Positions 1 to 64,000 of a stretch of DNA of 64,000 bases are shown here, in pieces. The notes under the pieces were generated by a model, which was given only the letters and a program-made list of their open reading frames with translations, searched no databases and was not told the DNA's origin. A program made the position numbers and the translations under genes. Every line of letters starts with the position of its first letter. Position 1 is the first letter of the stretch. The DNA comes from Streptomyces sp. QL37 (GTDB lineage: Bacteria > Actinomycetota > Actinomycetes > Streptomycetales > Streptomycetaceae), in assembly GCF_002941025.1 (NCBI RefSeq), contig NZ_PTJS01000001.1:7330605-7394604 (forward strand), read 5' to 3'.

Positions 1-516
<516 letters not shown>

Positions 517-606
517 CCGAGTCCCGTCCCGTGCGCCCCGCCGGCCGCACGGCTGCTTCCGCACGCCCGCCTGCCTGATCCCTCCACCCTTCACGGAGAC
601 TCCCAG

Positions 607-1623
607 ATGCTGCGCCCTCCCGGGGACAACCCCCGGACACCCCGCCACCTCATCTCGGCCGCAGACCTCACCCGCGACGACGCCGTTCTGATCCTCGACA
701 CCGCCGAGGAGATGGCGAGGGTCGCGGACCGGCCGATCAAGAAGCTTCCCACCCTGCGTGGACGAACGGTCGTCAATCTTTTCTTCGAGGACTCGACCCG
801 GACGCGGATCTCGTTCGAGGCCGCAGCCAAGCGACTCTCCGCCGACGTCATCAACTTCTCCGCGAAGGGCTCGTCCGTCTCCAAGGGCGAGTCGCTCAAG
901 GACACCGCTTTGACCCTGGAGGCCATGGGCGCCGACGCCGTCGTCATCCGGCACGGCGCCTCCGGAGCCCCGTACCGCCTCGCGACCTCGGGCTGGATCG
1001 ACAGCGCCGTCGTCAACGCGGGCGACGGCACGCACGAGCACCCCACCCAGGCACTGCTCGACGCGTTCACCATGCGCCGCAGGCTGGTCGGCCCCGACGC
1101 CGGCATCGGCCGCGACCTCGACGGCCGCCGGATCACGATCGTCGGCGACATCCTGCACAGCCGCGTGGCCCGCTCCAACGTGCACCTGCTGCACACGCTC
1201 GGTGCGCACGTCACCCTGGTGGCCCCGCCCACCCTCGTGCCCGTCGGCGTCGAGCAGTGGCCCTGCGACGTCAGCTACCGCCTCGACGACGTGCTGCCGA
1301 AGTCCGACGCCGTCATGATGCTCCGTGTGCAGCGCGAGCGGATGAACGCCGCCTACTTCCCGACCGAGCGCGAGTACTCCCGCCGCTACGGCCTGGACGG
1401 CGAACGCATGGCGCGGATGCCCGAGCACGCCATCGTGATGCACCCCGGCCCGATGGTCCGCGGCATGGAGATCACCGCCGAGGTCGCGGACTCCGACCGC
1501 TGCACCGCCGTCGAGCAGGTCGCGAACGGCGTCTCCACCCGCATGGCCGTCCTTTATCTGCTGCTGGGCGGTTCCGAGACCGCTCTGCCGTCCGCCTCCG
1601 CCCGTACCGAGGAGAACAAGTAA
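607..1623 (+). CDS. pyrB: Aspartate carbamoyltransferase catalytic subunit
   Basis: Condenses carbamoyl phosphate with L-aspartate to give N-carbamoyl-aspartate, the committed step of UMP synthesis. The 338-residue product has the carbamoyl phosphate motif STRTR at residues 63-67 and HPTQ at 144-147, and its length is normal for the family. The ATG at 607 follows a GGAG ribosome site about 9 nt upstream. The pyrC start lies only 2 nt after the stop, so the genes are probably co-translated. No separate regulatory subunit (pyrI) is present, as expected for the PyrR-controlled type. Confidence 0.97.
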
Positions 1624-1625
1624 CC

Positions 1626-2912
1626 ATGAGCAAGATCCTGATCCGCGGTGCGAAGGTCCTCGGCGGCGAGCCGCAGGACGTCCTCATCGACGGCGAGACC
1701 GTCGTGGAGACCGGAACCGGCATCGAGGCGGGCGACGCCACCGTGATCGAGGCGGCAGGCCAGATCCTGCTGCCCGGCCTCGTCGACCTGCACACCCACC
1801 TGCGCGAGCCCGGCCGTGAGGACTCCGAGACCGTCCTCACCGGTACCAAGGCGGCCGCGGTCGGCGGCTTCACCGCCGTCCACGCCATGGCCAACACCTT
1901 CCCCGTCGCCGACACCGCCGGCGTCGTCGAGCAGGTCTGGCGGCTCGGCAAGGAGTCCGGCTACTGCGACGTGCAGCCCGTCGGCGCCGTCACCGTCGGC
2001 CTGGAGGGCAAGCAGCTCGCCGAGCTCGGCGCCATGCACGACTCCGCCGCCGGGGTGAAGGTCTTCTCCGACGACGGCAAGTGCGTCGACGACGCCGTGA
2101 TCATGCGCCGCGCCCTGGAGTACGTGAAGGCCTTCGACGGCGTCGTCGCCCAGCACGCCCAGGAGCCCCGACTCACCGAGGGCGCCCAGATGAACGAGGG
2201 CGTCGTCTCGGCCGAGCTCGGCCTCGGAGGCTGGCCCGCCGTCGCCGAGGAGTCGATCATCGCGCGCGACGTGCTCCTCGCCGCCCACGTCGGCTCCCGG
2301 GTGCACATCTGCCACCTGTCGACCGCCGGCTCCGTGGAGATCGTCCGCTGGGCCAAGTCCAAGGGCTGGAACGTCACCGCGGAGGTCACCCCGCACCACC
2401 TGCTGCTCACCGACGAGCTCGTACGGACCTACAACCCGGTCTACAAGGTGAACCCGCCGCTGCGCACCGAGGCCGACGTCATGGCCCTGCGCGAGGCCCT
2501 CGCCGACGGCACCATCGACTGCGTGGCCACCGACCACGCGCCGCACCCGCACGAGGACAAGGACTGCGAGTGGGCCGCCGCCGCCATGGGCATGGTGGGC
2601 CTGGAGACCGCGCTCTCCGTGGTCCAGCAGACGATGGTGGACACCGGTCTCCTCGACTGGGCGGGCGTCGCCGACCGCATGTCGTTCCGCCCCGCGGCCA
2701 TCGGCAGGCTCGAAGGACACGGCCGGCCCGTCTCGGCGGGTGAGCCCGCCAACCTCACCCTGGTCGATCCGGCATACCGTGGAGCTGTGGACCCCGCGGG
2801 CTTCGCCTCCCGCAGCCGCAACACTCCGTACGAGGGTCGCGAGCTGCCCGGCCGAGTTACCCACACCTTCCTGCGGGGCCGTGCCACGGTCGTCGACGGG
2901 AAGCTCGCGTGA
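1626..2912 (+). CDS. pyrC: Dihydroorotase
   Basis: Cyclises carbamoyl-aspartate to dihydroorotate in the cytoplasm. The product is 428 residues, the size of class I dihydroorotases. The zinc-binding HTHLREPG motif is at residues 56-63 and the C-terminal ATDHAPH motif of amidohydrolases is present near residue 303. The ATG at 1626 was chosen because the N-terminus begins directly with the beta-sandwich segment (ILIRGAKVL) and because it lies 2 nt after the pyrB stop; the frame stays open further upstream inside pyrB. Its stop overlaps the next start as GTGA. Confidence 0.97.
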   Translation: MSKILIRGAKVLGGEPQDVLIDGETVVETGTGIEAGDATVIEAAGQILLPGLVDLHTHLREPGREDSETVLTGTKAAAVGGFTAVHAMANTFPVADTAGVVEQVWRLGKESGYCDVQPVGAVTVGLEGKQLAELGAMHDSAAGVKVFSDDGKCVDDAVIMRRALEYVKAFDGVVAQHAQEPRLTEGAQMNEGVVSAELGLGGWPAVAEESIIARDVLLAAHVGSRVHICHLSTAGSVEIVRWAKSKGWNVTAEVTPHHLLLTDELVRTYNPVYKVNPPLRTEADVMALREALADGTIDCVATDHAPHPHEDKDCEWAAAAMGMVGLETALSVVQQTMVDTGLLDWAGVADRMSFRPAAIGRLEGHGRPVSAGEPANLTLVDPAYRGAVDPAGFASRSRNTPYEGRELPGRVTHTFLRGRATVVDGKLA

Positions 2913-3523
2913 CAACACTCAACCCCCTCTACCAGCTGGCCGCCGAAGAGAAGTCGGCCGAAGTGACGGACTGGTCCGCCCGCATCAGCTGGGTCCTCGG
3001 ACTGGTCGTCTTCATCGCGTTCGTCTACTGGCTGATGCGCCAGGGATGGAAGTGGCGGGGGAGCCTGCAGTCCGGCCTGCCCGAGCTCGCGACCACCCCC
3101 GAAGGGTTCGCGGACGGCGAGAAGCCGCTCACTCTCACCGGCCGCTACCACGCCTCGACGACCGCCGGGCAGTGGCTCGACCGGATCGTGGCGCACGGCC
3201 TCGGCACCCGCAGCCGGGTCGAGCTGACCCTCACCGCCCAGGGCCTCGACGTCGTACGCCCCGGGGCTGCCGACTTCTTCGTACCGGCCGCCGCACTGCG
3301 CGAGGCCAGGCTCGACAAGGCGCTCGCCGGCAAGGTCCTGCCCGAGGGCGGCCTCCTGGTCATCACCTGGGAGCACGGCGACCGGCTGATCGACTCCGGC
3401 TTCCGCTCCGACCACGCGGCCGAGCACCAGGCGTGGGTCGACGCCGTCAACCACCTCACCGGCGCAGCCGGTGACCACCTCACCAGCACCACCACCAGCA
3501 CGACGGAAGGCACCGCACGATGA
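2909..3523 (+). CDS. Membrane-anchored protein of the pyr operon, PH-like domain
   Basis: A 204-residue protein with one strong transmembrane segment near residues 27-44 ([16 protein letters not shown]), a short basic linker, then a soluble domain that looks like a bacterial PH-like fold, ending in a Thr/Ser-rich tail. The GTG start overlaps the pyrC stop by 4 nt and its own stop overlaps the carA ATG by 4 nt, so it is locked into the operon by translational coupling. From memory a similar gene occupies the same slot between pyrC and carA in other Streptomyces. The function is unknown to me; the position suggests a link to pyrimidine or carbamoyl phosphate supply but does not prove one. Confidence 0.85.
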
Positions 3524-4654
3524 CGATCTCCACCCGGGGAGCCGGAAAGGCTCCCGCCGTACTCGTCCTGGAGGACGGCCGCTCCTTCCGCGGCCGCGCC
3601 TACGGGGCCGTGGGGGAGACCTTCGGCGAGGCGGTGTTCTCCACCGGCATGACCGGCTACCAGGAAACGCTGACCGACCCCTCGTACCACCGCCAGGTCG
3701 TCGTCATGACCGCCCCGCACGTCGGCAACACCGGCGTGAACGACGAGGACCCCGAGTCCAAGCAGATCTGGGTCTCCGGCTACGTCGTCCGCGACCCCGC
3801 GCGCGTGCCCTCGAACTGGCGCTCCCGCCGGACGCTGGACGAGGAGCTCGCGAGCCAGGGCGTCGTCGGCATCAGCGGCATCGACACCCGCGCGCTCACC
3901 CGCCACCTGCGGGAGCGCGGCGCGATGCGCGTCGGCATCTTCTCCGGCAACGCCGTCGAGGACGAGGGCGTGCTGCTCGCCAAGGTGCGCCAGGCCCCCG
4001 AGATGAGCGGCGCCGACCTCGCGGCCGAGGTCGCCACCAAGGAGGCGTACGTCGTCCCCGCCGTCGGCACCAAGAAGTACACCGTCGCGGCGATCGACCT
4101 CGGCATCAAGGGCATGACGCCGCACCGCATGGCCGAGCGCGGCATCGAGGTGCACGTCCTGCCGGCCACCGCGACCCTCGACGAGGTGTACGCGGTGAAG
4201 CCCGACGGAGTCTTCTTCTCCAACGGCCCGGGCGACCCGTCCACCGCCGACCACCCCGTCGCCCTCATGCGGGGCGTCCTGGAGCGCAGGACCCCGCTCT
4301 TCGGCATCTGCTTCGGCAACCAGATCCTGGGCCGCGCGCTCGGCTTCGGCACCTACAAGCTGAAGTACGGCCACCGGGGGATCAACCAGCCCGTGCAGGA
4401 CCGCACGACCGGCAAGGTCGAGGTCACCGCGCACAACCACGGCTTCGCCGTCGACGCCCCCCTCGACAAGGTCTCGGACACGGCGTTCGGCCGCGCCGAG
4501 GTCTCCCACGTATGCCTGAACGACCAGGTTGTCGAGGGCCTCCAGCTGCTCGACCAGCCGGCCTTCAGCGTCCAGTACCACCCCGAAGCAGCCGCGGGCC
4601 CGCACGACGCCGCGTACCTCTTCGACCGTTTCGTCACCCTGATGGAGGGCCCGC

Positions 4655-4662
<8 letters not shown>
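3520..4662 (+). CDS. carA: Carbamoyl phosphate synthetase small (glutaminase) subunit
   Basis: Hydrolyses glutamine and passes ammonia to CarB, making carbamoyl phosphate for pyrimidines and arginine. The 380-residue product has an N-terminal CPSase small-chain domain and a class I glutamine amidotransferase domain. The nucleophile Cys264 sits in GICFGNQ; most family members outside actinobacteria have H where this has N. The catalytic His-Glu is in [10 protein letters not shown] near the C-terminus. The ATG overlaps the previous stop (ATGA), and the carB start lies 8 nt inside the carA 3' end. Confidence 0.96.
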
Positions 4663-7963
<3,301 letters not shown>

Positions 7964-7971
7964 GAAGCCCC

Positions 7972-7999
7972 AGGGGGACACCGGAAACGGTGTCCCCCT
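7972..7999 (+). terminator. GNRA-capped hairpin between carB and pyrD
   Basis: A perfect 12-bp stem (AGGGGGACACCG paired with CGGTGTCCCCCT) closed by a GAAA tetraloop begins 8 nt after the carB stop. No U-tract follows. It may be a partial terminator or an mRNA stability element inside the operon, because pyrD starts 18 nt downstream. Confidence 0.6.
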
Positions 8000-8017
8000 C
8001 TTCATGAGGACACCGTG

Positions 8018-9123
<1,106 letters not shown>

Positions 9124-9127
<4 letters not shown>

Positions 9128-9963
9128 CCCTTGAACCCTTCGGCGCACGCCTGCGCCACGCCATGGACACCCGCGGGCCGCTCTGCGTCGGCATCGACCC
9201 GCACGCCTCCCTGCTCACCTCCTGGGGCCTGAGCGACGACATCGCGGGCCTCGAGCGCTTCACGCGTACGGTCGTCGAGGCCCTGGCCGACCGGGTCGCC
9301 GTGCTCAAGCCGCAGTCCGCGTTCTTCGAGCGCTTCGGATCGCGGGGCGTCGCCGTCCTGGAGAAGGCCGTGGAGGAGGCCCGTGCGGCGGGGGCCCTCG
9401 TGCTCATGGACGCCAAGCGCGGCGACATCGGCTCCACGATGGGCGCGTACGCGGCCACCTACCTCGACAAGGACTCGCCGCTGTTCTCCGACGCGGTCAC
9501 CGTCTCGCCGTACCTCGGCTTCGGCTCGCTGCGCCCGGCGCTCGACGCCGCCGCGGTCTCGGGGGCGGGCGTCTTCGTGCTCGCCCTCACCTCCAACCCG
9601 GAGGGCGCGGAGGTCCAGCGGGCCACCGCCGCGGACGGCAGGTCACTGGCACAGGTGATGCTCGACCACATGGCCGCCGAGAACGCCGGAGCGGCTCCGC
9701 TCGGCTCCGTCGGCGCGGTGGTCGGCGCCACGCTCGGGGACGCCGGCGCCGATCTGTCCATCAACGGTCCGCTGCTCGCTCCCGGCATCGGCGCCCAGGG
9801 GGCCACCCCCGCGGATCTGCCCCGCGTCTTCGGCGCCGCGGTGGGCAACGTGGTCCCGAGTGTGAGCCGGGGCGTCCTGCGCCACGGCCCGGACGCGTCA
9901 GGGCTGCGCGAAGCCGCCGAGCGGTTCGCGGACGAGGTCCGTACGGCCGTCTCGGAAAGCTGA
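9124..9963 (+). CDS. pyrF: Orotidine 5'-phosphate decarboxylase (type 2)
   Basis: Converts OMP to UMP, the last step of the pathway. The 279-residue protein belongs to the longer PyrF type 2 branch common in actinobacteria. The catalytic Lys-Asp network is in LMDAKRGDIGSTMGAY (around residues 95-110), and the phosphate-binding end segment VVPSVSRGVLR is present. The GTG start overlaps the pyrD stop as GTGA. It is the last gene of the pyr operon; orotate phosphoribosyltransferase (pyrE) is not in this window. Confidence 0.95.
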
Positions 9964-10207
9964 CCATGCCACGTAACAGCCTGTTGACGGAATTCTGACC
10001 GGAATTCCGGGTTGTTATGGCCGAAATGTCCGGCTCGATCAAGGCTGACCAGGACTTTTCCGCTGTTCTCGCTGACTCAGGCGGCCTTGGCCGCTAGTCT
10101 CCGTCGAGAGCCAACGAGCACAGGTTGTTCGTTGCTCACCAGGTGTGGAGCCACCAGGTTCCACACCGGTCCGTATCCGACAGATCGACATCCGAGGTGA
10201 CGTAGGC

Positions 10208-10531
10208 GTGGCTCTTCCGCCCCTTACCCCTGAACAGCGCGCAGCCGCGCTCGAAAAGGCCGCCGCGGCTCGCCGGGAGCGGGCCGAGGTCAAGAATCGA
10301 CTCAAGCACTCCGGCGCCTCCCTCCATGACGTCATCAAGCAGGGCCAGGAGAACGACGTCATCGGCAAGATGAAGGTCTCCGCCCTTCTCGAGTCCCTGC
10401 CGGGCGTGGGCAAGGTCCGCGCCAAGCAGATCATGGAGCGTCTCGGCATCTCCGAGAGCCGCCGTGTCCGGGGTCTTGGCTCCAACCAGATCGCATCCTT
10501 GGAGCGTGAGTTCGGCGGCAGCGCCGCCTGA
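10208..10531 (+). CDS. ihf: Integration host factor, actinobacterial type (sIHF)
   Basis: A 107-residue nucleoid-associated DNA-binding protein. The family (mIHF in mycobacteria, sIHF in Streptomyces) bends and compacts DNA and affects sporulation and antibiotic production; it is unrelated in sequence to HU-like E. coli IHF. The helix-hairpin-helix-like segment [20 protein letters not shown] is near residues 61-80, and a lysine/arginine-rich helix ([17 protein letters not shown]) precedes it. The GTG at 10208 was chosen because GAGGTGA at 10194-10200 is spaced 7 nt away and the product then has the usual length. The 244-bp upstream gap carries a palindromic GGAATTC repeat at about 9989-10008, and no promoter I would defend. 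Confidence 0.95.
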
Positions 10532-10569
10532 CGTTCTCAGGCACTCCTGAGAACCTGGATAATCGCCCC

Positions 10570-11187
10570 ATGGCTGCAACATCCCGGGGGACGTCCCCCG
10601 TACCCCCGGACGTACGTCCGCGGCTGACCGTGCTCTCCGGCCCCTCAGGGGTCGGCAAGAGCACGGTCGTCGCTCATATGCGCAAGGTCCACCCCGAGGT
10701 CTGGCTCTCGGTGTCCGCGACGACCCGTAAGCCACGCCCCGGCGAGCGCAACGGCGTCCACTACTTCTTCGTGGACGACGAGGAGTTCGACAAGCTGATC
10801 GCCAACGGCGAACTGCTGGAGTGGGCCGAGTTCGCCGGCAACCGGTACGGCACGCCGCGCCGGGCCGTGCTCGACCGCCTGGAGGCGGGCGAGCCGGTGC
10901 TGCTGGAGATCGACCTCCAGGGTGCCCGGCTGGTCCGCCAGTCGATGCCCGAGGCGCAGCTCGTCTTCCTGGCTCCGCCCGGCTGGGACGAGCTGGTGCG
11001 CCGGCTCACCGGCCGCGGGACGGAGTCGCAGGAAGTCATCGAGCGCCGCCTCGCCGCGGCGAAGGTCGAACTGGCCGCCGAGGCGGAGTTCGACACCACG
11101 CTCGTCAACACCTCGGTCGAGGACGTCGCACGCGAGCTGCTAACGTTGATGCTGCAGGCTTCCGGCCTCCGTGGCAGCGACGACTGA
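10570..11187 (+). CDS. gmk: Guanylate kinase
   Basis: Phosphorylates GMP to GDP with ATP. The 205-residue protein shows the P-loop [11 protein letters not shown] near residues 22-32, the GMP-binding segment [18 protein letters not shown], and the lid region with [17 protein letters not shown]. The N-terminal ~17 residues are proline-rich and are not part of the conserved fold, so a slightly later start is possible, but no better ribosome site was seen. It sits 38 bp after ihf and about 100 bp before rpoZ, the usual Streptomyces order. Confidence 0.96.
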
Positions 11188-11285
11188 CTCACCTGTCCTC
11201 ACCGTCACGGACGCAGAGCATCACCACTGCGGAACCAGCACGATCAAAGATCTCTTTGATCTCTATCCCCTTCGGAAGGCAGAGA

Positions 11286-11558
11286 GTGTCCTCTTCCATC
11301 ACCACGCCCGAGGGCATCATCAACCCGCCGATTGATGAGCTCCTCGAGGCCACCGACTCGAAGTACAGCCTTGTGATCTACGCCGCCAAGCGCGCGCGTC
11401 AGATCAACGCGTACTACTCGCAGCTCGGTGAAGGCCTCCTCGAGTACGTCGGTCCGCTCGTCGACACCCACGTGCACGAGAAGCCGCTCTCGATCGCGCT
11501 CCGCGAGATCAACGCGGGCCTGCTGACCTCCGAGGCCATCGAGGGCCCCGCGCAGTAG
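11286..11558 (+). CDS. rpoZ: RNA polymerase omega subunit
   Basis: A 90-residue subunit that helps assemble and stabilise RNA polymerase; in Streptomyces it affects differentiation. The sequence contains the invariant omega core ([20 protein letters not shown] and [15 protein letters not shown]). The GTG at 11286 gives MSSSIT..., the standard N-terminus. A long hairpin starts 24 nt after the stop. Confidence 0.97.
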
Positions 11559-11581
11559 TCAGGCGGCAGGAAACGCACCTT

Positions 11582-11622
11582 CACCACAGGCCCGGCGGTC
11601 GGTACCCGCCGGGCCTGTGGTG
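11582..11622 (+). terminator. Strong intrinsic hairpin after rpoZ
   Basis: A 17-bp perfect inverted repeat (CACCACAGGCCCGGCGG and its complement) with a 7-nt loop. There is no U-tract, as is common for Streptomyces terminators. It likely separates gmk-rpoZ transcription from coaBC. Confidence 0.8.
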
Positions 11623-11748
11623 TGTCCGGCGCCACCCGTGGGATCCGGCGTACCCGCCGGACCGTGTCCGGAGCGGTGAGGCAGCATGGGGTGCGTACGT
11701 CACGAGGCCGCACGCGAGTGCGCGGAGACACGAGTGCGGGGAGACGCA

Positions 11749-12951
11749 GTGGAGAAGCCGAGGGTCGTCCTGGGGGTCAGCGGAGGCATCGCCGCGTACA
11801 AGGCGTGTGAGCTGCTGCGCAGGCTGACCGAGTCCGGCCACGACGTGCGGGTCGTCCCGACCGACGCGTCGCTGAACTTCGTCGGGGCGGCCACATGGTC
11901 CGCCCTCTCCGGGAACCCCGTGTCGACCGAGGTCTGGGAGAGCGTGCACGAGGTGCCGCACGTCCGGATCGGGCAGGGCGCCGACCTCGTCGTGGTGGCC
12001 CCCGCCACGGCCGACATGCTCGCCAAGGCCGCCCACGGCCTTGCCGACGACCTCCTCACCAACACCCTGCTCACCGCTCGCTGTCCGGTCGTCTTCGCGC
12101 CCGCGATGCACACCGAGATGTGGGAGCACCCCGCCACCCAGGAGAACGTCGCCACCCTCCGCCGCCGCGGCGCCGTCGTCATCGAGCCCGCCGTCGGGCG
12201 ACTCACCGGCGTGGACACGGGCAAGGGGCGGCTGCCGGACCCGGGGGAGATCTTCGAGGTCTGCCGGCGCGTCCTGGCCCGGGGCGCCGGTGCCCCCGAC
12301 CTCGCGGGCCGGCACGTGGTGATCAGCGCGGGCGGCACGCGTGAGCCGCTGGACCCGGTCCGCTACCTGGGCAACCGCTCCTCCGGCAAGCAGGGCTACG
12401 CCCTGGCCCGCACCGCCGTCGCCCGCGGCGCCCGGGTCACGCTGATCGAGGCGAACACCGGGCTGCCCGACCCCGCGGGCGCCGACGTCGTGCGCGCCGG
12501 GACCGCCGTCCAGCTGCGCGAGGCCGTGCTGAAGGCGGCGGCCGACGCCGACGTGGTGGTGATGGCCGCGGCCGTCGCCGACTTCCGGCCCGCCGACTAC
12601 GCCACGGGGAAGATCAAGAAGAAGGACGGCCAGGAGCCGGCCCCCGTCGCGCTCGTACGCAATCCGGACATCCTCGCCGAGGTCGCCGCGGAGCGCGCCC
12701 GGGAGGGGCAGCTCGTCGTGGGATTCGCCGCGGAGACCGACGACGTCCTCCGCAACGGCCGCGAGAAGCTCCGCCGCAAGGGCTGCGACCTCCTCGTCGT
12801 GAACGAGGTGGGGGAGCGCAAGACCTTCGGCTCCGAGGAGAACGAGGCGGTCGTGCTCGCGGCCGACGGCGGCGAGACCACCGTGCCGTACGGGCCGAAG
12901 GAAGCGCTTGCCGACACGGTTTGGGACCTGGTGGCCGCGCGTTTCGACTAG
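11749..12951 (+). CDS. coaBC: Bifunctional phosphopantothenoylcysteine decarboxylase / phosphopantothenate-cysteine ligase
   Basis: Two steps of coenzyme A synthesis: joining cysteine to 4'-phosphopantothenate (CoaB) and decarboxylating the product (CoaC). The 400-residue protein has the N-terminal FMN-dependent HFCD domain ([19 protein letters not shown] at about residues 7-25, and the PAMHTEMW segment) and the C-terminal CoaB domain ([18 protein letters not shown], then the KIKKKDG loop). The GTG at 11749 was chosen because GGGGAG lies just upstream and conserved sequence begins four residues later; an in-frame ATG at 11686 would add 21 poorly conserved residues. Confidence 0.95.
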
Positions 12952-13000
12952 ATTGCACACACGCCGTCGCGGCGGAAGAATCTCATGACATCCGGCCATA

Positions 13001-13151
13001 TCTCGCCCCTGGAAGGAGGGATTGTCGTACCGCCGTCAACAGTGCCGCAGGTCACAGACCTCCCAAGGGGCGAGACACGTGCCCCAATCACCGGAAGCGA
13101 CCGATAAACTGGTCGACGGAATGTGCCGGGCGCAGCTCCCGGAGTTCCGAC
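13001..13151 (+). promoter_or_regulatory. Structured 5' leader of metK
   Basis: Two hairpins are readable in the 239-bp gap before metK. A 12-bp stem with one bulged A pairs 13001-13012 with 13063-13075; its 50-nt loop contains a small hairpin (AGGTC/GACCT, 13049-13061). A second hairpin spans 13112-13151, with a CCGGG/CCCGG core and GGAA/TTCC outer pairs. The 3' side of the second hairpin includes a GGAG that could serve a short overlapping frame starting at ATG 13153. I could not match this to the SAM-I or SAM-IV riboswitch consensus. A regulatory role is inference. Confidence 0.5.
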
Positions 13152-13190
13152 AATGATCAGCCAGCAGCCGCTGCAACCCCAGGGAGCGAT

Positions 13191-14399
13191 GTGTCCCGCC
13201 GTCTCTTCACCTCGGAGTCCGTCACCGAGGGCCACCCCGACAAGATCGCTGACCAGATCAGCGACACGATTCTCGACGCCCTCCTGCGCGAGGACCCCTC
13301 CTCGCGCGTCGCCGTCGAGACCTTGATCACCACCGGTCTGGTGCATGTCGCGGGTGAGGTCACGACCAAGGCCTACGCCGACATCCCCAACCTCGTGCGC
13401 AACAAGGTGCTGGAGATCGGTTACGACTCCTCCAAGAAGGGCTTCGACGGCGCCTCGTGCGGTGTCTCGGTGTCCATCGGGGCGCAGTCCCCGGACATCG
13501 CCCAGGGTGTCGACACCGCGTACGAGAAGCGGGTCGAGGGCGACGAGGACGAGCTCGACAAGCAGGGCGCGGGCGACCAGGGGCTGATGTTCGGCTACGC
13601 CTGCGACGAGACGCCCGAGCTGATGCCTCTGCCGATCTACCTCGCGCACCGGCTGTCGCGCCGGCTCTCCGAGGTCCGCAAGAACGGGACCATCCCGTAC
13701 CTGCGCCCCGACGGCAAGACCCAGGTCACCATCGAGTACGACGGCGACAAGGCCGTCCGCCTCGACACGGTCGTCGTCTCCTCGCAGCACGCCTCGGACA
13801 TCGACCTGGACTCGCTGCTCGCGCCCGACATCCGTGAGTTCGTCGTGGAGCACGTCCTCAACCAGCTCATCGAGGACGGCATCAAGCTGGACACGGACGG
13901 CTACCGCCTCCTGGTCAACCCGACCGGCCGCTTCGAGATCGGTGGCCCGATGGGCGACGCCGGTCTCACCGGGCGCAAGATCATCATCGACACCTACGGC
14001 GGCATGGCCCGCCACGGTGGCGGCGCGTTCTCCGGCAAGGACCCGTCCAAGGTCGACCGCTCGGCCGCGTACGCCATGCGCTGGGTCGCCAAGAACGTCG
14101 TGGCGGCCGGGCTCGCCACCCGCTGCGAGGTCCAGGTCGCCTACGCGATCGGCAAGGCCGAGCCGGTGGGCCTGTTCGTCGAGACCTTCGGCACCGCCGC
14201 GGTCGACACGGAGAAGATCGAGCACGCGATCGGTGAGGTCTTCGACCTCCGCCCGGCCGCGATCATCCGTGACCTCGACCTGCTCCGCCCGATCTACGCC
14301 CAGACCGCGGCTTACGGGCACTTCGGCCGCGAGCTCCCCGACTTCACCTGGGAGCGCACCGACCGCGTGGACGCGCTGCGCCGGGCGGCGGGGATCTAG
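13191..14399 (+). CDS. metK: S-adenosylmethionine synthetase
   Basis: Makes S-adenosylmethionine from methionine and ATP. The 402-residue protein is full length. The N-terminal [20 protein letters not shown] contains the ATP-binding His; [13 protein letters not shown] and [19 protein letters not shown] are the central signatures. The GTG start gives [11 protein letters not shown], the usual actinobacterial N-terminus, with GGGAG 4 nt upstream. A strong terminator follows. In Streptomyces, extra SAM synthetase activity stimulates antibiotic production, so control through the leader would be of interest. Confidence 0.97.
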
Positions 14400-14421
14400 C
14401 ACCGCCTGCCGTCCCGCATGC

Positions 14422-14459
14422 CAGGGGCCCGGACACCGTACGAGGTGTCCGGGCCCCTG
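14422..14459 (+). terminator. Terminator after metK
   Basis: A 16-bp perfect stem (CAGGGGCCCGGACACC with its complement) and a 6-nt loop, starting 22 nt past the metK stop. No U-tract. Confidence 0.82.
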
Positions 14460-14518
14460 TGCGTACGGTCCTTCCGGGCCGCCGGGGCGTGTCAGTGGTG
14501 TCTGGTAGGAATGTGGCT

Positions 14519-16663
14519 GTGAGCAGCGACGACGAGCGGTCCGACGAGCCCGGGGCCGGGGCACCGGAGCAGCTTGCGCTCATCCGGGAGACGGTGCGCC
14601 GGGCCAAGGTGCCGCGAGCCAAGCCGCGGACCTGGCGGGGCGCCCCGCTCGCGGAGAAGCTCCCGGTCGCGCGCGTCCTGGTGAACAAGGGCGCGCTCCA
14701 CCTCGACCAGTACTTCGACTACGCCGTCCCCGAGGAGCTCGACGCGGACGCGCAGCCCGGGGTCCGGGTGAGGGTGCGGTTCGGGGCCGGAGGGCGTCAG
14801 GTCCGCGGTGGGCGGCGCGAGGGCGGCGGTCTGATCGACGGCTTCCTGATCGAGCGACGGGCCTCCTCGGACTACCAGGGAGCTCTGGCCGCCCTCGCCT
14901 ACGTCGTCTCGCCCGAGCCGGTGCTCGGACCGGAGCTGCTCGAGCTCTCGCGGGCCGTCGCCGACCGTTACGCCGGAAGCCTCGCGGACGTGCTGCAGCT
15001 CGCGGTCCCGCCGAGGAACGGCCGCGCCGAGTCCAAGCCCTCGCCGGCGCCCCTGCCGCCGCCCCCCGCCCCGTCGCCCGGCACCTGGGAGCGGTACACC
15101 CAGGGCCCCGGATTCCTGCGGGCGCTGGCCGAGGGCGGGGCTCCCCGGGCCGTCTGGACCGCGCTGCCCGGACCGCACTGGCCCGAGGAGGTCGCCCGCG
15201 CGATGGCCGCCACCCTGGCCTCGGGCCGGGGCGCGCTCGTCGTCGTACCGGACGGGCGGAGTGCGGGGCGGGTCGACGCCGCGCTCACCGCGGTGCTGGG
15301 GGAGGGGCGCCACGCGCTGCTGACGGCCGACTCCGGACCGGAGAAGCGCTACCGGCAGTGGCTGGCCGTCCGGCGCGGCTCCGTGCGTGCGGTGGTCGGG
15401 ACCAGGGCCGCGATGTTCGCCCCGGTCGCCGACCTGGGCCTGGTGGCCCTCTGGGACGACGGGGACTCGAGCCACAGCGACGACAACGCCCCCTTCGCGC
15501 ACGTCAGGGAGGTCCTGGAGCTGCGGGCGGCACACGGCCGCTGCGGGTTCCTCCTCGGCTCCACGAGCTGCACGGTGGAGGCCGCCCAGCTGGTCGAGAG
15601 CGGCTGGGCCCTGCCCCTGCGCGCGGACCGGGACCAGCTGCGGGCCGCGGCCCCCCTCGTGCGTACCGTCGGCGACGGGGAGCTCGCGCGGGACGGCGCC
15701 GCCCGCTCCGCGCGGCTGCCCAGCCTGGCCTGGCAGACCGTGCGGGACGGCCTGCGCAGCGGTCCCGTGCTCGTCCAGGTGCCGCGCCGGGGCTACGCGC
15801 CCAGGCTGGCCTGCGAGCGCTGCCGCGAACCCGCCCGGTGCCGTCACTGCGCGGGGCCGTTGCAGGCACCCGATCAGCAGGACCTCAACTGCGCCTGGTG
15901 CGGGCGCGCCGAGACGGCCTGGAGCTGCGCCGCCTGCGGGGGGGTCCGGCTGCGGGCGCAGGTCGTCGGCGCCCGCAGGACGGCCGAGGAGCTCGGGCGG
16001 GCCTTTCCCGCCGTCCCGGTGCGGACGTCCGGACGGGACCATGTGCTGGACTCCGTGCCCGGCCAGCCCGCCCTCGTGGTCAGCACCCCCGGGGCGGAGC
16101 CGGTGGCCGAGGGCGGTTACGCCGCCGCGCTGCTGCTGGACGGCTGGGCGATGGTCGGCAGGCCCGACCTGCGGGCGGGCGAGGAGGCCCTGCGGCGCTG
16201 GACGGCCGCCGCCGCGCTGGTCCGGGGGCAGCCGGAGGGCGGCACGGTGGTCATCGTGGCGGAGCCGACCCTGCGGCCCGTGCAGGCTCTGGTCCGCTGG
16301 GACCCGGTCGGTCACGCCCGGCGTGAGCTCGCCGAACGCGCCGAGCTCGGCTTCCCGCCGGTGTCCCGGATGGCCTCGGTGACCGGCCCACCGGAGGCGG
16401 TGGCCGCCTACCTCGCCGGAGCGGACCTGCCGCCGGAGGCGGAGGTGCTCGGACCGGTCCCCGTGCCGGCGGCCACCCCCGGAAGACCCCGAAGGCCTGG
16501 GGACGCGCCCACCGGCGAGACCTGGGACCGTGCGCTGGTCCGGGTCCCGCCGGGGCGGGGAGCGGCGCTGGCTGCCGCCCTGAAGACGGCGCTGGCGGCG
16601 CGGACGGCCAAGGGCACCGGAGACCCCGTACGGATCAGGATCGATCCGCCGGACATCGGCTGA
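14519..16663 (+). CDS. priA: PriA-like primosomal protein N' lacking helicase motifs
   Basis: Relative of the replication restart protein PriA, 714 residues. The N-terminal 3'BD-type domain is recognisable (VARVLVNKGALHLDQYFDY), and a zinc module with paired cysteines (CERCREPARCRHC, CAWCGRAETAWSCAACGG) lies near residues 430-480. The helicase ATPase motifs are degenerate: a GPHWPEEV stretch near residue 217 stands where GxTGSGKTE is expected, and DDGDSSHSDD replaces the DEEH box. That is typical of actinobacterial PriA, so it probably works as a structural restart factor rather than a helicase. GTG 14519 was chosen over GTG 14513 because GGTAGGA (14504-14510) is then properly spaced. Confidence 0.9.
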   Translation: MSSDDERSDEPGAGAPEQLALIRETVRRAKVPRAKPRTWRGAPLAEKLPVARVLVNKGALHLDQYFDYAVPEELDADAQPGVRVRVRFGAGGRQVRGGRREGGGLIDGFLIERRASSDYQGALAALAYVVSPEPVLGPELLELSRAVADRYAGSLADVLQLAVPPRNGRAESKPSPAPLPPPPAPSPGTWERYTQGPGFLRALAEGGAPRAVWTALPGPHWPEEVARAMAATLASGRGALVVVPDGRSAGRVDAALTAVLGEGRHALLTADSGPEKRYRQWLAVRRGSVRAVVGTRAAMFAPVADLGLVALWDDGDSSHSDDNAPFAHVREVLELRAAHGRCGFLLGSTSCTVEAAQLVESGWALPLRADRDQLRAAAPLVRTVGDGELARDGAARSARLPSLAWQTVRDGLRSGPVLVQVPRRGYAPRLACERCREPARCRHCAGPLQAPDQQDLNCAWCGRAETAWSCAACGGVRLRAQVVGARRTAEELGRAFPAVPVRTSGRDHVLDSVPGQPALVVSTPGAEPVAEGGYAAALLLDGWAMVGRPDLRAGEEALRRWTAAAALVRGQPEGGTVVIVAEPTLRPVQALVRWDPVGHARRELAERAELGFPPVSRMASVTGPPEAVAAYLAGADLPPEAEVLGPVPVPAATPGRPRRPGDAPTGETWDRALVRVPPGRGAALAAALKTALAARTAKGTGDPVRIRIDPPDIG

Positions 16664-16666
16664 GAC

Positions 16667-16695
16667 GGCCGGGGCGCAGGCGCCGCGCCCCGGCC
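16667..16695. terminator. Bidirectional terminator between priA and a convergent gene
   Basis: An 11-bp perfect inverted repeat (GGCCGGGGCGC / GCGCCCCGGCC) with a 7-nt loop, between two convergent genes. Confidence 0.72.
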
Positions 16696-16726
16696 TCACC
16701 GCCGTCCGGCAGTCGTGGCGCGGCCG

Positions 16727-17338
<612 letters not shown>

Positions 17339-17499
17339 TCACGCAATAGGGGCGTATGTGCATATGCGCGGGGCGCGCGGACCTGCGTACGCCCCCCGGC
17401 GGCCCGGCCCGGGGAGGCCGGGCGGGACCACGGGGGGACCCCCTAGACTGGTGTGCTGCTCGCCACGTACGTTCCGGCCCGAGAGGCAGTCCGCCACCC

Positions 17500-18432
17500 A
17501 TGAAGCTCGTCTTCGCAGGCACCCCCGAGGTCGCCGTTCCCGCCCTGGACGCCCTGATCGCCTCCGACCGCCACGAGGTGGCCGCCGTGGTGACCCGCCC
17601 CGACGCTCCGGCCGGGCGGGGGCGCCGGTTGGTCGCCAGTCCCGTCGCCGAACGCGCCGAGGAGGCGGGCATCGAGGTGCTCAAGCCGGCCAGGCCGCGC
17701 GACGAGGACTTCCTGGCGCGCCTGCGCGAGATCGCACCGGACTGCTGCCCCGTCGTCGCGTACGGCGCCCTGCTGCCCAGGACCGCGCTCGACGTGCCCG
17801 CCAGGGGCTGGGTCAATCTGCACTTCTCGCTGCTGCCCGCCTGGCGCGGGGCCGCGCCCGTCCAGCACTCGGTGATGGCCGGCGACGAGGTCACCGGCGC
17901 GTCCACCTTCCTGATCGAGGAGGGGCTGGACTCCGGACCGGTCTACGGCGTCCTCACCGAGGAGATCCGGCCCACCGACACCAGCGGAGACCTGCTCACC
18001 CGGCTGGCCTTCGCCGGCGCCGGGCTGCTCGCGGCGACCATGGACGGCATCGAGGACGGCACCCTGCACGCCGTCCCCCAGCCCGCCGAGGGCGTCACCC
18101 TCGCACCCAAGATCACCGTCGAGGACGCCCAGGTGCGGTGGTCCGATCCCGCGCTCAGGGTCGACCGTGTCGTGCGCGGCTGCACCCCCGCTCCCGGGGC
18201 GTGGACGCTCTTCCGCGGGGAGCGGCTCAAGCTGGTCCAGGCGGTGCCCGTCCTGGACCGTACCGATCTCGCCCCCGGAGAGCTGTCCGCGGGCAAGAAC
18301 AACGTCTACGTGGGCACCGGCTCGCACGCCGTGGAGCTCCTCTGGGTCCAGCCGCAGGGCAAGAAGCCGATGCGGGCCGCCGACTGGGCCCGCGGCGTGC
18401 GCATCCCCCACGGGGAGCTGCTGGGGCTCTGA
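17500..18432 (+). CDS. fmt: Methionyl-tRNA formyltransferase
   Basis: Formylates initiator Met-tRNA using 10-formyl-tetrahydrofolate. The product is 310 residues, normal for the family. The formyl-transfer core motif [17 protein letters not shown] is near residues 106-122 and the N-terminal [18 protein letters not shown] is typical. The ATG at 17500 is preceded by GAGAGG about 14 nt upstream. It is followed by rsmB after 78 bp, so translation initiation and ribosome maturation are grouped, as in other Streptomyces. Confidence 0.96.
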
Positions 18433-18510
18433 GCCCTCGGGGCGGGGGCGGGCCCGGGCGACGTACGCTGGACGGGTTCGTCCCCTCACCATCAGCGGAG
18501 CACCTTTCAC

Positions 18511-19944
18511 GTGAACGACCAGCAGCGTCGCCGTCCCTCCACACCGCACCGGCGCCCCAAGAAGGACCCGGTCCGGTTCCTCGCCTTCGAGGTGCTCAGG
18601 GCCGTCGACGAGCGCGACGCCTACGCCAACCTCGTCCTCCCCCCGCTGCTGAAGAAGGCGCGCGCCAAGGGCGATTTCGACGGCAGGGACGCGGCGCTGG
18701 CGACCGAGCTGGTCTACGGGACGCTGCGCCGTCAGGGCACCTACGACGCGATCGTCGCCGCCTGCATCGACCGGCCGCTCCGCGAGGTCGACCCGCCCGT
18801 GCTCGATGTGCTCAACATGGGCGTCCACCAGCTGCTCGGCACCCGCATCCCCACCCACGCCGCCGTCTCCGCCAGTGTGGAGCTGGCCCGGGTGGTGCTG
18901 GGCGAGGGCCGCGCCAAGTTCGTCAACGCCGTGCTGCGGAAGGTCTCGGCGCACGACCTCGACGGGTGGGTGGAGCGCGTCGCGCCCGCGTACGACGAGG
19001 ACGCCGAGGAGCACCTCTCCGTCGTCCACTCGCATCCCCGGTGGATCGTCTCCGCCCTCTGGGACGCCCTGGGCAGCGGCCGCGCCGGGATCGAGGACCT
19101 GCTGGAGGCCGACAACGAGCGGCCCGAGGTGACGCTGGCCGCCCGCCCCGGCCGCTCCACCACCGAGGAGCTGCTGGACGCCCTCGGCGAGGAGAGCGGC
19201 CTTCCCGGCCGCTGGTCGCCGTATGCCGTGCGGATGGCCGAAGGCGGCGAGCCCGGCGCCCTGGCCGCCGTGCGGGACGGCAGCGCCGGTGTGCAGGACG
19301 AGGGCAGCCAGCTCGTCGCCGCCGCCCTGGCCAACGCCCCAGTCGAGGGCGACGACACCCGGTGGCTGGACGGCTGCGCCGGCCCCGGCGGCAAGGCCGC
19401 GCTGCTGGCCGCGCTAGCCGCCGGACGCGGCGCGACCCTGCTCGCCGCCGAGAAGCAGCCCCACCGCGCCCGGCTCGTCGAGCGCGCGCTGGCCGGCAAC
19501 CCGGGGCCCTACCAGGTGATCACCGCCGACGGCACCCGGCCCCCGTGGCGGCCCGGCTCCTTCGACCGGGTCCTCATGGACGTCCCCTGCTCCGGCCTCG
19601 GCGCGCTGCGCAGGCGCCCTGAGTCCCGCTGGCGGCGCCGCGCGGAGGACCTGGAGGGCTTCGCCCCCCTGCAACGCGGTCTGCTGCGCGAGGCGTTGAA
19701 GGCGGTACGGGTCGGCGGCGTCGTCGGTTACGCGACCTGCTCACCGCACCTCGCGGAGACCAGGGTCGTCGTCGAGGACGTGCTCAAGGGGCGCGGCGGG
19801 GAGCCGTTCGAGGCGGAGTGGGTGGACGCCCGCCCCCTGCTGCCCGGGGTCCCCGCCCTGGGCGACGGGCCCGACATCCAGCTCTGGCCGCACCTGCACG
19901 GCACCGACGCGATGTACCTCGCGCTGCTGCGCCGCACGGGGTGA
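18511..19944 (+). CDS. rsmB: 16S rRNA (cytosine-967-C5) methyltransferase
   Basis: Methylates C967 of 16S rRNA with SAM. The 477-residue protein has an N-terminal NusB-like RNA-binding domain (residues ~20-160) and a C-terminal Rossmann methyltransferase. SAM binding is shown by LDGCAGPGGKAALLAAL, the catalytic cysteines by MDVPCSGLGALRRRPE and GYATCSPHLAETR. The start is GTG. It ends 49 bp before a convergent dioxygenase gene, with a terminator between. Confidence 0.95.
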   Translation: MNDQQRRRPSTPHRRPKKDPVRFLAFEVLRAVDERDAYANLVLPPLLKKARAKGDFDGRDAALATELVYGTLRRQGTYDAIVAACIDRPLREVDPPVLDVLNMGVHQLLGTRIPTHAAVSASVELARVVLGEGRAKFVNAVLRKVSAHDLDGWVERVAPAYDEDAEEHLSVVHSHPRWIVSALWDALGSGRAGIEDLLEADNERPEVTLAARPGRSTTEELLDALGEESGLPGRWSPYAVRMAEGGEPGALAAVRDGSAGVQDEGSQLVAAALANAPVEGDDTRWLDGCAGPGGKAALLAALAAGRGATLLAAEKQPHRARLVERALAGNPGPYQVITADGTRPPWRPGSFDRVLMDVPCSGLGALRRRPESRWRRRAEDLEGFAPLQRGLLREALKAVRVGGVVGYATCSPHLAETRVVVEDVLKGRGGEPFEAEWVDARPLLPGVPALGDGPDIQLWPHLHGTDAMYLALLRRTG

Positions 19945-19956
19945 CTCCGGGGCGTA

Positions 19957-19986
19957 CCCGCGCGGGCCCGGTCCGGCCCGCGCGGG
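19957..19986. terminator. Bidirectional terminator between rsmB and the TauD-like gene
   Basis: A 12-bp perfect inverted repeat (CCCGCGCGGGCC / GGCCCGCGCGGG) with a 6-nt loop in a convergent intergenic gap. Confidence 0.75.
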
Positions 19987-19993
19987 CCGTCGG

Positions 19994-20929
19994 TCAGCGC
20001 GGGCGGTCCCCGGCGACGGCGACACGTTCGGCCACCCTGCGGTGCGGGGCGTAGTCGTTCACCGCGTAGTGCTGCGTCGCCCGGTTGTCCCAGAACGCGA
20101 CGTCCCCCGCCCGCCAGGTGAAGCGCACCTGGTACTCCGGCACGTGCGCCTGCTGGAACAGCAGCCGCAGCATCCGGTCGCTCTCCTCCTGGTCCCAGCC
20201 CACGATCCGGGTGGTGAAGGAGGTGTTGACGAAGAGCATCCGGCGCCCGGTGGCCGGGTGCGTCCGCACCACGGGGTGCTCGACTGGCGGAAAGCGGTCC
20301 TGGAAGCGGACCAGCCGCTCCTCGGGGGTGAACCGCGCGAATCCCGGCACGAAGTCGTGCACCGCCCGCGCCCCCTCCAGGCGGGCCCTCACCTCCGGTG
20401 GAAGGTTGTCGTACGCGGCGGCCATGTCGGCCCACATCGTGTCGCCGCCGTACGGAGGCACCTCGCGCAGGTGGAGGACCGCCCCGAGCGCGGGCCGCTC
20501 GCGGAACGTCACATCGGTGTGCCAGACGTTCTCGAAGCTCGGCGCGGACGAGCGGTCGAACCGCGCCACCTCCGGATCGTCCCCGGCCGCCAGCAGCGGA
20601 TTGGTCTCCAGCTCGCCCCAGTTGCGGGCGAAGGCCCGCTGCTCGGCCGAGCTGGGGTGCTGCCCGCGGAAGAAGAGCACCTTCCACTCCAGCAGAGCCC
20701 GGTCGAGCTCCTCACGCACGGCGGGTGCGAGCGGACGGGTCAGGTCGACACCGCCGATCTCGGCCCCGATCACCGGGCCGAGCGGAACGACGTCGAACAG
20801 CGTATAGGGCCGGTCGGGCTGCCCCGGTGCCAGCCTGCGCAGCTCGCGGGGGCCTTCGTAAAGCCCGTCCGGGGGCAGCCGGGAGGTGCGCAGCGCGGCG
20901 ACGGAACCGATGGACGCGGTGAGGGACAT
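19994..20929 (-). CDS. TauD/TfdA-family Fe(II)/2-oxoglutarate dioxygenase
   Basis: A 311-residue non-heme iron dioxygenase. The iron ligands are His137 and Asp139 (NVWHTDVTF) and His287 (RATQHYAV), and the 2-oxoglutarate-binding Arg is probably in the APHRR segment near 297-298. It is the last gene of a leftward operon encoding a sulfonate-type ABC transporter, so it most likely releases sulfite (or sulfate) from taurine, another alkanesulfonate or an alkyl sulfate ester. The exact substrate cannot be told from motifs. The ATG at 20929 has AGGAG on its 5' side. Confidence 0.88.
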   Translation of the reverse strand: MSLTASIGSVAALRTSRLPPDGLYEGPRELRRLAPGQPDRPYTLFDVVPLGPVIGAEIGGVDLTRPLAPAVREELDRALLEWKVLFFRGQHPSSAEQRAFARNWGELETNPLLAAGDDPEVARFDRSSAPSFENVWHTDVTFRERPALGAVLHLREVPPYGGDTMWADMAAAYDNLPPEVRARLEGARAVHDFVPGFARFTPEERLVRFQDRFPPVEHPVVRTHPATGRRMLFVNTSFTTRIVGWDQEESDRMLRLLFQQAHVPEYQVRFTWRAGDVAFWDNRATQHYAVNDYAPHRRVAERVAVAGDRPR

Positions 20930-20994
20930 GGGGACTCCTGTCTGCGTGGGGGTGTGGGGGGCCGCCCGCCGGGGGACGGGCGGCCTCCGGAGGT

Positions 20995-21831
20995 TCAGCG
21001 GGCCGCGTCGCGTACCGCCGCTCCGATCTCGGCGCGCAACGCGGCGTACCCGGGCAGCCCCCGCAGCCCGTCCGGATCGTCGTCCCCGGTGCGGGGCAGG
21101 GGGATCGGGACGTCCAGTGCGACCTTGCCCGGCCCGGCGCTCAGGACGACCGCACGGGTGCCGAGGAAGACGGCCTCGTCCACGCTGTGCGTGACGAAGA
21201 CCGAGGTGATGCCCGTACGGGCGCTCACCGTGCGCAGATCCTCCTGGAGCCGCTCACGGGTGAGCGCGTCCAGGGCGGCGAACGGCTCGTCCAGCAGCAG
21301 CAGATCCTTGCCGCCGGCCAGCGCCCGTGCGATGGCGACCCGCTGCTGCTGGCCCCCCGATATCTGCCAGGTCCTGCGCCGAGCGGTGCCGGCCAGCCCG
21401 ACCCGCTCCAGCAACTCCTCGACACGTGAGGACCGTTCGGCCCGGGGGACTCCGGCGTAGCGCAGCGCCAGGGAGATGTTCTCGCCGACGGTGCGCCAGG
21501 GGAACAGCCTCGGCTGCTGGAAGACGACTCCCGCCTGACGTCCGGGTTCGGGCGTCCGGCCGTGCACGGTGACGTCGCCCTGGGAGGCGTGCTCGAAGCC
21601 GGCGATCAGCCGCAGCAACGTGCTCTTCCCGCTCCCGGACGGACCGACGAGCACCAGGAACTCCCCGGCCGGGATGTCGAGCGACAGCGGGCCGAGGGCC
21701 GTCACGGCGTCAGCGCCGCGACCGTAGCGGTGGGTCACCTCGCGCACGGCCACGGCGGGTGCGAGGGCCGCCGCACCGGCTCCCCCGGGGCTGTCCCGGG
21801 GGTCGGTCCGGTGGTCATTCGGAGACGGCAT
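20995..21831 (-). CDS. ABC transporter ATP-binding protein, sulfonate/taurine type
   Basis: The energising subunit of the importer (SsuB/TauB type), 278 residues. Walker A is GPSGSGKST (residues 63-71), the signature ISGGQQQR starts at 157 and Walker B LLLLDEP is at 177-183. The first ~25 residues are low-complexity. The start lies 17 nt inside the 3' end of the binding-protein gene, indicating translational coupling. The dioxygenase gene follows 65 bp downstream. Confidence 0.92.
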   Translation of the reverse strand: MPSPNDHRTDPRDSPGGAGAAALAPAVAVREVTHRYGRGADAVTALGPLSLDIPAGEFLVLVGPSGSGKSTLLRLIAGFEHASQGDVTVHGRTPEPGRQAGVVFQQPRLFPWRTVGENISLALRYAGVPRAERSSRVEELLERVGLAGTARRRTWQISGGQQQRVAIARALAGGKDLLLLDEPFAALDALTRERLQEDLRTVSARTGITSVFVTHSVDEAVFLGTRAVVLSAGPGKVALDVPIPLPRTGDDDPDGLRGLPGYAALRAEIGAAVRDAAR

Positions 21832-22870
21832 CGCTGAGCCCCTCGACGTACACGGCCTTCTCCAGTTCGGAGAGCTCGGGTGCGGCCGGAATCTGCTTCT
21901 GCCCGGCCAGGAACTCCGCCGCGCTCCGCAGGTTCTGCGCCAGGTCGCCGACCTGGCCCGGGCGGCCGAGCCACTTGTCGTCGGCCTGTTCGGCCGGCTT
22001 GAGGAAGATGCCCTGCTTCAGCTGGGCGGCGGCCTCCCGGGGACTGGTCCCGAGCTGCTTGCCCACGGCCTCGGCGGCTGCCGACGGGTCGTCATGGATC
22101 AGGTCCAGCGCCTGTGCCTGGGCCTTGCGCCAGGCGGCGATGACCTCGGGCTGCTTCTCGATGAAGGCGGTGGAGGCCACCCCCAGGTCGAGCGTGGGCT
22201 TGCCCGACGCGGCCAGTTCCCGGCTGGTGAGCAGGGTCTTGCCGGTCTTCCCGAGCTCGTCGAGCGTCGGGAGCCAGACGTAGGCGGCGTCGATGTCCCC
22301 GCGGGACCAGGCCGCGACGATGTCCTGGGGTTCGAGGTCGAGCAGATCGACCTTCGACGCGTCCACGCCCGCCTTGTCGAGCGCGGCGAGCAGGCTGTAG
22401 TGGGAGGTGGAGCTGAAGGGTGTGGCGACCTTCCGGCCCGCGAGATCCTCGACGCCCTTGATACCGGAGCCGTCACGGGCCACCAACGCCTCGTTGTCAC
22501 CGGCGACATCCAGCACCCAGGTGACCTTGTACGGGATGTTCAGCGGCGCTGACAGACCGCGCGCCACCGGACTGGAGCCGATCGCGGCCAGATCGACCGA
22601 GCCCGCGACGAAGGCCGTGTTGATGGTCGCGCCGGAGTCGAATTTGATCCACTTGATCGTGTGGTCCGGAAGGGCCTTCTCCAACAGGCCCTTCTCCTTC
22701 ACGATCAAGTCACCGCTGGGGAAGGCCTGGTAGCCGATCCGTATCGTTCTGCCGCCGCCCTGGTCGTCACCGCCTCCGTCACCGCCGCCACCGCAGGCGG
22801 TGACGACGACGAGTGCTCCCAGAGCCGCGACGAGCGTGGAGGTGCGGCGCGGGCCGCGTGTTCCGGGCAT
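21815..22870 (-). CDS. Sulfonate/taurine ABC transporter substrate-binding lipoprotein
   Basis: A 351-residue extracytoplasmic binding protein. The signal sequence ends in a lipobox (VTACG, lipidated Cys26) followed by a Gly/Asp-rich linker. The mature domain has the SsuA/TauA/NMT1 pattern (IRIGYQAFPSGDLIVKEKGL, then FVAGSVDLAAIGSSP). The ATG at 22870 has AAGGA 8 nt upstream. It sits between the permease and ATPase genes. Taurine or another aliphatic sulfonate is the likely ligand, supported by the TauD-like gene in the operon. Confidence 0.92.
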   Translation of the reverse strand: MPGTRGPRRTSTLVAALGALVVVTACGGGGDGGGDDQGGGRTIRIGYQAFPSGDLIVKEKGLLEKALPDHTIKWIKFDSGATINTAFVAGSVDLAAIGSSPVARGLSAPLNIPYKVTWVLDVAGDNEALVARDGSGIKGVEDLAGRKVATPFSSTSHYSLLAALDKAGVDASKVDLLDLEPQDIVAAWSRGDIDAAYVWLPTLDELGKTGKTLLTSRELAASGKPTLDLGVASTAFIEKQPEVIAAWRKAQAQALDLIHDDPSAAAEAVGKQLGTSPREAAAQLKQGIFLKPAEQADDKWLGRPGQVGDLAQNLRSAAEFLAGQKQIPAAPELSELEKAVYVEGLSDAVSE

Positions 22871-22941
22871 GGAGTAGTCCTTCGTTCGTTGATCGGATCG
22901 GGGAGCGGGGGGAGAGGCGGGACGGCGACGGGGGGCGGGGG

Positions 22942-23826
22942 TCACGACAGCCGCCGCCAGGGCGCGAGCCGGTTCTCGGCACCCCGCAGCAGGGCGTCGA
23001 TCAGCAGGCCGGAGACACCGATCGCGAAGAGTCCGAGGACGACCACGTCGGACTGGTTGTAGCGCTGGGCGTCGCGGATCATGCCGCCGATGCCGGGCAG
23101 CCCGTTGACGGTCTCCGCGGCGACCACCGAGGAGTACGCGATCCCGAACGCCAGCCGTACGCCCACGAGGATCTCCGGCAGCGCGGACGGCAGGACGACG
23201 GAGGCCACCACCTGGGAGCGGCGTGCCCCGATGGCCCGTGCGGCCTCCACCAGCGAGGCGGGCGCGGAGGCGACGGCCGACGCGGTGGCCACGGCCACGG
23301 GCGGCATGGCGGCGATCGCCAGCAGCCACAGCTTGGGCGCCTCGTCGATGCCGAACCAGATGATCAGCAGGCTGAAGTAGGCGAGCGGCGGCAGGGTCCG
23401 GAGAAAGGCCACCGCCGGTTCGAACACCACCCTCACCCACGGCAGCGTGCCCATCAGGACACCGGCCACCAGCCCTGCCAGGACCCCCGCGCCCGCACCG
23501 ATCGCGATCCGGCGCAGGCTGATGCCCAGATGCTCGACCAAGGTGTGGCCCTGATAGCCCCGCACCCCGTCATGGGTGCCCGACGTCTCGACGAGCGCGT
23601 CCCAGACGGCCGACGGCGGCGGTACCAGCACCGGGGACCACAACCGCAGAGCCGTGACGAGCTGCCAGAGGGCGAGCAGCACGACCAGCGCGAGCAGCCG
23701 CAGTCCCGCCCTGCGCAGCCGCGCGGCCCGCTCCGGTGAGCGGCGGCGCGCAGGGGGAGCGGGAGCGGGTTCACCGGGGAGCGCCGGGCCGGACGGCTGC
23801 TTCTCCGTGGTGGTGGGCGTGGTCAT
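22942..23826 (-). CDS. Sulfonate/taurine ABC transporter permease
   Basis: An SsuC/TauC-type inner membrane subunit, 294 residues from the ATG at 23826. A charged N-terminal tail of ~35 residues is followed by about six transmembrane helices; the EAA loop that contacts the ATPase reads EAARAIGARRSQVVASVVLP. The start was chosen because CGGAG precedes it with a suitable spacer. It is the first full-size gene of the operon. A leader-peptide gene ends 276 nt upstream. Confidence 0.9.
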   Translation of the reverse strand: MTTPTTTEKQPSGPALPGEPAPAPPARRRSPERAARLRRAGLRLLALVVLLALWQLVTALRLWSPVLVPPPSAVWDALVETSGTHDGVRGYQGHTLVEHLGISLRRIAIGAGAGVLAGLVAGVLMGTLPWVRVVFEPAVAFLRTLPPLAYFSLLIIWFGIDEAPKLWLLAIAAMPPVAVATASAVASAPASLVEAARAIGARRSQVVASVVLPSALPEILVGVRLAFGIAYSSVVAAETVNGLPGIGGMIRDAQRYNQSDVVVLGLFAIGVSGLLIDALLRGAENRLAPWRRLS

Positions 23827-24102
23827 GGCGGACTCCGTCGGGAGGGGTGCCGCGGACGCAGCGCCGCCGGCCGGGCGGACAGGGCCGGGCAGCGGGATGC
23901 GGGGCGCGGAGGGCCGCGCCCGCGGCAACGGGGGAGGGGCCCGCGGAACCGACGGGCCGGTGCGCCGTACACGGACGGAGACGTCCGGTCCGGCTCACGG
24001 ACGGGGTTCTGCGGGATGGTGCCGGCTCACCCGAGGGGCGGCCGGAAGGCGGGCGGACGACGCCGCACAGTTCTGGAAGCGCTCAGCGCTGCCGGGCCAG
24101 GC

Positions 24103-24174
24103 TCAACAGGAGCAGCTGGTCACACGGCAGAGATCGATGCTGAGGCGCTCCTTCAGGAACTGGTCGCTGATCAC
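24103..24174 (-). CDS. Cysteine-containing leader peptide upstream of the sulfonate operon
   Basis: A 23-codon frame starting with GTG and reading MISDQFLKERLSIDLCRVTS followed by CSC, then stop. Three Cys codons occur in the last eight codons. Actinobacterial leader peptides of the type R-L-x-(I/V)-D-L-x-R-V-x-S-x-x-C are found upstream of sulfur-assimilation and sulfonate genes, and polycysteine leaderless ORFs in mycobacteria act as cysteine-responsive attenuators. No Shine-Dalgarno is visible, but a -10-like TAGAAA sits 6 nt before the G of the GTG, so leaderless translation is likely. It precedes the permease by 276 nt in the same direction. Confidence 0.72.
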   Translation of the reverse strand: MISDQFLKERLSIDLCRVTSCSC

Positions 24175-24180
24175 GGGGAT

Positions 24181-24210
24181 TTTCTAACACAGCCGCATGG
24201 CGGGCACCAG
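24181..24210 (-). promoter_or_regulatory. Putative promoter of the sulfonate operon
   Basis: On the minus strand, TAGAAA (24181-24186) resembles a -10 box and CTGGTG (24205-24210) a weak -35, with an 18-nt spacer. The expected start point falls on the GTG of the leader peptide at 24174, which fits a leaderless transcript. Confidence 0.45.
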
Positions 24211-24369
24211 GGGCTGTCCGCGCCCTGGTACGGACCGGGGCGCCCGGGGCGGTCCCTCCGTCCACAGGGTCCGCAGAAAAGCCGCGAAAGCACGAACCGT
24301 GATGATCCCGTGAGGCTTTGAGGCGCACCGAGGCAGGGAAGTGACGTCGGGCATGGCAGGCTTGGGTGC

Positions 24370-25053
24370 ATGGCCCAGATCAACCCCAGCATCCTGTCCG
24401 CCGACTTCGCCCGTCTCGCCGAGGAGGCGAAGGCCGTGGAAGGCGCCGACTGGCTCCATGTAGATGTCATGGACAACCATTTCGTGCCCAACCTGACCCT
24501 CGGTGTGCCCATCGTGGAGGCGCTGAGCAAGGCGACGGACACCCCGCTGGACTGCCACCTGATGATCGAGAACGCGGACCGGTGGGCTCCGCAGTACGTC
24601 GAGGCCGGTGCGGGCTCGGTCACCTTCCACGCGGAGGCCGCGGCGGCGCCCGTGAGGCTGGCCCGGGAGATCAGGGCGAAGGGCGCCCGCGCCTCCATGG
24701 CGCTCAAGCCCGCAACGCCCATCGAGCCGTACGAGGACCTGCTCCCCGAGCTCGACATGCTGCTGATCATGACGGTGGAGCCCGGCTTCGGCGGCCAGGC
24801 GTTCCTGGACATCATGCTGCCGAAGATCCGCCGTACGCGTGAGCTGATCTCCAAGCACGGCCTGGAGCTGTGGCTCCAGGTCGACGGCGGCGTCTCGGCC
24901 ACGACCATCGAGCGGTGCGCCGAGGCCGGCGCGGATGTCTTCGTCGCCGGCTCGGCGGTGTACGGGGCCGAGGACCCGGCCGAAGCGGTGCGAGCGCTGC
25001 GCTCACAGGCGGACACGGCCACCGCTTCCGCGCCCTGGGCGTGCGGCCACTGA
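24370..25053 (+). CDS. rpe: Ribulose-phosphate 3-epimerase
   Basis: Interconverts ribulose-5-phosphate and xylulose-5-phosphate in the pentose phosphate pathway. The 227-residue TIM-barrel protein shows the N-terminal [13 protein letters not shown], the metal-binding [16 protein letters not shown], the phosphate-binding [14 protein letters not shown] and [10 protein letters not shown]. Its substrate is also the precursor used by RibBA further along the window. It stands alone, followed by a SorC-family regulator. Confidence 0.97.
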
Positions 25054-25155
25054 ACCAACCTCGGATGAACGCGGCCCGACGGGCCTGATCAGAGATCGCC
25101 GCATCTGACAGGATGAACGGTGTATCAGCGTGTGAACAGCAGTGAGGAGATCGCG

Positions 25156-26178
25156 GTGTCTGGCATCTCGGCGGGTCGGTCAGCCATGCGGATGGGACCC
25201 GCGGAGCTGGTGCAGGCGGCGGCCATGGCCCGCCGGTTCTACCTGGAGGGAAAGTCGAAGATCCAGATCGCCGAGGAGTTCGGCGTCAGCCGCTTCAAGG
25301 TGGCCAGGGTCCTGGAGACAGCCCTCGAGCGTGATCTCGTGCGGATCGAGATCCGGGTACCGGCGGAGCTGGACGCGGAGCGCTCCGACGCGCTCCGGGC
25401 CCGCTACGGCCTGCGGCACGCCGTCGTGGTCGAGTCTCCCGCGGAGGAGCAGGACGACGCCGCCGATCCGGAGAATCTGGGGGAGGTGGCGGCCGAGCTG
25501 CTCGGCGAGCTGGTGAACGAGGGCGATGTGCTGGGCCTGGCCTGGGGCCGCTCCACCATCCACATGGCGGCGGCCCTCGACCGGCTGCCCCCGTGCACGG
25601 TCGTGCAGCTGACCGGCGTCTACGACGCGGGCACGGCCGAGCGCGGCTCGGTGGAGGCGGTCCGCCGCGCCGCGCAGGTGTCCGGCGGCGAGGCGCACCC
25701 GATCTACGCTCCGATGCTGCTGCCCGATCCGGCGACGGCGGCCGCACTGCGCCACCAGACGGGTATCGCCCGCGCCTTCGACTACTTCGACAAGGTGACG
25801 GTCGCCGCGGTCTCCATCGGATCCTGGGAGCCCGGCATCTCCACCGTCCACGACATGCTCTCGGACGAGGAGCGGGCCCACTACGCCTCGCTCGGTGTGG
25901 CGGCGGAGATGTCCGCCCATCTCTTCGACGCGAACGGACGCCGGGTCGGCCGGGACCTCGGCGAGCGGTGCATCACGGTGGAGGCCGACCGGCTGCGCCG
26001 CATCCCCGAGGTGGTGGCCATCGCCGGAGGGCAGCGGAAGGCGGCGGCGATCGGCGCGGTGCTGCGCTCGGGCCTGGTCACCAGCCTCGTCACGGACACG
26101 GCCGCCGCCGACTACCTCCTGACGGAGTTCGCCGCAGGACAGCGCCCGGCGCTGGAGCGGGCCGACCCGGACGACTGA
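25156..26178 (+). CDS. SorC/DeoR-type sugar-responsive transcriptional regulator
   Basis: A 340-residue regulator. The N-terminal HTH (SKIQIAEEFGVSRFKVARVL, around residues 32-51) is followed by a SorC-type sugar-phosphate-binding domain with VGLAWG-like (VLGLAWGRSTIHMA) and late INTD-like segments. GTG 25156 was chosen because GAGGAG is 7 nt upstream and sequence similarity in the family begins just after; an earlier in-frame GTG at 25120 adds 12 residues. Neighbour rpe suggests it senses a pentose or pentose phosphate, but this is inference. Confidence 0.88.
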   Translation: MSGISAGRSAMRMGPAELVQAAAMARRFYLEGKSKIQIAEEFGVSRFKVARVLETALERDLVRIEIRVPAELDAERSDALRARYGLRHAVVVESPAEEQDDAADPENLGEVAAELLGELVNEGDVLGLAWGRSTIHMAAALDRLPPCTVVQLTGVYDAGTAERGSVEAVRRAAQVSGGEAHPIYAPMLLPDPATAAALRHQTGIARAFDYFDKVTVAAVSIGSWEPGISTVHDMLSDEERAHYASLGVAAEMSAHLFDANGRRVGRDLGERCITVEADRLRRIPEVVAIAGGQRKAAAIGAVLRSGLVTSLVTDTAAADYLLTEFAAGQRPALERADPDD

Positions 26179-26188
26179 CCGCGGGCGC

Positions 26189-26226
26189 GACGGAGGCCGG
26201 GCACCACGAGGTGCCCGGCCTCCGTC
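26189..26226. terminator. Bidirectional terminator
   Basis: A 17-bp perfect stem (GACGGAGGCCGGGCACC and its complement) with an ACGA loop, between the convergent SorC-type and terpene synthase genes. Confidence 0.85.
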
Positions 26227-26235
26227 ATGTCCTGC

Positions 26236-27285
26236 TCAGCCGCCGCCCGAGCCCAGCCGCGCGTGGTCCGGGCTCACGCCGAGCACGGACTCCTCCAGAT
26301 AGGCCCCGGGCTCGGCGTACTGGCTGACATCCGCCGGGTTGTAGCGGGGGGTCTGCCGCGACCAGTCCAGATTCCCGCGCATCCAGCTCCGCATCCCGTC
26401 GAGATAGGGCACGAGAAGACCCGCCAGCTCCGGGTACAGGCCGAGCAGCTCGGCCTCCGCGGCGAGGAAGCGTTTCGTCTCGCCGGCTATCTCCGCGCAC
26501 ACGTGCTCGAGCGCCTGGCGTTCGCCGTAGCCGCGGTGGTGGCGGACCAGATGGACGAGATTGTGGATCTCTCCCAGCACCTGCTCCTTCTCGTACGAGT
26601 AGACGTCGTTCGCCCAGCACACGACGTTGCAGGCCGCTTCGAGGGCCGTGATGAACCGGGCGTCGTTGTGCAGCGACTCGGGCGCCCCGATGCCGGCCAC
26701 GATCTCGATCAGGTCCATGCACACATGGATGGCCCCGGTGTGCCGGCGCTTGGCGATGTACGTCGCCTCGGACGGCACGACCCCGTCGGCGCGGTTCCCC
26801 GCCTCCCAGGTGGTGGCGGTCGTCAGATACGTCATGAGGTGCCAGGTGAAGCGCGTGCGCCAGTGCGGGGCGGCCCTCGGGATCGTACGTTCCCACAGGT
26901 CGGCCAGAGCGACGAGCGCGGCAGGCGCCTCCTCGTCCGGCAGGGGCCCGGGAATCCTGCCCTCGATCACGGCGCGCATCCGCTCCACCACGTCGCGTAC
27001 GCGATCGGGGCTGCGGCCCAGGTGCCCGTCGTCCAGCTGGTCGTCGACGAGGAAGAGCCAGACGAACCAGTCGGCGACCAGGTCGAGGTGCTCGCTGTCG
27101 GCGGTCGGGTGGACCATGCCCACGAAGGCGCCGAAGTCGGCCTGCTCGAAGCGCTTCCTGGCCGATTCCCGGTGCACCAGACCCGTGCGCCGTGTCCAGG
27201 CGTCGAGGTGCTCACGGGTGTGATCGACGTGCGGATTGCTCCGCTGGGGGAACGGGCAGTAGATGTCGGGCAGTTCGCTCTCCAC
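26236..27285 (-). CDS. Class I terpene synthase (sesquiterpene-type), product unknown
   Basis: A 349-residue single-domain bacterial terpene cyclase. The aspartate-rich metal motif is DDQLDD (residues 81-86), the NSE triad reads NDVYSYEKE (Asn226, Ser230, Glu234), and a C-terminal RY pair is present (QTPRYNP). This metal motif is unlike those I recall for geosmin or 2-methylisoborneol synthases, so it is neither of those. GTG 27285 was chosen because GGGGA lies 7 nt upstream and gives the usual length; the frame stays open to 27420. No P450 or prenyltransferase is adjacent, so the product may be an unmodified volatile. Confidence 0.88.
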   Translation of the reverse strand: MESELPDIYCPFPQRSNPHVDHTREHLDAWTRRTGLVHRESARKRFEQADFGAFVGMVHPTADSEHLDLVADWFVWLFLVDDQLDDGHLGRSPDRVRDVVERMRAVIEGRIPGPLPDEEAPAALVALADLWERTIPRAAPHWRTRFTWHLMTYLTTATTWEAGNRADGVVPSEATYIAKRRHTGAIHVCMDLIEIVAGIGAPESLHNDARFITALEAACNVVCWANDVYSYEKEQVLGEIHNLVHLVRHHRGYGERQALEHVCAEIAGETKRFLAAEAELLGLYPELAGLLVPYLDGMRSWMRGNLDWSRQTPRYNPADVSQYAEPGAYLEESVLGVSPDHARLGSGGG

Positions 27286-27458
27286 GGGCGGATCCCCATC
27301 CTCTCCGGCCAAACGCGTGACAGGTGTTCCGGGTTCGTGGGCGGTCTCGCGCCTACCGCATGGACCTGCGGATTTGAAGTTACCTGACCCCTCGTCACCC
27401 GGTCCAGGGATAGTGATCACGAAGAAGCGAATCCCGTTCGGGTAGGGTCCATGGGTAA

Positions 27459-29045
<1,587 letters not shown>

Positions 29046-29075
29046 TGTCAGAGGGCCGGACGGCCCTCTCGCACG

Positions 29076-29112
29076 AGTGCCCCTCCCCGCCGACCGTGCG
29101 GGGAGGGGCACT
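29076..29112 (+). terminator. Intrinsic terminator after guaB1
   Basis: A 15-bp perfect stem (AGTGCCCCTCCCCGC and its complement), a 7-nt loop, and a following TTTT. This is the most classical terminator in the window. Confidence 0.9.
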
Positions 29113-29176
29113 TTTCGCATGTGCGCCCGAGGTCATGCGCGCCTGACCGCTTTCACAGGCGAGCACTTCCGTCTCC

Positions 29177-29206
29177 CCTTCAACATGGTTGAAGGATAAG
29201 TAATAT
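29177..29206 (+). promoter_or_regulatory. Operator and promoter of the aldehyde dehydrogenase gene
   Basis: A perfect 8-bp inverted repeat, CCTTCAAC-ATG-GTTGAAGG (29177-29195), is followed by a good -10 box TAATAT (29201-29206). The expected -35 position lies inside the palindrome, so a bound repressor would block the promoter. Palindromes of the TTCAAC/GTTGAA type are used by several MarR-family sensors of aromatic acids; that link is inference. Confidence 0.6.
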
Positions 29207-29248
29207 GAGCCGCAATCAGCTGCCCGCCCCTCTGCGGTAAGGGATTCC

Positions 29249-30709
29249 ATGAGCTCGTTCTTCACCGACCTGGCCCAGCAGTACATCGACGGCGAGTGGA
29301 GGCCGGGGAAGGGGTCCTGGGACATCATCGACTTCAACCCGTACAGCGGGGAGAAGCTCGCCTCGGTCACCGTCGCGACGGCCGGTGAGGTCGACCAGGC
29401 CTACCGCGCCGCCGAGCGGGCCCAGCCGGAGTGGGCCGACACCAACCCGTACGCCCGGCGGGCCGTGCTGGAGAAGGCGCTGCGGGTCGTTGAGGAGCGC
29501 GAGGCCGAGATAGGCGAGGCGATCGTCGCGGAGCTGGGCGGCACCCGGCTCAAGGCCGGCTTCGAGCTGCACCTGGCCAAGGAGTTCCTGCGCGAGGCGG
29601 CCCAGCTCACGCTGCGGTCCACCGGGCAGATACTCCCCTCCCCGACCGAGGGCAAGGAGAACCGCGTTTACCGGCTGCCGGTCGGGGTCGTGGGTGTCAT
29701 CAGCCCCTTCAACTTCCCCTTCCTGCTGTCGCTCAAGTCGGTCGCGCCCGCGCTGGCCCTCGGCAACGCCGTGGTCCTCAAGCCGCACCAGAACACCCCG
29801 GTCTGCGGCGGCACGCTGATCGCCAAGGTGTTCGAGGAGGCGGGGCTCCCCGCAGGCCTGCTGAACGTCGTGGTCACCGACATCGCCGAGATCGGTGACG
29901 CCCTGCTGGAGCACCCCGTCCCGCAGGTCATCTCCTTCACCGGCTCGGACAGGATCGGCCGGCACGTCGCGACGGTCTGCGCGGCCAACCTCAAGCGCGC
30001 CGTGCTCGAACTCGGCGGCAACAGCGCGCTGATCGTCCTGGACGACGCCGATGTGGACTACGCCGTCGACGCCGCCGTCTTCAGCCGCTACATCCACCAG
30101 GGCCAGGTCTGCATGGCGGCCAACCGCATCCTGGTGGACCGCTCGGTGGAGCAGGAGTTCACCGATAAGTTCGTCGCCAAGGTCGCCTCCCTCCGCGTCG
30201 GCGACCCGGCGGACCCCGCGACCCACATCGGCCCGCTGATCAGCTCCTCGCAGGCCGACGCCGTGTCCAGGCTCGTCGAGGAGACCGTGGCCGCGGGCGC
30301 CACGGCACTGCTGCACGGCCGGGCCGAGGGCAATGTGGTGAGCCCGTCCGTCCTGACCGGCCTCGCCGCCGATTCCCCCGTCCTGCAGCAGGAGATATTC
30401 GGGCCGGTGGCCCTGCTCGTCCCCTTCGACGGGGAGGACGAGGCCGTACGGATCGCCAACGACACCCCGTACGGACTGAGCGGCGCCGTCCACACCGGGA
30501 ACATCGAGCGTGGCGTACGGGTGGGGCAGCGGATCCGTACCGGCATGATCCACATCAACGACGGCACGGTCCACGACGAGCCCATCGTCCCCTTCGGCGG
30601 GGAGAAGAACTCCGGCCTCGGGCGCCTGAACGGCGAGTCGATGCTCGAGGCGTTCACCACGCAGAAGTGGATCTCGGTCCAGCACGGCCGCTCGGAGTTC
30701 CCCTTCTGA
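29249..30709 (+). CDS. NAD(P)-dependent aldehyde dehydrogenase
   Basis: Oxidises an aldehyde to its acid. The 486-residue protein has the general-base Glu254 in ELGGNS and the nucleophile Cys288 in HQGQVCMAANR. The NAD-binding segment FTGSDRIGRHV and the C-terminal PFGGEKNSGLGRLNGE are standard. By overall pattern it resembles benzaldehyde/vanillin-type dehydrogenases more than succinate semialdehyde dehydrogenases. It has its own operator and is followed by a weak hairpin and an Lrp gene. A role in aromatic aldehyde clearance, or as the semialdehyde step of the amino acid pathway next door, are both possible. Confidence 0.88.
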   Translation: MSSFFTDLAQQYIDGEWRPGKGSWDIIDFNPYSGEKLASVTVATAGEVDQAYRAAERAQPEWADTNPYARRAVLEKALRVVEEREAEIGEAIVAELGGTRLKAGFELHLAKEFLREAAQLTLRSTGQILPSPTEGKENRVYRLPVGVVGVISPFNFPFLLSLKSVAPALALGNAVVLKPHQNTPVCGGTLIAKVFEEAGLPAGLLNVVVTDIAEIGDALLEHPVPQVISFTGSDRIGRHVATVCAANLKRAVLELGGNSALIVLDDADVDYAVDAAVFSRYIHQGQVCMAANRILVDRSVEQEFTDKFVAKVASLRVGDPADPATHIGPLISSSQADAVSRLVEETVAAGATALLHGRAEGNVVSPSVLTGLAADSPVLQQEIFGPVALLVPFDGEDEAVRIANDTPYGLSGAVHTGNIERGVRVGQRIRTGMIHINDGTVHDEPIVPFGGEKNSGLGRLNGESMLEAFTTQKWISVQHGRSEFPF

Positions 30710-30728
30710 CCGGCCGCCCTCGCGGCGA

Positions 30729-30750
30729 GCGCGCCCCTCGCGGGGCGCGC
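30729..30750 (+). terminator. Short GC-rich hairpin after the aldehyde dehydrogenase gene
   Basis: A 9-bp stem (GCGCGCCCC / GGGGCGCGC) with a 4-nt TCGC loop, 20 nt after the stop codon. It is a plausible terminator separating this gene from the Lrp-type regulator. Confidence 0.55.
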
Positions 30751-30820
30751 GTGGTCTACTTCGGGGGCGGTTCCGTGCCGCCCCCGAAACCCTCCGCCGC
30801 AGAGAAGTGATCCACCCGAA

Positions 30821-31279
30821 GTGCGCCTGAACGACCTCGACGAACGCATCGTCCACGCCCTCGCCGAGGACGCCCGCCGCTCCTACGCGGACATCGGCGC
30901 CCTCATCGGCCTCTCGGCACCCGCGGTGAAGCGCCGCGTGGACCGGCTGCGCGCCGAAGGGGCCATCACGGGCTTCACCGTGCGGGTCGACCCGGCGGCG
31001 CTCGGCTGGGAGACCGAGGGGTTCATCGAGATCTACTGCAGCCGCAACACCGCCCCCGAGGCGATCAAGCGGGGCCTCTCCGCGTATCCGGAGATCGCGT
31101 CCGCGTCCACGGTGACGGGCGACGCCGACGCGGTCGTGCAGGTCTTCGCCGCCGACATGCGCCACTTCGAGCAGGTCCTGGAGCGGATCGCGGGCGAGCC
31201 GTACGTCGAGCGGACCAAGTCGGTCCTCGTGCTCTCGCCGCTGCTGCGGCGGTACTCCTCCTCCGGCCCGCCCGCCTGA
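30821..31279 (+). CDS. Lrp/AsnC-family transcriptional regulator
   Basis: A 152-residue feast/famine regulator: N-terminal winged HTH (SYADIGALIGLSAPAVKRRV near residues 20-39) and a C-terminal RAM domain that binds amino acids and builds octamers (VTGDADAVVQVFAADMRHFE). The start is GTG. It lies 231 bp upstream of the amidase and amino acid monooxygenase genes in the same direction. Because Lrp proteins usually sense the amino acid whose catabolism they control, it is the likely regulator of that pair. Confidence 0.9.
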   Translation: MRLNDLDERIVHALAEDARRSYADIGALIGLSAPAVKRRVDRLRAEGAITGFTVRVDPAALGWETEGFIEIYCSRNTAPEAIKRGLSAYPEIASASTVTGDADAVVQVFAADMRHFEQVLERIAGEPYVERTKSVLVLSPLLRRYSSSGPPA

Positions 31280-31371
31280 CCTCGTACGGGCGTCGGGGGA
31301 GCCGGGCCCCAGACCTGCGGGCGGGTTCGGGGGAGACCGAAATCACTCGTCCGGCCCGCGTGGGCGTCCCA

Positions 31372-31433
31372 CGCAACAAATCACCGTGACGGCCGCTTTC
31401 CGCGCAACGGATCGACGGTGCACGCGCAACAAA
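31372..31433 (+). promoter_or_regulatory. Three repeats of CGCAACAAA-like sequence, candidate Lrp sites
   Basis: CGCAACAAA at 31372-31380, CGCAACGGA at 31403-31411 and CGCAACAAA at 31425-31433 are spaced 31 and 22 bp, close to three and two helical turns. They sit between the Lrp gene and the amidase gene. Phased sites are typical for octameric Lrp proteins that wrap DNA. Binding is inference. Confidence 0.45.
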
Positions 31434-31510
31434 CGCGCCTTGTCCGCCGTGAGCCCCGGGCCGTACCTTCAATACGTCTCCCCACCCCGCCCGTCCCGCC
31501 GAGGTCAGCC

Positions 31511-32308
31511 ATGCCGCCGTTGCGTACCGCCCTGCTCCAGAGCTCGGGGCGTTCCGGCTCCGTGGACGACAACCTCGCGGCGCTCGACGAGGCCGCCGCC
31601 CGGGCCGCCGCGGCGGGGGCCCGGCTGCTGGTCTGCCCGGAGCTGTTCCTCACCGGATACGCCATCGGTGACGCCGTCCCCGAGCTGGCCGAACCCGCGG
31701 ACGGCCCCGCCGCACGGACCATCGCCGCTATCTCAGTACGCCACGGCATCGCCATCCACTACGGGTACCCGGAGCGGGCGGGCGAGGCGGTCTTCAACGC
31801 GGCACAGCTCATCGGCCCCGACGGGGCGCCGCTCGCCAACTACCGCAAGACCCACCTCTACGGCGGCTTCGAGGAGAAGTGGTTCACCCCCGGCGAGCAG
31901 CCCGTGGTGCAGGCCGAGCTGGACGGCGTACGGGTCGGGCTGCTGATCTGCTACGACGTCGAGTTCCCGGAGAACGTACGCGCGCACGCCCTGGCCGGGA
32001 CCGAGCTGCTGCTGGTGCCGACCGCGCTGATGCACCCCTACACATTCGTCGCCGAATCCGTCGTGCCGGTCCGCGCCTTCGAGAGCCAGCTCCACATCGC
32101 GTACGTCAACAGGGCCGGCAGGGAAGGCGAGTTCGACTTCGCGGGGCTGAGCTGTCTGGCCGGCCCCGACGGCACGGTCCGCGTCCGCGCCGGGCGCGGC
32201 GAGGAACTCCTCGTCGGCGAGGCCGACCCCGGACTGCTCGCCGCCTCGCGCGCGGCCAACCCGTACATCGAGGACCGGCGGCCGGGTCTGTACGGCTCCC
32301 TGGTCTGA
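31511..32308 (+). CDS. Nitrilase-superfamily amidase, DavA-like (5-aminovaleramidase)
   Basis: A 265-residue carbon-nitrogen hydrolase. The Glu-Lys-Cys catalytic triad is Glu44 (CPELFLTGY), Lys113 (YRKTHLYG) and Cys147 (LLICYDVEFPE). It lies 46 bp before a flavin amino acid 2-monooxygenase, whose reaction product is an amide; that pairing is the DavB-DavA arrangement of Pseudomonas, where lysine becomes 5-aminovaleramide and then 5-aminovalerate. The ATG at 31511 was chosen since conserved sequence starts immediately after. Substrate assignment to lysine is by context and similarity remembered for DavA. Confidence 0.82.
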   Translation: MPPLRTALLQSSGRSGSVDDNLAALDEAAARAAAAGARLLVCPELFLTGYAIGDAVPELAEPADGPAARTIAAISVRHGIAIHYGYPERAGEAVFNAAQLIGPDGAPLANYRKTHLYGGFEEKWFTPGEQPVVQAELDGVRVGLLICYDVEFPENVRAHALAGTELLLVPTALMHPYTFVAESVVPVRAFESQLHIAYVNRAGREGEFDFAGLSCLAGPDGTVRVRAGRGEELLVGEADPGLLAASRAANPYIEDRRPGLYGSLV

Positions 32309-32354
32309 GCACCCGCCCCCCGTCCCACGCTTCCCCGCAAGGAGTCCGCACCCC

Positions 32355-34046
32355 ATGACGTCCACGGTGCCCAACGCCGTCCAGCACACCGACGCGCAGC
32401 CGCCGATCACCATGTTCGGGCCGGACTTCCCGTACGCCTACGACGACTTCCTCGCCCATCCGGCGGGCATCGGGCAGATACCGGCCACCGAGCACGGCAC
32501 CGAGGTCGCCGTCATCGGCGGGGGGCTCTCCGGCATCATCACCGCGTACGAGCTCATGAAGATGGGGCTGAAGCCCGTCGTCTACGAGGCGGACCGGATC
32601 GGCGGCCGGCTGCGCACCGTCGGCTTCGACGGCTGCGACCCCTCGCTGACCGCCGAGATGGGCGCCATGCGCTTCCCGCCCTCGTCCACGGCGCTCCAGC
32701 ACTACATCGACATGGTGGGGCTGGAGACCGAGCCGTTCCCGAACCCGCTCTCCCCGGCCACGCCGTCGACCGTCGTCGACCTCAAGGGCGAGTCCCACTA
32801 CGCGCGCACCATCGACGACCTGCCCCAGGTGTACCGCGAGGTGATGGACGCCTGGAACACCTGCCTGGAGGAGGGAGCCGACTTCTCCGACATGAACCGC
32901 GCGATGCGCGAGCGCGACGTGCCCCGCATCCGGGAGATCTGGGCGAAGCTCGTCGAGAAGCTCGACGACCAGACCTTCTACGGCTTCCTGTGCGTCTCCG
33001 ACGCCTTCGCCTCCTTCCGGCACCGCGAGATCTTCGGCCAGGTCGGCTTCGGCACCGGCGGCTGGGACACCGACTTCCCCAACTCGATCCTGGAGATCCT
33101 CCGCGTCGTCTACACCGAGGCCGACGACCACCACCGGGGGATCGTCGGCGGCAGCCAGCAGCTGCCGCTGCGCCTCTGGGACCGGGAACCGCAGAAGACC
33201 GTGCACTGGCCGTCCGGCACGTCGCTGTCCTCCCTGCACGGCGGGGAGCCGCGCACCGCCGTGACACGGCTCGACCGGACCGCCGGGAACCGGATCACGG
33301 TCACCGACGCCACCGGCGACATCCGCACCTACCGGGCGGCGGTCTTCACCGGTCAGTCCTGGCTGCTGCTCTCCAAGATCGCCTGCGACGACGCGCTCTT
33401 CCCGATCGACCACTGGACGGCGATGGAGCGCACCCACTACATGGAGTCGTCCAAGCTGTTCGTGCCCGTGGACCGGCCCTTCTGGCTGGACAAGGACGAG
33501 GTCACCGGCCGGGACGCCATGTCCATGACGCTCACCGACCGGATGACCCGGGGGACGTACCTCCTGGACGACGGGCCGGACAGGCCGGCCGTCATCTGTC
33601 TCTCCTACACCTGGTGCGACGACAGCCTGAAGTGGCTGCCGCTCTCCCCGAACGAGCGCATGGACGTCATGCTCAAGTCGCTCGGCGAGATCTATCCGGG
33701 CGTGGACATCCGCAAGCACATCATCGGCAACCCGGTCACCGTCTCCTGGGAGAACGAGCCGTACTTCATGGGCGCGTTCAAGGCGAACCTCCCCGGCCAC
33801 TACCGCTACCAGCGACGCCTGTTCACCCACTTCATGCAGGACCGGCTGCCCGCCGACAAGCGCGGCCTGTTCCTCGCGGGCGACGACATCTCGTGGACGG
33901 CCGGCTGGGCCGAGGGAGCCGTACAGACCGCGCTGAACGCCGTATGGGGTGTGATGGCACAGTTCGGCGGCGCCACCGACCCGGCGAACCCGGGGCCGGG
34001 CGACGTCTTCGACGAGATCGCGCCGGTCGAGCTCCCGGAGGGCTGA
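32355..34046 (+). CDS. Flavin L-amino acid 2-monooxygenase, L-lysine 2-monooxygenase (DavB)-like
   Basis: A 563-residue flavoprotein of the amine oxidase fold. The FAD-binding VIGGGLSGIITAYELMKM is at about residues 53-70, and the C-terminal FAD segment reads GWAEGAVQTALNAVWG. Stretches such as FGPDFPYAYDDFLAHPAG, FGQVGFGTGGWDTDFPNS and GDDISW closely match what I recall of Pseudomonas DavB, which oxidatively decarboxylates lysine to 5-aminovaleramide. Tryptophan 2-monooxygenase (IaaM) is a more distant alternative. It forms an operon with the amidase upstream. The next gene is convergent, 15 bp away. Confidence 0.85.
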   Translation: MTSTVPNAVQHTDAQPPITMFGPDFPYAYDDFLAHPAGIGQIPATEHGTEVAVIGGGLSGIITAYELMKMGLKPVVYEADRIGGRLRTVGFDGCDPSLTAEMGAMRFPPSSTALQHYIDMVGLETEPFPNPLSPATPSTVVDLKGESHYARTIDDLPQVYREVMDAWNTCLEEGADFSDMNRAMRERDVPRIREIWAKLVEKLDDQTFYGFLCVSDAFASFRHREIFGQVGFGTGGWDTDFPNSILEILRVVYTEADDHHRGIVGGSQQLPLRLWDREPQKTVHWPSGTSLSSLHGGEPRTAVTRLDRTAGNRITVTDATGDIRTYRAAVFTGQSWLLLSKIACDDALFPIDHWTAMERTHYMESSKLFVPVDRPFWLDKDEVTGRDAMSMTLTDRMTRGTYLLDDGPDRPAVICLSYTWCDDSLKWLPLSPNERMDVMLKSLGEIYPGVDIRKHIIGNPVTVSWENEPYFMGAFKANLPGHYRYQRRLFTHFMQDRLPADKRGLFLAGDDISWTAGWAEGAVQTALNAVWGVMAQFGGATDPANPGPGDVFDEIAPVELPEG

Positions 34047-34061
34047 GCCGGGCCTGCCGCC

Positions 34062-34772
34062 TCAGCGGCACGGAGTGAGCAGAAAGCGCCCCACCAGGCC
34101 GGCCCCGGCATCCATCCGGGCCCTGAACTCCTCGGCCAGGGGCGGCACTCCACGCAGCTGCCACAGCATCCGGGCCGCCGACCAGGACGCCTCGCGGGCC
34201 CGCTCCAGACTCCAGGCCCCCGCGAGATGGATCAGGGGATCGGCGACCTCCAGCAGATCGGGACCGGGCATCAGATCCTCGCGGATCTGCTCCTCCAGCA
34301 GCACGAGGAGATCGCCCACCCGGTCGAACTCCTCCTTGAGGTCCGGCGGAGCGCAGTCGAGCGTACGGCAGGTGTCCACGACGGCCAGTGCGAGATCGTG
34401 CCCGATGTGCGCGTTGACACCGGCGAGCGCGAACTGCAGCGGACGTACGCCCGGATGGCGGCGGTACTGGAACAGCGGGCGCCAGCAGTCGGGCGGACGG
34501 TCGCCCGAGACCGCTGTGTCGACCGCCGCCAGATAGAGCTCGGCGAACCGCACGTCCAGTGCGGACACGGCCTCCCGGTCCGTGAACGTGCCGTCCGTGA
34601 TGTGCCGGCCCACCGCCTCCGTGACCGTCAGATAGACCTGGTTGAAGACCGCCACACCGTCCCCGGGCGGCCAACCGGAGCGGAACGCACGCATCCGCTC
34701 GATCACCGCGCCGACATCGGTCACCGCGCCGGACGCTCCGGCCGGGATTGCGAACTGCTCGATCCGGTCCAT
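34062..34772 (-). CDS. DUF5995 family protein
   Basis: A 236-residue cytoplasmic protein without signal or membrane segment. The pattern VFNQVYLTVTEAVGRHI and FALAGVNAHIGHDLALAVVDT, with conserved His residues, is typical of DUF5995, a family with no known function that is common in actinobacteria. The ATG at 34772 (MDRIEQF) is preferred; an upstream in-frame start at 34844 would add 24 residues of weak character. It is convergent with the monooxygenase gene. Confidence 0.8.
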   Translation of the reverse strand: MDRIEQFAIPAGASGAVTDVGAVIERMRAFRSGWPPGDGVAVFNQVYLTVTEAVGRHITDGTFTDREAVSALDVRFAELYLAAVDTAVSGDRPPDCWRPLFQYRRHPGVRPLQFALAGVNAHIGHDLALAVVDTCRTLDCAPPDLKEEFDRVGDLLVLLEEQIREDLMPGPDLLEVADPLIHLAGAWSLERAREASWSAARMLWQLRGVPPLAEEFRARMDAGAGLVGRFLLTPCR

Positions 34773-34963
34773 GCGGGCAGCGTCCCAGCCATGGGCTCGC
34801 CACGGCGCCGACGGGCCGGAGACTTCATCGGAACGGACGAACACCGGCCGCCGGGGGAGGGAACGGGCGGTGCCGGGCGTACGCGCGGAAGGCGGGACCG
34901 GGGCGAGGCGCCCACCCCGTCCGCCTCGCCCTCGGAGTGCGTTACGGCCGCCCCGGCCCAGGG

Positions 34964-35037
34964 CCGGGCCGTCCTGTCCGGCCGGCTCTCACTCGCCGGG
35001 CCGGGCCGTCCTGGTCGGCGGGCTCTCACTCGCCGGG
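34964..35037. repeat. 37-nt tandem duplication spanning the acylase stop codon
   Basis: Two adjacent 37-nt units, 34964-35000 and 35001-35037, differ at three positions. The right-hand unit contains the stop codon of the leftward acylase gene (35026-35028); the left-hand unit repeats that end just downstream of the gene. Confidence 0.85.
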
Positions 35038-37311
35038 CCGGTACCTCCGCTCCACGTGCCCCTCCAGCTCGTCGGGGTAGAAGTAGACACGCCGCAGGTC
35101 GCCGCTCGCGTAGCGTTCGACCTGGTCGTCGAAGTGCGGGGAGCCCGGGTGACCGCTCACGCCGCCCGCCGTGACCGCCCAGGCGCGCAGCCGCGGCCCG
35201 AACTCCACCACCGCGACGAAGGAGTTGCCGCTGGTGCCGTAGTAGCGCTTCGTACCCGGGTAGGCCTTCGCACCGAACGACGCGAGCGAACCCCAGCGCG
35301 AGGAGGCGAAGGGGACCGGAACGCTCGGCTTGTCGTCGTCGAACTCCTGGACGATCGCGCCGTCGTTGCGCTGGTAGCGGTTGATCTCGCCCCACTCCAC
35401 GTACCGGCTGCCGAAGTCCCGCTCCAGCCGCGCCACCGCCGTGCCGAGTGCCTCGATGCGCTCGGCGTCGGTGGCGCGGTCGGCCATGTAGTCCCACCCC
35501 GAGAGTCCGGCGTCCGCGGCCGCTTGCGCGGTCATCGCCCACAGGTCCTCACCCCAGAACACGGCCACCGACATGGCCGTCGACCGCGCCGACCAGCGAC
35601 AGTCCCAGTGGCGCAGCAGGGCGATGGGGCCGGAGAGCCGCTTCCTCCGCGCGCTGCCACGGGGAAGCCCGTCCCACGCGGCGACGAGGCCGGGGAGCAA
35701 CCGGGCGAAGGCCGTGAGGTACGGGTCGAAGGCGGCCTCGATCAGCGTCCGCGGGGTGAAGTCCTTGCGCGCGGTCAGGACCCGGATCGCCTGAGGTCCG
35801 CGCGGGTTCTCACCGGCCTTGTCGAAGTAGCGCGGGTAGTCGGCGGCGTCCGGGCTCTCGTCACCGGCGGCGGTCCACGGCCAGTTGTTGGTGTTGAAGG
35901 CCCAGCCGTTCCTGGGATTCACGGCCTGCGGCATGCTCGCCAGGCTGTGCAGTCCGTTCCAGTCGGTGGCGGGGTCGCTGCCGTCGACGTTCTTGAGATA
36001 GTCGAAGCGGTCGTCGCGCTTCGGCATGAACTGCGGCATCAGAAAGGCGATGTCGCCCCTGGAATCGGCGAAGAGGGTGTTGTTGGAGCTGTTCGCCTTG
36101 AGTTCCGCGACCCGGATGTACTCCTCGTAGTTCTTCGTCGTGGTGCGCAGGAAGCTCTGCTTGAGCGCGTCGACGGGCTTGTTCATCAGCGCGCACGCGA
36201 TCCACTTGCCGTCCTCCTCGCGGACGACAGGGCCGTGGTGGGTGGCGAAGGTGGTGAAGCTCCGCTCCTCCAGGCCGCCGTCCTCGGTGCGGCAGGACAG
36301 CGTGACCGTCCTCGTGGTGACGGGGCGCAGCTCGTCGCCGTAACGGTAGAAGTACTCCCCGCCCTCCCCGCCCTCCCCGTCCGGACGAGTCACGATCGTC
36401 TCGGCGAAGTTGTCGATGTTGTCGACCCCGGCCGTCGTGTGCATCCAGCCGGTGTCGGCGTTGAAGCCCTGGTAGATGAAGAACTGGCCCCAGGTGGCGG
36501 CCCCGTAGACGTCGAGTCCCCGCTTGCTGGTCACGTGCTGCTCGGCGCGGAAGAAGAAGCTGGTGTGGGGGTTGATGAGGAGCAGGGCGTGGCCGTCGCG
36601 GGTGTGGCTCGGCGCGATGGCCATGCCGTTCGACCCGGTCGGCTCGCGGAACGTCAGGCCTGTCTCGTCGTCGGTCGTCGGCACGTCGCGCTCGGCGTAG
36701 AAGGCTTCGAGCCGGCTGAGCGGGATCGACTCGATGTCGCCGCCGATGCTGCCCTCCGAGAAGCTCAGCGGCATCCACGGCTCGAAGCGGTCGAGTGCGC
36801 GCGGGCGCACTTCGGGGTGGGTGGCGAGGTAGTAGTTGAGGCCGTCCGCCCAGGCCCGCATCAAGGTGCGCAGCCAGGCGGGGGACCTGGCGTAGTCCTT
36901 CTTCAGCTCCTCGTGGTCGAGATAGAGCCGCTGGCGCAGGTCCTGCCATATCGCGCTCTCGCCCTCAGCCTCGGCGAGCCGGCCGAGGGCTGTCAGGTAA
37001 TTGGTCTCGACCCGGTTGAAGTCGTCCTCGGCCTGGCTGTACATCATCCCGAACACCGCGTCGGCGTCACTCTCGCCGACCACGTGCGGGACACCCCAGT
37101 CGTCGCGGGTGATCGTCACGCGAGCGGCGTGTCGTCGCCAGCGGGCCGCGTCCGACGCTGTGCCCGACACCGTGTCCGAAGCCGCGAGCGCACTGCCGGC
37201 CGGCAGTCCCGCCGTGACGACGGCCAGCCCGGCGGCACCACCCAGGACGCGGCGTCGGCTCAGTCCTCCGTGCGGTCCCGGGGTCTGCTCTGTGTTCTGC
37301 GCGTCGCTCAT
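35026..37311 (-). CDS. Secreted penicillin-acylase-type N-terminal nucleophile hydrolase
   Basis: A 761-residue amidohydrolase precursor. A Tat signal peptide is clear (SRRRVLGGAAGLAVVTAGLP, residues 18-37), followed by AxA-type cleavage near residue 43. Family members cut themselves before a Ser that becomes the N-terminal nucleophile; here that is Ser227 in EPTGSNGMAIAP. The following segment (HALLLINPHTSFFFRAEQHV, then a TTAGVDNIDNF) matches the beta subunit. Substrates in the family include beta-lactams, acyl-homoserine lactones and cyclic lipopeptides; the specificity is unknown. The ATG at 37311 gives the signal peptide directly. A promoter and an inverted repeat lie upstream. Confidence 0.88.
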   Translation of the reverse strand: MSDAQNTEQTPGPHGGLSRRRVLGGAAGLAVVTAGLPAGSALAASDTVSGTASDAARWRRHAARVTITRDDWGVPHVVGESDADAVFGMMYSQAEDDFNRVETNYLTALGRLAEAEGESAIWQDLRQRLYLDHEELKKDYARSPAWLRTLMRAWADGLNYYLATHPEVRPRALDRFEPWMPLSFSEGSIGGDIESIPLSRLEAFYAERDVPTTDDETGLTFREPTGSNGMAIAPSHTRDGHALLLINPHTSFFFRAEQHVTSKRGLDVYGAATWGQFFIYQGFNADTGWMHTTAGVDNIDNFAETIVTRPDGEGGEGGEYFYRYGDELRPVTTRTVTLSCRTEDGGLEERSFTTFATHHGPVVREEDGKWIACALMNKPVDALKQSFLRTTTKNYEEYIRVAELKANSSNNTLFADSRGDIAFLMPQFMPKRDDRFDYLKNVDGSDPATDWNGLHSLASMPQAVNPRNGWAFNTNNWPWTAAGDESPDAADYPRYFDKAGENPRGPQAIRVLTARKDFTPRTLIEAAFDPYLTAFARLLPGLVAAWDGLPRGSARRKRLSGPIALLRHWDCRWSARSTAMSVAVFWGEDLWAMTAQAAADAGLSGWDYMADRATDAERIEALGTAVARLERDFGSRYVEWGEINRYQRNDGAIVQEFDDDKPSVPVPFASSRWGSLASFGAKAYPGTKRYYGTSGNSFVAVVEFGPRLRAWAVTAGGVSGHPGSPHFDDQVERYASGDLRRVYFYPDELEGHVERRYRPGE

Positions 37312-37342
37312 CAAATGCTCCCCATCGGCTGTCGCGGCAGGA

Positions 37343-37404
37343 CGCGTGGATTCCGGTTGATCATCCACGCGGACAGTCCTATCCATGACGGGGCGCGTTG
37401 ACAA
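37343..37404 (-). promoter_or_regulatory. Promoter and candidate operator of the acylase gene
   Basis: On the minus strand TTGTCA (37399-37404) and TAGGAC (37376-37381) are separated by 17 nt, a good sigma-70-like promoter. Just downstream is a perfect 9-bp inverted repeat, CGCGTGGAT/ATCCACGCG (37343-37371, 11-nt spacer), ending 31 nt before the start codon. A repressor site in the initial transcribed region is likely. Confidence 0.6.
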
Positions 37405-37621
37405 GATCCCCGCCACGGCCCGAGCAGCCGAAAGCGGGCGAAGGGCTCCCGCCGCGCTTTCCCGCAGCCCTGTCGTCGCGGCGTACCTCCGGGTGAACCT
37501 GCCGGGGGAGTCCGACGGCTGCAACGGCTCGGCCGGCTCGCACCCCGGACCACGCCGACAAGCCGGCCACCTGCTGAGCGGTGGTGGTGCCGGGGAGCGG
37601 GCCTCCGGCGGCACGGACCCG

Positions 37622-39013
37622 TCAGTCCTTACCGGCCGCCGGCTTCTCGTCGTACTGGGACGTGCCCGAGTCCAGCAGGGGCGACTGGGTCTTGAGGTGC
37701 GCGGGGGCGAAGGCCCGGAGCGCGTGGTAGCCGGTGATCACGACGAGCGTGCCGAGCGCGATGCCGCTGAGCTCGAAGTTGTCGGTGATCTTCAGGCTGA
37801 CGCCGCCGACGCCGATGATGATGCCCGCGGCGGCCGGTACGAGGTTGAGGGGGTTACGCAGGTCGACCTTGGCGTTCAGCCAGATCTGGGCGCCCAGGAG
37901 GCCGATCATGCCGTACAGGATCACGGTGATGCCGCCGAGCACCCCGCCGGGGATCGCGGCGACGACCGCGCCGAACTTGGGGCAGAGTCCGAACAGCAGC
38001 GCGAAGAAGGCCGCCGCCCAGTAGGCCGCGGTGGAGTAGACCCGGGTCGCCGCCATGACGCCGATGTTCTCGGAGTACGTGGTGTTGGGCGGGCCGCCGA
38101 CGGCCGTGGAGAGCATCGAGGCGGCGCCGTCCGCGGCGATCGCGGTGCCCAGCTTGTCGTCGAGGGAGTCGCCGGTCATCTCGCCGACGGCCTTCACGTG
38201 CCCGGCGTTCTCGGCGATCAGGGCGATGACGACCGGCAGCGCGACGAGGATCGCGGACCACTCGAAGCTCGGCGCGTGGAAGGACGGCAGCCCGATCCAG
38301 TCCGCGTCCGCCACGGCCGACAGGTCGAGCCGCCAGTGGTCGACGGCCTCCGCGCCCCCGGCCGGGGAGTGGATCTTCCCGAAGACCAGGTCGAGCACCC
38401 AGGACAGGACATAGCCGAAGACGAGCCCGAGGAAGATCGCGATACGCGAGAAGAACCCGCGCAGACAGACCACGGCCAGCCCGGTGAACAGCATCACCAA
38501 CAGGGCCGTCCACTGGTCCTGGGGCCAGTACGTCGACGCGGTGACGGGTGCCAGGTTGAATCCGATCAGCATCACGACGGCGCCGGTCACCACCGGGGGC
38601 ATCGCCGCGTGGATGATCCGCGCGCCGAACCGCTGCACCACGAGCCCCACCAGGAACAGCACGGCGCCGACCACCAGGACCGCACCGGTGACCGTGGCAC
38701 TGGTGCCGCCGGTGGCCCGGATCGTCGCCGCCACACCCACGAAGGAGAGCGAGCACCCCAGATAGCTGGGCACCCGGCCCTTCGTCGCCAGCAGGAAGAT
38801 GGCGGTGGCGACGCCCGACATCATGATGGCGAGGTTCGGGTCGAGGCCCATCAGGACGGGCGCCACGAAGGACGCTCCGAACATGGCCACCACGTGCTGG
38901 GCGCCGAGCCCGAACGTACGGGGCCAGGAGAGCCGCTCGTCGGGGCGCACCACGGCGCCCGGCGCGGGCGTCTTTCCGTCGCCGTGCAAGGTCCAGCGCA
39001 CGCCGAGGCCCAT
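37622..39013 (-). CDS. uraA: Uracil permease (NCS2 family)
   Basis: A 463-residue nucleobase:proton symporter with about 14 membrane segments. The family signature GGPPNTTYSENIGVMAATRV carries the NTTYxEN pattern typical of uracil rather than xanthine or urate carriers; the central Glu in LIAENAGHVKA is the proton/substrate residue. The ATG at 39013 has GGGAG 5 nt upstream and begins at the family N-terminus (MGLGVRWTLHGDG). The reading frame is open far upstream into the MFS gene, which I attribute to a frameshift there. Uracil salvage fits the pyrimidine theme of the window's left end. Confidence 0.92.
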   Translation of the reverse strand: MGLGVRWTLHGDGKTPAPGAVVRPDERLSWPRTFGLGAQHVVAMFGASFVAPVLMGLDPNLAIMMSGVATAIFLLATKGRVPSYLGCSLSFVGVAATIRATGGTSATVTGAVLVVGAVLFLVGLVVQRFGARIIHAAMPPVVTGAVVMLIGFNLAPVTASTYWPQDQWTALLVMLFTGLAVVCLRGFFSRIAIFLGLVFGYVLSWVLDLVFGKIHSPAGGAEAVDHWRLDLSAVADADWIGLPSFHAPSFEWSAILVALPVVIALIAENAGHVKAVGEMTGDSLDDKLGTAIAADGAASMLSTAVGGPPNTTYSENIGVMAATRVYSTAAYWAAAFFALLFGLCPKFGAVVAAIPGGVLGGITVILYGMIGLLGAQIWLNAKVDLRNPLNLVPAAAGIIIGVGGVSLKITDNFELSGIALGTLVVITGYHALRAFAPAHLKTQSPLLDSGTSQYDEKPAAGKD

Positions 39014-39164
39014 GGTCGCTCCCTGATTGGTGTGTGCGGTGCGCCCTGGGGGTCCACCCGCGGAAAAGATCAGAGCCATGTTAGTGCCGAGGCGCGCGGC
39101 CTCACGCACGGCCCCGCCGCCGGCGGAATCTGTCCTTCCGCTCCGCCCGTGCGCCGCCCGGCCG

Positions 39165-40393
39165 TCAGCCGCCCGCCGGGCTCCTGTCCGGCGCCGGCTG
39201 CGGAACGCCGCCCTCCGCGACCTTGCGGTCGCCGCCCGCAGCACCCCGGCACCCAGGACCAGGCCGAACGCCAGCACCGTCACCAGGCCGAACGACACGA
39301 GCAGCGACGTCGCCTCCGCCAGCGAGCCGATCGCCGACGGGGCGATGAGCCCGGAGGTGTACGTGATGGTGGCGACACCGGCGATGGCCCGGCTCGGGTT
39401 CGTGCCGCTGCGCCCGGCCGCGGCGAACGCCAGCGGAACGACGACCGCCACGCCGAGCCCCAGCAGCCCGAAGCCGGTGAGCGCCAGGGCGGCACCGGGC
39501 GCCAGGACCACGAGCAGTCCGCCGACCGTGGCCAGCGCGCCTCCGACCCGTACGGTCCGCACCGCACCGAAACGGTCCACGACCCTGTCGCCGGCGATCC
39601 GGGCGATGGCCATCATCAGGGCGAATGCCGTGGTCGACGCCGCGGCGAGCCCGGCGGAGCTGCCCATGACGTCCCGGAGGTAGACCGCCGACCAGTCCAT
39701 GCTGGCACCCTCGGCGAACACCGCACAGAAGCCCACCGCACCGATGATCAGTGCCGACTTCGGCGGAAGGGTGAAGCGGGGCGGCGGCTCCTCGTCGGGC
39801 GGGCTGCGCAGGTCCAGGACCCCCTGGCAGGCGGCCAGGCCGAGCGCCGTCAGCACCAGGGCGGCAAGGGTGTGGTGCAGCCGGGCGTCGGCCCCGATGT
39901 GCGCCGCGACCGTGCCCGCCGCCGAGCCGATCAGGGCGCCCACGCTCCACATGCCGTGCAGCCCGGACATGATCGACCTGTCGAGCCGGTTCTCCACCTC
40001 GACGCCGAGCGCGTTCATCGCGACGTCCGACATGCCCGCGGTCGCCCCGTACACGAACAGCGCGAGGCAGAGCGTCAGCAGATTCGGGGCCAGGGCGGGC
40101 AGGATCAGTGCCAGCGTCCAAAGCGCCAGCAGACCGCGCAGAGCCGTCCGCGCCCCGAACCGGTGACTGACGCTGCCGGCCAGCGGCATGGCCAGCGAGG
40201 CGCCGATGGCCGGGAAGGCGAGGGCCAGACCGAGCTGGCCCGCACTCACCGAGGCGTGGTCCTGGATCCACGGGACCCGGGTCGCGAAGCTGCCGGTCAC
40301 CGCCCCGTGGACGGCGAAGACCGCGGCGACCGCGTATCTGGCCCGCCTTATCTGCTCCGTGCCGAAGACCGGGACCGCTTGATCCTTTTTCAT
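39165..40393 (-). CDS. MFS transporter with an apparent frameshift near its 3' end
   Basis: A major facilitator of about 12 helices, roughly 409 residues, starting with ATG 40393. Typical segments are GSFATRVPWIQDHA and DVAMNALGVEVE (the FHFDAS/sugar-type MFS group seen next to ROK regulators). The main frame runs without a stop into the uracil permease gene, giving a 923-codon fusion. The linker in that frame has poor third-position GC, whereas another frame from about 39232 reads GDRKVAEGGVPQPAPDRSPA and stops at 39165 with typical codon use. A one-base indel near 39230-39240, real or from sequencing, is the simplest reading. Confidence 0.75.
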
Positions 40394-40466
40394 ACGCCGT
40401 GCCCTCCCCTGGAATTTACGGCCCGCCGGTGACCCGGCGCCGCCTCTCGCGGTGCGGAGCGTAAAC

Positions 40467-40487
40467 TATCAGGAACCCTGCCTGATA
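40467..40487. promoter_or_regulatory. Operator between divergent MFS and ROK genes
   Basis: A perfect 7-bp inverted repeat TATCAGG-aaccctg-CCTGATA in an AT-rich patch, 74 bp from the MFS start and 47 bp from the ROK start. The position suits autoregulation and control of the transporter by the ROK protein. Confidence 0.65.
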
Positions 40488-40534
40488 AATAAGCCCACGG
40501 CGTCGGTCTCTCAGCGATCTGGAAGGATCCCGGC

Positions 40535-41734
40535 ATGCCCGCATCCCCGAGCACCGCCCGGGCCATCAACGACCGGCTCGCCCTGCGACTCCTCCAGCAG
40601 GACGGCCCGCTGACGGCCACTCAGCTGAAGACCCTGACCGGTCTGTCCCGCCCCACCGTCGCCGATCTGGTGGACCGGCTTCAGGACGCCGGCCTGGTCC
40701 GGGTCGTCGGGGAGAGCGGCTCGGACCGCCGGGGGCCCAACGCCCGGCTGTACGGGATCGTCGCCGACCGCGCGCACCTGGCCGCCCTCGACGTACGTAC
40801 GGACAGCGTCGCCGTGACCGTGGCGGACCTGCTCGGCGTCACGCTCGCCGAGGCCACGCTGCCGATCGACGGCGACACCGGGACGCGGCCCGCCGTCGAG
40901 CGCGCCGTGGCGATGCTGGAGCGCACCGCACGCACCGCCGGCACGGCCCCGCTTCACAGCGTCGGTATCGGCGCCCCCGGCCTGATCGACCCGGTCACCG
41001 GCGAGCTCAGGAACACCGCCGGGCTCCCCGCCTGGCACGGCGGCCTGGTCAGGGAGCTCCAGCAGCGGCTCTCCGCCACCGTCCTCGTGGAGAACGAGAC
41101 CAATCTCGCGGCCGTCGCGGAGCACCGCATCGGAGCCGCCCAGGACCGCGACACCTTCGTGCTGCTCTGGCTCGGCCACGGGATCGGTGCAGCCGTCATG
41201 CTTGACGGCAAGCTGCGTCGCGGAGCCTCGGGCGGGGCGGGGGAGATCGGTTTCCTGCCGGTGCCCGGCACGTCGGGGGTCCCTTCCGCGGTCAACTGCG
41301 ACGGAGGTTTTCACTCCCTCGTGGGTTCCGCCGCCGTCTGCCGGCTGGCCGCGGACCACGGCATCAGGGCCTGGGACCCCGCTGCGGACGGGGCGCAGGA
41401 GCAGGACCCCGCAGCCGCCTTCGCCGTGCGCGCCGCGCTGCGTGCGGGCGACGGGAACGGCGAGGCCTTCCTGGCGGCGCTCGCGGACCGCCTCGCGCTC
41501 GGCGCCGCCTCCGTGGTCTCCGTGCTCGACCCCGGCTGCCTGGTCCTGGCCGGCGAGGTGGGCCGCGCCGGGGGCGACGCGCTCGCCGCGCGGGTGGAGG
41601 ACCGGCTGGCCCGGATGTCACCGCTGCGCACGGAGGTCAGGGCCGGGACACTGGGCGGCGGCGCGGTCCTGCGCGGCGCACTGTTCGCGGCGCGGGACGC
41701 GGCGCAGGAGGCGCTGTTCGGGGCGGGGGGATGA
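40535..41734 (+). CDS. ROK-family transcriptional regulator
   Basis: A 399-residue repressor: N-terminal winged HTH (GPLTATQLKTLTGLSRPTVA near residues 28-47) and a C-terminal ROK sugar-kinase-like domain with the ATP-like DxGxT region degenerate. GIGAPGLIDP and ETNLAAVAEHRIG are typical. The cysteine zinc signature of classical ROK proteins (CxCGxxGC) is absent; NCDGG stands in its place, so zinc binding is doubtful. It is divergent from the MFS transporter and shares an operator region with it. The inducer is probably a sugar or sugar derivative. Confidence 0.88.
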   Translation: MPASPSTARAINDRLALRLLQQDGPLTATQLKTLTGLSRPTVADLVDRLQDAGLVRVVGESGSDRRGPNARLYGIVADRAHLAALDVRTDSVAVTVADLLGVTLAEATLPIDGDTGTRPAVERAVAMLERTARTAGTAPLHSVGIGAPGLIDPVTGELRNTAGLPAWHGGLVRELQQRLSATVLVENETNLAAVAEHRIGAAQDRDTFVLLWLGHGIGAAVMLDGKLRRGASGGAGEIGFLPVPGTSGVPSAVNCDGGFHSLVGSAAVCRLAADHGIRAWDPAADGAQEQDPAAAFAVRAALRAGDGNGEAFLAALADRLALGAASVVSVLDPGCLVLAGEVGRAGGDALAARVEDRLARMSPLRTEVRAGTLGGGAVLRGALFAARDAAQEALFGAGG

Positions 41735-41749
41735 GGGGGGCCTGGCGTC

Positions 41750-41990
41750 CTCCGCGAACCTGCTCCGGGGACGTGCACTGATAGGTCTCGACAGGGCTGC
41801 CGGTCGCCGTCAGCTTGGTGGCGTCGCCGCGATCCCGAAGTCGAGGACCTTCACCGTCCCGTCCTGAGTGACCAGGAGGTTTCCCAGCCTGAGGTCGCGG
41901 TGGACCACGGGCACGTCGTGCGCGTACGACAGCACGGTGGCGACCTGCGCCGCGACGGCCACGGCAGCTGACCGGCAACGGGTGACCAGC
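41750..41990 (-). pseudogene. Remnant of a Ser/Thr protein kinase
   Basis: The minus strand encodes the kinase catalytic loop and DFG region ([17 protein letters not shown], then [11 protein letters not shown]). After a frame change near 41825 the activation segment end continues (TATGSPVETYQCTSPEQVRG). The N-lobe, including the ATP-binding Gly loop, and the C-lobe are missing. No open frame covers it. It is a decayed, truncated Hanks-type kinase gene. Confidence 0.7.
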
Positions 41991-42123
41991 AGTCGGCCGA
42001 CCACAGGTCACCGGCCTCATCCAGCGGAACCAGCACCGCCGTCCGCCGGAACTCACCCAGCAACACAGCAGACTCTCGCCGAGCCGCACGCAACTGGTCC
42101 TGTTCGGCCTCCACCGACTTCAC
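41991..42123 (-). pseudogene. Fragment of an SseB-like gene
   Basis: About 44 codons resembling the middle of SseB-family proteins ([20 protein letters not shown] followed by WSAD), abutting the kinase remnant directly. The rest of the gene is gone. Such proteins are often encoded among regulatory accessory genes in Streptomyces. The assignment rests on one short match. Confidence 0.45.
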
Positions 42124-42220
42124 AAGGGCGCTCGCTCGGCGGGCGGCCCTGAAAGATCATCCAGGTCCGCCAGCGCAGGATCATCACACGCACGGATTTT
42201 CGAGTGCAACGTGACATCGC

Positions 42221-42715
42221 CTACTGGCTGGATCCTGCTGCCACGAGCAAGGGGGAGACTTCCAGGACTGCCCACACCGTCTTGCCCGGCCCGTCCGCGC
42301 AGGGGTACCAGCCCCAGCGATCGGCGAGGGTCGCGACCAACAGGAGGCCGCGGCCGCCCTCCTGATCGGGCGAGGCCGGATCGGTGGGGGTGGGGAGGCA
42401 TTCGCCCCGGGTGTCGGTCACCTCGACGCGGATGGCGGTGCCTTCGGCGGAGAGGCGGAGGCGGAAGTCCCGGCCGGACACGTGACCGTGGCGCACCGCG
42501 TTGCTGCTGAGCTCGGCAACGGTCAGCAGCAACGCATCGTGCGCGTCGCTCCCGTACGGGATGCCCCAGCTGTCGAGGCGTTCGCCGGCCAGGCGCCGTG
42601 CAAGGCGGGCGCCGCGCGGGGTGGAACTGAAACGCATCGTGAAGTGGTGCCAGGGGAAACGGGTGCGAAGGGTGCGGGGCGGGCGGAGGGGGAGGGGAGG
42701 TCGGGTGCTGGTCAT
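42221..42715 (-). CDS. HATPase-domain protein, RsbW/anti-sigma-factor kinase-like
   Basis: A 164-residue GHKL-fold protein. The N box is ELSSNAVRHG (residues ~69-78), the G1 box VTDTRGE and the G2 box GGRGLLLVATLADRWGW. Streptomyces carry dozens of such stand-alone ATP-binding proteins; some act as anti-sigma factors or switch-protein kinases. Residues expected for ATP binding are present. Partner genes are not obvious here; the RsbP/STAS cassette lies far away near 61 kb. Confidence 0.85.
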   Translation of the reverse strand: MTSTRPPLPLRPPRTLRTRFPWHHFTMRFSSTPRGARLARRLAGERLDSWGIPYGSDAHDALLLTVAELSSNAVRHGHVSGRDFRLRLSAEGTAIRVEVTDTRGECLPTPTDPASPDQEGGRGLLLVATLADRWGWYPCADGPGKTVWAVLEVSPLLVAAGSSQ

Positions 42716-42875
42716 TCCTCAACGTTGCTCCGCCATGCCTGAACGTGACCATAGGTGACGCGCTGTCACCGGGCGGCTGTACGCGGTGTGTGCGGGGCCT
42801 GTACGCGCGAGCAGCGGGCGGAATGACCAAGGTCGCAGCCTCGGATCCAGTCGGGCCATGGCGGCCCGGGCCGGG

Positions 42876-43840
42876 TCAGGGCAGGCGGGTCAGGTCGCGG
42901 AGTTGTCCGACCAGCGCGTGTACGTCGCGTTCGACGGTCGGAGCGGCGTGCGCCTCCGGCGGAGTGGCCCGGCAGGGGCGGCAGAGGCCGTCGGGGAGGG
43001 CTTCGGGTGCGCCGGGGCGGCCGCACTCAGTGCACTCCGCCAGGAGGCGGCGTCCCGGGGCAGCGGCTGGGGGAGGGGCCGGGCTGCTGGCCACCTGCGG
43101 CGGGAGCTTGTCGGTCAGGCGGCGACGTACGAGGCCGACGGGGGAGCCGACCTGTGCGGGGAGGCCCGCCGTGAGGGCCTGGGTGAGGTAGTGGGTATCC
43201 ACGCCGCGTGTGAACCAGGCGGCGGCCAGCGGCTCCAGGACACGGCAGTCGGATGCGGAGAGCGCCAGGCGCGTGTCCATGCGGCCGAGTTGGGCCAAGG
43301 CGAGGTACGCGGGGGAGGCGGCAACCGGGGGTGTCGTCTGCCTGTGCTGCTCGGGCATGACGAGTGGCGCGGATGCGGGGGCTGCCGGGGCGGGGTGCGC
43401 GGTGGGCTCGGGCGGGGCGGCCCCCCCGCCCGCCAAAGCCGCTTCCGGCGTCGGGTGGCTGCCCTCGGCGGTCAGGAACGCGTCCCACCACTCGTTGTCC
43501 CGGGCGGTGCGGGACCAGTAGGTGCGGGAGACCCAGCGGACCTGGTCGCCTTTGCCGGTCCGGCAGCGTACGCGCCGCAGATGTCCGGCCACTCCGAGGG
43601 CCTTCAACGCGCTGGAGACTGCCATCTGGCCGTACAGCGGAAGGTGTTTGGCGAGCGACTTGATGTCCATCGCCGCGCCGTCGGGGAGCCGGTCGACGTA
43701 TCCGGCGATGTACCGCTCGCGCTCCGGCATCAGGTCGAAGTCATTTACCCGGGGCGCGCGTTGACCTGGCGCGGTGCGCTTGCCGTAGCCGGGGCTGGCT
43801 TTCGCGTACGGGCGCGAGGATGCGGGTGCGCGGAGGGCAG
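42876..43840 (-). pseudogene. 3' part of an HTH regulator gene disrupted by a tandem duplication
   Basis: This stretch holds a complete copy of the duplicated segment plus the rest of the gene. It encodes a winged-HTH-like core (MPERERYIAGYVDRLPDG, DIKSLAKHLPLYGQMAVSSA) and a Pro/Ala-rich middle, and ends with a small cysteine cluster (CTECGRPGAPE, LCRPC). The native start is missing because the duplication separates it from the upstream copy. The frame is open to 43937, so an internally started protein is conceivable. Related Streptomyces proteins are annotated only as helix-turn-helix proteins. Confidence 0.7.
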
Positions 43841-44286
43841 CCACCCGACGCCGGAAGCGGCTTTGGCGGGCGGGGGAATGGCTGCCGCTTCCGGCGTCGG
43901 GTGGCTGCCCTCGGCGGTCAGGAACGCGTCCCACCACTCGTTGTCCCGGGCGGTGCGGGACCAGTAGGTGCGGGAGACCCAGCGGACCTGGTCGCCTTTG
44001 CCGGTCCGGCAGCGTACGCGCCGCAGATGTCCGGCCACTCCGAGGGCCTTCAACGCGCTGGAGACTGCCATCTGGCCGTACAGCGGAAGGTGTTTGGCGA
44101 GCGACTTGATGTCCATCGCCGCGCCGTCGGGGAGCCGGTCGACGTATCCGGCGATGTACCGCTCGCGCTCCGGCATCAGGTCGAAGTCATTTACCCGGGG
44201 CGCGCGTTGACCTGGCGCGGTGCGCTTGCCGTAGCCGGGGCTGGCTTTCGCGTACGGGCGCGAGGATGCGGGTGCGCGGAGGGCAG
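43438..44286. repeat. 403-bp direct repeat in tandem (43438-43840 and 43884-44286)
   Basis: The two copies are identical as far as I can read and offset by 446 bp. The 43-bp joint between them is not random: 43833-43876 is the reverse complement of 43423-43466, followed by 7 unrelated bases. No transposase or target-site feature is present. The repeat lies within one coding sequence and breaks it. Confidence 0.9.
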
Positions 44287-44389
44287 GGCTAAGGTGCTCG
44301 GTAGCCACGAGATCGTCCGTTTCGATCTTGGGGTCAGACCCCGGCCTGGTGTTTGTTGCACCGGATCGGGGTCGTTTCGTTGGGGGCAC
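43745..44389 (-). pseudogene. 5' part of the disrupted HTH regulator gene
   Basis: A 214-codon frame carrying the original start region (GTG 44389, or GTG 44308) and the upstream copy of the HTH core, identical to that in the downstream part. After the duplicated segment ends (43884) it runs into the inverted joint and ends with about 45 unrelated residues rich in Ala, Pro and Arg. If expressed it would give a truncated DNA-binding protein without the cysteine-containing C-terminus. No convincing ribosome site was found for either start. Confidence 0.65.
43833..43912. repeat. 29-bp perfect inverted repeat at the duplication joint
   Basis: Arms 43833-43861 and 43884-43912 are fully complementary, with a 22-nt spacer. 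The structure would form a strong hairpin and marks the joint of the 403-bp duplication. Confidence 0.88.
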
Positions 44390-44416
44390 CGTAAGCAGTC
44401 GTGACGGTGCGCTGCA

Positions 44417-44443
44417 AGCTGATCACATTTAGTCATATCAGCT
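44417..44443. promoter_or_regulatory. Palindrome in the gap between divergent regulators
   Basis: AGCTGAT-N13-ATCAGCT in an AT-rich patch 28 bp outside the GTG 44389. The rest of the 444-bp gap (44390-44833) shows short irregular repeats of AGCGTCGGGCC (near 44561 and 44645) but no gene that I can support. An operator role is a guess. Confidence 0.35.
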
Positions 44444-44833
44444 GGCCGTGGCGGGGTCGGGAGGGTGGAGAGGTTTTCCCGAATCCCTTCTTTCCCCACC
44501 GGGTGAACAACATCGCTCGGGTCTCGACGCTCGCATCCCGGCCCCCGACTGCCGAAGCTCAAGCGTCGGGCCCGCGCCCTTGATCGTGTCCTCCCGACGA
44601 GTGAACGATCCTTTTCCGGCGCTCGAAGCTCGGCTCTCGGATGTCGAGCGTCGGGCCACTCCTTCGATGGAACGCGGCGGGAATCGTGTGCGTGCGAACA
44701 CCTGGGTCGTTACGGTGCCCGAGTGGGACGAGCCGGGGCGGGCGCTGCCTTCGGGGCGGCGAAGAGCCGTTCCATCGCGGGCCAGTTGTACGCGATGGGC
44801 CGAGGCGTGTACGTACGTGGACAGGCGGTGGCG

Positions 44834-45700
44834 ATGACGCAGGGCGAGGCGGCCATGGGCGCGGGGATGGTGTCCTCGTCGGGGACGCAGCCGGAGGGCA
44901 GGTCGGAGAACGGTGTGGCGGTCGCCTTCGGGCGGCAGTTGAAGCTGCTGCGGGTGCGGGCGGGGCTGGACCGGGCGGAGTTCGGGAAGCGGCTGGGCTA
45001 CGCGGCGCAGTCGGTCGCGTCGTTCGAGCAAGGGCGGCGCATCCCGCAGCCTGAGTTCGTCGACAAGGCGGACCGGCTGCTGGAGGCCGGTGGGCTCCTG
45101 ATGGCGCTGAAGGAAGAGCTGGTGCGGTCGCAGTACCCGGCGTTCTTCCGAAATATGGCAGGGCTGGAGGCCGAGGCGCTTGAGCTTTGTGCGTACGACA
45201 GTCACATCGTGAACGGGCTGCTACAGACAGAGGAGTACACGCGTGCCGTGCTCGGGATGCGCCGACCGCTCCTGGACGAGGAGACGATCGAGGCGCGTGT
45301 GACTGCCCGCCTCGCCCGACAGGAAATTCTCAGCCGTTGGCCCGCGCCGCTGCTCAGCTTCGTCGTGGAGGAGGGTGCGCTGCGAAAGCGGCTTGGCGGC
45401 AAGGTGGTCATGCGTGGCCAGCTTGAGCAACTTCTCCTCTTCGGCTCCCTGCGGAACGTGGAGCTACAGCTCATGCCACTGGATCGCGAGGACAACGCGG
45501 GAGTGGATGGACCGTTCACCGTGATCACGCGCAAGGGTGGGGAGCAGTTCGTCTACATGGAGGTTCAGGGGCGAAGTAACCTGCTGACAAAACGAGACGA
45601 GACCCAGCTCGCCGCAGCACGCTATGGAATCATCCGGAGTCAGGCTCTCACTCCGCGAGAGACCCTGGGTTTTGTCGAGAAGTTGCTGGGAGAACTATGA
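44834..45700 (+). CDS. XRE-family regulator with DUF5753 domain
   Basis: About 288 residues. The Cro/CI-type HTH (LLRVRAGLDRAEFGKRLGYA and SVASFEQGRRIPQPEF) is near residues 37-75, followed by the DUF5753 domain (YDSHIVNGLLQTEEYTRAVL, then MPLDREDNAGVDGPFTVI). Such proteins are nearly always encoded next to a DUF397 partner, as here, and several affect differentiation and antibiotic production in Streptomyces. The ATG at 44834 is a compromise; starts at 44723, 44795 and 44855 are also possible, since no strong ribosome site is visible. Confidence 0.85.
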   Translation: MTQGEAAMGAGMVSSSGTQPEGRSENGVAVAFGRQLKLLRVRAGLDRAEFGKRLGYAAQSVASFEQGRRIPQPEFVDKADRLLEAGGLLMALKEELVRSQYPAFFRNMAGLEAEALELCAYDSHIVNGLLQTEEYTRAVLGMRRPLLDEETIEARVTARLARQEILSRWPAPLLSFVVEEGALRKRLGGKVVMRGQLEQLLLFGSLRNVELQLMPLDREDNAGVDGPFTVITRKGGEQFVYMEVQGRSNLLTKRDETQLAAARYGIIRSQALTPRETLGFVEKLLGEL

Positions 45701-45894
45701 ACACCGCAATGGCCCCCGAGCCGGCACTCCGCTGGTCGAAGAGCAGCTACAGCGGTGCCGAGGGCGGGCAGTGTGTTGAGGTGGCTGAGTCACTTGGTGC
45801 GGTGCATGTACGTGACTCGAAGCAGCTCGACGGCCCCATGCTGACCGTCGGCGTCCGGGCATGGGCGGGATTCCTGGGGCTCGCCGCAAGCTGA
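45697..45894 (+). CDS. DUF397 small protein, partner of the XRE regulator
   Basis: A 65-residue protein with the DUF397 core (RWSKSSYSGAEGGQCVEVAE and VHVRDSK). Its ATG overlaps the stop of the XRE gene (ATGA), so the pair is translationally coupled. XRE/DUF5753-DUF397 pairs behave like regulator/antagonist or toxin-antitoxin-like couples in Streptomyces (bldB-linked families); the direction of action here is unknown. A hairpin follows. Confidence 0.88.
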   Translation: MNTAMAPEPALRWSKSSYSGAEGGQCVEVAESLGAVHVRDSKQLDGPMLTVGVRAWAGFLGLAAS

Positions 45895-45911
45895 GCCACC
45901 CACACGCAGCG

Positions 45912-45931
45912 CCCTCGCACGCCTGCGAGGG
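45912..45931 (+). terminator. Hairpin after the DUF397 gene
   Basis: An 8-bp stem CCCTCGCA/TGCGAGGG with a CGCC loop, 18 nt after the stop. Confidence 0.55.
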
Positions 45932-46054
45932 AGCCGTCGGGCCCGGCCCGGTCACTGTTCCCGCAGTCGCCCCCACGCTCTGTGACCCGTCCCACAGAAG
46001 TCACCCGGATGGACCGTTGCGTGACGTGGCACAATGATCCTGTACCAGCAGCAG

Positions 46055-46190
46055 CGCACTCCGGGGTCGGTGTAATTCCGAACCGGCGGTTATAGTCCGC
46101 GACCCGTCCGCATCCAGCGGCCGGTTGACCAGGTGAGATTCCTGGACCGACGGTGAAAGTCCGGATGGGAGGCAGTGCGCGGCGGGCCGT
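46055..46190 (+). ncRNA. FMN riboswitch (RFN element)
   Basis: The conserved RFN segments are present in order: TAATTCCGAACCGGCGGT (46073-46090), ATAGTCCGCGACCC, then GTGAGATTCCTGGACCGACG and GTGAAAGTCCGGATGGGAG (to about 46172). It lies about 150 nt upstream of the ribD start. Binding of FMN should shut down the rib operon; in GC-rich actinobacteria this is thought to act mainly by hiding the ribosome site. The exact ends are approximate. Confidence 0.93.
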
Positions 46191-46342
46191 CACAGGTACG
46201 CCGCCGTCGGCGGATGTGTTCCGGGAGGTTCCGGGACGCCCACATCCGTGTCTTCGGTTTCGGCGTTCCCCTGTTGCGTTCCGCTTCATCTGTCGTCATC
46301 GACAGGCCCCGGAGTCCGTGCCCGAAGAGGCAGGAGGACCCG

Positions 46343-47443
46343 GTGGCCACCGCAGCCGAAAGAACCGCCATGCGGCGGGCGATCACGCTCGCAGCCCGCG
46401 GACTCGGCGCCACCAGCCCGAATCCGGTCGTCGGATGCGTCATCCTCGACGCCGCCGGGGAACAGGCCGGCGAAGGCTTCCACCAGCGTGCCGGAGGGCC
46501 GCACGCCGAGGTCCACGCCCTGCGCGAGGCCGGCGAGCGGGCCCGGGGCGGCACCGCCTGCGTCACTCTCGAACCCTGTAACCACACCGGACGCACCGGA
46601 CCCTGCGCGCAGGCGCTCGTCGAGGCCGGCGTCAGCCGTGTCGTGTACGCGGTGAGCGACCCGAACCCGCAGGCCACCGGTGGTGCGGACACCCTGCGCG
46701 CCGCAGGCGTCGAGGTGGAACAGGGACTGCTCGCCGACGAGGCGGAGGCCGGCAACACCGCCTGGCTCACCTCGGTCCGCCTCGGACGCCCGTACGTCCT
46801 GTGGAAGTACGCCGCGACCCTCGACGGCCGGATCGCCGCCGCCGACGCCACCAGCCGCTGGATCACCTCCCCCGAGGCCCGCGCCGACGTCCACCGGCTG
46901 CGCGCCGAGGCCGACGCCGTGGTGGTCGGCTCCGGAACCGCCCGGGCCGACGACCCCCAGCTGGGCGTACGCGGCATCGAGGGCGCCGTCCAGCCGCTCC
47001 GGGTGGTCGTCGACACCGACGCCACCGCCGTCCGCCCCGGAGCCCGGGTCCTGGACTCCACGGCGCCCACCCTGATCGCGGTCGCCGACGACGCCGAGGC
47101 CGGCCACCTCCCCGAGGACGCCGTGCTGCGCCTGCCGCGCGCCGCCCAGGGGCCCGGCCTGGACATCGACGCGCTCCTTGCCGCCCTCCACGGCCGCTCC
47201 ATCCGTTCCGTACTCCTCGAAGGCGGGCCCGTCCTGGCCGGCTCCTTCGTCGCCGCGGGGGCGGTCGACACCGTCGTCGGCTACCTCGCCCCGGTTCTCC
47301 TCGGCGCGGGCCCCGCGGCCCTCGGGGACGCCGGAATCTCCACCATCTCCCAGGCGTTGCGCCTCGATGTGACCGAGACCGTCCGTATCGGCCCCGATCT
47401 GCGCATCACCGCCGTCCCCGTTCCTGCTCGGAAGGGAAACTGA
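46343..47443 (+). CDS. ribD: Bifunctional riboflavin deaminase/reductase
   Basis: Deaminates and then reduces the pyrimidine intermediate derived from GTP in riboflavin synthesis. The 366-residue protein has the zinc deaminase motif PHAEVHAL (His54, Glu56) with Cys79 and Cys88 (LEPCNHTGRTGPC), and a C-terminal reductase domain (ATLDGRIAAADATSRWI). GTG 46343 was chosen because AGGAGG (46332-46338) precedes it. It is the first gene under the FMN riboswitch; ribE begins at the base after its stop. Confidence 0.95.
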   Translation: MATAAERTAMRRAITLAARGLGATSPNPVVGCVILDAAGEQAGEGFHQRAGGPHAEVHALREAGERARGGTACVTLEPCNHTGRTGPCAQALVEAGVSRVVYAVSDPNPQATGGADTLRAAGVEVEQGLLADEAEAGNTAWLTSVRLGRPYVLWKYAATLDGRIAAADATSRWITSPEARADVHRLRAEADAVVVGSGTARADDPQLGVRGIEGAVQPLRVVVDTDATAVRPGARVLDSTAPTLIAVADDAEAGHLPEDAVLRLPRAAQGPGLDIDALLAALHGRSIRSVLLEGGPVLAGSFVAAGAVDTVVGYLAPVLLGAGPAALGDAGISTISQALRLDVTETVRIGPDLRITAVPVPARKGN

Positions 47444-48064
47444 GTGTTCACCGGAATTGTCGAAGAACTGGGTGAGGTCACCGCCGTCGAGAAGCTCGAC
47501 GACGCCTCCCGCTTCCGACTGCGCGGCCCCGTCGTGACCGAGGGCGCCAAACACGGCGACTCCATCGCCGTCAACGGTGTCTGCCTCACCGTCGTGGACC
47601 TCGGGGAGAACGAGTTCACCGCCGACGTCATGGCCGAGACGCTGAACCGCTCCAGCCTCGGCGCGCTCGCCGCCGGCTCCCGGGTCAACCTGGAGCGCCC
47701 CATGGCCCTCGGCGGGCGCCTCGGCGGCCACATCGTCCAGGGGCACGTGGACGGCACCGGTCACATCGTCGAGCGCCGGGTCTCCGAGAACTGGGAGATC
47801 GTCAAGATCTCCCTGTCCGACGGGCTGAGCCGCTACGTGGTGGAGAAGGGCTCGATCACCGTCGACGGCGTGAGCCTGACCGTCGTCGACGCGGCCCCCG
47901 ACCACTTCACCATCAGCCTCATCCCCACCACCCTCGCGCTGACCACGCTCGGCATCAAGGAGCCCGGCGACCCGGTCAACCTCGAGGTGGACGTACTCGC
48001 GAAGTACGTCGAACGGCTGCTCGGCCACGGCGCCGCGCCCGCGTCCGGGGAGCCCGTCGCATGA
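47444..48064 (+). CDS. ribE: Riboflavin synthase alpha subunit
   Basis: Dismutates two lumazines to riboflavin and a pyrimidine. The 206-residue protein begins with the diagnostic [10 protein letters not shown] and shows the internal duplication of two lumazine-binding barrels ([20 protein letters not shown] and [20 protein letters not shown]). The start is GTG, directly after the ribD stop. It overlaps ribM by 4 nt. Confidence 0.96.
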
Positions 48065-48705
48065 GCGCCCTGGACTGGCTGAACTCGGAGGCTTTCACCG
48101 CCTTCGGGCAGCACATCATCTGGTCGGACATGCTCGGCAACACGATCGGCCTGATAGCCCTCGCCCTCGGCTGGCTCCGCTCCGTCTGGACCTGGCCGGC
48201 CCAGCTCCTGTCCGGCGTCGTCCTGGTCGCCGCCAACGTCTCCGTGCAGCAGGCGGGCAGCGTCGGCAAGCAGCTGATCGTCATCGCCGTCGCCGTGTGG
48301 GGCTGGCAGCAGTGGACCCGCGGCCGGCAGCAGGCGCAGGACGGATCCATCGCCGTGCGCTTCGCCACCTGGCGCGAGCGCGGGTACCTGCTGGGCGGCG
48401 CCGTCGTCGGCACCCTCGCGGTCGGCGGCCTCTTCACCGCCTTCCCCTCCCTCTCCTGGAGCCCGTGGGCCGACGCGTACATCTTCGCGGGCACGCTCGT
48501 CGCGATGCTCGCCCAGGCCCGCGGCATGGTCGAGTTCTGGTTCGCCTGGCTGCTCGTCGACCTCGTCGGCGTGCCGCTCAACTTCCACAGCGGACTCGCC
48601 TTCTCCGGTCTCATCTACGTCGTCTACGGCGCCCTCGTCCTGTGGGGCATGCGCGACTGGTGGCTGCGTACGCGGACACCCGCTCTGGAAGGAGCCACGG
48701 CATGA
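48061..48705 (+). CDS. ribM: PnuC-family transporter, probable riboflavin transporter RibM
   Basis: A 214-residue protein with six to seven hydrophobic segments (for example [20 protein letters not shown] and [16 protein letters not shown]), matching the PnuC fold. PnuC usually imports nicotinamide riboside, but the PnuC-like protein in the same rib operon position (ribE-ribM-ribA-ribH) of Streptomyces and corynebacteria is a riboflavin (and roseoflavin) facilitator named RibM/PnuX. Location under the FMN riboswitch strongly supports that role. Start and stop overlap both neighbours by 4 nt. Confidence 0.88.
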
Positions 48706-49988
48706 CTGCCCAGCCCACCTGGCTGCACGACCGAACCCTCGATGACCTCTCGCTCGACCCCGTCGAACAGGCGATCCGCGACATCGCCGCGGGGCGGCCC
48801 GTCGTGGTCGTCGACGACGAGGACCGGGAGAACGAGGGCGACCTCGTCATCGCCGCCGAGAAGGCGACCCCCGAGATCATCGCGTTCATGATGAGCGAGT
48901 GCCGCGGTCTGATCTGCGCGCCCATGGAGAGCGACGAGCTGGACCGCCTCGAACTCCCGCAGATGGTCACGCACAACACCGAGTCGATGCAGACGGCCTT
49001 CACCGTCTCCGTGGACGCCTCCGCGGCACACGGAGTGACCACCGGGATCTCCGCGGCCGACCGTGCCACCACGCTCCGGATGCTGGCGGGCGGCAGGGCG
49101 GGCCCCGGCGACTTCGTGCGCCCCGGTCACGTCTTCCCGCTCCGCGCCCGCTCCGGCGGTGTCCTCGTCCGCAACGGCCACACCGAGGCGGCCGTCGACC
49201 TGGCCAGGCTCGCCGGACTGCGCCCCGCGGGCGCCATCGTCGAGATCGCGGGCGAGGACGGCGTCATGCTGAGGCTCCCCGAACTCGTCCCGTTCGCCCG
49301 CAAGCACGGCCTCACGATCATCTCCATCGAGGACCTGATCGCCTACCGCCGCAGCGCCGAGCCCACCGTGCGCCGCGAGGCCGAGGTCCGGCTGCCCACG
49401 ACCTTCGGCCCGTTCACCGCCTACGGCTACCGCTCGATCGTCGACGGCGTCGAGCACGTCGCCCTCGTCCACGGCGACATCGGTGACGGCGAGGACGTCC
49501 TCGTCCGGGTCCACTCCGAATGCCTGACCGGGGACATCTTCCAGTCCCAGCGCTGCGACTGCGGCCCCCAGCTGCACACCTCCATGGAACGCGTCACCGC
49601 CGAGGGCCGGGGGGTCGTCGTCTACCTCCGCGGGCACGAGGGCCGCGGCATCGGACTGCTGTCCAAGCTGCGTGCGTACGAACTCCAGGAGCGCGGCTCC
49701 GACACCCTGGACGCCAACCTCGAACTCGGGCTCCCCGCCGACGCCCGGGACTACGCCGCCGGCGCCCAGATCCTGAGCGACCTCGGCGTACGGACCCTGC
49801 GGCTGATGACCAACAACCCGGACAAGACCGCCGCCCTCGTGCGGCACGGGCTCAAGATCACCGGGCGTGAGCCGATGCCCGTCCAGGCCGGTGAACACAA
49901 CCTGCGGTACCTGCGCACCAAGCGGGACCGGATGGGGCACGACCTGCCCTGGCTCGACGCCTCGGCGTCGGCCTGCGGCAACCAGTAA
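48702..49988 (+). CDS. ribBA: Bifunctional DHBP synthase / GTP cyclohydrolase II
   Basis: The two entry reactions of riboflavin synthesis, from ribulose-5-phosphate and from GTP, fused in one 428-residue protein. The N-terminal RibB half has [16 protein letters not shown] and the [14 protein letters not shown] motif; the C-terminal RibA half has the zinc cysteines ([17 protein letters not shown]) and the catalytic [10 protein letters not shown]. The ATG overlaps the ribM stop (ATGA) and has AAGGAG upstream. Confidence 0.96.
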
Positions 49989-50029
49989 GCACCGACGCAC
50001 ACACGAACGCGCGAACACACAGGAGAGAC

Positions 50030-50515
50030 ATGAGCGGCAAGGGCGCACCCGAACTGTCCGTACGCAACTGCGGAGACCTGCGGGTGGCGGTGATCGCCGC
50101 CCAGTGGCACGAGCAGGTCATGGACGGACTCGTCGACGGTGCCCTGCGCGCGCTGCGCGACCTGGGCATCGACGAGCCGACGCTGCTCCGGGTCCCCGGC
50201 AGCTTCGAGCTCCCCGTGGTGGCCAAGGTCCTCGCCGGCCGGGGCTACGACGCGATCGTCGCCCTCGGGGTGATCATCCGCGGTGGCACCCCGCACTTCG
50301 AATACGTGTCCCAGGGCGTGACCAACGGCCTGACCCAGGTCACGGTCGACACCGGTGTTCCTGTCGGCTTCGGTGTGCTCACCTGTGACAACGAGGAACA
50401 GGCTCTGGACCGGGCCGGGCTCGAGGGCTCCAACGAGGACAAGGGGCACGAAGCGGTCACCGCCGCCGTGGCCACCGCCGCCACACTGCGCACCGTCAGC
50501 GAACCCTGGCGCTGA
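50030..50515 (+). CDS. ribH: 6,7-dimethyl-8-ribityllumazine synthase
   Basis: Joins the RibA/RibD pyrimidine product with DHBP to give lumazine. The 161-residue subunit is of standard size; the conserved catalytic region [18 protein letters not shown] and the [12 protein letters not shown] and [14 protein letters not shown] segments are present. An AGGAGAG ribosome site lies 7 nt before the ATG. It is the last rib gene, 35 bp before hisE. Confidence 0.96.
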
Positions 50516-50550
50516 GCGGCGCTCCCGGACCCCGTATTCTTAGGACCATC

Positions 50551-50823
50551 ATGGCCAACAAAACCTTCGAAGAGCTCTTCGCCGAGCTCCAGCTCAAGGC
50601 CGCCGACGGCGACCCCTCCACCTCCCGCACCGCCGAGCTGGTGGACAAGGGTGTGCATGCCATCGGCAAGAAGGTCGTCGAGGAGGCCGCCGAGGTCTGG
50701 ATGGCCGCCGAATACGAGGGCAAGGAAGCCGCCGCCGAGGAGATCTCGCAGCTGCTCTACCACGTCCAGGTGATGATGGTCGCCCGCGGGATCTCCCTCG
50801 ACGACGTCTACGCCCACCTCTGA
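50551..50823 (+). CDS. hisE: Phosphoribosyl-ATP pyrophosphatase
   Basis: Second step of histidine synthesis: hydrolyses PR-ATP to PR-AMP. The 90-residue MazG-like helical protein has the metal-binding pattern [20 protein letters not shown] and [14 protein letters not shown]. It is a stand-alone HisE, not fused with HisI. It is followed by hisG after 55 bp. Confidence 0.95.
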
Positions 50824-50878
50824 GCCACGCCCCGCACATCCCCTGAACCATCCCTCCGCACAAAGGAAACCCGACCTC

Positions 50879-51727
50879 ATGCTGCGCATCGCCGTCCCCA
50901 ACAAGGGTTCACTCTCCGGGCCTGCGATGGCGATGCTCCATGAGGCCGGCTACCAGCAGCGCAAGGAGTCGAAGGAACTCGTCCTGGTCGACCCGACCAA
51001 CGAGGTCGAGTTCTTCTACCTCCGGCCGCGCGACATCGCGATCTACGTCAGCTCCGGCCGCCTGGACATCGGCATCACCGGCCGCGACCTGCTGCTGGAC
51101 TCCGGTGCCGAGGCCGAGGAGATCCTCCAGCTCGGCTTCGCGCGCTCGACCTTCCGCTACGCCACCAAGCCCGGCACGGCCACCGGCCCCAAGGACTTCG
51201 GCGGCATGACGATCGCCACGTCCTACGAGGGCATCGTCGCGGCGCACCTCGCCGACGCCGGTGTGGAGGCCTCCGTCGTGCACCTCGACGGCGCGGTCGA
51301 GACCGCCATCGAGCTCGGTGTCGCCCAGGTCATCGCCGATGTCGTCGAGACCGGTACCAGCCTGCGCAACGCCGGACTCGAGGTCATCGGCGAGCCCATC
51401 ATGACGTCGGAGGCCGTCGTCATCCGCCGCAAGGGCGCCGACGCCGAGGACCCCAAGGTTCAGCAGTTCCTGCGCCGCCTCCAGGGCGTCCTGGTCGCAC
51501 GCACCTACGTGATGATGGACTACGACTGCCGGGTCGAGCACCTGGAGCGCGCAGTCGCCCTCACCCCGGGCCTGGAGTCGCCGACCATCTCCCCGCTGCA
51601 CCACGAGGGCTGGGTCGCCGTCCGCTCCATGGTCGCCTCCAAGGAGGCCCAGCGGATCATGGACGACCTCTACGAGCTGGGTGCGCGCGCCATCCTCACG
51701 ACGGCCATCCACGCCTGCCGCCTCTGA
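50879..51727 (+). CDS. hisG: ATP phosphoribosyltransferase, long form
   Basis: First and feedback-controlled step of histidine synthesis. The 282-residue length shows the long form with a C-terminal regulatory domain (SPTISPLHHEGWVAVRSMV-like region), so no HisZ is needed. The PRPP-binding segment DVVETGTSLRNAGL is clear near residues 155-168. The ATG at 50879 begins MLRIAVPNKGSL, with AAAGGAAA upstream. The very 3' end, including the stop codon, is duplicated in tandem. Confidence 0.96.
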   Translation: MLRIAVPNKGSLSGPAMAMLHEAGYQQRKESKELVLVDPTNEVEFFYLRPRDIAIYVSSGRLDIGITGRDLLLDSGAEAEEILQLGFARSTFRYATKPGTATGPKDFGGMTIATSYEGIVAAHLADAGVEASVVHLDGAVETAIELGVAQVIADVVETGTSLRNAGLEVIGEPIMTSEAVVIRRKGADAEDPKVQQFLRRLQGVLVARTYVMMDYDCRVEHLERAVALTPGLESPTISPLHHEGWVAVRSMVASKEAQRIMDDLYELGARAILTTAIHACRL

Positions 51728-51771
51728 AGGCCGGACGACGGCCATCCACGCCGGCCGCCCCTGACGGCCGG
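51698..51771 (+). repeat. 37-nt tandem duplication spanning the hisG stop codon
   Basis: Units 51698-51734 and 51735-51771 are adjacent and differ at three positions. The first contains the hisG stop (51725-51727). The second would encode the same TTAIHA ending with its own in-frame-like stop. Confidence 0.85.
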
Positions 51772-51801
51772 ACCACGAGCACACCGAAGGACGACAGCGC
51801 C

Positions 51802-52281
51802 ATGTCCGCCCCAGCGCCCCGGCCGACCGAACTCCCCGCCCTTCCGGCCACCTTCAGGCCCACCCTCACCCGAGTGGTCCTGCTGGCCGTGGGGGCGGCG
51901 ATGTTCGTCGTCATCACCGCGGTCGCGCTGATACTGGAGAATCTCAGCGCGGGGGAGCGGACCAGCTTCGTCTTCGTCGCCCTGCTCTTCTTCGGCGTCC
52001 TCGCCATGCTGAGCAGGCCCCGCGTCACCGCCGACGAGACGGGGGTCACGGTGGTCAACATCACCCGCACCCGCCGACTGGCCTGGGCCGAGATCCTCCG
52101 CGTCAATCTGCGCGCCGGGGACCCCTGGGTCTTCCTCGACCTCAGCGACGGCACCAGCATGCCCGCCCTCGGCATCCAGCCCGGAATCGCCCGGGAACGG
52201 GCCATCAGCGACGCCCGGACACTCCGCGCTCTCGCCGAGTTCCACGGCAGCGGAGTGAACGACGCCACCGAGAACGGCTGA
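51802..52281 (+). CDS. PH-domain membrane protein
   Basis: A 159-residue protein with two hydrophobic helices (AVGAAMFVVITAVALIL and FVFVALLFFGVLAML, residues ~30-75) and a C-terminal bacterial PH-like domain with the pattern VTVVNITRTRRLAWAEI and DGTSMPALGIQPG. The function is unknown; such proteins are common in actinobacteria. It lies 74 bp after hisG and may be co-transcribed with it. Confidence 0.85.
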   Translation: MSAPAPRPTELPALPATFRPTLTRVVLLAVGAAMFVVITAVALILENLSAGERTSFVFVALLFFGVLAMLSRPRVTADETGVTVVNITRTRRLAWAEILRVNLRAGDPWVFLDLSDGTSMPALGIQPGIARERAISDARTLRALAEFHGSGVNDATENG

Positions 52282-52468
52282 GCCCCCTGCCCCGTACGCC
52301 CCGATCCCGATTATTCTGGGTCCGGCGGCGCACCGGGTGCGCCCCGCCCCGCACCAGAAGGCCCCCGAGGCCGCGGGGCACATTCCTGCGACCCAAGGAG
52401 TGACTCCCTCCAGCAATGGACGGATCGTCCGGTAGTACCTGCGCCGCCCTCTCCCCGGAGGCGGCGGC

Positions 52469-53836
52469 ATGACCACCCCCCTGTTGCTGCTCCTCGCGGC
52501 ATTCCTTCTCATCCTCGCCAACGGGTTCTTCGTGGCAGCCGAATTCGGGCTCGTCACCGTGGAACGGCCGGACGCCGAACGCGCCGCCGCCGAAGGCGAC
52601 CGCCGGGCCCGTACCGTCGTCGCCGCCCTGCGTGAACTCTCCTTCCAGCTCTCCGGCACCCAGCTCGGCATCACCATCACCTCGCTGGTCGTCGGCATGC
52701 TCGCCGAACCGGCGCTCGCCCAGCTTCTCGCCGGACCGCTCACCGCCACCGGACTGCCCGAAGGGGCCGTACCCGGGGTGAGTGTCGTGATCGGCATGCT
52801 GTTCGCCTCCGCCGTCCAGATGGTGATCGGCGAGCTCGTGCCCAAGAACTGGGCGGTCTCCCGGCCGCTCCAGGTGGCCCGGTTCGTCGCCGGCCCCCAG
52901 CACCGCTTCTCGACCGTCCTGCGCCCGGTGATCACCGCGCTGAACACCGTCGCGAACCGGCTGGTGAGGCTGCTGGGGGTCGAACCCACCGAGGAGCTCG
53001 CCTCCGCCAGGACCCCGGGCGAACTCGTCTCGCTGGCCCGGCATTCCGCGGAGGCAGGCACCCTGGAGCAGGACACCGCCGATCTCTTCGTGCGGACCCT
53101 GTCCCTGGCCGGGCTCACCGCGCAGCACGTCATGACCCCGCGGGTGAAGGTCAGCGCGCTCCAGACGTCGGCCACCGCGGCGGACGTCCTCAACCTCACA
53201 CGGGCCACCGGCCTGTCCCGCTTCCCCGTCTACCAGGACCGCATCGACGAGGTCGTCGGCATGGTCCACCTCAAGAACGCCCTCGCCGTCCCCACCCAGG
53301 ACCGGCTGCGCACCCCGGTGAGCCGGATCGCCGTTGCACCGCTCCTGGTGCCGGAGACCCTGCCCGTCGAACAGCTGCTCCAGCGGCTGCGCAGCGAGCA
53401 GCCGATCGCCGTCGTGGTCGACGAGTACGGCGGCACCGCCGGTGTCGTCACCCTCGAAGACATCATCGAGGAACTCGTCGGCGAGGTCAGGGACGAGCAC
53501 GACGTGGAGGGCGCCGACCGCCCCGAGCTGACACCCGTCGTCGCCGACGACGGGCGGGCAGGCTGGGACGTGGAGGGCAGCACCCGGGTGCTGACCCTGC
53601 GGCGGATAGGCCTCGACGTACCCGAAGGGCCGTACGAGACCGTCGCGGGGCTGGTCGCCGACCTGCTGGGACGCATCCCCGCCCCCGGTGACCGGACCGA
53701 ACTCCCCGGCTGGCGCATCTCCGTCCGCCAGGTCGGCCACTACCGTGCCGAACAGGTCCGCTTCGTCCGGCTGGCGGACATACCGCAGGCTCCGGCCGGA
53801 CGGCTCACCCAGGACCTGCTGGAGGCCGTGCGATGA
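52469..53836 (+). CDS. CNNM/HlyC-CorC family membrane protein (full length)
   Basis: 455 residues with DUF21 transmembrane helices at the N-terminus (ILANGFFVAAEFGLVTVERP), then a CBS-domain pair (HVMTPRVKVSALQTS through IAVVVDEYGGTAGVVTLEDI) and a C-terminal CorC_HlyC domain. Members are magnesium/cobalt transporters or efflux regulators; the older label hemolysin is misleading. The ATG at 52469 follows GGAGG. It overlaps the second paralogue by 4 nt, so the pair probably forms a heteromeric complex. Confidence 0.92.
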   Translation: MTTPLLLLLAAFLLILANGFFVAAEFGLVTVERPDAERAAAEGDRRARTVVAALRELSFQLSGTQLGITITSLVVGMLAEPALAQLLAGPLTATGLPEGAVPGVSVVIGMLFASAVQMVIGELVPKNWAVSRPLQVARFVAGPQHRFSTVLRPVITALNTVANRLVRLLGVEPTEELASARTPGELVSLARHSAEAGTLEQDTADLFVRTLSLAGLTAQHVMTPRVKVSALQTSATAADVLNLTRATGLSRFPVYQDRIDEVVGMVHLKNALAVPTQDRLRTPVSRIAVAPLLVPETLPVEQLLQRLRSEQPIAVVVDEYGGTAGVVTLEDIIEELVGEVRDEHDVEGADRPELTPVVADDGRAGWDVEGSTRVLTLRRIGLDVPEGPYETVAGLVADLLGRIPAPGDRTELPGWRISVRQVGHYRAEQVRFVRLADIPQAPAGRLTQDLLEAVR

Positions 53837-54918
53837 GCCTCGTGCAGCTGGTCTTCGCCGGGCTCCTGGTGCTGGCGAACGGATTCTTCGTCGGGGCCGA
53901 GTTCGCGCTCGTCTCCGTACGGCGCAGTCAGGTCGAACCCCTTGCGGCAGGCGGGTCGAGCCGGGCCAGACAGGTCCTGTACGGCCTGGAGAACCTGCCG
54001 CAGATGATGGCCGCCGCGCAGTTCGGCATCACCATCTGCTCCCTCACGCTCGGCGCCGTCGCGGAGCCGACCGTGGCCCGCCTCCTGGAGCCGGTGTTCC
54101 ACGCGGCACACCTGCCCGAGGGGCTCGTCCATCCCCTGGGCTTCGCGGTGGCCCTCGTCTCCGTGGTCTTCCTCCACCTCGTCATCGGCGAGATGGTCCC
54201 GAAGAACCTGGCGATGGCCGCTCCCGAGAAGACCGCGATGTGGCTCAGCCCCGGCCTGGTCGGCTTCGCCCGGCTATGCAGGCCCGTCACCTCCGCCCTC
54301 GGAGCCTGCGCCAACCTCGTCCTTCGGCTCTTCAAGGTCGAGCCGAAGGACGAGGTCGAGGCCGTCTTCACCAGTGAGCAGCTCAACCGGCTGGTGGAGG
54401 ACGCCGGCATGGCCGGTCTGCTGGAACCGGAGGCGCGGGACCGCCTCGGGGACGCCCTCGAACTGGGCAGCAGGCCCGTCACCGATGTGCTGCTCGACCG
54501 GGCCTCCCTGGTGACCGTGGACCCCTCCGTCACCCCGCGCCGCGTGGAGGAGCTCACCGTACGGACCGGCTACTCGCGCTTTCCCGTATGCGCGGACGGC
54601 GGCGGCCCGTTCATGGGCTATCTGCACGTCAAGGACGTCCTGGAGCTGGAGGACGGCGAGCGGGCCGTGCCGCAGCAGATCTGGCGCCCGATGGCGACCG
54701 TACGGGCGGAGCTCCCGCTGGACGACGCCCTGACGGTCATGCGCCGCGCGGCCACACATCTCGCCCAGGTCGCCGACGCGTCCGGCAGGGTGCTTGGCCT
54801 CGTCGCCATGGAGGACGTCCTGGAGATGCTCGTGGGCGAGGTCCGCGACCCCGCCCACCACGTCTCGGTGCCCCGCCGCACGGTGGAGGTGCCGAAGGCC
54901 ATGGCCCCGCTGGGCTGA
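53833..54918 (+). CDS. CNNM family membrane protein without CorC_HlyC domain
   Basis: 361 residues, paralogue of the preceding gene: a DUF21 membrane domain (LVLANGFFVGAEFALVSVRR) and a CBS pair ending in VLGLVAMEDVLEMLVGEV. It stops about 20 residues after that, so the C-terminal domain of the partner is missing. The start overlaps the upstream stop (ATGA). A division of labour between the two proteins is likely. A strong terminator follows. Confidence 0.92.
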   Translation: MSLVQLVFAGLLVLANGFFVGAEFALVSVRRSQVEPLAAGGSSRARQVLYGLENLPQMMAAAQFGITICSLTLGAVAEPTVARLLEPVFHAAHLPEGLVHPLGFAVALVSVVFLHLVIGEMVPKNLAMAAPEKTAMWLSPGLVGFARLCRPVTSALGACANLVLRLFKVEPKDEVEAVFTSEQLNRLVEDAGMAGLLEPEARDRLGDALELGSRPVTDVLLDRASLVTVDPSVTPRRVEELTVRTGYSRFPVCADGGGPFMGYLHVKDVLELEDGERAVPQQIWRPMATVRAELPLDDALTVMRRAATHLAQVADASGRVLGLVAMEDVLEMLVGEVRDPAHHVSVPRRTVEVPKAMAPLG

Positions 54919-54924
54919 CCCGGA

Positions 54925-54959
54925 CCGCCGGACGGCCCCTCGCCGGGGCCGTCCGGCGG
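54925..54959. terminator. Bidirectional terminator
   Basis: A 15-bp perfect stem (CCGCCGGACGGCCCC and its complement) with a 5-nt loop, between the convergent CNNM and AAA+ genes. Confidence 0.85.
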
Positions 54960-54964
54960 ACCGG

Positions 54965-56872
54965 CTACAGGGCCCCGGGCTCCTGCTTCCCCCGGTCCAC
55001 CGGACCCCGGCCCGACAGCACCTCGCCGTACGCCTGCATCAGGTCCGGCAGCCGCAGAGTGGCCAGATCGTCCCGGGTCGGCACGGCGGTGTAACCGGAC
55101 AGTCGCAGATCACGGTAGGCGCAGCTCTTTTCGTACAGGGTGCGCAGGAAACGGCCGTTGCCCAGCTCGTCGATCCAGCCCTGGTCGACCACGTGCCCGC
55201 TGATGCTGCGCAGCTCGTCGAGGGCCTCCTCGTCCCACACATCGCCGTTCTCGGCGGCCAGTACCCCGCCGATCGCGGTGAGTTCGAGGGGGCGGTAGCT
55301 CGGGAAGTCGACCCGGGTGGTGAAGCGTGAGGAGAGCCCCGGATTGGTGGAGAGCAGCCGGTCCATGCCCTCCGGATAGCCGGCGAGGATGACGACCAGG
55401 TGGTCCCTGTTGTCCTCGGCCCGCTTGAGGAGGACCTGCAGGGCCTCGTCGCCGTACGCGTCGCCCTTGCTGTAACCGGAGTTGGAGAGGCTGTACGCCT
55501 CGTCGACGAAGAGCACCCCGCCGAGTGCCGAATCGATCAGCTCGTTGGCCTTCACCGCTGTCTGCCCGAGGAACTCGCCGACCAGGTCGGACCGTTGGGC
55601 CTCCACCAGGTGGTCGCCGCCGAGGAGCCCGAGGGCGTAGAACACCCGGCCCAGGATGCGGGCGACCGTGGTCTTGCCCGTCCCGGACGGCCCGGAGAAG
55701 ACGAAGTGGCGCTTGGGCGGCTGCACCGGAAGTCCCTGCTCCGCACGGAGACGTGCCATGTTCAGCTGTGCGGACAACGCCTTGACCTGGCGTTTCACGG
55801 GTTCGAGTCCGACCATGCGCTCAAGCTCCGCCAGGGCCTCCGCGAGCATCACCGGGTCGCTCGGCCCCGCCGGGAAGGTGGCGGCCCGCGGCGCTCCGGG
55901 CTTCTGCCGCGCCCCGAGGGCACCGGTTCCGGGCGGTGGCACCACGGCCCCGGGAAGGACCTGCGGATCGCCGCCGAGCCAGGGCTCGCGGCCGTCCACC
56001 AGATCGGTGCCGAGCACCATGTCGCCGTCCGTCCGGCCCTCCACGCCCGCGCCGTCGGAGCCGAAGCCGGCCAGTGAGACCGCCGCCAGATCGCCGGCCT
56101 CGTCGTAGCCGTCCCCCTCGGAGATCGCGGCGAGCCTGGCCGAGGTGTCCATGAAGGCCGGATCCACGCGGTGGACCGCCCGGTACAGGGGCAGGGCCGC
56201 CGCACTGCGGCCGGTGCCCTCGTGGGCCCGCGCCAGCCAGTAGCGCAGCTCCTTGCGCTGCGGCTGCTCGCTGCGGCAGCGCATCAGGGCTGCGGACAGC
56301 AGAGGCTCCGCCTGCCCGTACATCTCCAGGCGCACCCGCGCCATGCCGCCGAAGAGACCGGCCTCGATACCGAGCAGCGGATCGTTGATGAGCTGCTCCG
56401 TCGTGCGTACGAGCTGGTCCCAGTCCTTGACCAGATAGGAGCGGCAGGCGTGCAGGAAGCGGACCTGGGGATCGGCGTCGACAGGCGGCAGACCCGCCAA
56501 CGCCCGGTCCAGCTCCGGCACATGGCGGCCGTCCAGCCAGTGCGAGGCGTGCGCGAGGAGTAGATCGCGCGGGCTCTCCAGCACGGGCTGGACCCACCAC
56601 CCCAGCCAGTACCACGAGTTGAGCGTGCGCCGATGACGGGTGCGCTGCTCGCCGAAGCGGTCGCGGTGGCGGTACATGCGTAACAGTGCCGTGGTGGTGT
56701 CGATCCGCAGCGCGTGGAGGCCCAGCCAGCCGTCCGCCATGCCGGGGTCGAGACGTACCGCCGCTCTGAACTCCTCCTCGGCCTGTGGGTACGCGCCCAT
56801 GGTGTAGGCGTCCACCCCACGCAGCCAGGCAAGGTCGGCCGGGGCCTGCGTGCCCGGCGTGCCGATGTCCAT
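54965..56872 (-). CDS. AAA+ ATPase of the CbxX/EccA type with N-terminal TPR-like region
   Basis: About 635 residues. The N-terminal half (to ~residue 260) has TPR-like helices (YPQAEEEFRAAVRLDPGMAD); a disordered Gly/Pro-rich linker follows. The AAA+ domain carries Walker A GPSGTGKTT and Walker B GVLFVDEAYSL, with arginine-finger candidates in NPGLSSRFTTRVDF. The same architecture defines EccA of type VII secretion, yet no other ESX gene (eccB-E, WXG100) is nearby. The ATG at 56872 follows GGGGGA; in-frame ATGs at 56920 and 56971 are alternatives. Confidence 0.85.
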   Translation of the reverse strand: MDIGTPGTQAPADLAWLRGVDAYTMGAYPQAEEEFRAAVRLDPGMADGWLGLHALRIDTTTALLRMYRHRDRFGEQRTRHRRTLNSWYWLGWWVQPVLESPRDLLLAHASHWLDGRHVPELDRALAGLPPVDADPQVRFLHACRSYLVKDWDQLVRTTEQLINDPLLGIEAGLFGGMARVRLEMYGQAEPLLSAALMRCRSEQPQRKELRYWLARAHEGTGRSAAALPLYRAVHRVDPAFMDTSARLAAISEGDGYDEAGDLAAVSLAGFGSDGAGVEGRTDGDMVLGTDLVDGREPWLGGDPQVLPGAVVPPPGTGALGARQKPGAPRAATFPAGPSDPVMLAEALAELERMVGLEPVKRQVKALSAQLNMARLRAEQGLPVQPPKRHFVFSGPSGTGKTTVARILGRVFYALGLLGGDHLVEAQRSDLVGEFLGQTAVKANELIDSALGGVLFVDEAYSLSNSGYSKGDAYGDEALQVLLKRAEDNRDHLVVILAGYPEGMDRLLSTNPGLSSRFTTRVDFPSYRPLELTAIGGVLAAENGDVWDEEALDELRSISGHVVDQGWIDELGNGRFLRTLYEKSCAYRDLRLSGYTAVPTRDDLATLRLPDLMQAYGEVLSGRGPVDRGKQEPGAL

Positions 56873-57085
56873 CAGGTCCCCCACAAACCGTGCCCCCAGA
56901 ATGTCCCGCCCGCACAGCATGCCCAGCTCGGCGCCCCTAATCACCGTGCCGGGGACGGGAATTGACCACACCAGAGACGCATCGTACCTGCACAGGGAGT
57001 GATCGGTTAAGTGCGTAACCGGCGCTTCGGCGGCAGTGACCGAGGGTGAGGGGGCGGCCCGGCCCGGCGGGCTGTGAGGGCAGAA

Positions 57086-57123
57086 CGAAGCCCCCGGTCA
57101 CGGGGGAACAACCGGGGGCTTCG
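57086..57123. terminator. Strong hairpin in the gap upstream of the AAA+ gene
   Basis: A 13-bp stem CGAAGCCCCCGGT/ACCGGGGGCTTCG with a 12-nt loop. It lies between two leftward genes, about 215 bp upstream of the AAA+ start and 117 bp downstream of the P-loop kinase stop, so it probably terminates the latter. A GC-clamped relic or small RNA is an alternative. Confidence 0.55.
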
Positions 57124-57239
57124 CGTCTGCGGGGGCTCCGAAAAGCCGCACATTGAGAACGTAAGACCTGTACGGCCCCTCGGTCAAGCCGAGTTGGGGA
57201 GGCTGCGGGGCTTTTTCCTACTGACCGGTACGACAGGCG

Positions 57240-57854
57240 TCACGCTTCACTGTCCGTGATGATTCGACTCGTCACCGCTGTCGGGTGAGGGCCATCCAGC
57301 CACATGTACCCCGTGGGAATCCGCCGTATCACCGCATCCGCGAAGGGATATGAGGGATCGTCGGCGAAATGACGGTGCTCCGCGACGGTCCAGCCGTCCC
57401 AGAAGTCCGAGAGTCCGGGGCCGTCGCGCCGTCGGCCCTGCTCCCAGGACGCCTCGCTCTCCCCCTCGATCCACAGCAGAGCCGCGAGAAACGGGCGCAC
57501 AGCGTTGCGGCCGGCCCCCACGCCCTCGATCAGGGCCACGGGGGCGGGGTCCAGTGTCCTCGGCGGCCCGAAGCGCCGGGCCGTCCAGTCGTACGGGGCG
57601 TATCGCGCGGGCTCTCCCCGTGAGAGCGGATCCAGGACCTGAGCCCGGAGTCTGTCCGTCCAGGCGAAGAGCTCCTCGTGCGTGGCCAGGTCGTCCAGGC
57701 GCAGCACGGGAGCGTCGCCGAGCGCCACGGCCAGGCGGTCGGCGAAGGTGCTCTTGCCGGACCCCGCGTGCCCGTCGACGGCGATCAGCCGCACCGGCCC
57801 GCAGGAAGGGGGCAGGGAGCGCAGCCGGCGAGCGCGGTCCGCCAGGTCGTTCAT
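57240..57854 (-). CDS. Uridine kinase-like P-loop protein
   Basis: 204 residues. The P-loop VDGHAGSGKSTFADRL is at about residues 26-41, followed by a LRLDDLATHEELF acceptor segment and ALIEGVGAGR, the pattern of uridine kinase/phosphoribulokinase-type proteins. Divergence from true Udk makes the substrate uncertain; a nucleoside or small alcohol is likely. It is transcribed away from the C39-like peptidase gene. Confidence 0.82.
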   Translation of the reverse strand: MNDLADRARRLRSLPPSCGPVRLIAVDGHAGSGKSTFADRLAVALGDAPVLRLDDLATHEELFAWTDRLRAQVLDPLSRGEPARYAPYDWTARRFGPPRTLDPAPVALIEGVGAGRNAVRPFLAALLWIEGESEASWEQGRRRDGPGLSDFWDGWTVAEHRHFADDPSYPFADAVIRRIPTGYMWLDGPHPTAVTSRIITDSEA

Positions 57855-58040
57855 GCCCCCACCCTACGAGAGCCCGCGGAGCCTCTGGTGGCACCGCCCA
57901 GGTCACGCCAGTGGACCAGACCAATATTGCTGACGCGGCACGGGGCGAATCACTGGCCGGATCCGTCCCCGACCCGCAATAGTTGGCGCACCGATCGGCA
58001 CCCGCAGCCCCAATCCGCTCAACGACCGGGGGTCTCGCCC

Positions 58041-59402
58041 ATGACCAGACCGACATCACGCAGGACCGTGCTCACCGCCGCGCTCGCGGCAGCGGCAGGG
58101 GCAGGCACCGAGGCCTCCGCCGGCCCCGCGAGCGCCGCCCCCTCCCGCACCTCCCCATCACCGGCGGCAGCCTCGCTCGTGGACAACCGCTTCTGGACGA
58201 CGTACACCGACTGGCGCTGCGGCACATCGACCGGCACCCGCGCGGTCGCCGGACGCCGGCCGGGCCTGGAGATCTCCGCTCCCGCCGGGAGCACCGACTA
58301 CACCGACCCGCACACCGGCACGACCAGCACCTGGGAGTACGCGACCTGGACCTCGCCGGTCCACCGCTCCGCCGTCCCCGCCACCGAGGTGATCGCCTCC
58401 TGGAACGCCCACACCCCGCAGGGCACCTGGATCCAGGTCGAGCTGCGCGGCAGCTACTCCGACGGGACCGACACGCCCTGGTACGTGATGGGCCGCTGGG
58501 CAGCGGGTGACGAGGACATCCGCCGCACCTCCGTGGACGACCAGACCGACGGCAGGAGCTCGGTCTGGACCGACACCTTCTCCGTGGACGACACGGCGAG
58601 CGGGCTGAGGCTGGCCTCCTACCGCCTGCGGCTCACCCTTCACCGCACCCCCGGCACCCGGCTCACGCCCACGGTCCACCGGGTCGGTGCCATGGCCTCG
58701 GACATCCCGGACCGCTTCACCGTCCCCGCCACGGAACCCGGCACCGCCCGGGAACTGGCGGTGCCCCGCTACTCGCAGAACGTCCACGTGGGGGAGTACC
58801 CGGAGTACGACAACGGCGGCGAGGCCTGGTGCAGCCCCACCTCCTCGCAGATGATCATCGAGTACTGGGGCCGCAAGCCCACCCCGGAGGACCTGTCCTG
58901 GGTCAAACCCGGCCTCGCCGACCCGCAGGTCTGCCATGCGGCCCGCCACACCTTCGACTACCAGTACGAGGGGTGCGGCAACTGGCCCTTCAACGCGGCC
59001 TACGCCGCGACGTACAAGGACATGAGCGCCGTGGTCACCCGTCTCGGATCGCTGACCGATCTGGAGAAGCTGATCGCCGCGGGCATCCCGGTCATAACGT
59101 CACAGTCGTTCCTCAAGGGCGAGCTGACCGGCGCGGGTTACGGGACATCGGGCCACCTGATGACGGTCATCGGCTTCACGGCCGACGGCGACGTGATCGC
59201 CAACGATCCCGCGTCGCCGTCCAACGACGCGGTGCGCCGTGTCTACCGGCGGCGCGAGTGGGAGAACATCTGGCTCCGTACGAAGCGCTACGACGCGAAC
59301 GGTGCGGTCAGGAGCGGCACGGGAGGGGTCTGCTACGTGTACTGGCCGGCTGTGCCCACGGCGGGCCAGCGCCGTGTCCTCCGCCCGCTCGGGCTGACCT
59401 GA
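58041..59402 (+). CDS. Secreted C39-like cysteine peptidase family protein
   Basis: 453 residues with a Tat signal (TSRRTVLTAALAAAAGAG). The N-terminal half (residues ~45-230) looks like an all-beta accessory domain (FWTTYTDWRCGT to HRVGAMAS). The C-terminal half is a papain-like peptidase_C39_2 domain with candidate catalytic Cys264 (EAWCSPTSSQM), His372 (GTSGHLMTVIGF) and the Asn/Asp of VIANDPASPSN. ATG 58041 puts the signal at the N-terminus. Secretion points to hydrolysis of extracellular peptides or cell-wall cross-links; the target is unknown. Confidence 0.88.
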   Translation: MTRPTSRRTVLTAALAAAAGAGTEASAGPASAAPSRTSPSPAAASLVDNRFWTTYTDWRCGTSTGTRAVAGRRPGLEISAPAGSTDYTDPHTGTTSTWEYATWTSPVHRSAVPATEVIASWNAHTPQGTWIQVELRGSYSDGTDTPWYVMGRWAAGDEDIRRTSVDDQTDGRSSVWTDTFSVDDTASGLRLASYRLRLTLHRTPGTRLTPTVHRVGAMASDIPDRFTVPATEPGTARELAVPRYSQNVHVGEYPEYDNGGEAWCSPTSSQMIIEYWGRKPTPEDLSWVKPGLADPQVCHAARHTFDYQYEGCGNWPFNAAYAATYKDMSAVVTRLGSLTDLEKLIAAGIPVITSQSFLKGELTGAGYGTSGHLMTVIGFTADGDVIANDPASPSNDAVRRVYRRREWENIWLRTKRYDANGAVRSGTGGVCYVYWPAVPTAGQRRVLRPLGLT

Positions 59403-59416
59403 GCGAGCAGTGACCT

Positions 59417-59476
59417 CACGGCCGCCTCGACCACCTGACGGCAGCGCTTTTGACCGTCCGGGGTGAGGCGGCCGTG
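59417..59476. repeat. 12-bp inverted repeat in the gap after the C39-like gene
   Basis: CACGGCCGCCTC (59417-59428) and GAGGCGGCCGTG (59465-59476) with a 36-nt spacer. It may be a terminator-like structure for the peptidase gene. The rest of the 403-bp gap to 59805 shows no gene that I can support. Confidence 0.5.
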
Positions 59477-59805
59477 TAAATCCTGCGGGTGTACCCCTGG
59501 AGACTCTCCTGCTCACAGGCTGTAGATGGTCGAGGTCGATCAAGCCGTGAACTCGATCGTCGGCCGCTTCGCACCGTCGGCCATCCTGGGACCGGCGAAC
59601 GGGAGCGCATGACGAAGAGGGGGCGGGGAAGTTGCCCGCGATCGAAGGCTCCGTGCGCGGTGTGCGAGAAATCATGTGACGCTGGAGGGGCTGGGTTCCA
59701 GCGGACCTCGAAGGTTCAGGAAGATGCGCGCAAGGCAACTCGGGCTCGTGGATCTGTCGCATCTCCCCACTCATGTATCAGCCCTCTTCGAGGAGGAGAG
59801 AACTT

Positions 59806-60384
59806 ATGCATGTCACCCACATCCGTCGCACGATGGCTGCCGCAGCAGCGGCCGCGGTACTTCCCGTCGCCATCGGGATCGCCGCACCGACCGCGTCCGC
59901 GGACACCGGTACGCAGCCGTTCGGACCGGGCTGTTCCTCCCTTCCGCAGGAAGGCAAGGGAAGCCTCAGTGACATGGCGAGCACCCCGGTGGCAACCGCG
60001 GCCGCCAACAACCCGGAGCTGAAGACGCTCGCCGCAGCCGTCGAAGCCGCCGACCTGGGCGACACACTGAACAACACCAAGGGCATCACGGTGTTCGCTC
60101 CGACCAATGCGGCGTTCGAGAAGATCCCGAAGGCAGACCTGGACGCGCTGCTCGCCAACAAGGCTCAGCTGGCGAAGGTCCTCAAGTATCACGTCGTGGG
60201 CCAGGAGGTCACCCAGAAGGATCTTGCGAAGGGAGACTTCACGACCCTGGAGGGCAGCAAACTCACCACTTCGGGATCCGGTGAGTCTTTCACCGTGAAC
60301 GACTCCGCGAAGATCGTCTGCGGTGGCATCCCCACTGCCAACGCCACCGTGGAACTCATCGACACCGTCCTGATGCCCAAGTAA
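59806..60384 (+). CDS. Secreted fasciclin-domain protein
   Basis: 192 residues. A Sec signal peptide (HIRRTMAAAAAAAVLPVAIG, ending in ASA) precedes one FAS1 domain: NPELKTLAAAVEAADL, the H1-like GITVFAPTNAAFEKIP and the H2 region LKYHVVGQEV. Two cysteines (CSSL and IVCGG) may form a disulfide. The ATG at 59806 follows GAGGAG. FAS1 proteins act in adhesion at the cell surface; no membrane anchor is visible, so this one is probably released or wall-associated. Confidence 0.9.
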   Translation: MHVTHIRRTMAAAAAAAVLPVAIGIAAPTASADTGTQPFGPGCSSLPQEGKGSLSDMASTPVATAAANNPELKTLAAAVEAADLGDTLNNTKGITVFAPTNAAFEKIPKADLDALLANKAQLAKVLKYHVVGQEVTQKDLAKGDFTTLEGSKLTTSGSGESFTVNDSAKIVCGGIPTANATVELIDTVLMPK

Positions 60385-60654
60385 GCACGGGCGACAAGAG
60401 GGGTTCGTCACCACTGAGTTACGCGGGGTGTCCCTGCTGATGCGCAGGACGGCATGGCTGTCGATGTTCTTGTAGGCAGAGCGCCGGTGGTCGGAACGGG
60501 ACCGGTCCACATCGTCGGCCGTGCCGGTGCTCTTCATCGCCCTCGGCGCGGAGCGGCCGGTGACGAACGCCTCTCGGCGGCGGACAGTCTCCGCGTCGCA
60601 GCAGCCCCGGCCGCTGCCGCACAGCAAGGCCCCCGTGACCCCGCCGGGGCAGGA

Positions 60655-61008
60655 TCAGTGGGCAGCGGAGCCGCGTGCGGTGGCCGCCGAGACGTCCGTG
60701 TGGATGGCGAAGACCCGGTCCAGACCGACGATGCCGAGGATGCGGGCGGTGTTGGCGGGGACCGCGGCCAGAGCGATGTCGCCGCCTTGTTCGCCGGCCA
60801 GGTTCCGGGCCGTCAGCAGAGCGCTGATCCCGCTGGAGTCACAGAACTCCAGGGCGGCCAGATCCAGGACCAGTAGTCGTCCCGCAGCCAGGGTGAGACC
60901 CTCCACAGCCCTGCGGAGTTCGGGCGCCGTCTCATGATCGAGGTCGCCGGCGATCTGGAGTACGGGGCCGGTGGTGGCCTCTCGGACGGTGATCTTCAGT
61001 GGTCTCAT
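60655..61008 (-). CDS. STAS-domain anti-sigma factor antagonist (RsbV-like)
   Basis: 117 residues. The STAS core LVLDLAALEFCDSSGISALL contains the Ser pair that RsbW-type kinases phosphorylate. In the RsbV switch the unphosphorylated form captures the anti-sigma kinase and frees the sigma factor. The ATG at 61008 overlaps the stop of the phosphatase gene, so the pair is translationally coupled and the phosphatase is the likely activator of this protein. The cognate kinase and sigma factor are not in the cassette. Confidence 0.9.
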   Translation of the reverse strand: MRPLKITVREATTGPVLQIAGDLDHETAPELRRAVEGLTLAAGRLLVLDLAALEFCDSSGISALLTARNLAGEQGGDIALAAVPANTARILGIVGLDRVFAIHTDVSAATARGSAAH

Positions 61009-62288
61009 GTCAAGTTTTCGGTCGCGGTGGCGGGAAGCGGGGCGGGCACGCCGAGGGCGAGCAGCGCGGTGTCGTCGTCGAGTCCGTCGCCGAACCCCGC
61101 GAGCAGCCCGGTCAGGGCGGTGATCAGCGCCTTGGGCCCGGCGGAAGGCCGGCCGGTGATGAAGGCGCGCAGGGCGTCCTCGCCGTACAGCTCGCGGCCG
61201 GGCCCCGTGCGGGCCTCGGTCAGGCCGTCGGTGTAGAGGAGGAGGGTGTCGCCCGGCAGCAGCCGGGCATGGACGGCGGTGAACTGTGCCTGGGGCAGGA
61301 CGCCGATGAGCATTCCCCCCGGGGTGGGCAGGTAGTCGGCGGTGCCGTCCGCGCGCTGGATCAGTGCCGAGGGGTGTCCGCCGGAGGCCAGGTGCACGCT
61401 GACCTGCCCGTCGTCGGGTTCCAGGACACCGAATACGGCGGTGCAGTAGCGGGCGTCGCCACTGGTGTACCGGTCGTGCAGCACCGTGTTCAACGTGGTC
61501 AGCACGGTGACCGGGTCGGCGTCGTGCAAGGCGGCGGCGCGCAGGGTGTAGCGGGTCAGGGAGGTGACGGCGGCGGCCTGGGGGCCCTTTCCGCACACGT
61601 CGCCGAGGAAGAACGCCCACCGGCCGGCGCCCAGGGGGAACAGGTCGTAGAAGTCTCCGCCCAGCAGATCCGGGGAAGCGGTGTGGTAGTAGGAGGCGGC
61701 CTCCAGCCCCGGAACCGTGGGGAGCTCGGCGGGCAGCAGGCTCTGCTGAAGGACGGCGAGCGCCTCCTGGAGCCGCTCACGGTCGGCCTCGGCCTGTCGG
61801 CGTGCCTCCTCGGCCGCCCGGCGGCCGCGCAGCAGCTCGTCCTCGTAGGCGCGGCGGTCCCGGGCGTCGAAGACGGTGGTGCGGATCAGCAGCGGCTCGC
61901 CGTCCTTGCTGGTCTTCACCTTCGAGGTGACCAGCACCGGAATCCGTTGACCGGCGGCGGCCTTGATGTCCAGGGCGATGCCGCTGACCTCGCCCTTCAT
62001 CTGCAACAGCGGCGCGAAGTGCGTCTCGTGGTACAGCTTGCCGCCCACGGTCAGCAGATCGGCGAAGCGCATGCGCCCCACCACCCGGGACCGATCCAGG
62101 CCCAGCCAGTCCAGCAACGTGGTGTTGATCTTCGCGATGGTGCCGTCCATCAGTGTCGACAGATACCCGCACGGCGCCTGCTCGTACAGCTCCTCGGCAC
62201 TGTCCTCCAGCAGTGATGTGAACACCGCGTCCGTGGCGTCCACGTCCTGCCCCTCACCCGGCTCCGGCGCCTGGTCGGTACGGCACAT
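61005..62288 (-). CDS. PAS-PP2C phosphatase, RsbP-like
   Basis: 427 residues: an N-terminal PAS domain (residues ~30-140, with DLLTVGGKLYHETHFAPLLQ), a coiled-coil linker (EEARRQAEADRERLQEALAV) and a SpoIIE/PP2C domain (GGDFYDLFPLG, LGDVCGKGPQAAAVTSL, LLLYTDGLTEAR, LDDDTALLAL). That is the architecture of Bacillus subtilis RsbP, which dephosphorylates RsbV during energy stress. It overlaps both neighbours; ATG 62288 shares bases with the upstream stop. A GTG one codon earlier is also possible. Confidence 0.9.
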   Translation of the reverse strand: MCRTDQAPEPGEGQDVDATDAVFTSLLEDSAEELYEQAPCGYLSTLMDGTIAKINTTLLDWLGLDRSRVVGRMRFADLLTVGGKLYHETHFAPLLQMKGEVSGIALDIKAAAGQRIPVLVTSKVKTSKDGEPLLIRTTVFDARDRRAYEDELLRGRRAAEEARRQAEADRERLQEALAVLQQSLLPAELPTVPGLEAASYYHTASPDLLGGDFYDLFPLGAGRWAFFLGDVCGKGPQAAAVTSLTRYTLRAAALHDADPVTVLTTLNTVLHDRYTSGDARYCTAVFGVLEPDDGQVSVHLASGGHPSALIQRADGTADYLPTPGGMLIGVLPQAQFTAVHARLLPGDTLLLYTDGLTEARTGPGRELYGEDALRAFITGRPSAGPKALITALTGLLAGFGDGLDDDTALLALGVPAPLPATATENLT

Positions 62289-63091
62289 CACCGAAGGGCT
62301 CCGACGAAGTCGGTGATCGCCCCGGTGGTGGCCTGCGGTGCGCTCAGCTGCGGGCAGTGCCCCGTCGCATCGAGGGTGACCAGCCGGCTGCCCGGGATCG
62401 CGTCGCGGACGTACGCGCCGACCTCACGGGGGGCGATCACGTCCTGCCTGCATTCCAGGATCAGCGTCGGCACCGTGATCGTGCTGAGGTCCTCACGGCT
62501 GTCGGACAGGAAGGTCGTGCGGGCGAAGACCCGGGCCATGTCCGGATCGGTCGCGCAGAACGAGGCGGTCAGCTCCTGGCCGAGTTCCGGCCGGTCCGCG
62601 TTGCCCATGATGACCGGAGCCATCGCCGCCGACCAGCCCAGATAGTTCGACTCCAGCGACTCCAGCAGCTCGTCGATGTCCTCGGCGCTGAACCCGCCCC
62701 GGTAGCCGTCCTCGTCGATGTAGCGGGGTGAGGGCGCGACCATGACCAGACGGGAGATGCGCTGCGGCGCCTTCGCCGCCGCGAGCACCCCGACCATCGC
62801 GCTGACGGAATGCCCCACGAACGTCACGTCCCGCAGGTCCAGTTCCTCGCAGACGTCCAGCGCATCCTGCGCGTAGCCCTCCAGCGAGCTGTAGCGCCGC
62901 TCGTCCCAGGCCGAAGGGTCCGCCCGGCCCGAGCCCACGTAGTCGAAGAGCACCACGCTGTAGTGCTCGGCCAGGGCGGGAGCCACCAGACGCCACATGT
63001 TCTGATCACAGCCGAACCCGTGCGCCAGCAGGAGCACAGGCCCGTCCGGGCGGCCGGTGACGGTGATGTTGTTCCTGCGACGGATATCCAT
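62288..63091 (-). CDS. Alpha/beta hydrolase, RsbQ-like
   Basis: 267 residues. The catalytic triad is readable: Ser95 (FVGHSVSAMVG), Asp217 (ECRQDVIAP) and His245 (DATGHCPQLS), at positions nearly equal to Bacillus RsbQ. The start at 63091 (MDIRRRNNITVTGRPDGPV) matches the RsbQ N-terminus. RsbQ is needed for RsbP function and is thought to supply or sense a small hydrophobic ligand; it is related to the karrikin/strigolactone receptors of plants. It is the first gene of the three-gene operon. Confidence 0.9.
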   Translation of the reverse strand: MDIRRRNNITVTGRPDGPVLLLAHGFGCDQNMWRLVAPALAEHYSVVLFDYVGSGRADPSAWDERRYSSLEGYAQDALDVCEELDLRDVTFVGHSVSAMVGVLAAAKAPQRISRLVMVAPSPRYIDEDGYRGGFSAEDIDELLESLESNYLGWSAAMAPVIMGNADRPELGQELTASFCATDPDMARVFARTTFLSDSREDLSTITVPTLILECRQDVIAPREVGAYVRDAIPGSRLVTLDATGHCPQLSAPQATTGAITDFVGALR

Positions 63092-63750
63092 ACCCGCCAG
63101 TTTCGCACTGCCCTTCCCACGCGAAGCAGGGGCCCGGCGCACCGCGGATCTCCCGGCGCCGGCGGAAGGGTGGCCGGTGCCGCGGCCGCGTGTCCTCACC
63201 CGACGGACACCGGTCAGGCACGGCCGGGGTGGAGCGTGATGTCGCCGGTGAGTCCGGTGACGGTCCGGGGAGCGGCTCCGGGGACGCCCAGCTGCCGGCG
63301 AGCCCGGTGCACGGCGGTGAGGTGGCCACCATCAGGCTGCCCCCAGACGACGGTGATGTAGCTTCGCACGCGGCGGTCTCCGCGTGCGGCACGGGCCCGG
63401 CGCGTGTCAACGTCGCTCCTTCCTGGTGGCGTGTCCCGGTCGTCAGGTTCAACGAGCGCACCGCGATTTCGAACACGCGTCTTTCGGCCGAGTTTCGAAT
63501 CCCGGTTCCGCGCGGTTGTCGAAAGATGTCGGATGCATGGGCCCTTGCGCCGCAAGAGGCGTTCCACGAGTGGGTGTTGGCCGAATCGCCGTCCGTCGGA
63601 ATGTACGGGCCGAATGGTCCGGCCCGCGGGCCCGGGCCGGGAGAGTGCCACCGGGGCGGTGTGAAGAGGTGAGGCCCGGCGTATTGCGCTGCCGGGACGG
63701 CAGGCACACTCTGCGTGTTGTATTTCTTTCAGCAGAGGATGGCCGCGCAC
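63092..63750. other. Gene-poor gap between RsbQ-like and TerD-like genes
   Basis: No gene that I can support. The leftward frame ending at 63214 reads, over its last ~50 codons, YITVVWGQPDGGHLTAVHRA and RTVTGLTGDITLHPG with high third-position GC, so it may be the remnant of a lost gene, but I recognise no family. The promoters of both flanking genes must also lie here. Confidence 0.4.
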
Positions 63751-64000
63751 ATGATCACGCTCACCAAGGAAGACGGACCGGCAGACCTGGACGGAGTCAC
63801 TCATCTGTCCATCGGCGTGTCCTGGGACCCCACGGCCGGCACGAGCGGAGGGGTCATGGGCATGCTGCGCCGCAAGACCGGCACAGACCTCGACCTGATC
63901 GCCATCGCGGTGCAGGGCGCCGACCCGGTCCGTCTGGCGGGCCTGGACTCGCTGGACCCCATGGGCAACGGCTCCCTGGTGCACAGCGGTGACAACCAGA
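63751..64000 (+). CDS. TerD-family protein (3' end beyond the window)
   Basis: The first 83 codons of a TerD-type protein: VTHLSIGVSWDPTAGTSGG, then GTDLDLIAIAVQGADPVRLA, where TerD proteins carry the calcium-binding acidic pattern. The TerD family underlies tellurite resistance and general stress responses, and several copies occur in Streptomyces. The ATG at 63751 is chosen; ATG 63739 in the same frame is possible. It lies next to a stress-signalling cassette but points the other way. Confidence 0.8.
   Translation, partial: MITLTKEDGPADLDGVTHLSIGVSWDPTAGTSGGVMGMLRRKTGTDLDLIAIAVQGADPVRLAGLDSLDPMGNGSLVHSGDNQ

Follow-up and report, generated by a model that had tools for sequence, protein, structure and literature searches.

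A conserved short ORF with an invariantly spelled UGU cysteine codon is a probable cysteine-responsive leader of a taurine/sulfonate-type operon in Streptomyces

Ahead of an operon of the taurine/sulfonate type, the 8.78-Mb genome of Streptomyces sp. QL37 carries a short ORF of which the peptide, the place in front of this operon and of other sulfur genes, and the distance between a D-L-x-R core and the last Cys codon are all conserved, and in every family member found this Cys codon is spelled UGU. We consider it probable that the ORF is a leaderless cysteine-responsive leader of the operon, in which a motif of the nascent chain and a single, wobble-read UGU codon together form the sensor. 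The usual explanation of leader attenuators invokes runs of the sensed codon, whereas here there would be a single codon, in its rarer synonymous form, held at a fixed distance from a motif. If this is correct, a natural amino acid sensor would have codon identity and 3' context among its components that can be measured, sulfonate scavenging and cysteine synthesis would be controlled in common, and the sensing step, depending on one invariant wobble codon, could be tested by comparing UGU with UGC. An initial annotation of the window (the whole stretch of 64,000 nucleotides analyzed here) had proposed a cysteine attenuator; of that interpretation the cysteine leader is supported, but not the action of three Cys codons or a recognizable attenuating structure, and the invariant UGU spelling is absent from it.

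The leader ORF and the downstream operon

The features of the locus are collected in Table 1. As the initial annotation had indicated, a GTG-started frame of 23 codons, three of them Cys codons, lies upstream of the permease gene on the minus strand (24174 to 24103), and no Shine-Dalgarno sequence is seen before its GTG. The encoded peptide, V(M)ISDQFLKERLSIDLCRVTSCSC followed by a stop, terminates in RLSIDLCRVTSCSC, and its Cys codons are C16 (TGC, 24129-24127), C21 (TGC, 24114-24112) and C23 (TGT, 24108-24106). Between the end of the stop codon (24103) and the permease ATG (23826) lies a spacer of 276 nt. Judged from its sequence, the ORF looks like a cysteine-responsive leader of the taurine/sulfonate operon.

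Table 1. Features of the leader, its presumed promoter and the operon downstream.
Feature	Position in the window	Strand	Remarks
-35-like hexamer CTGGTG	24205..24210	minus	18 nt before the -10; not the TTGAC consensus
-10-like hexamer TAGAAA	24181..24186	minus	6 nt before GTG; without the final T of TAnnnT
Leader peptide ORF MISDQFLKERLSIDLCRVTSCSC, stop	24103..24174	minus	GTG start, 23 codons; NCBIfam NF042934 E=2.1e-5; conserved in 31/32 distinct Streptomyces loci fetched
Nascent-peptide motif R-L-S-I-D-L-C-R	24124..24147	minus	D, L, R and the Cys at R+6 invariant in an alignment of 17 peptides
Putative sensor codon UGU (Cys at R+6), then UGA stop	24106..24108	minus	UGU in 189/189 family hits
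Untranslated spacer, 276 nt	23827..24102	minus	C 0.47, G 0.33; no U-run terminator
GGAG ribosome site of the permease	23833..23836	minus	From the sequence; modelled accessibility 0.52 with and without a stalled ribosome
TauC/SsuC-type ABC permease	22942..23826	minus	NF007545 E=1.7e-56, below curated cut-off; PF00528
TauA-type substrate-binding lipoprotein	21815..22870	minus	TIGR01729 E=2.2e-70, 237 bits against a cut-off of 304
TauB/SsuB-type ABC ATPase	20995..21831	minus	NF008421 E=6.7e-65, below curated cut-off
TauD-type alpha-ketoglutarate dioxygenase	19994..20929	minus	NF007104 E=5.3e-86, 288 bits against 313; PF02668 E=4.1e-69

All four operon genes have a taurine model as their best NCBIfam match, and because each of these matches falls under the curated cut-off, taurine is a candidate for the exact substrate of the operon. 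Divergent from the leader, a gene on the plus strand (24370-25053) resembles by eye ribulose-phosphate 3-epimerase, so that the promoter region is common to this gene and the leader.

Conservation of the leader at the operon front

Homologous loci were fetched by means of the permease, taking the best 80 of at least 424 confirmed relatives (among these 80, the nearest are from Streptomyces) together with 21 loci of the genus, in which only 21 of 150 genomes have the permease at an E-value of 1e-60. Removal of six duplicate copies from the resulting 101 loci, the window's own included, left 95 distinct ones. The initial annotation had proposed searching homologous operons for the peptide, and this search found it kept at the operon front in 31 of the 32 distinct Streptomyces loci fetched (window included), directly before the permease in 25 cases and before an extra upstream gene in six. 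In these six loci the leader lies 1.3-1.4 kb upstream of the permease, and the intervening gene matched alkanesulfonate monooxygenase models, below the cut-offs, in the two loci tested. The sole fetched Streptomyces permease locus lacking a leader at the front (L128/L192) has none in 4.5 kb around its upstream side. Among the 63 loci of other genera only four have the leader, all of them from Microbispora. Over all 95 loci, the leader directly precedes the permease in 29.

Chance occurrence was gauged by scanning both strands of the 95 loci (1,787,764 bases over the two strands) for the pattern [IVM]DLxR-x4-6-C-x0-12-stop, which gave 36 matches, 35 of them in sense at the operon front upstream of the permease and one on the opposite strand. 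When the Cys requirement was dropped for the 1000 nt upstream, extra matches appeared only in L094 (a dubious frame of 15 amino acids) and L114 (a copy already counted). This conservation, together with the family motif R-L-x-(I/V)-D-L-x-R-V, supports a real conserved cysteine leader before the taurine/sulfonate operon. The match on the opposite strand (L110, from Nonomuraea solani) is a family leader, MIHGLLLTTRPHVDLVRVASAQCR, that lies near the permease and apparently serves another gene.

A family of leaders associated with sulfur genes

The leader peptide matches the NCBIfam model NF042934 ('putative leader peptide', cis_reg_atten) with an E-value of 2.1e-5, profile positions 6-19 of 19 being aligned. 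Since its score of 24.0 bits is under the curated cut-off of 27, the peptide is to be regarded as homologous to NF042934 and not as a formal member. Ten tau leaders were compared with this cut-off, which four pass (S. silvae, 29.7 bits; NBS 14/10, 35.8; S. hainanensis, 28.8; Microbispora, 32.9) and six fail, one of these without any match. Two traits of the family are present in the window leader, namely (V/I)-D-L-x-R with a Cys six residues on, and a short ORF just upstream of genes, in this case sulfur genes. Homology to the mycobacterial leader models Ms5788A and Ms4527A is weak and below cut-off. At an E-value of 0.001, NF042934 matches all 31 genomes sampled from the genus, 89 of 118 sampled from the class and no genome among 14 controls.

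In the strain's own genome, NF042934 finds nine places over the cut-off and 14 with an E-value below 0.01, the window leader included. Taking the next gene within 1.5 kb, seven of the 14 precede genes of clear sulfur function: a sulfatase, a gene that is ThiS/MoaD-like by eye and followed by cysteine synthase, a cysteine dioxygenase, an SsuD-like monooxygenase, a nitrite/sulfite reductase, a rhodanese and the tau operon itself. Four more have plausible neighbors (a second luciferase-type monooxygenase, an SDF symporter, a flavin reductase and an SBP_bac_5 protein), and the remaining three no clear sulfur role: L011 (no Pfam match), L016 (acetyltransferase) and L022 (ROK family). Consistent with the initial annotation, which had pointed to R-L-x-(I/V)-D-L-x-R-V peptides upstream of sulfur genes in actinobacteria, the motif is shared with homologous leaders, some of them before sulfur genes in the same genome. 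Two of the 14 places, L013 (C1:298861-298914, minus strand) and L016 (299270-299323, plus strand), are neighbors at a distance of about 0.4 kb, back to back and facing away from each other.

The conserved Cys codon is spelled UGU

Seventeen peptides were aligned, representing six tau types and 11 of the 13 other own-genome places (L013 and L016 were left out), and the only invariant residues are D14, L15, R17 and C23 in the numbering of the window leader. The conserved Cys thus stands six residues after the conserved Arg (D-L-x-R-x5-C), a position designated R+6 here. C16 and C21 are not conserved in this alignment, and the notion that three Cys codons act together finds no support, given that the last Cys alone is conserved.

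The spelling of this codon was followed in the 14 own-genome places, 35 tau leaders (the window's own being included again) and 137 additional loci retrieved with the amino-acid model, a wide set that was taken among the best matches listed and so leans to high-scoring leaders. The motif scan gave 188 hits, of which two spurious ones in L149 were dropped, and the remaining 186 all have TGT at R+6; three loci that escaped the scan, with D-F or D-N instead of D-L, show TGT as well, followed by C. In total, TGT occupies R+6 in 189 of 189 hits. With double counts removed (the window's own leader, and two places in L154/L221), the hits represent 186 distinct places; the number of distinct 80-nt sequences is 184, as three loci share one identical core. 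The own-genome places alone have TGT at 14 out of 14. The base after UGU is a pyrimidine at 183 of the 186 distinct places, and the 184 distinct sequences have C (131), T (50) or A (3) there.

These frequencies differ from the background, since in 40 predicted genes of the window TGT is the rarer spelling (17 of 134 Cys codons, 13%) and 39% of codons start with a pyrimidine. Other in-frame Cys codons of the same hits are TGC in 207 cases and TGT in 43 (43/250); TGT is common at R+7 (10/24), at R+5 (5/9) and at the other Cys positions of the second tau type (9/14, six leaders), and rare at R-1 (4/91) and R+4 (6/60). P values for the UGU excess, as for the spacer skew and the own-genome comparison described below, ignore the relatedness of the sequences. 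At 183 unique sites, where D, L and R were required by the search expression, Asp is encoded by GAC (127) or GAT (56), Leu by CTG (108), CTC (72) or other codons (3) and Arg by five codons. Because D, L and R vary synonymously while R+6 stays UGU, the constraint falls on the peptide plus one specific codon. UGU and UGC would both be read by one tRNA, with anticodon GCA, which would decode UGU by wobble, and a 3' pyrimidine would provide a weak codon context.

Promoter and start of translation

The initial annotation had placed the transcription start on the GTG itself on account of a -10-like box. This proposal stands in so far as TAGAAA lies 6 nt before the GTG and similar boxes, TA(A/C/G)AAN 6-8 nt before the start codon, occur in 24 of the 29 distinct tau leaders directly before a permease, with CTGGTG or TTGGTG in 22 of the 29; it is not backed by either of two scans for promoters at this leader. 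A generic sigma-70 consensus scan found no promoter at the window leader, and neither did a stricter family scan for the -10 nAnnnT 5-8 nt before an in-frame ATG or GTG plus a -35 (score at least 6 of 9), because the -10 here is TAGAAA. The stricter scan is passed by 88 of 186 hits as against 1 of 372 out-of-frame controls; L011, L012 and L013 score none in it either. A strict TAnnnT leaderless scan was positive in 1 of the 101 loci, most tau promoters being of the form TA(A/C/G)AAN. For S. lividans, passages of PMC8079986 give 17% leaderless transcripts, and leaderless promoters of the form TAnnnT with the final T in 97.4% and a mean distance of 6.3 nt. On balance, the transcript of the window leader is probably leaderless.

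A C-rich spacer and the proposed mode of control

The spacer between leader and permease has a C/G ratio of 1.46, a value that is reached by about 2% of 276-nt windows on both strands. C exceeds G in the spacers of all 29 tau leaders, with a mean C-over-G skew of 0.225, compared with 0.076 ahead of the corresponding gene in 60 loci, of mixed genera, that lack a leader. Likewise, the 11 of 14 own-genome leaders for which the gene start could be placed all have C/G of at least 1.4, a ratio that 3 of the window's 22 other 5' regions reach, whole spacers being compared with the last 200 nt or less of the other regions; some of these other regions are equally C-rich. Shared C-rich, G-poor spacers fit an exit of the Rho type, for which Rho is a candidate factor.

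We postulate that RNA polymerase would start at or next to the GTG and that translation of the leader would follow immediately. Once the motif R-x-x-(I/V)-D-L-x-R occupied the upper exit tunnel, the Cys codon at R+6 would become the rate-limiting one to decode, so that the ribosome would stall at UGU when Cys-tRNA is scarce, and would get to the stop codon and leave when Cys-tRNA is plentiful. The stall would turn the downstream genes on, probably by shielding the C-rich spacer from Rho, and release of the ribosome would expose the Rho loading site. One relative does not fit simple starvation induction, since the leader L012 of the same genome (C1:6149848-6149904), in which UGU is kept, lies about 40 nt (the gene start being uncertain) before a gene for cysteine dioxygenase, an enzyme that consumes cysteine.

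Alternative explanations

A different possibility is a translational attenuator of the mycobacterial polycysteine type, in which a stall on the Cys codons opens a hidden ribosome site of the first gene. The peptide motif is shared with the Ms5788A models, and cysteine genes of M. smegmatis are subject to translational attenuation, as cited in passages of PMC13236596. However, the window leader has no Cys tract and only one conserved Cys, and modelling of the ribosome sites points the other way. Sequestration of the permease site was rejected in a thermodynamic model, its accessibility being 0.52 when free and 0.52 with a modelled stalled ribosome. Over 15 of 15 tau leaders, with gene starts assigned by a simple rule, the stalled ribosome shifts the modelled accessibility by at most 0.05, and the main pairing partners of the site lie at the Cys codons of the peptide in none of the 15. 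Ten own-genome relatives gave a modelled change above 0.1 in two cases, one up and one down. We regard this alternative as unlikely.

A classical transcription attenuator, in which terminator and antiterminator hairpins would alternate within the 276 nt of the spacer, seems to us quite doubtful. In its favor, leaders of the S. griseus type have, by eye, complementary GCATC and GATGC around the stop, and the 385-nt leader taken as a whole is more stably folded than its dinucleotide shuffles (z -3.67), so that a structure not recognized here is possible. Against it, no stem followed by a T run occurs in 24102-23827 (U-less kinds of terminator being possible), the one terminator-like site lies upstream of the promoter, and spacer sequence and length are not conserved beyond close relatives. 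A hairpin around the Cys codon that by eye seems to covary in tau leaders was rejected, as it scored 0.63 against 0.69 for shuffled sequences in 17 distinct tau leaders, and family-wide folding around UGU equals that of shuffled controls (mean MFE z -0.08; enclosing pair 0.658 versus 0.643). There is also no Rfam match in 23780-24260. The initial annotation had expected the 276-nt segment to hold the attenuating structure, and for a recognizable structure this is not supported: neither a U-run terminator, an Rfam match, a local hairpin above shuffles nor, in modelling, a freed ribosome site was found. Elsewhere in the window, Rfam has two matches, Streptomyces-metK RNA and FMN riboswitch, at 13070-13186 and 46052-46182.

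UGU-pyrimidine could also be an RNA element, contacted by a protein or the ribosome or engaged in pairing, instead of acting through decoding. Such an element would account for the constraint on the next base (a pyrimidine in 181 of 184 sequences), which the amino acid sequence does not explain, but no flanking bases exceed what the peptide demands, and hairpin enclosure of UGU is no greater than with shuffled downstream sequence; we judge this reading, too, to be rather improbable. That the peptide itself is the product, for example a metal- or thiol-binding microprotein, agrees with the conserved D, L, R and C residues, but leaves unexplained the invariant synonymous UGU and the variable tail after it, and the leader is repeated before several sulfur genes of the genome, which makes this a very remote alternative. 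A chance ORF, suggested by its shortness and by a score under the curated cut-off of the family, is refuted by conservation and position and has next to no probability.

Relation to known leaders

A leader stalling at UGU upstream of a Rho-sensitive region would recall tnaC of E. coli, where a nascent-peptide stall that senses free tryptophan lies beside a Rho-sensitive spacer. The window leader would share this arrangement, with Rho as the presumed factor, but it has no sequence relation to tnaC and would sense the shortage of an amino acid instead of free tryptophan. As for NF042934, its motif and Cys position are those of the window leader; being a model of amino acids, it is silent on the UGU codon.

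Leaderless polycysteine ORFs of mycobacteria were reportedly described as cysteine attenuators by Canestrari et al. in 2020, and their mode of attenuation is said to be a hidden ribosome site. Their models (NF042933, Ms5788A; NF042936, Ms4527A) resemble the window leader in the short ORF, which in the window leader is probably leaderless, the V-D-L-C-R motif and the association with sulfur genes, and three polycysteine leaders among the sequences examined also have UGU at R+6. They differ in their consecutive Cys tract, whereas the window leader has three dispersed Cys codons, one of them conserved, and in the hiding of the ribosome site, for which modelling of the window leader gave no support. 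Since the motif is shared but the Cys tract is missing, the window leader represents a variant. Mycobacterial polycysteine attenuation is cited as translation attenuation in passages of PMC13236596, and passages of PMC9094748 (eLife) describe the Cys codons as likely essential in six mycobacterial polycysteine ORFs, without discussing UGU versus UGC. With somewhat less than even confidence, we suggest that actinobacteria may have a cysteine response covering many operons, with one wobble-read UGU codon before a pyrimidine in each leader and without a Cys tract. The motif, at its fixed distance, would prime the ribosome, even a slight drop in Cys-tRNA would then arrest translation, and the mycobacterial polycysteine leaders would be an elaboration of this single-codon sensor.

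In the literature covered, which included few subscription journals, we found nothing on the motif, on the choice of UGU or on a leader of a Streptomyces taurine operon, and a prior description is possible. Leaders of Streptomyces (leuL, trpL, ilvL and others) are described in passages of PMC8079986 as short, mostly leaderless and upstream of metabolic genes, and the eight listed there, for Leu, Trp, Ala, Ile, Met and Thr, differ from the window leader in that none has its motif. According to the same passages, the 'methionine' leader metL of S. lividans, which precedes metNIQ, ends in ARCMCRRMCAF with three Cys residues, and it may respond to cysteine as well.
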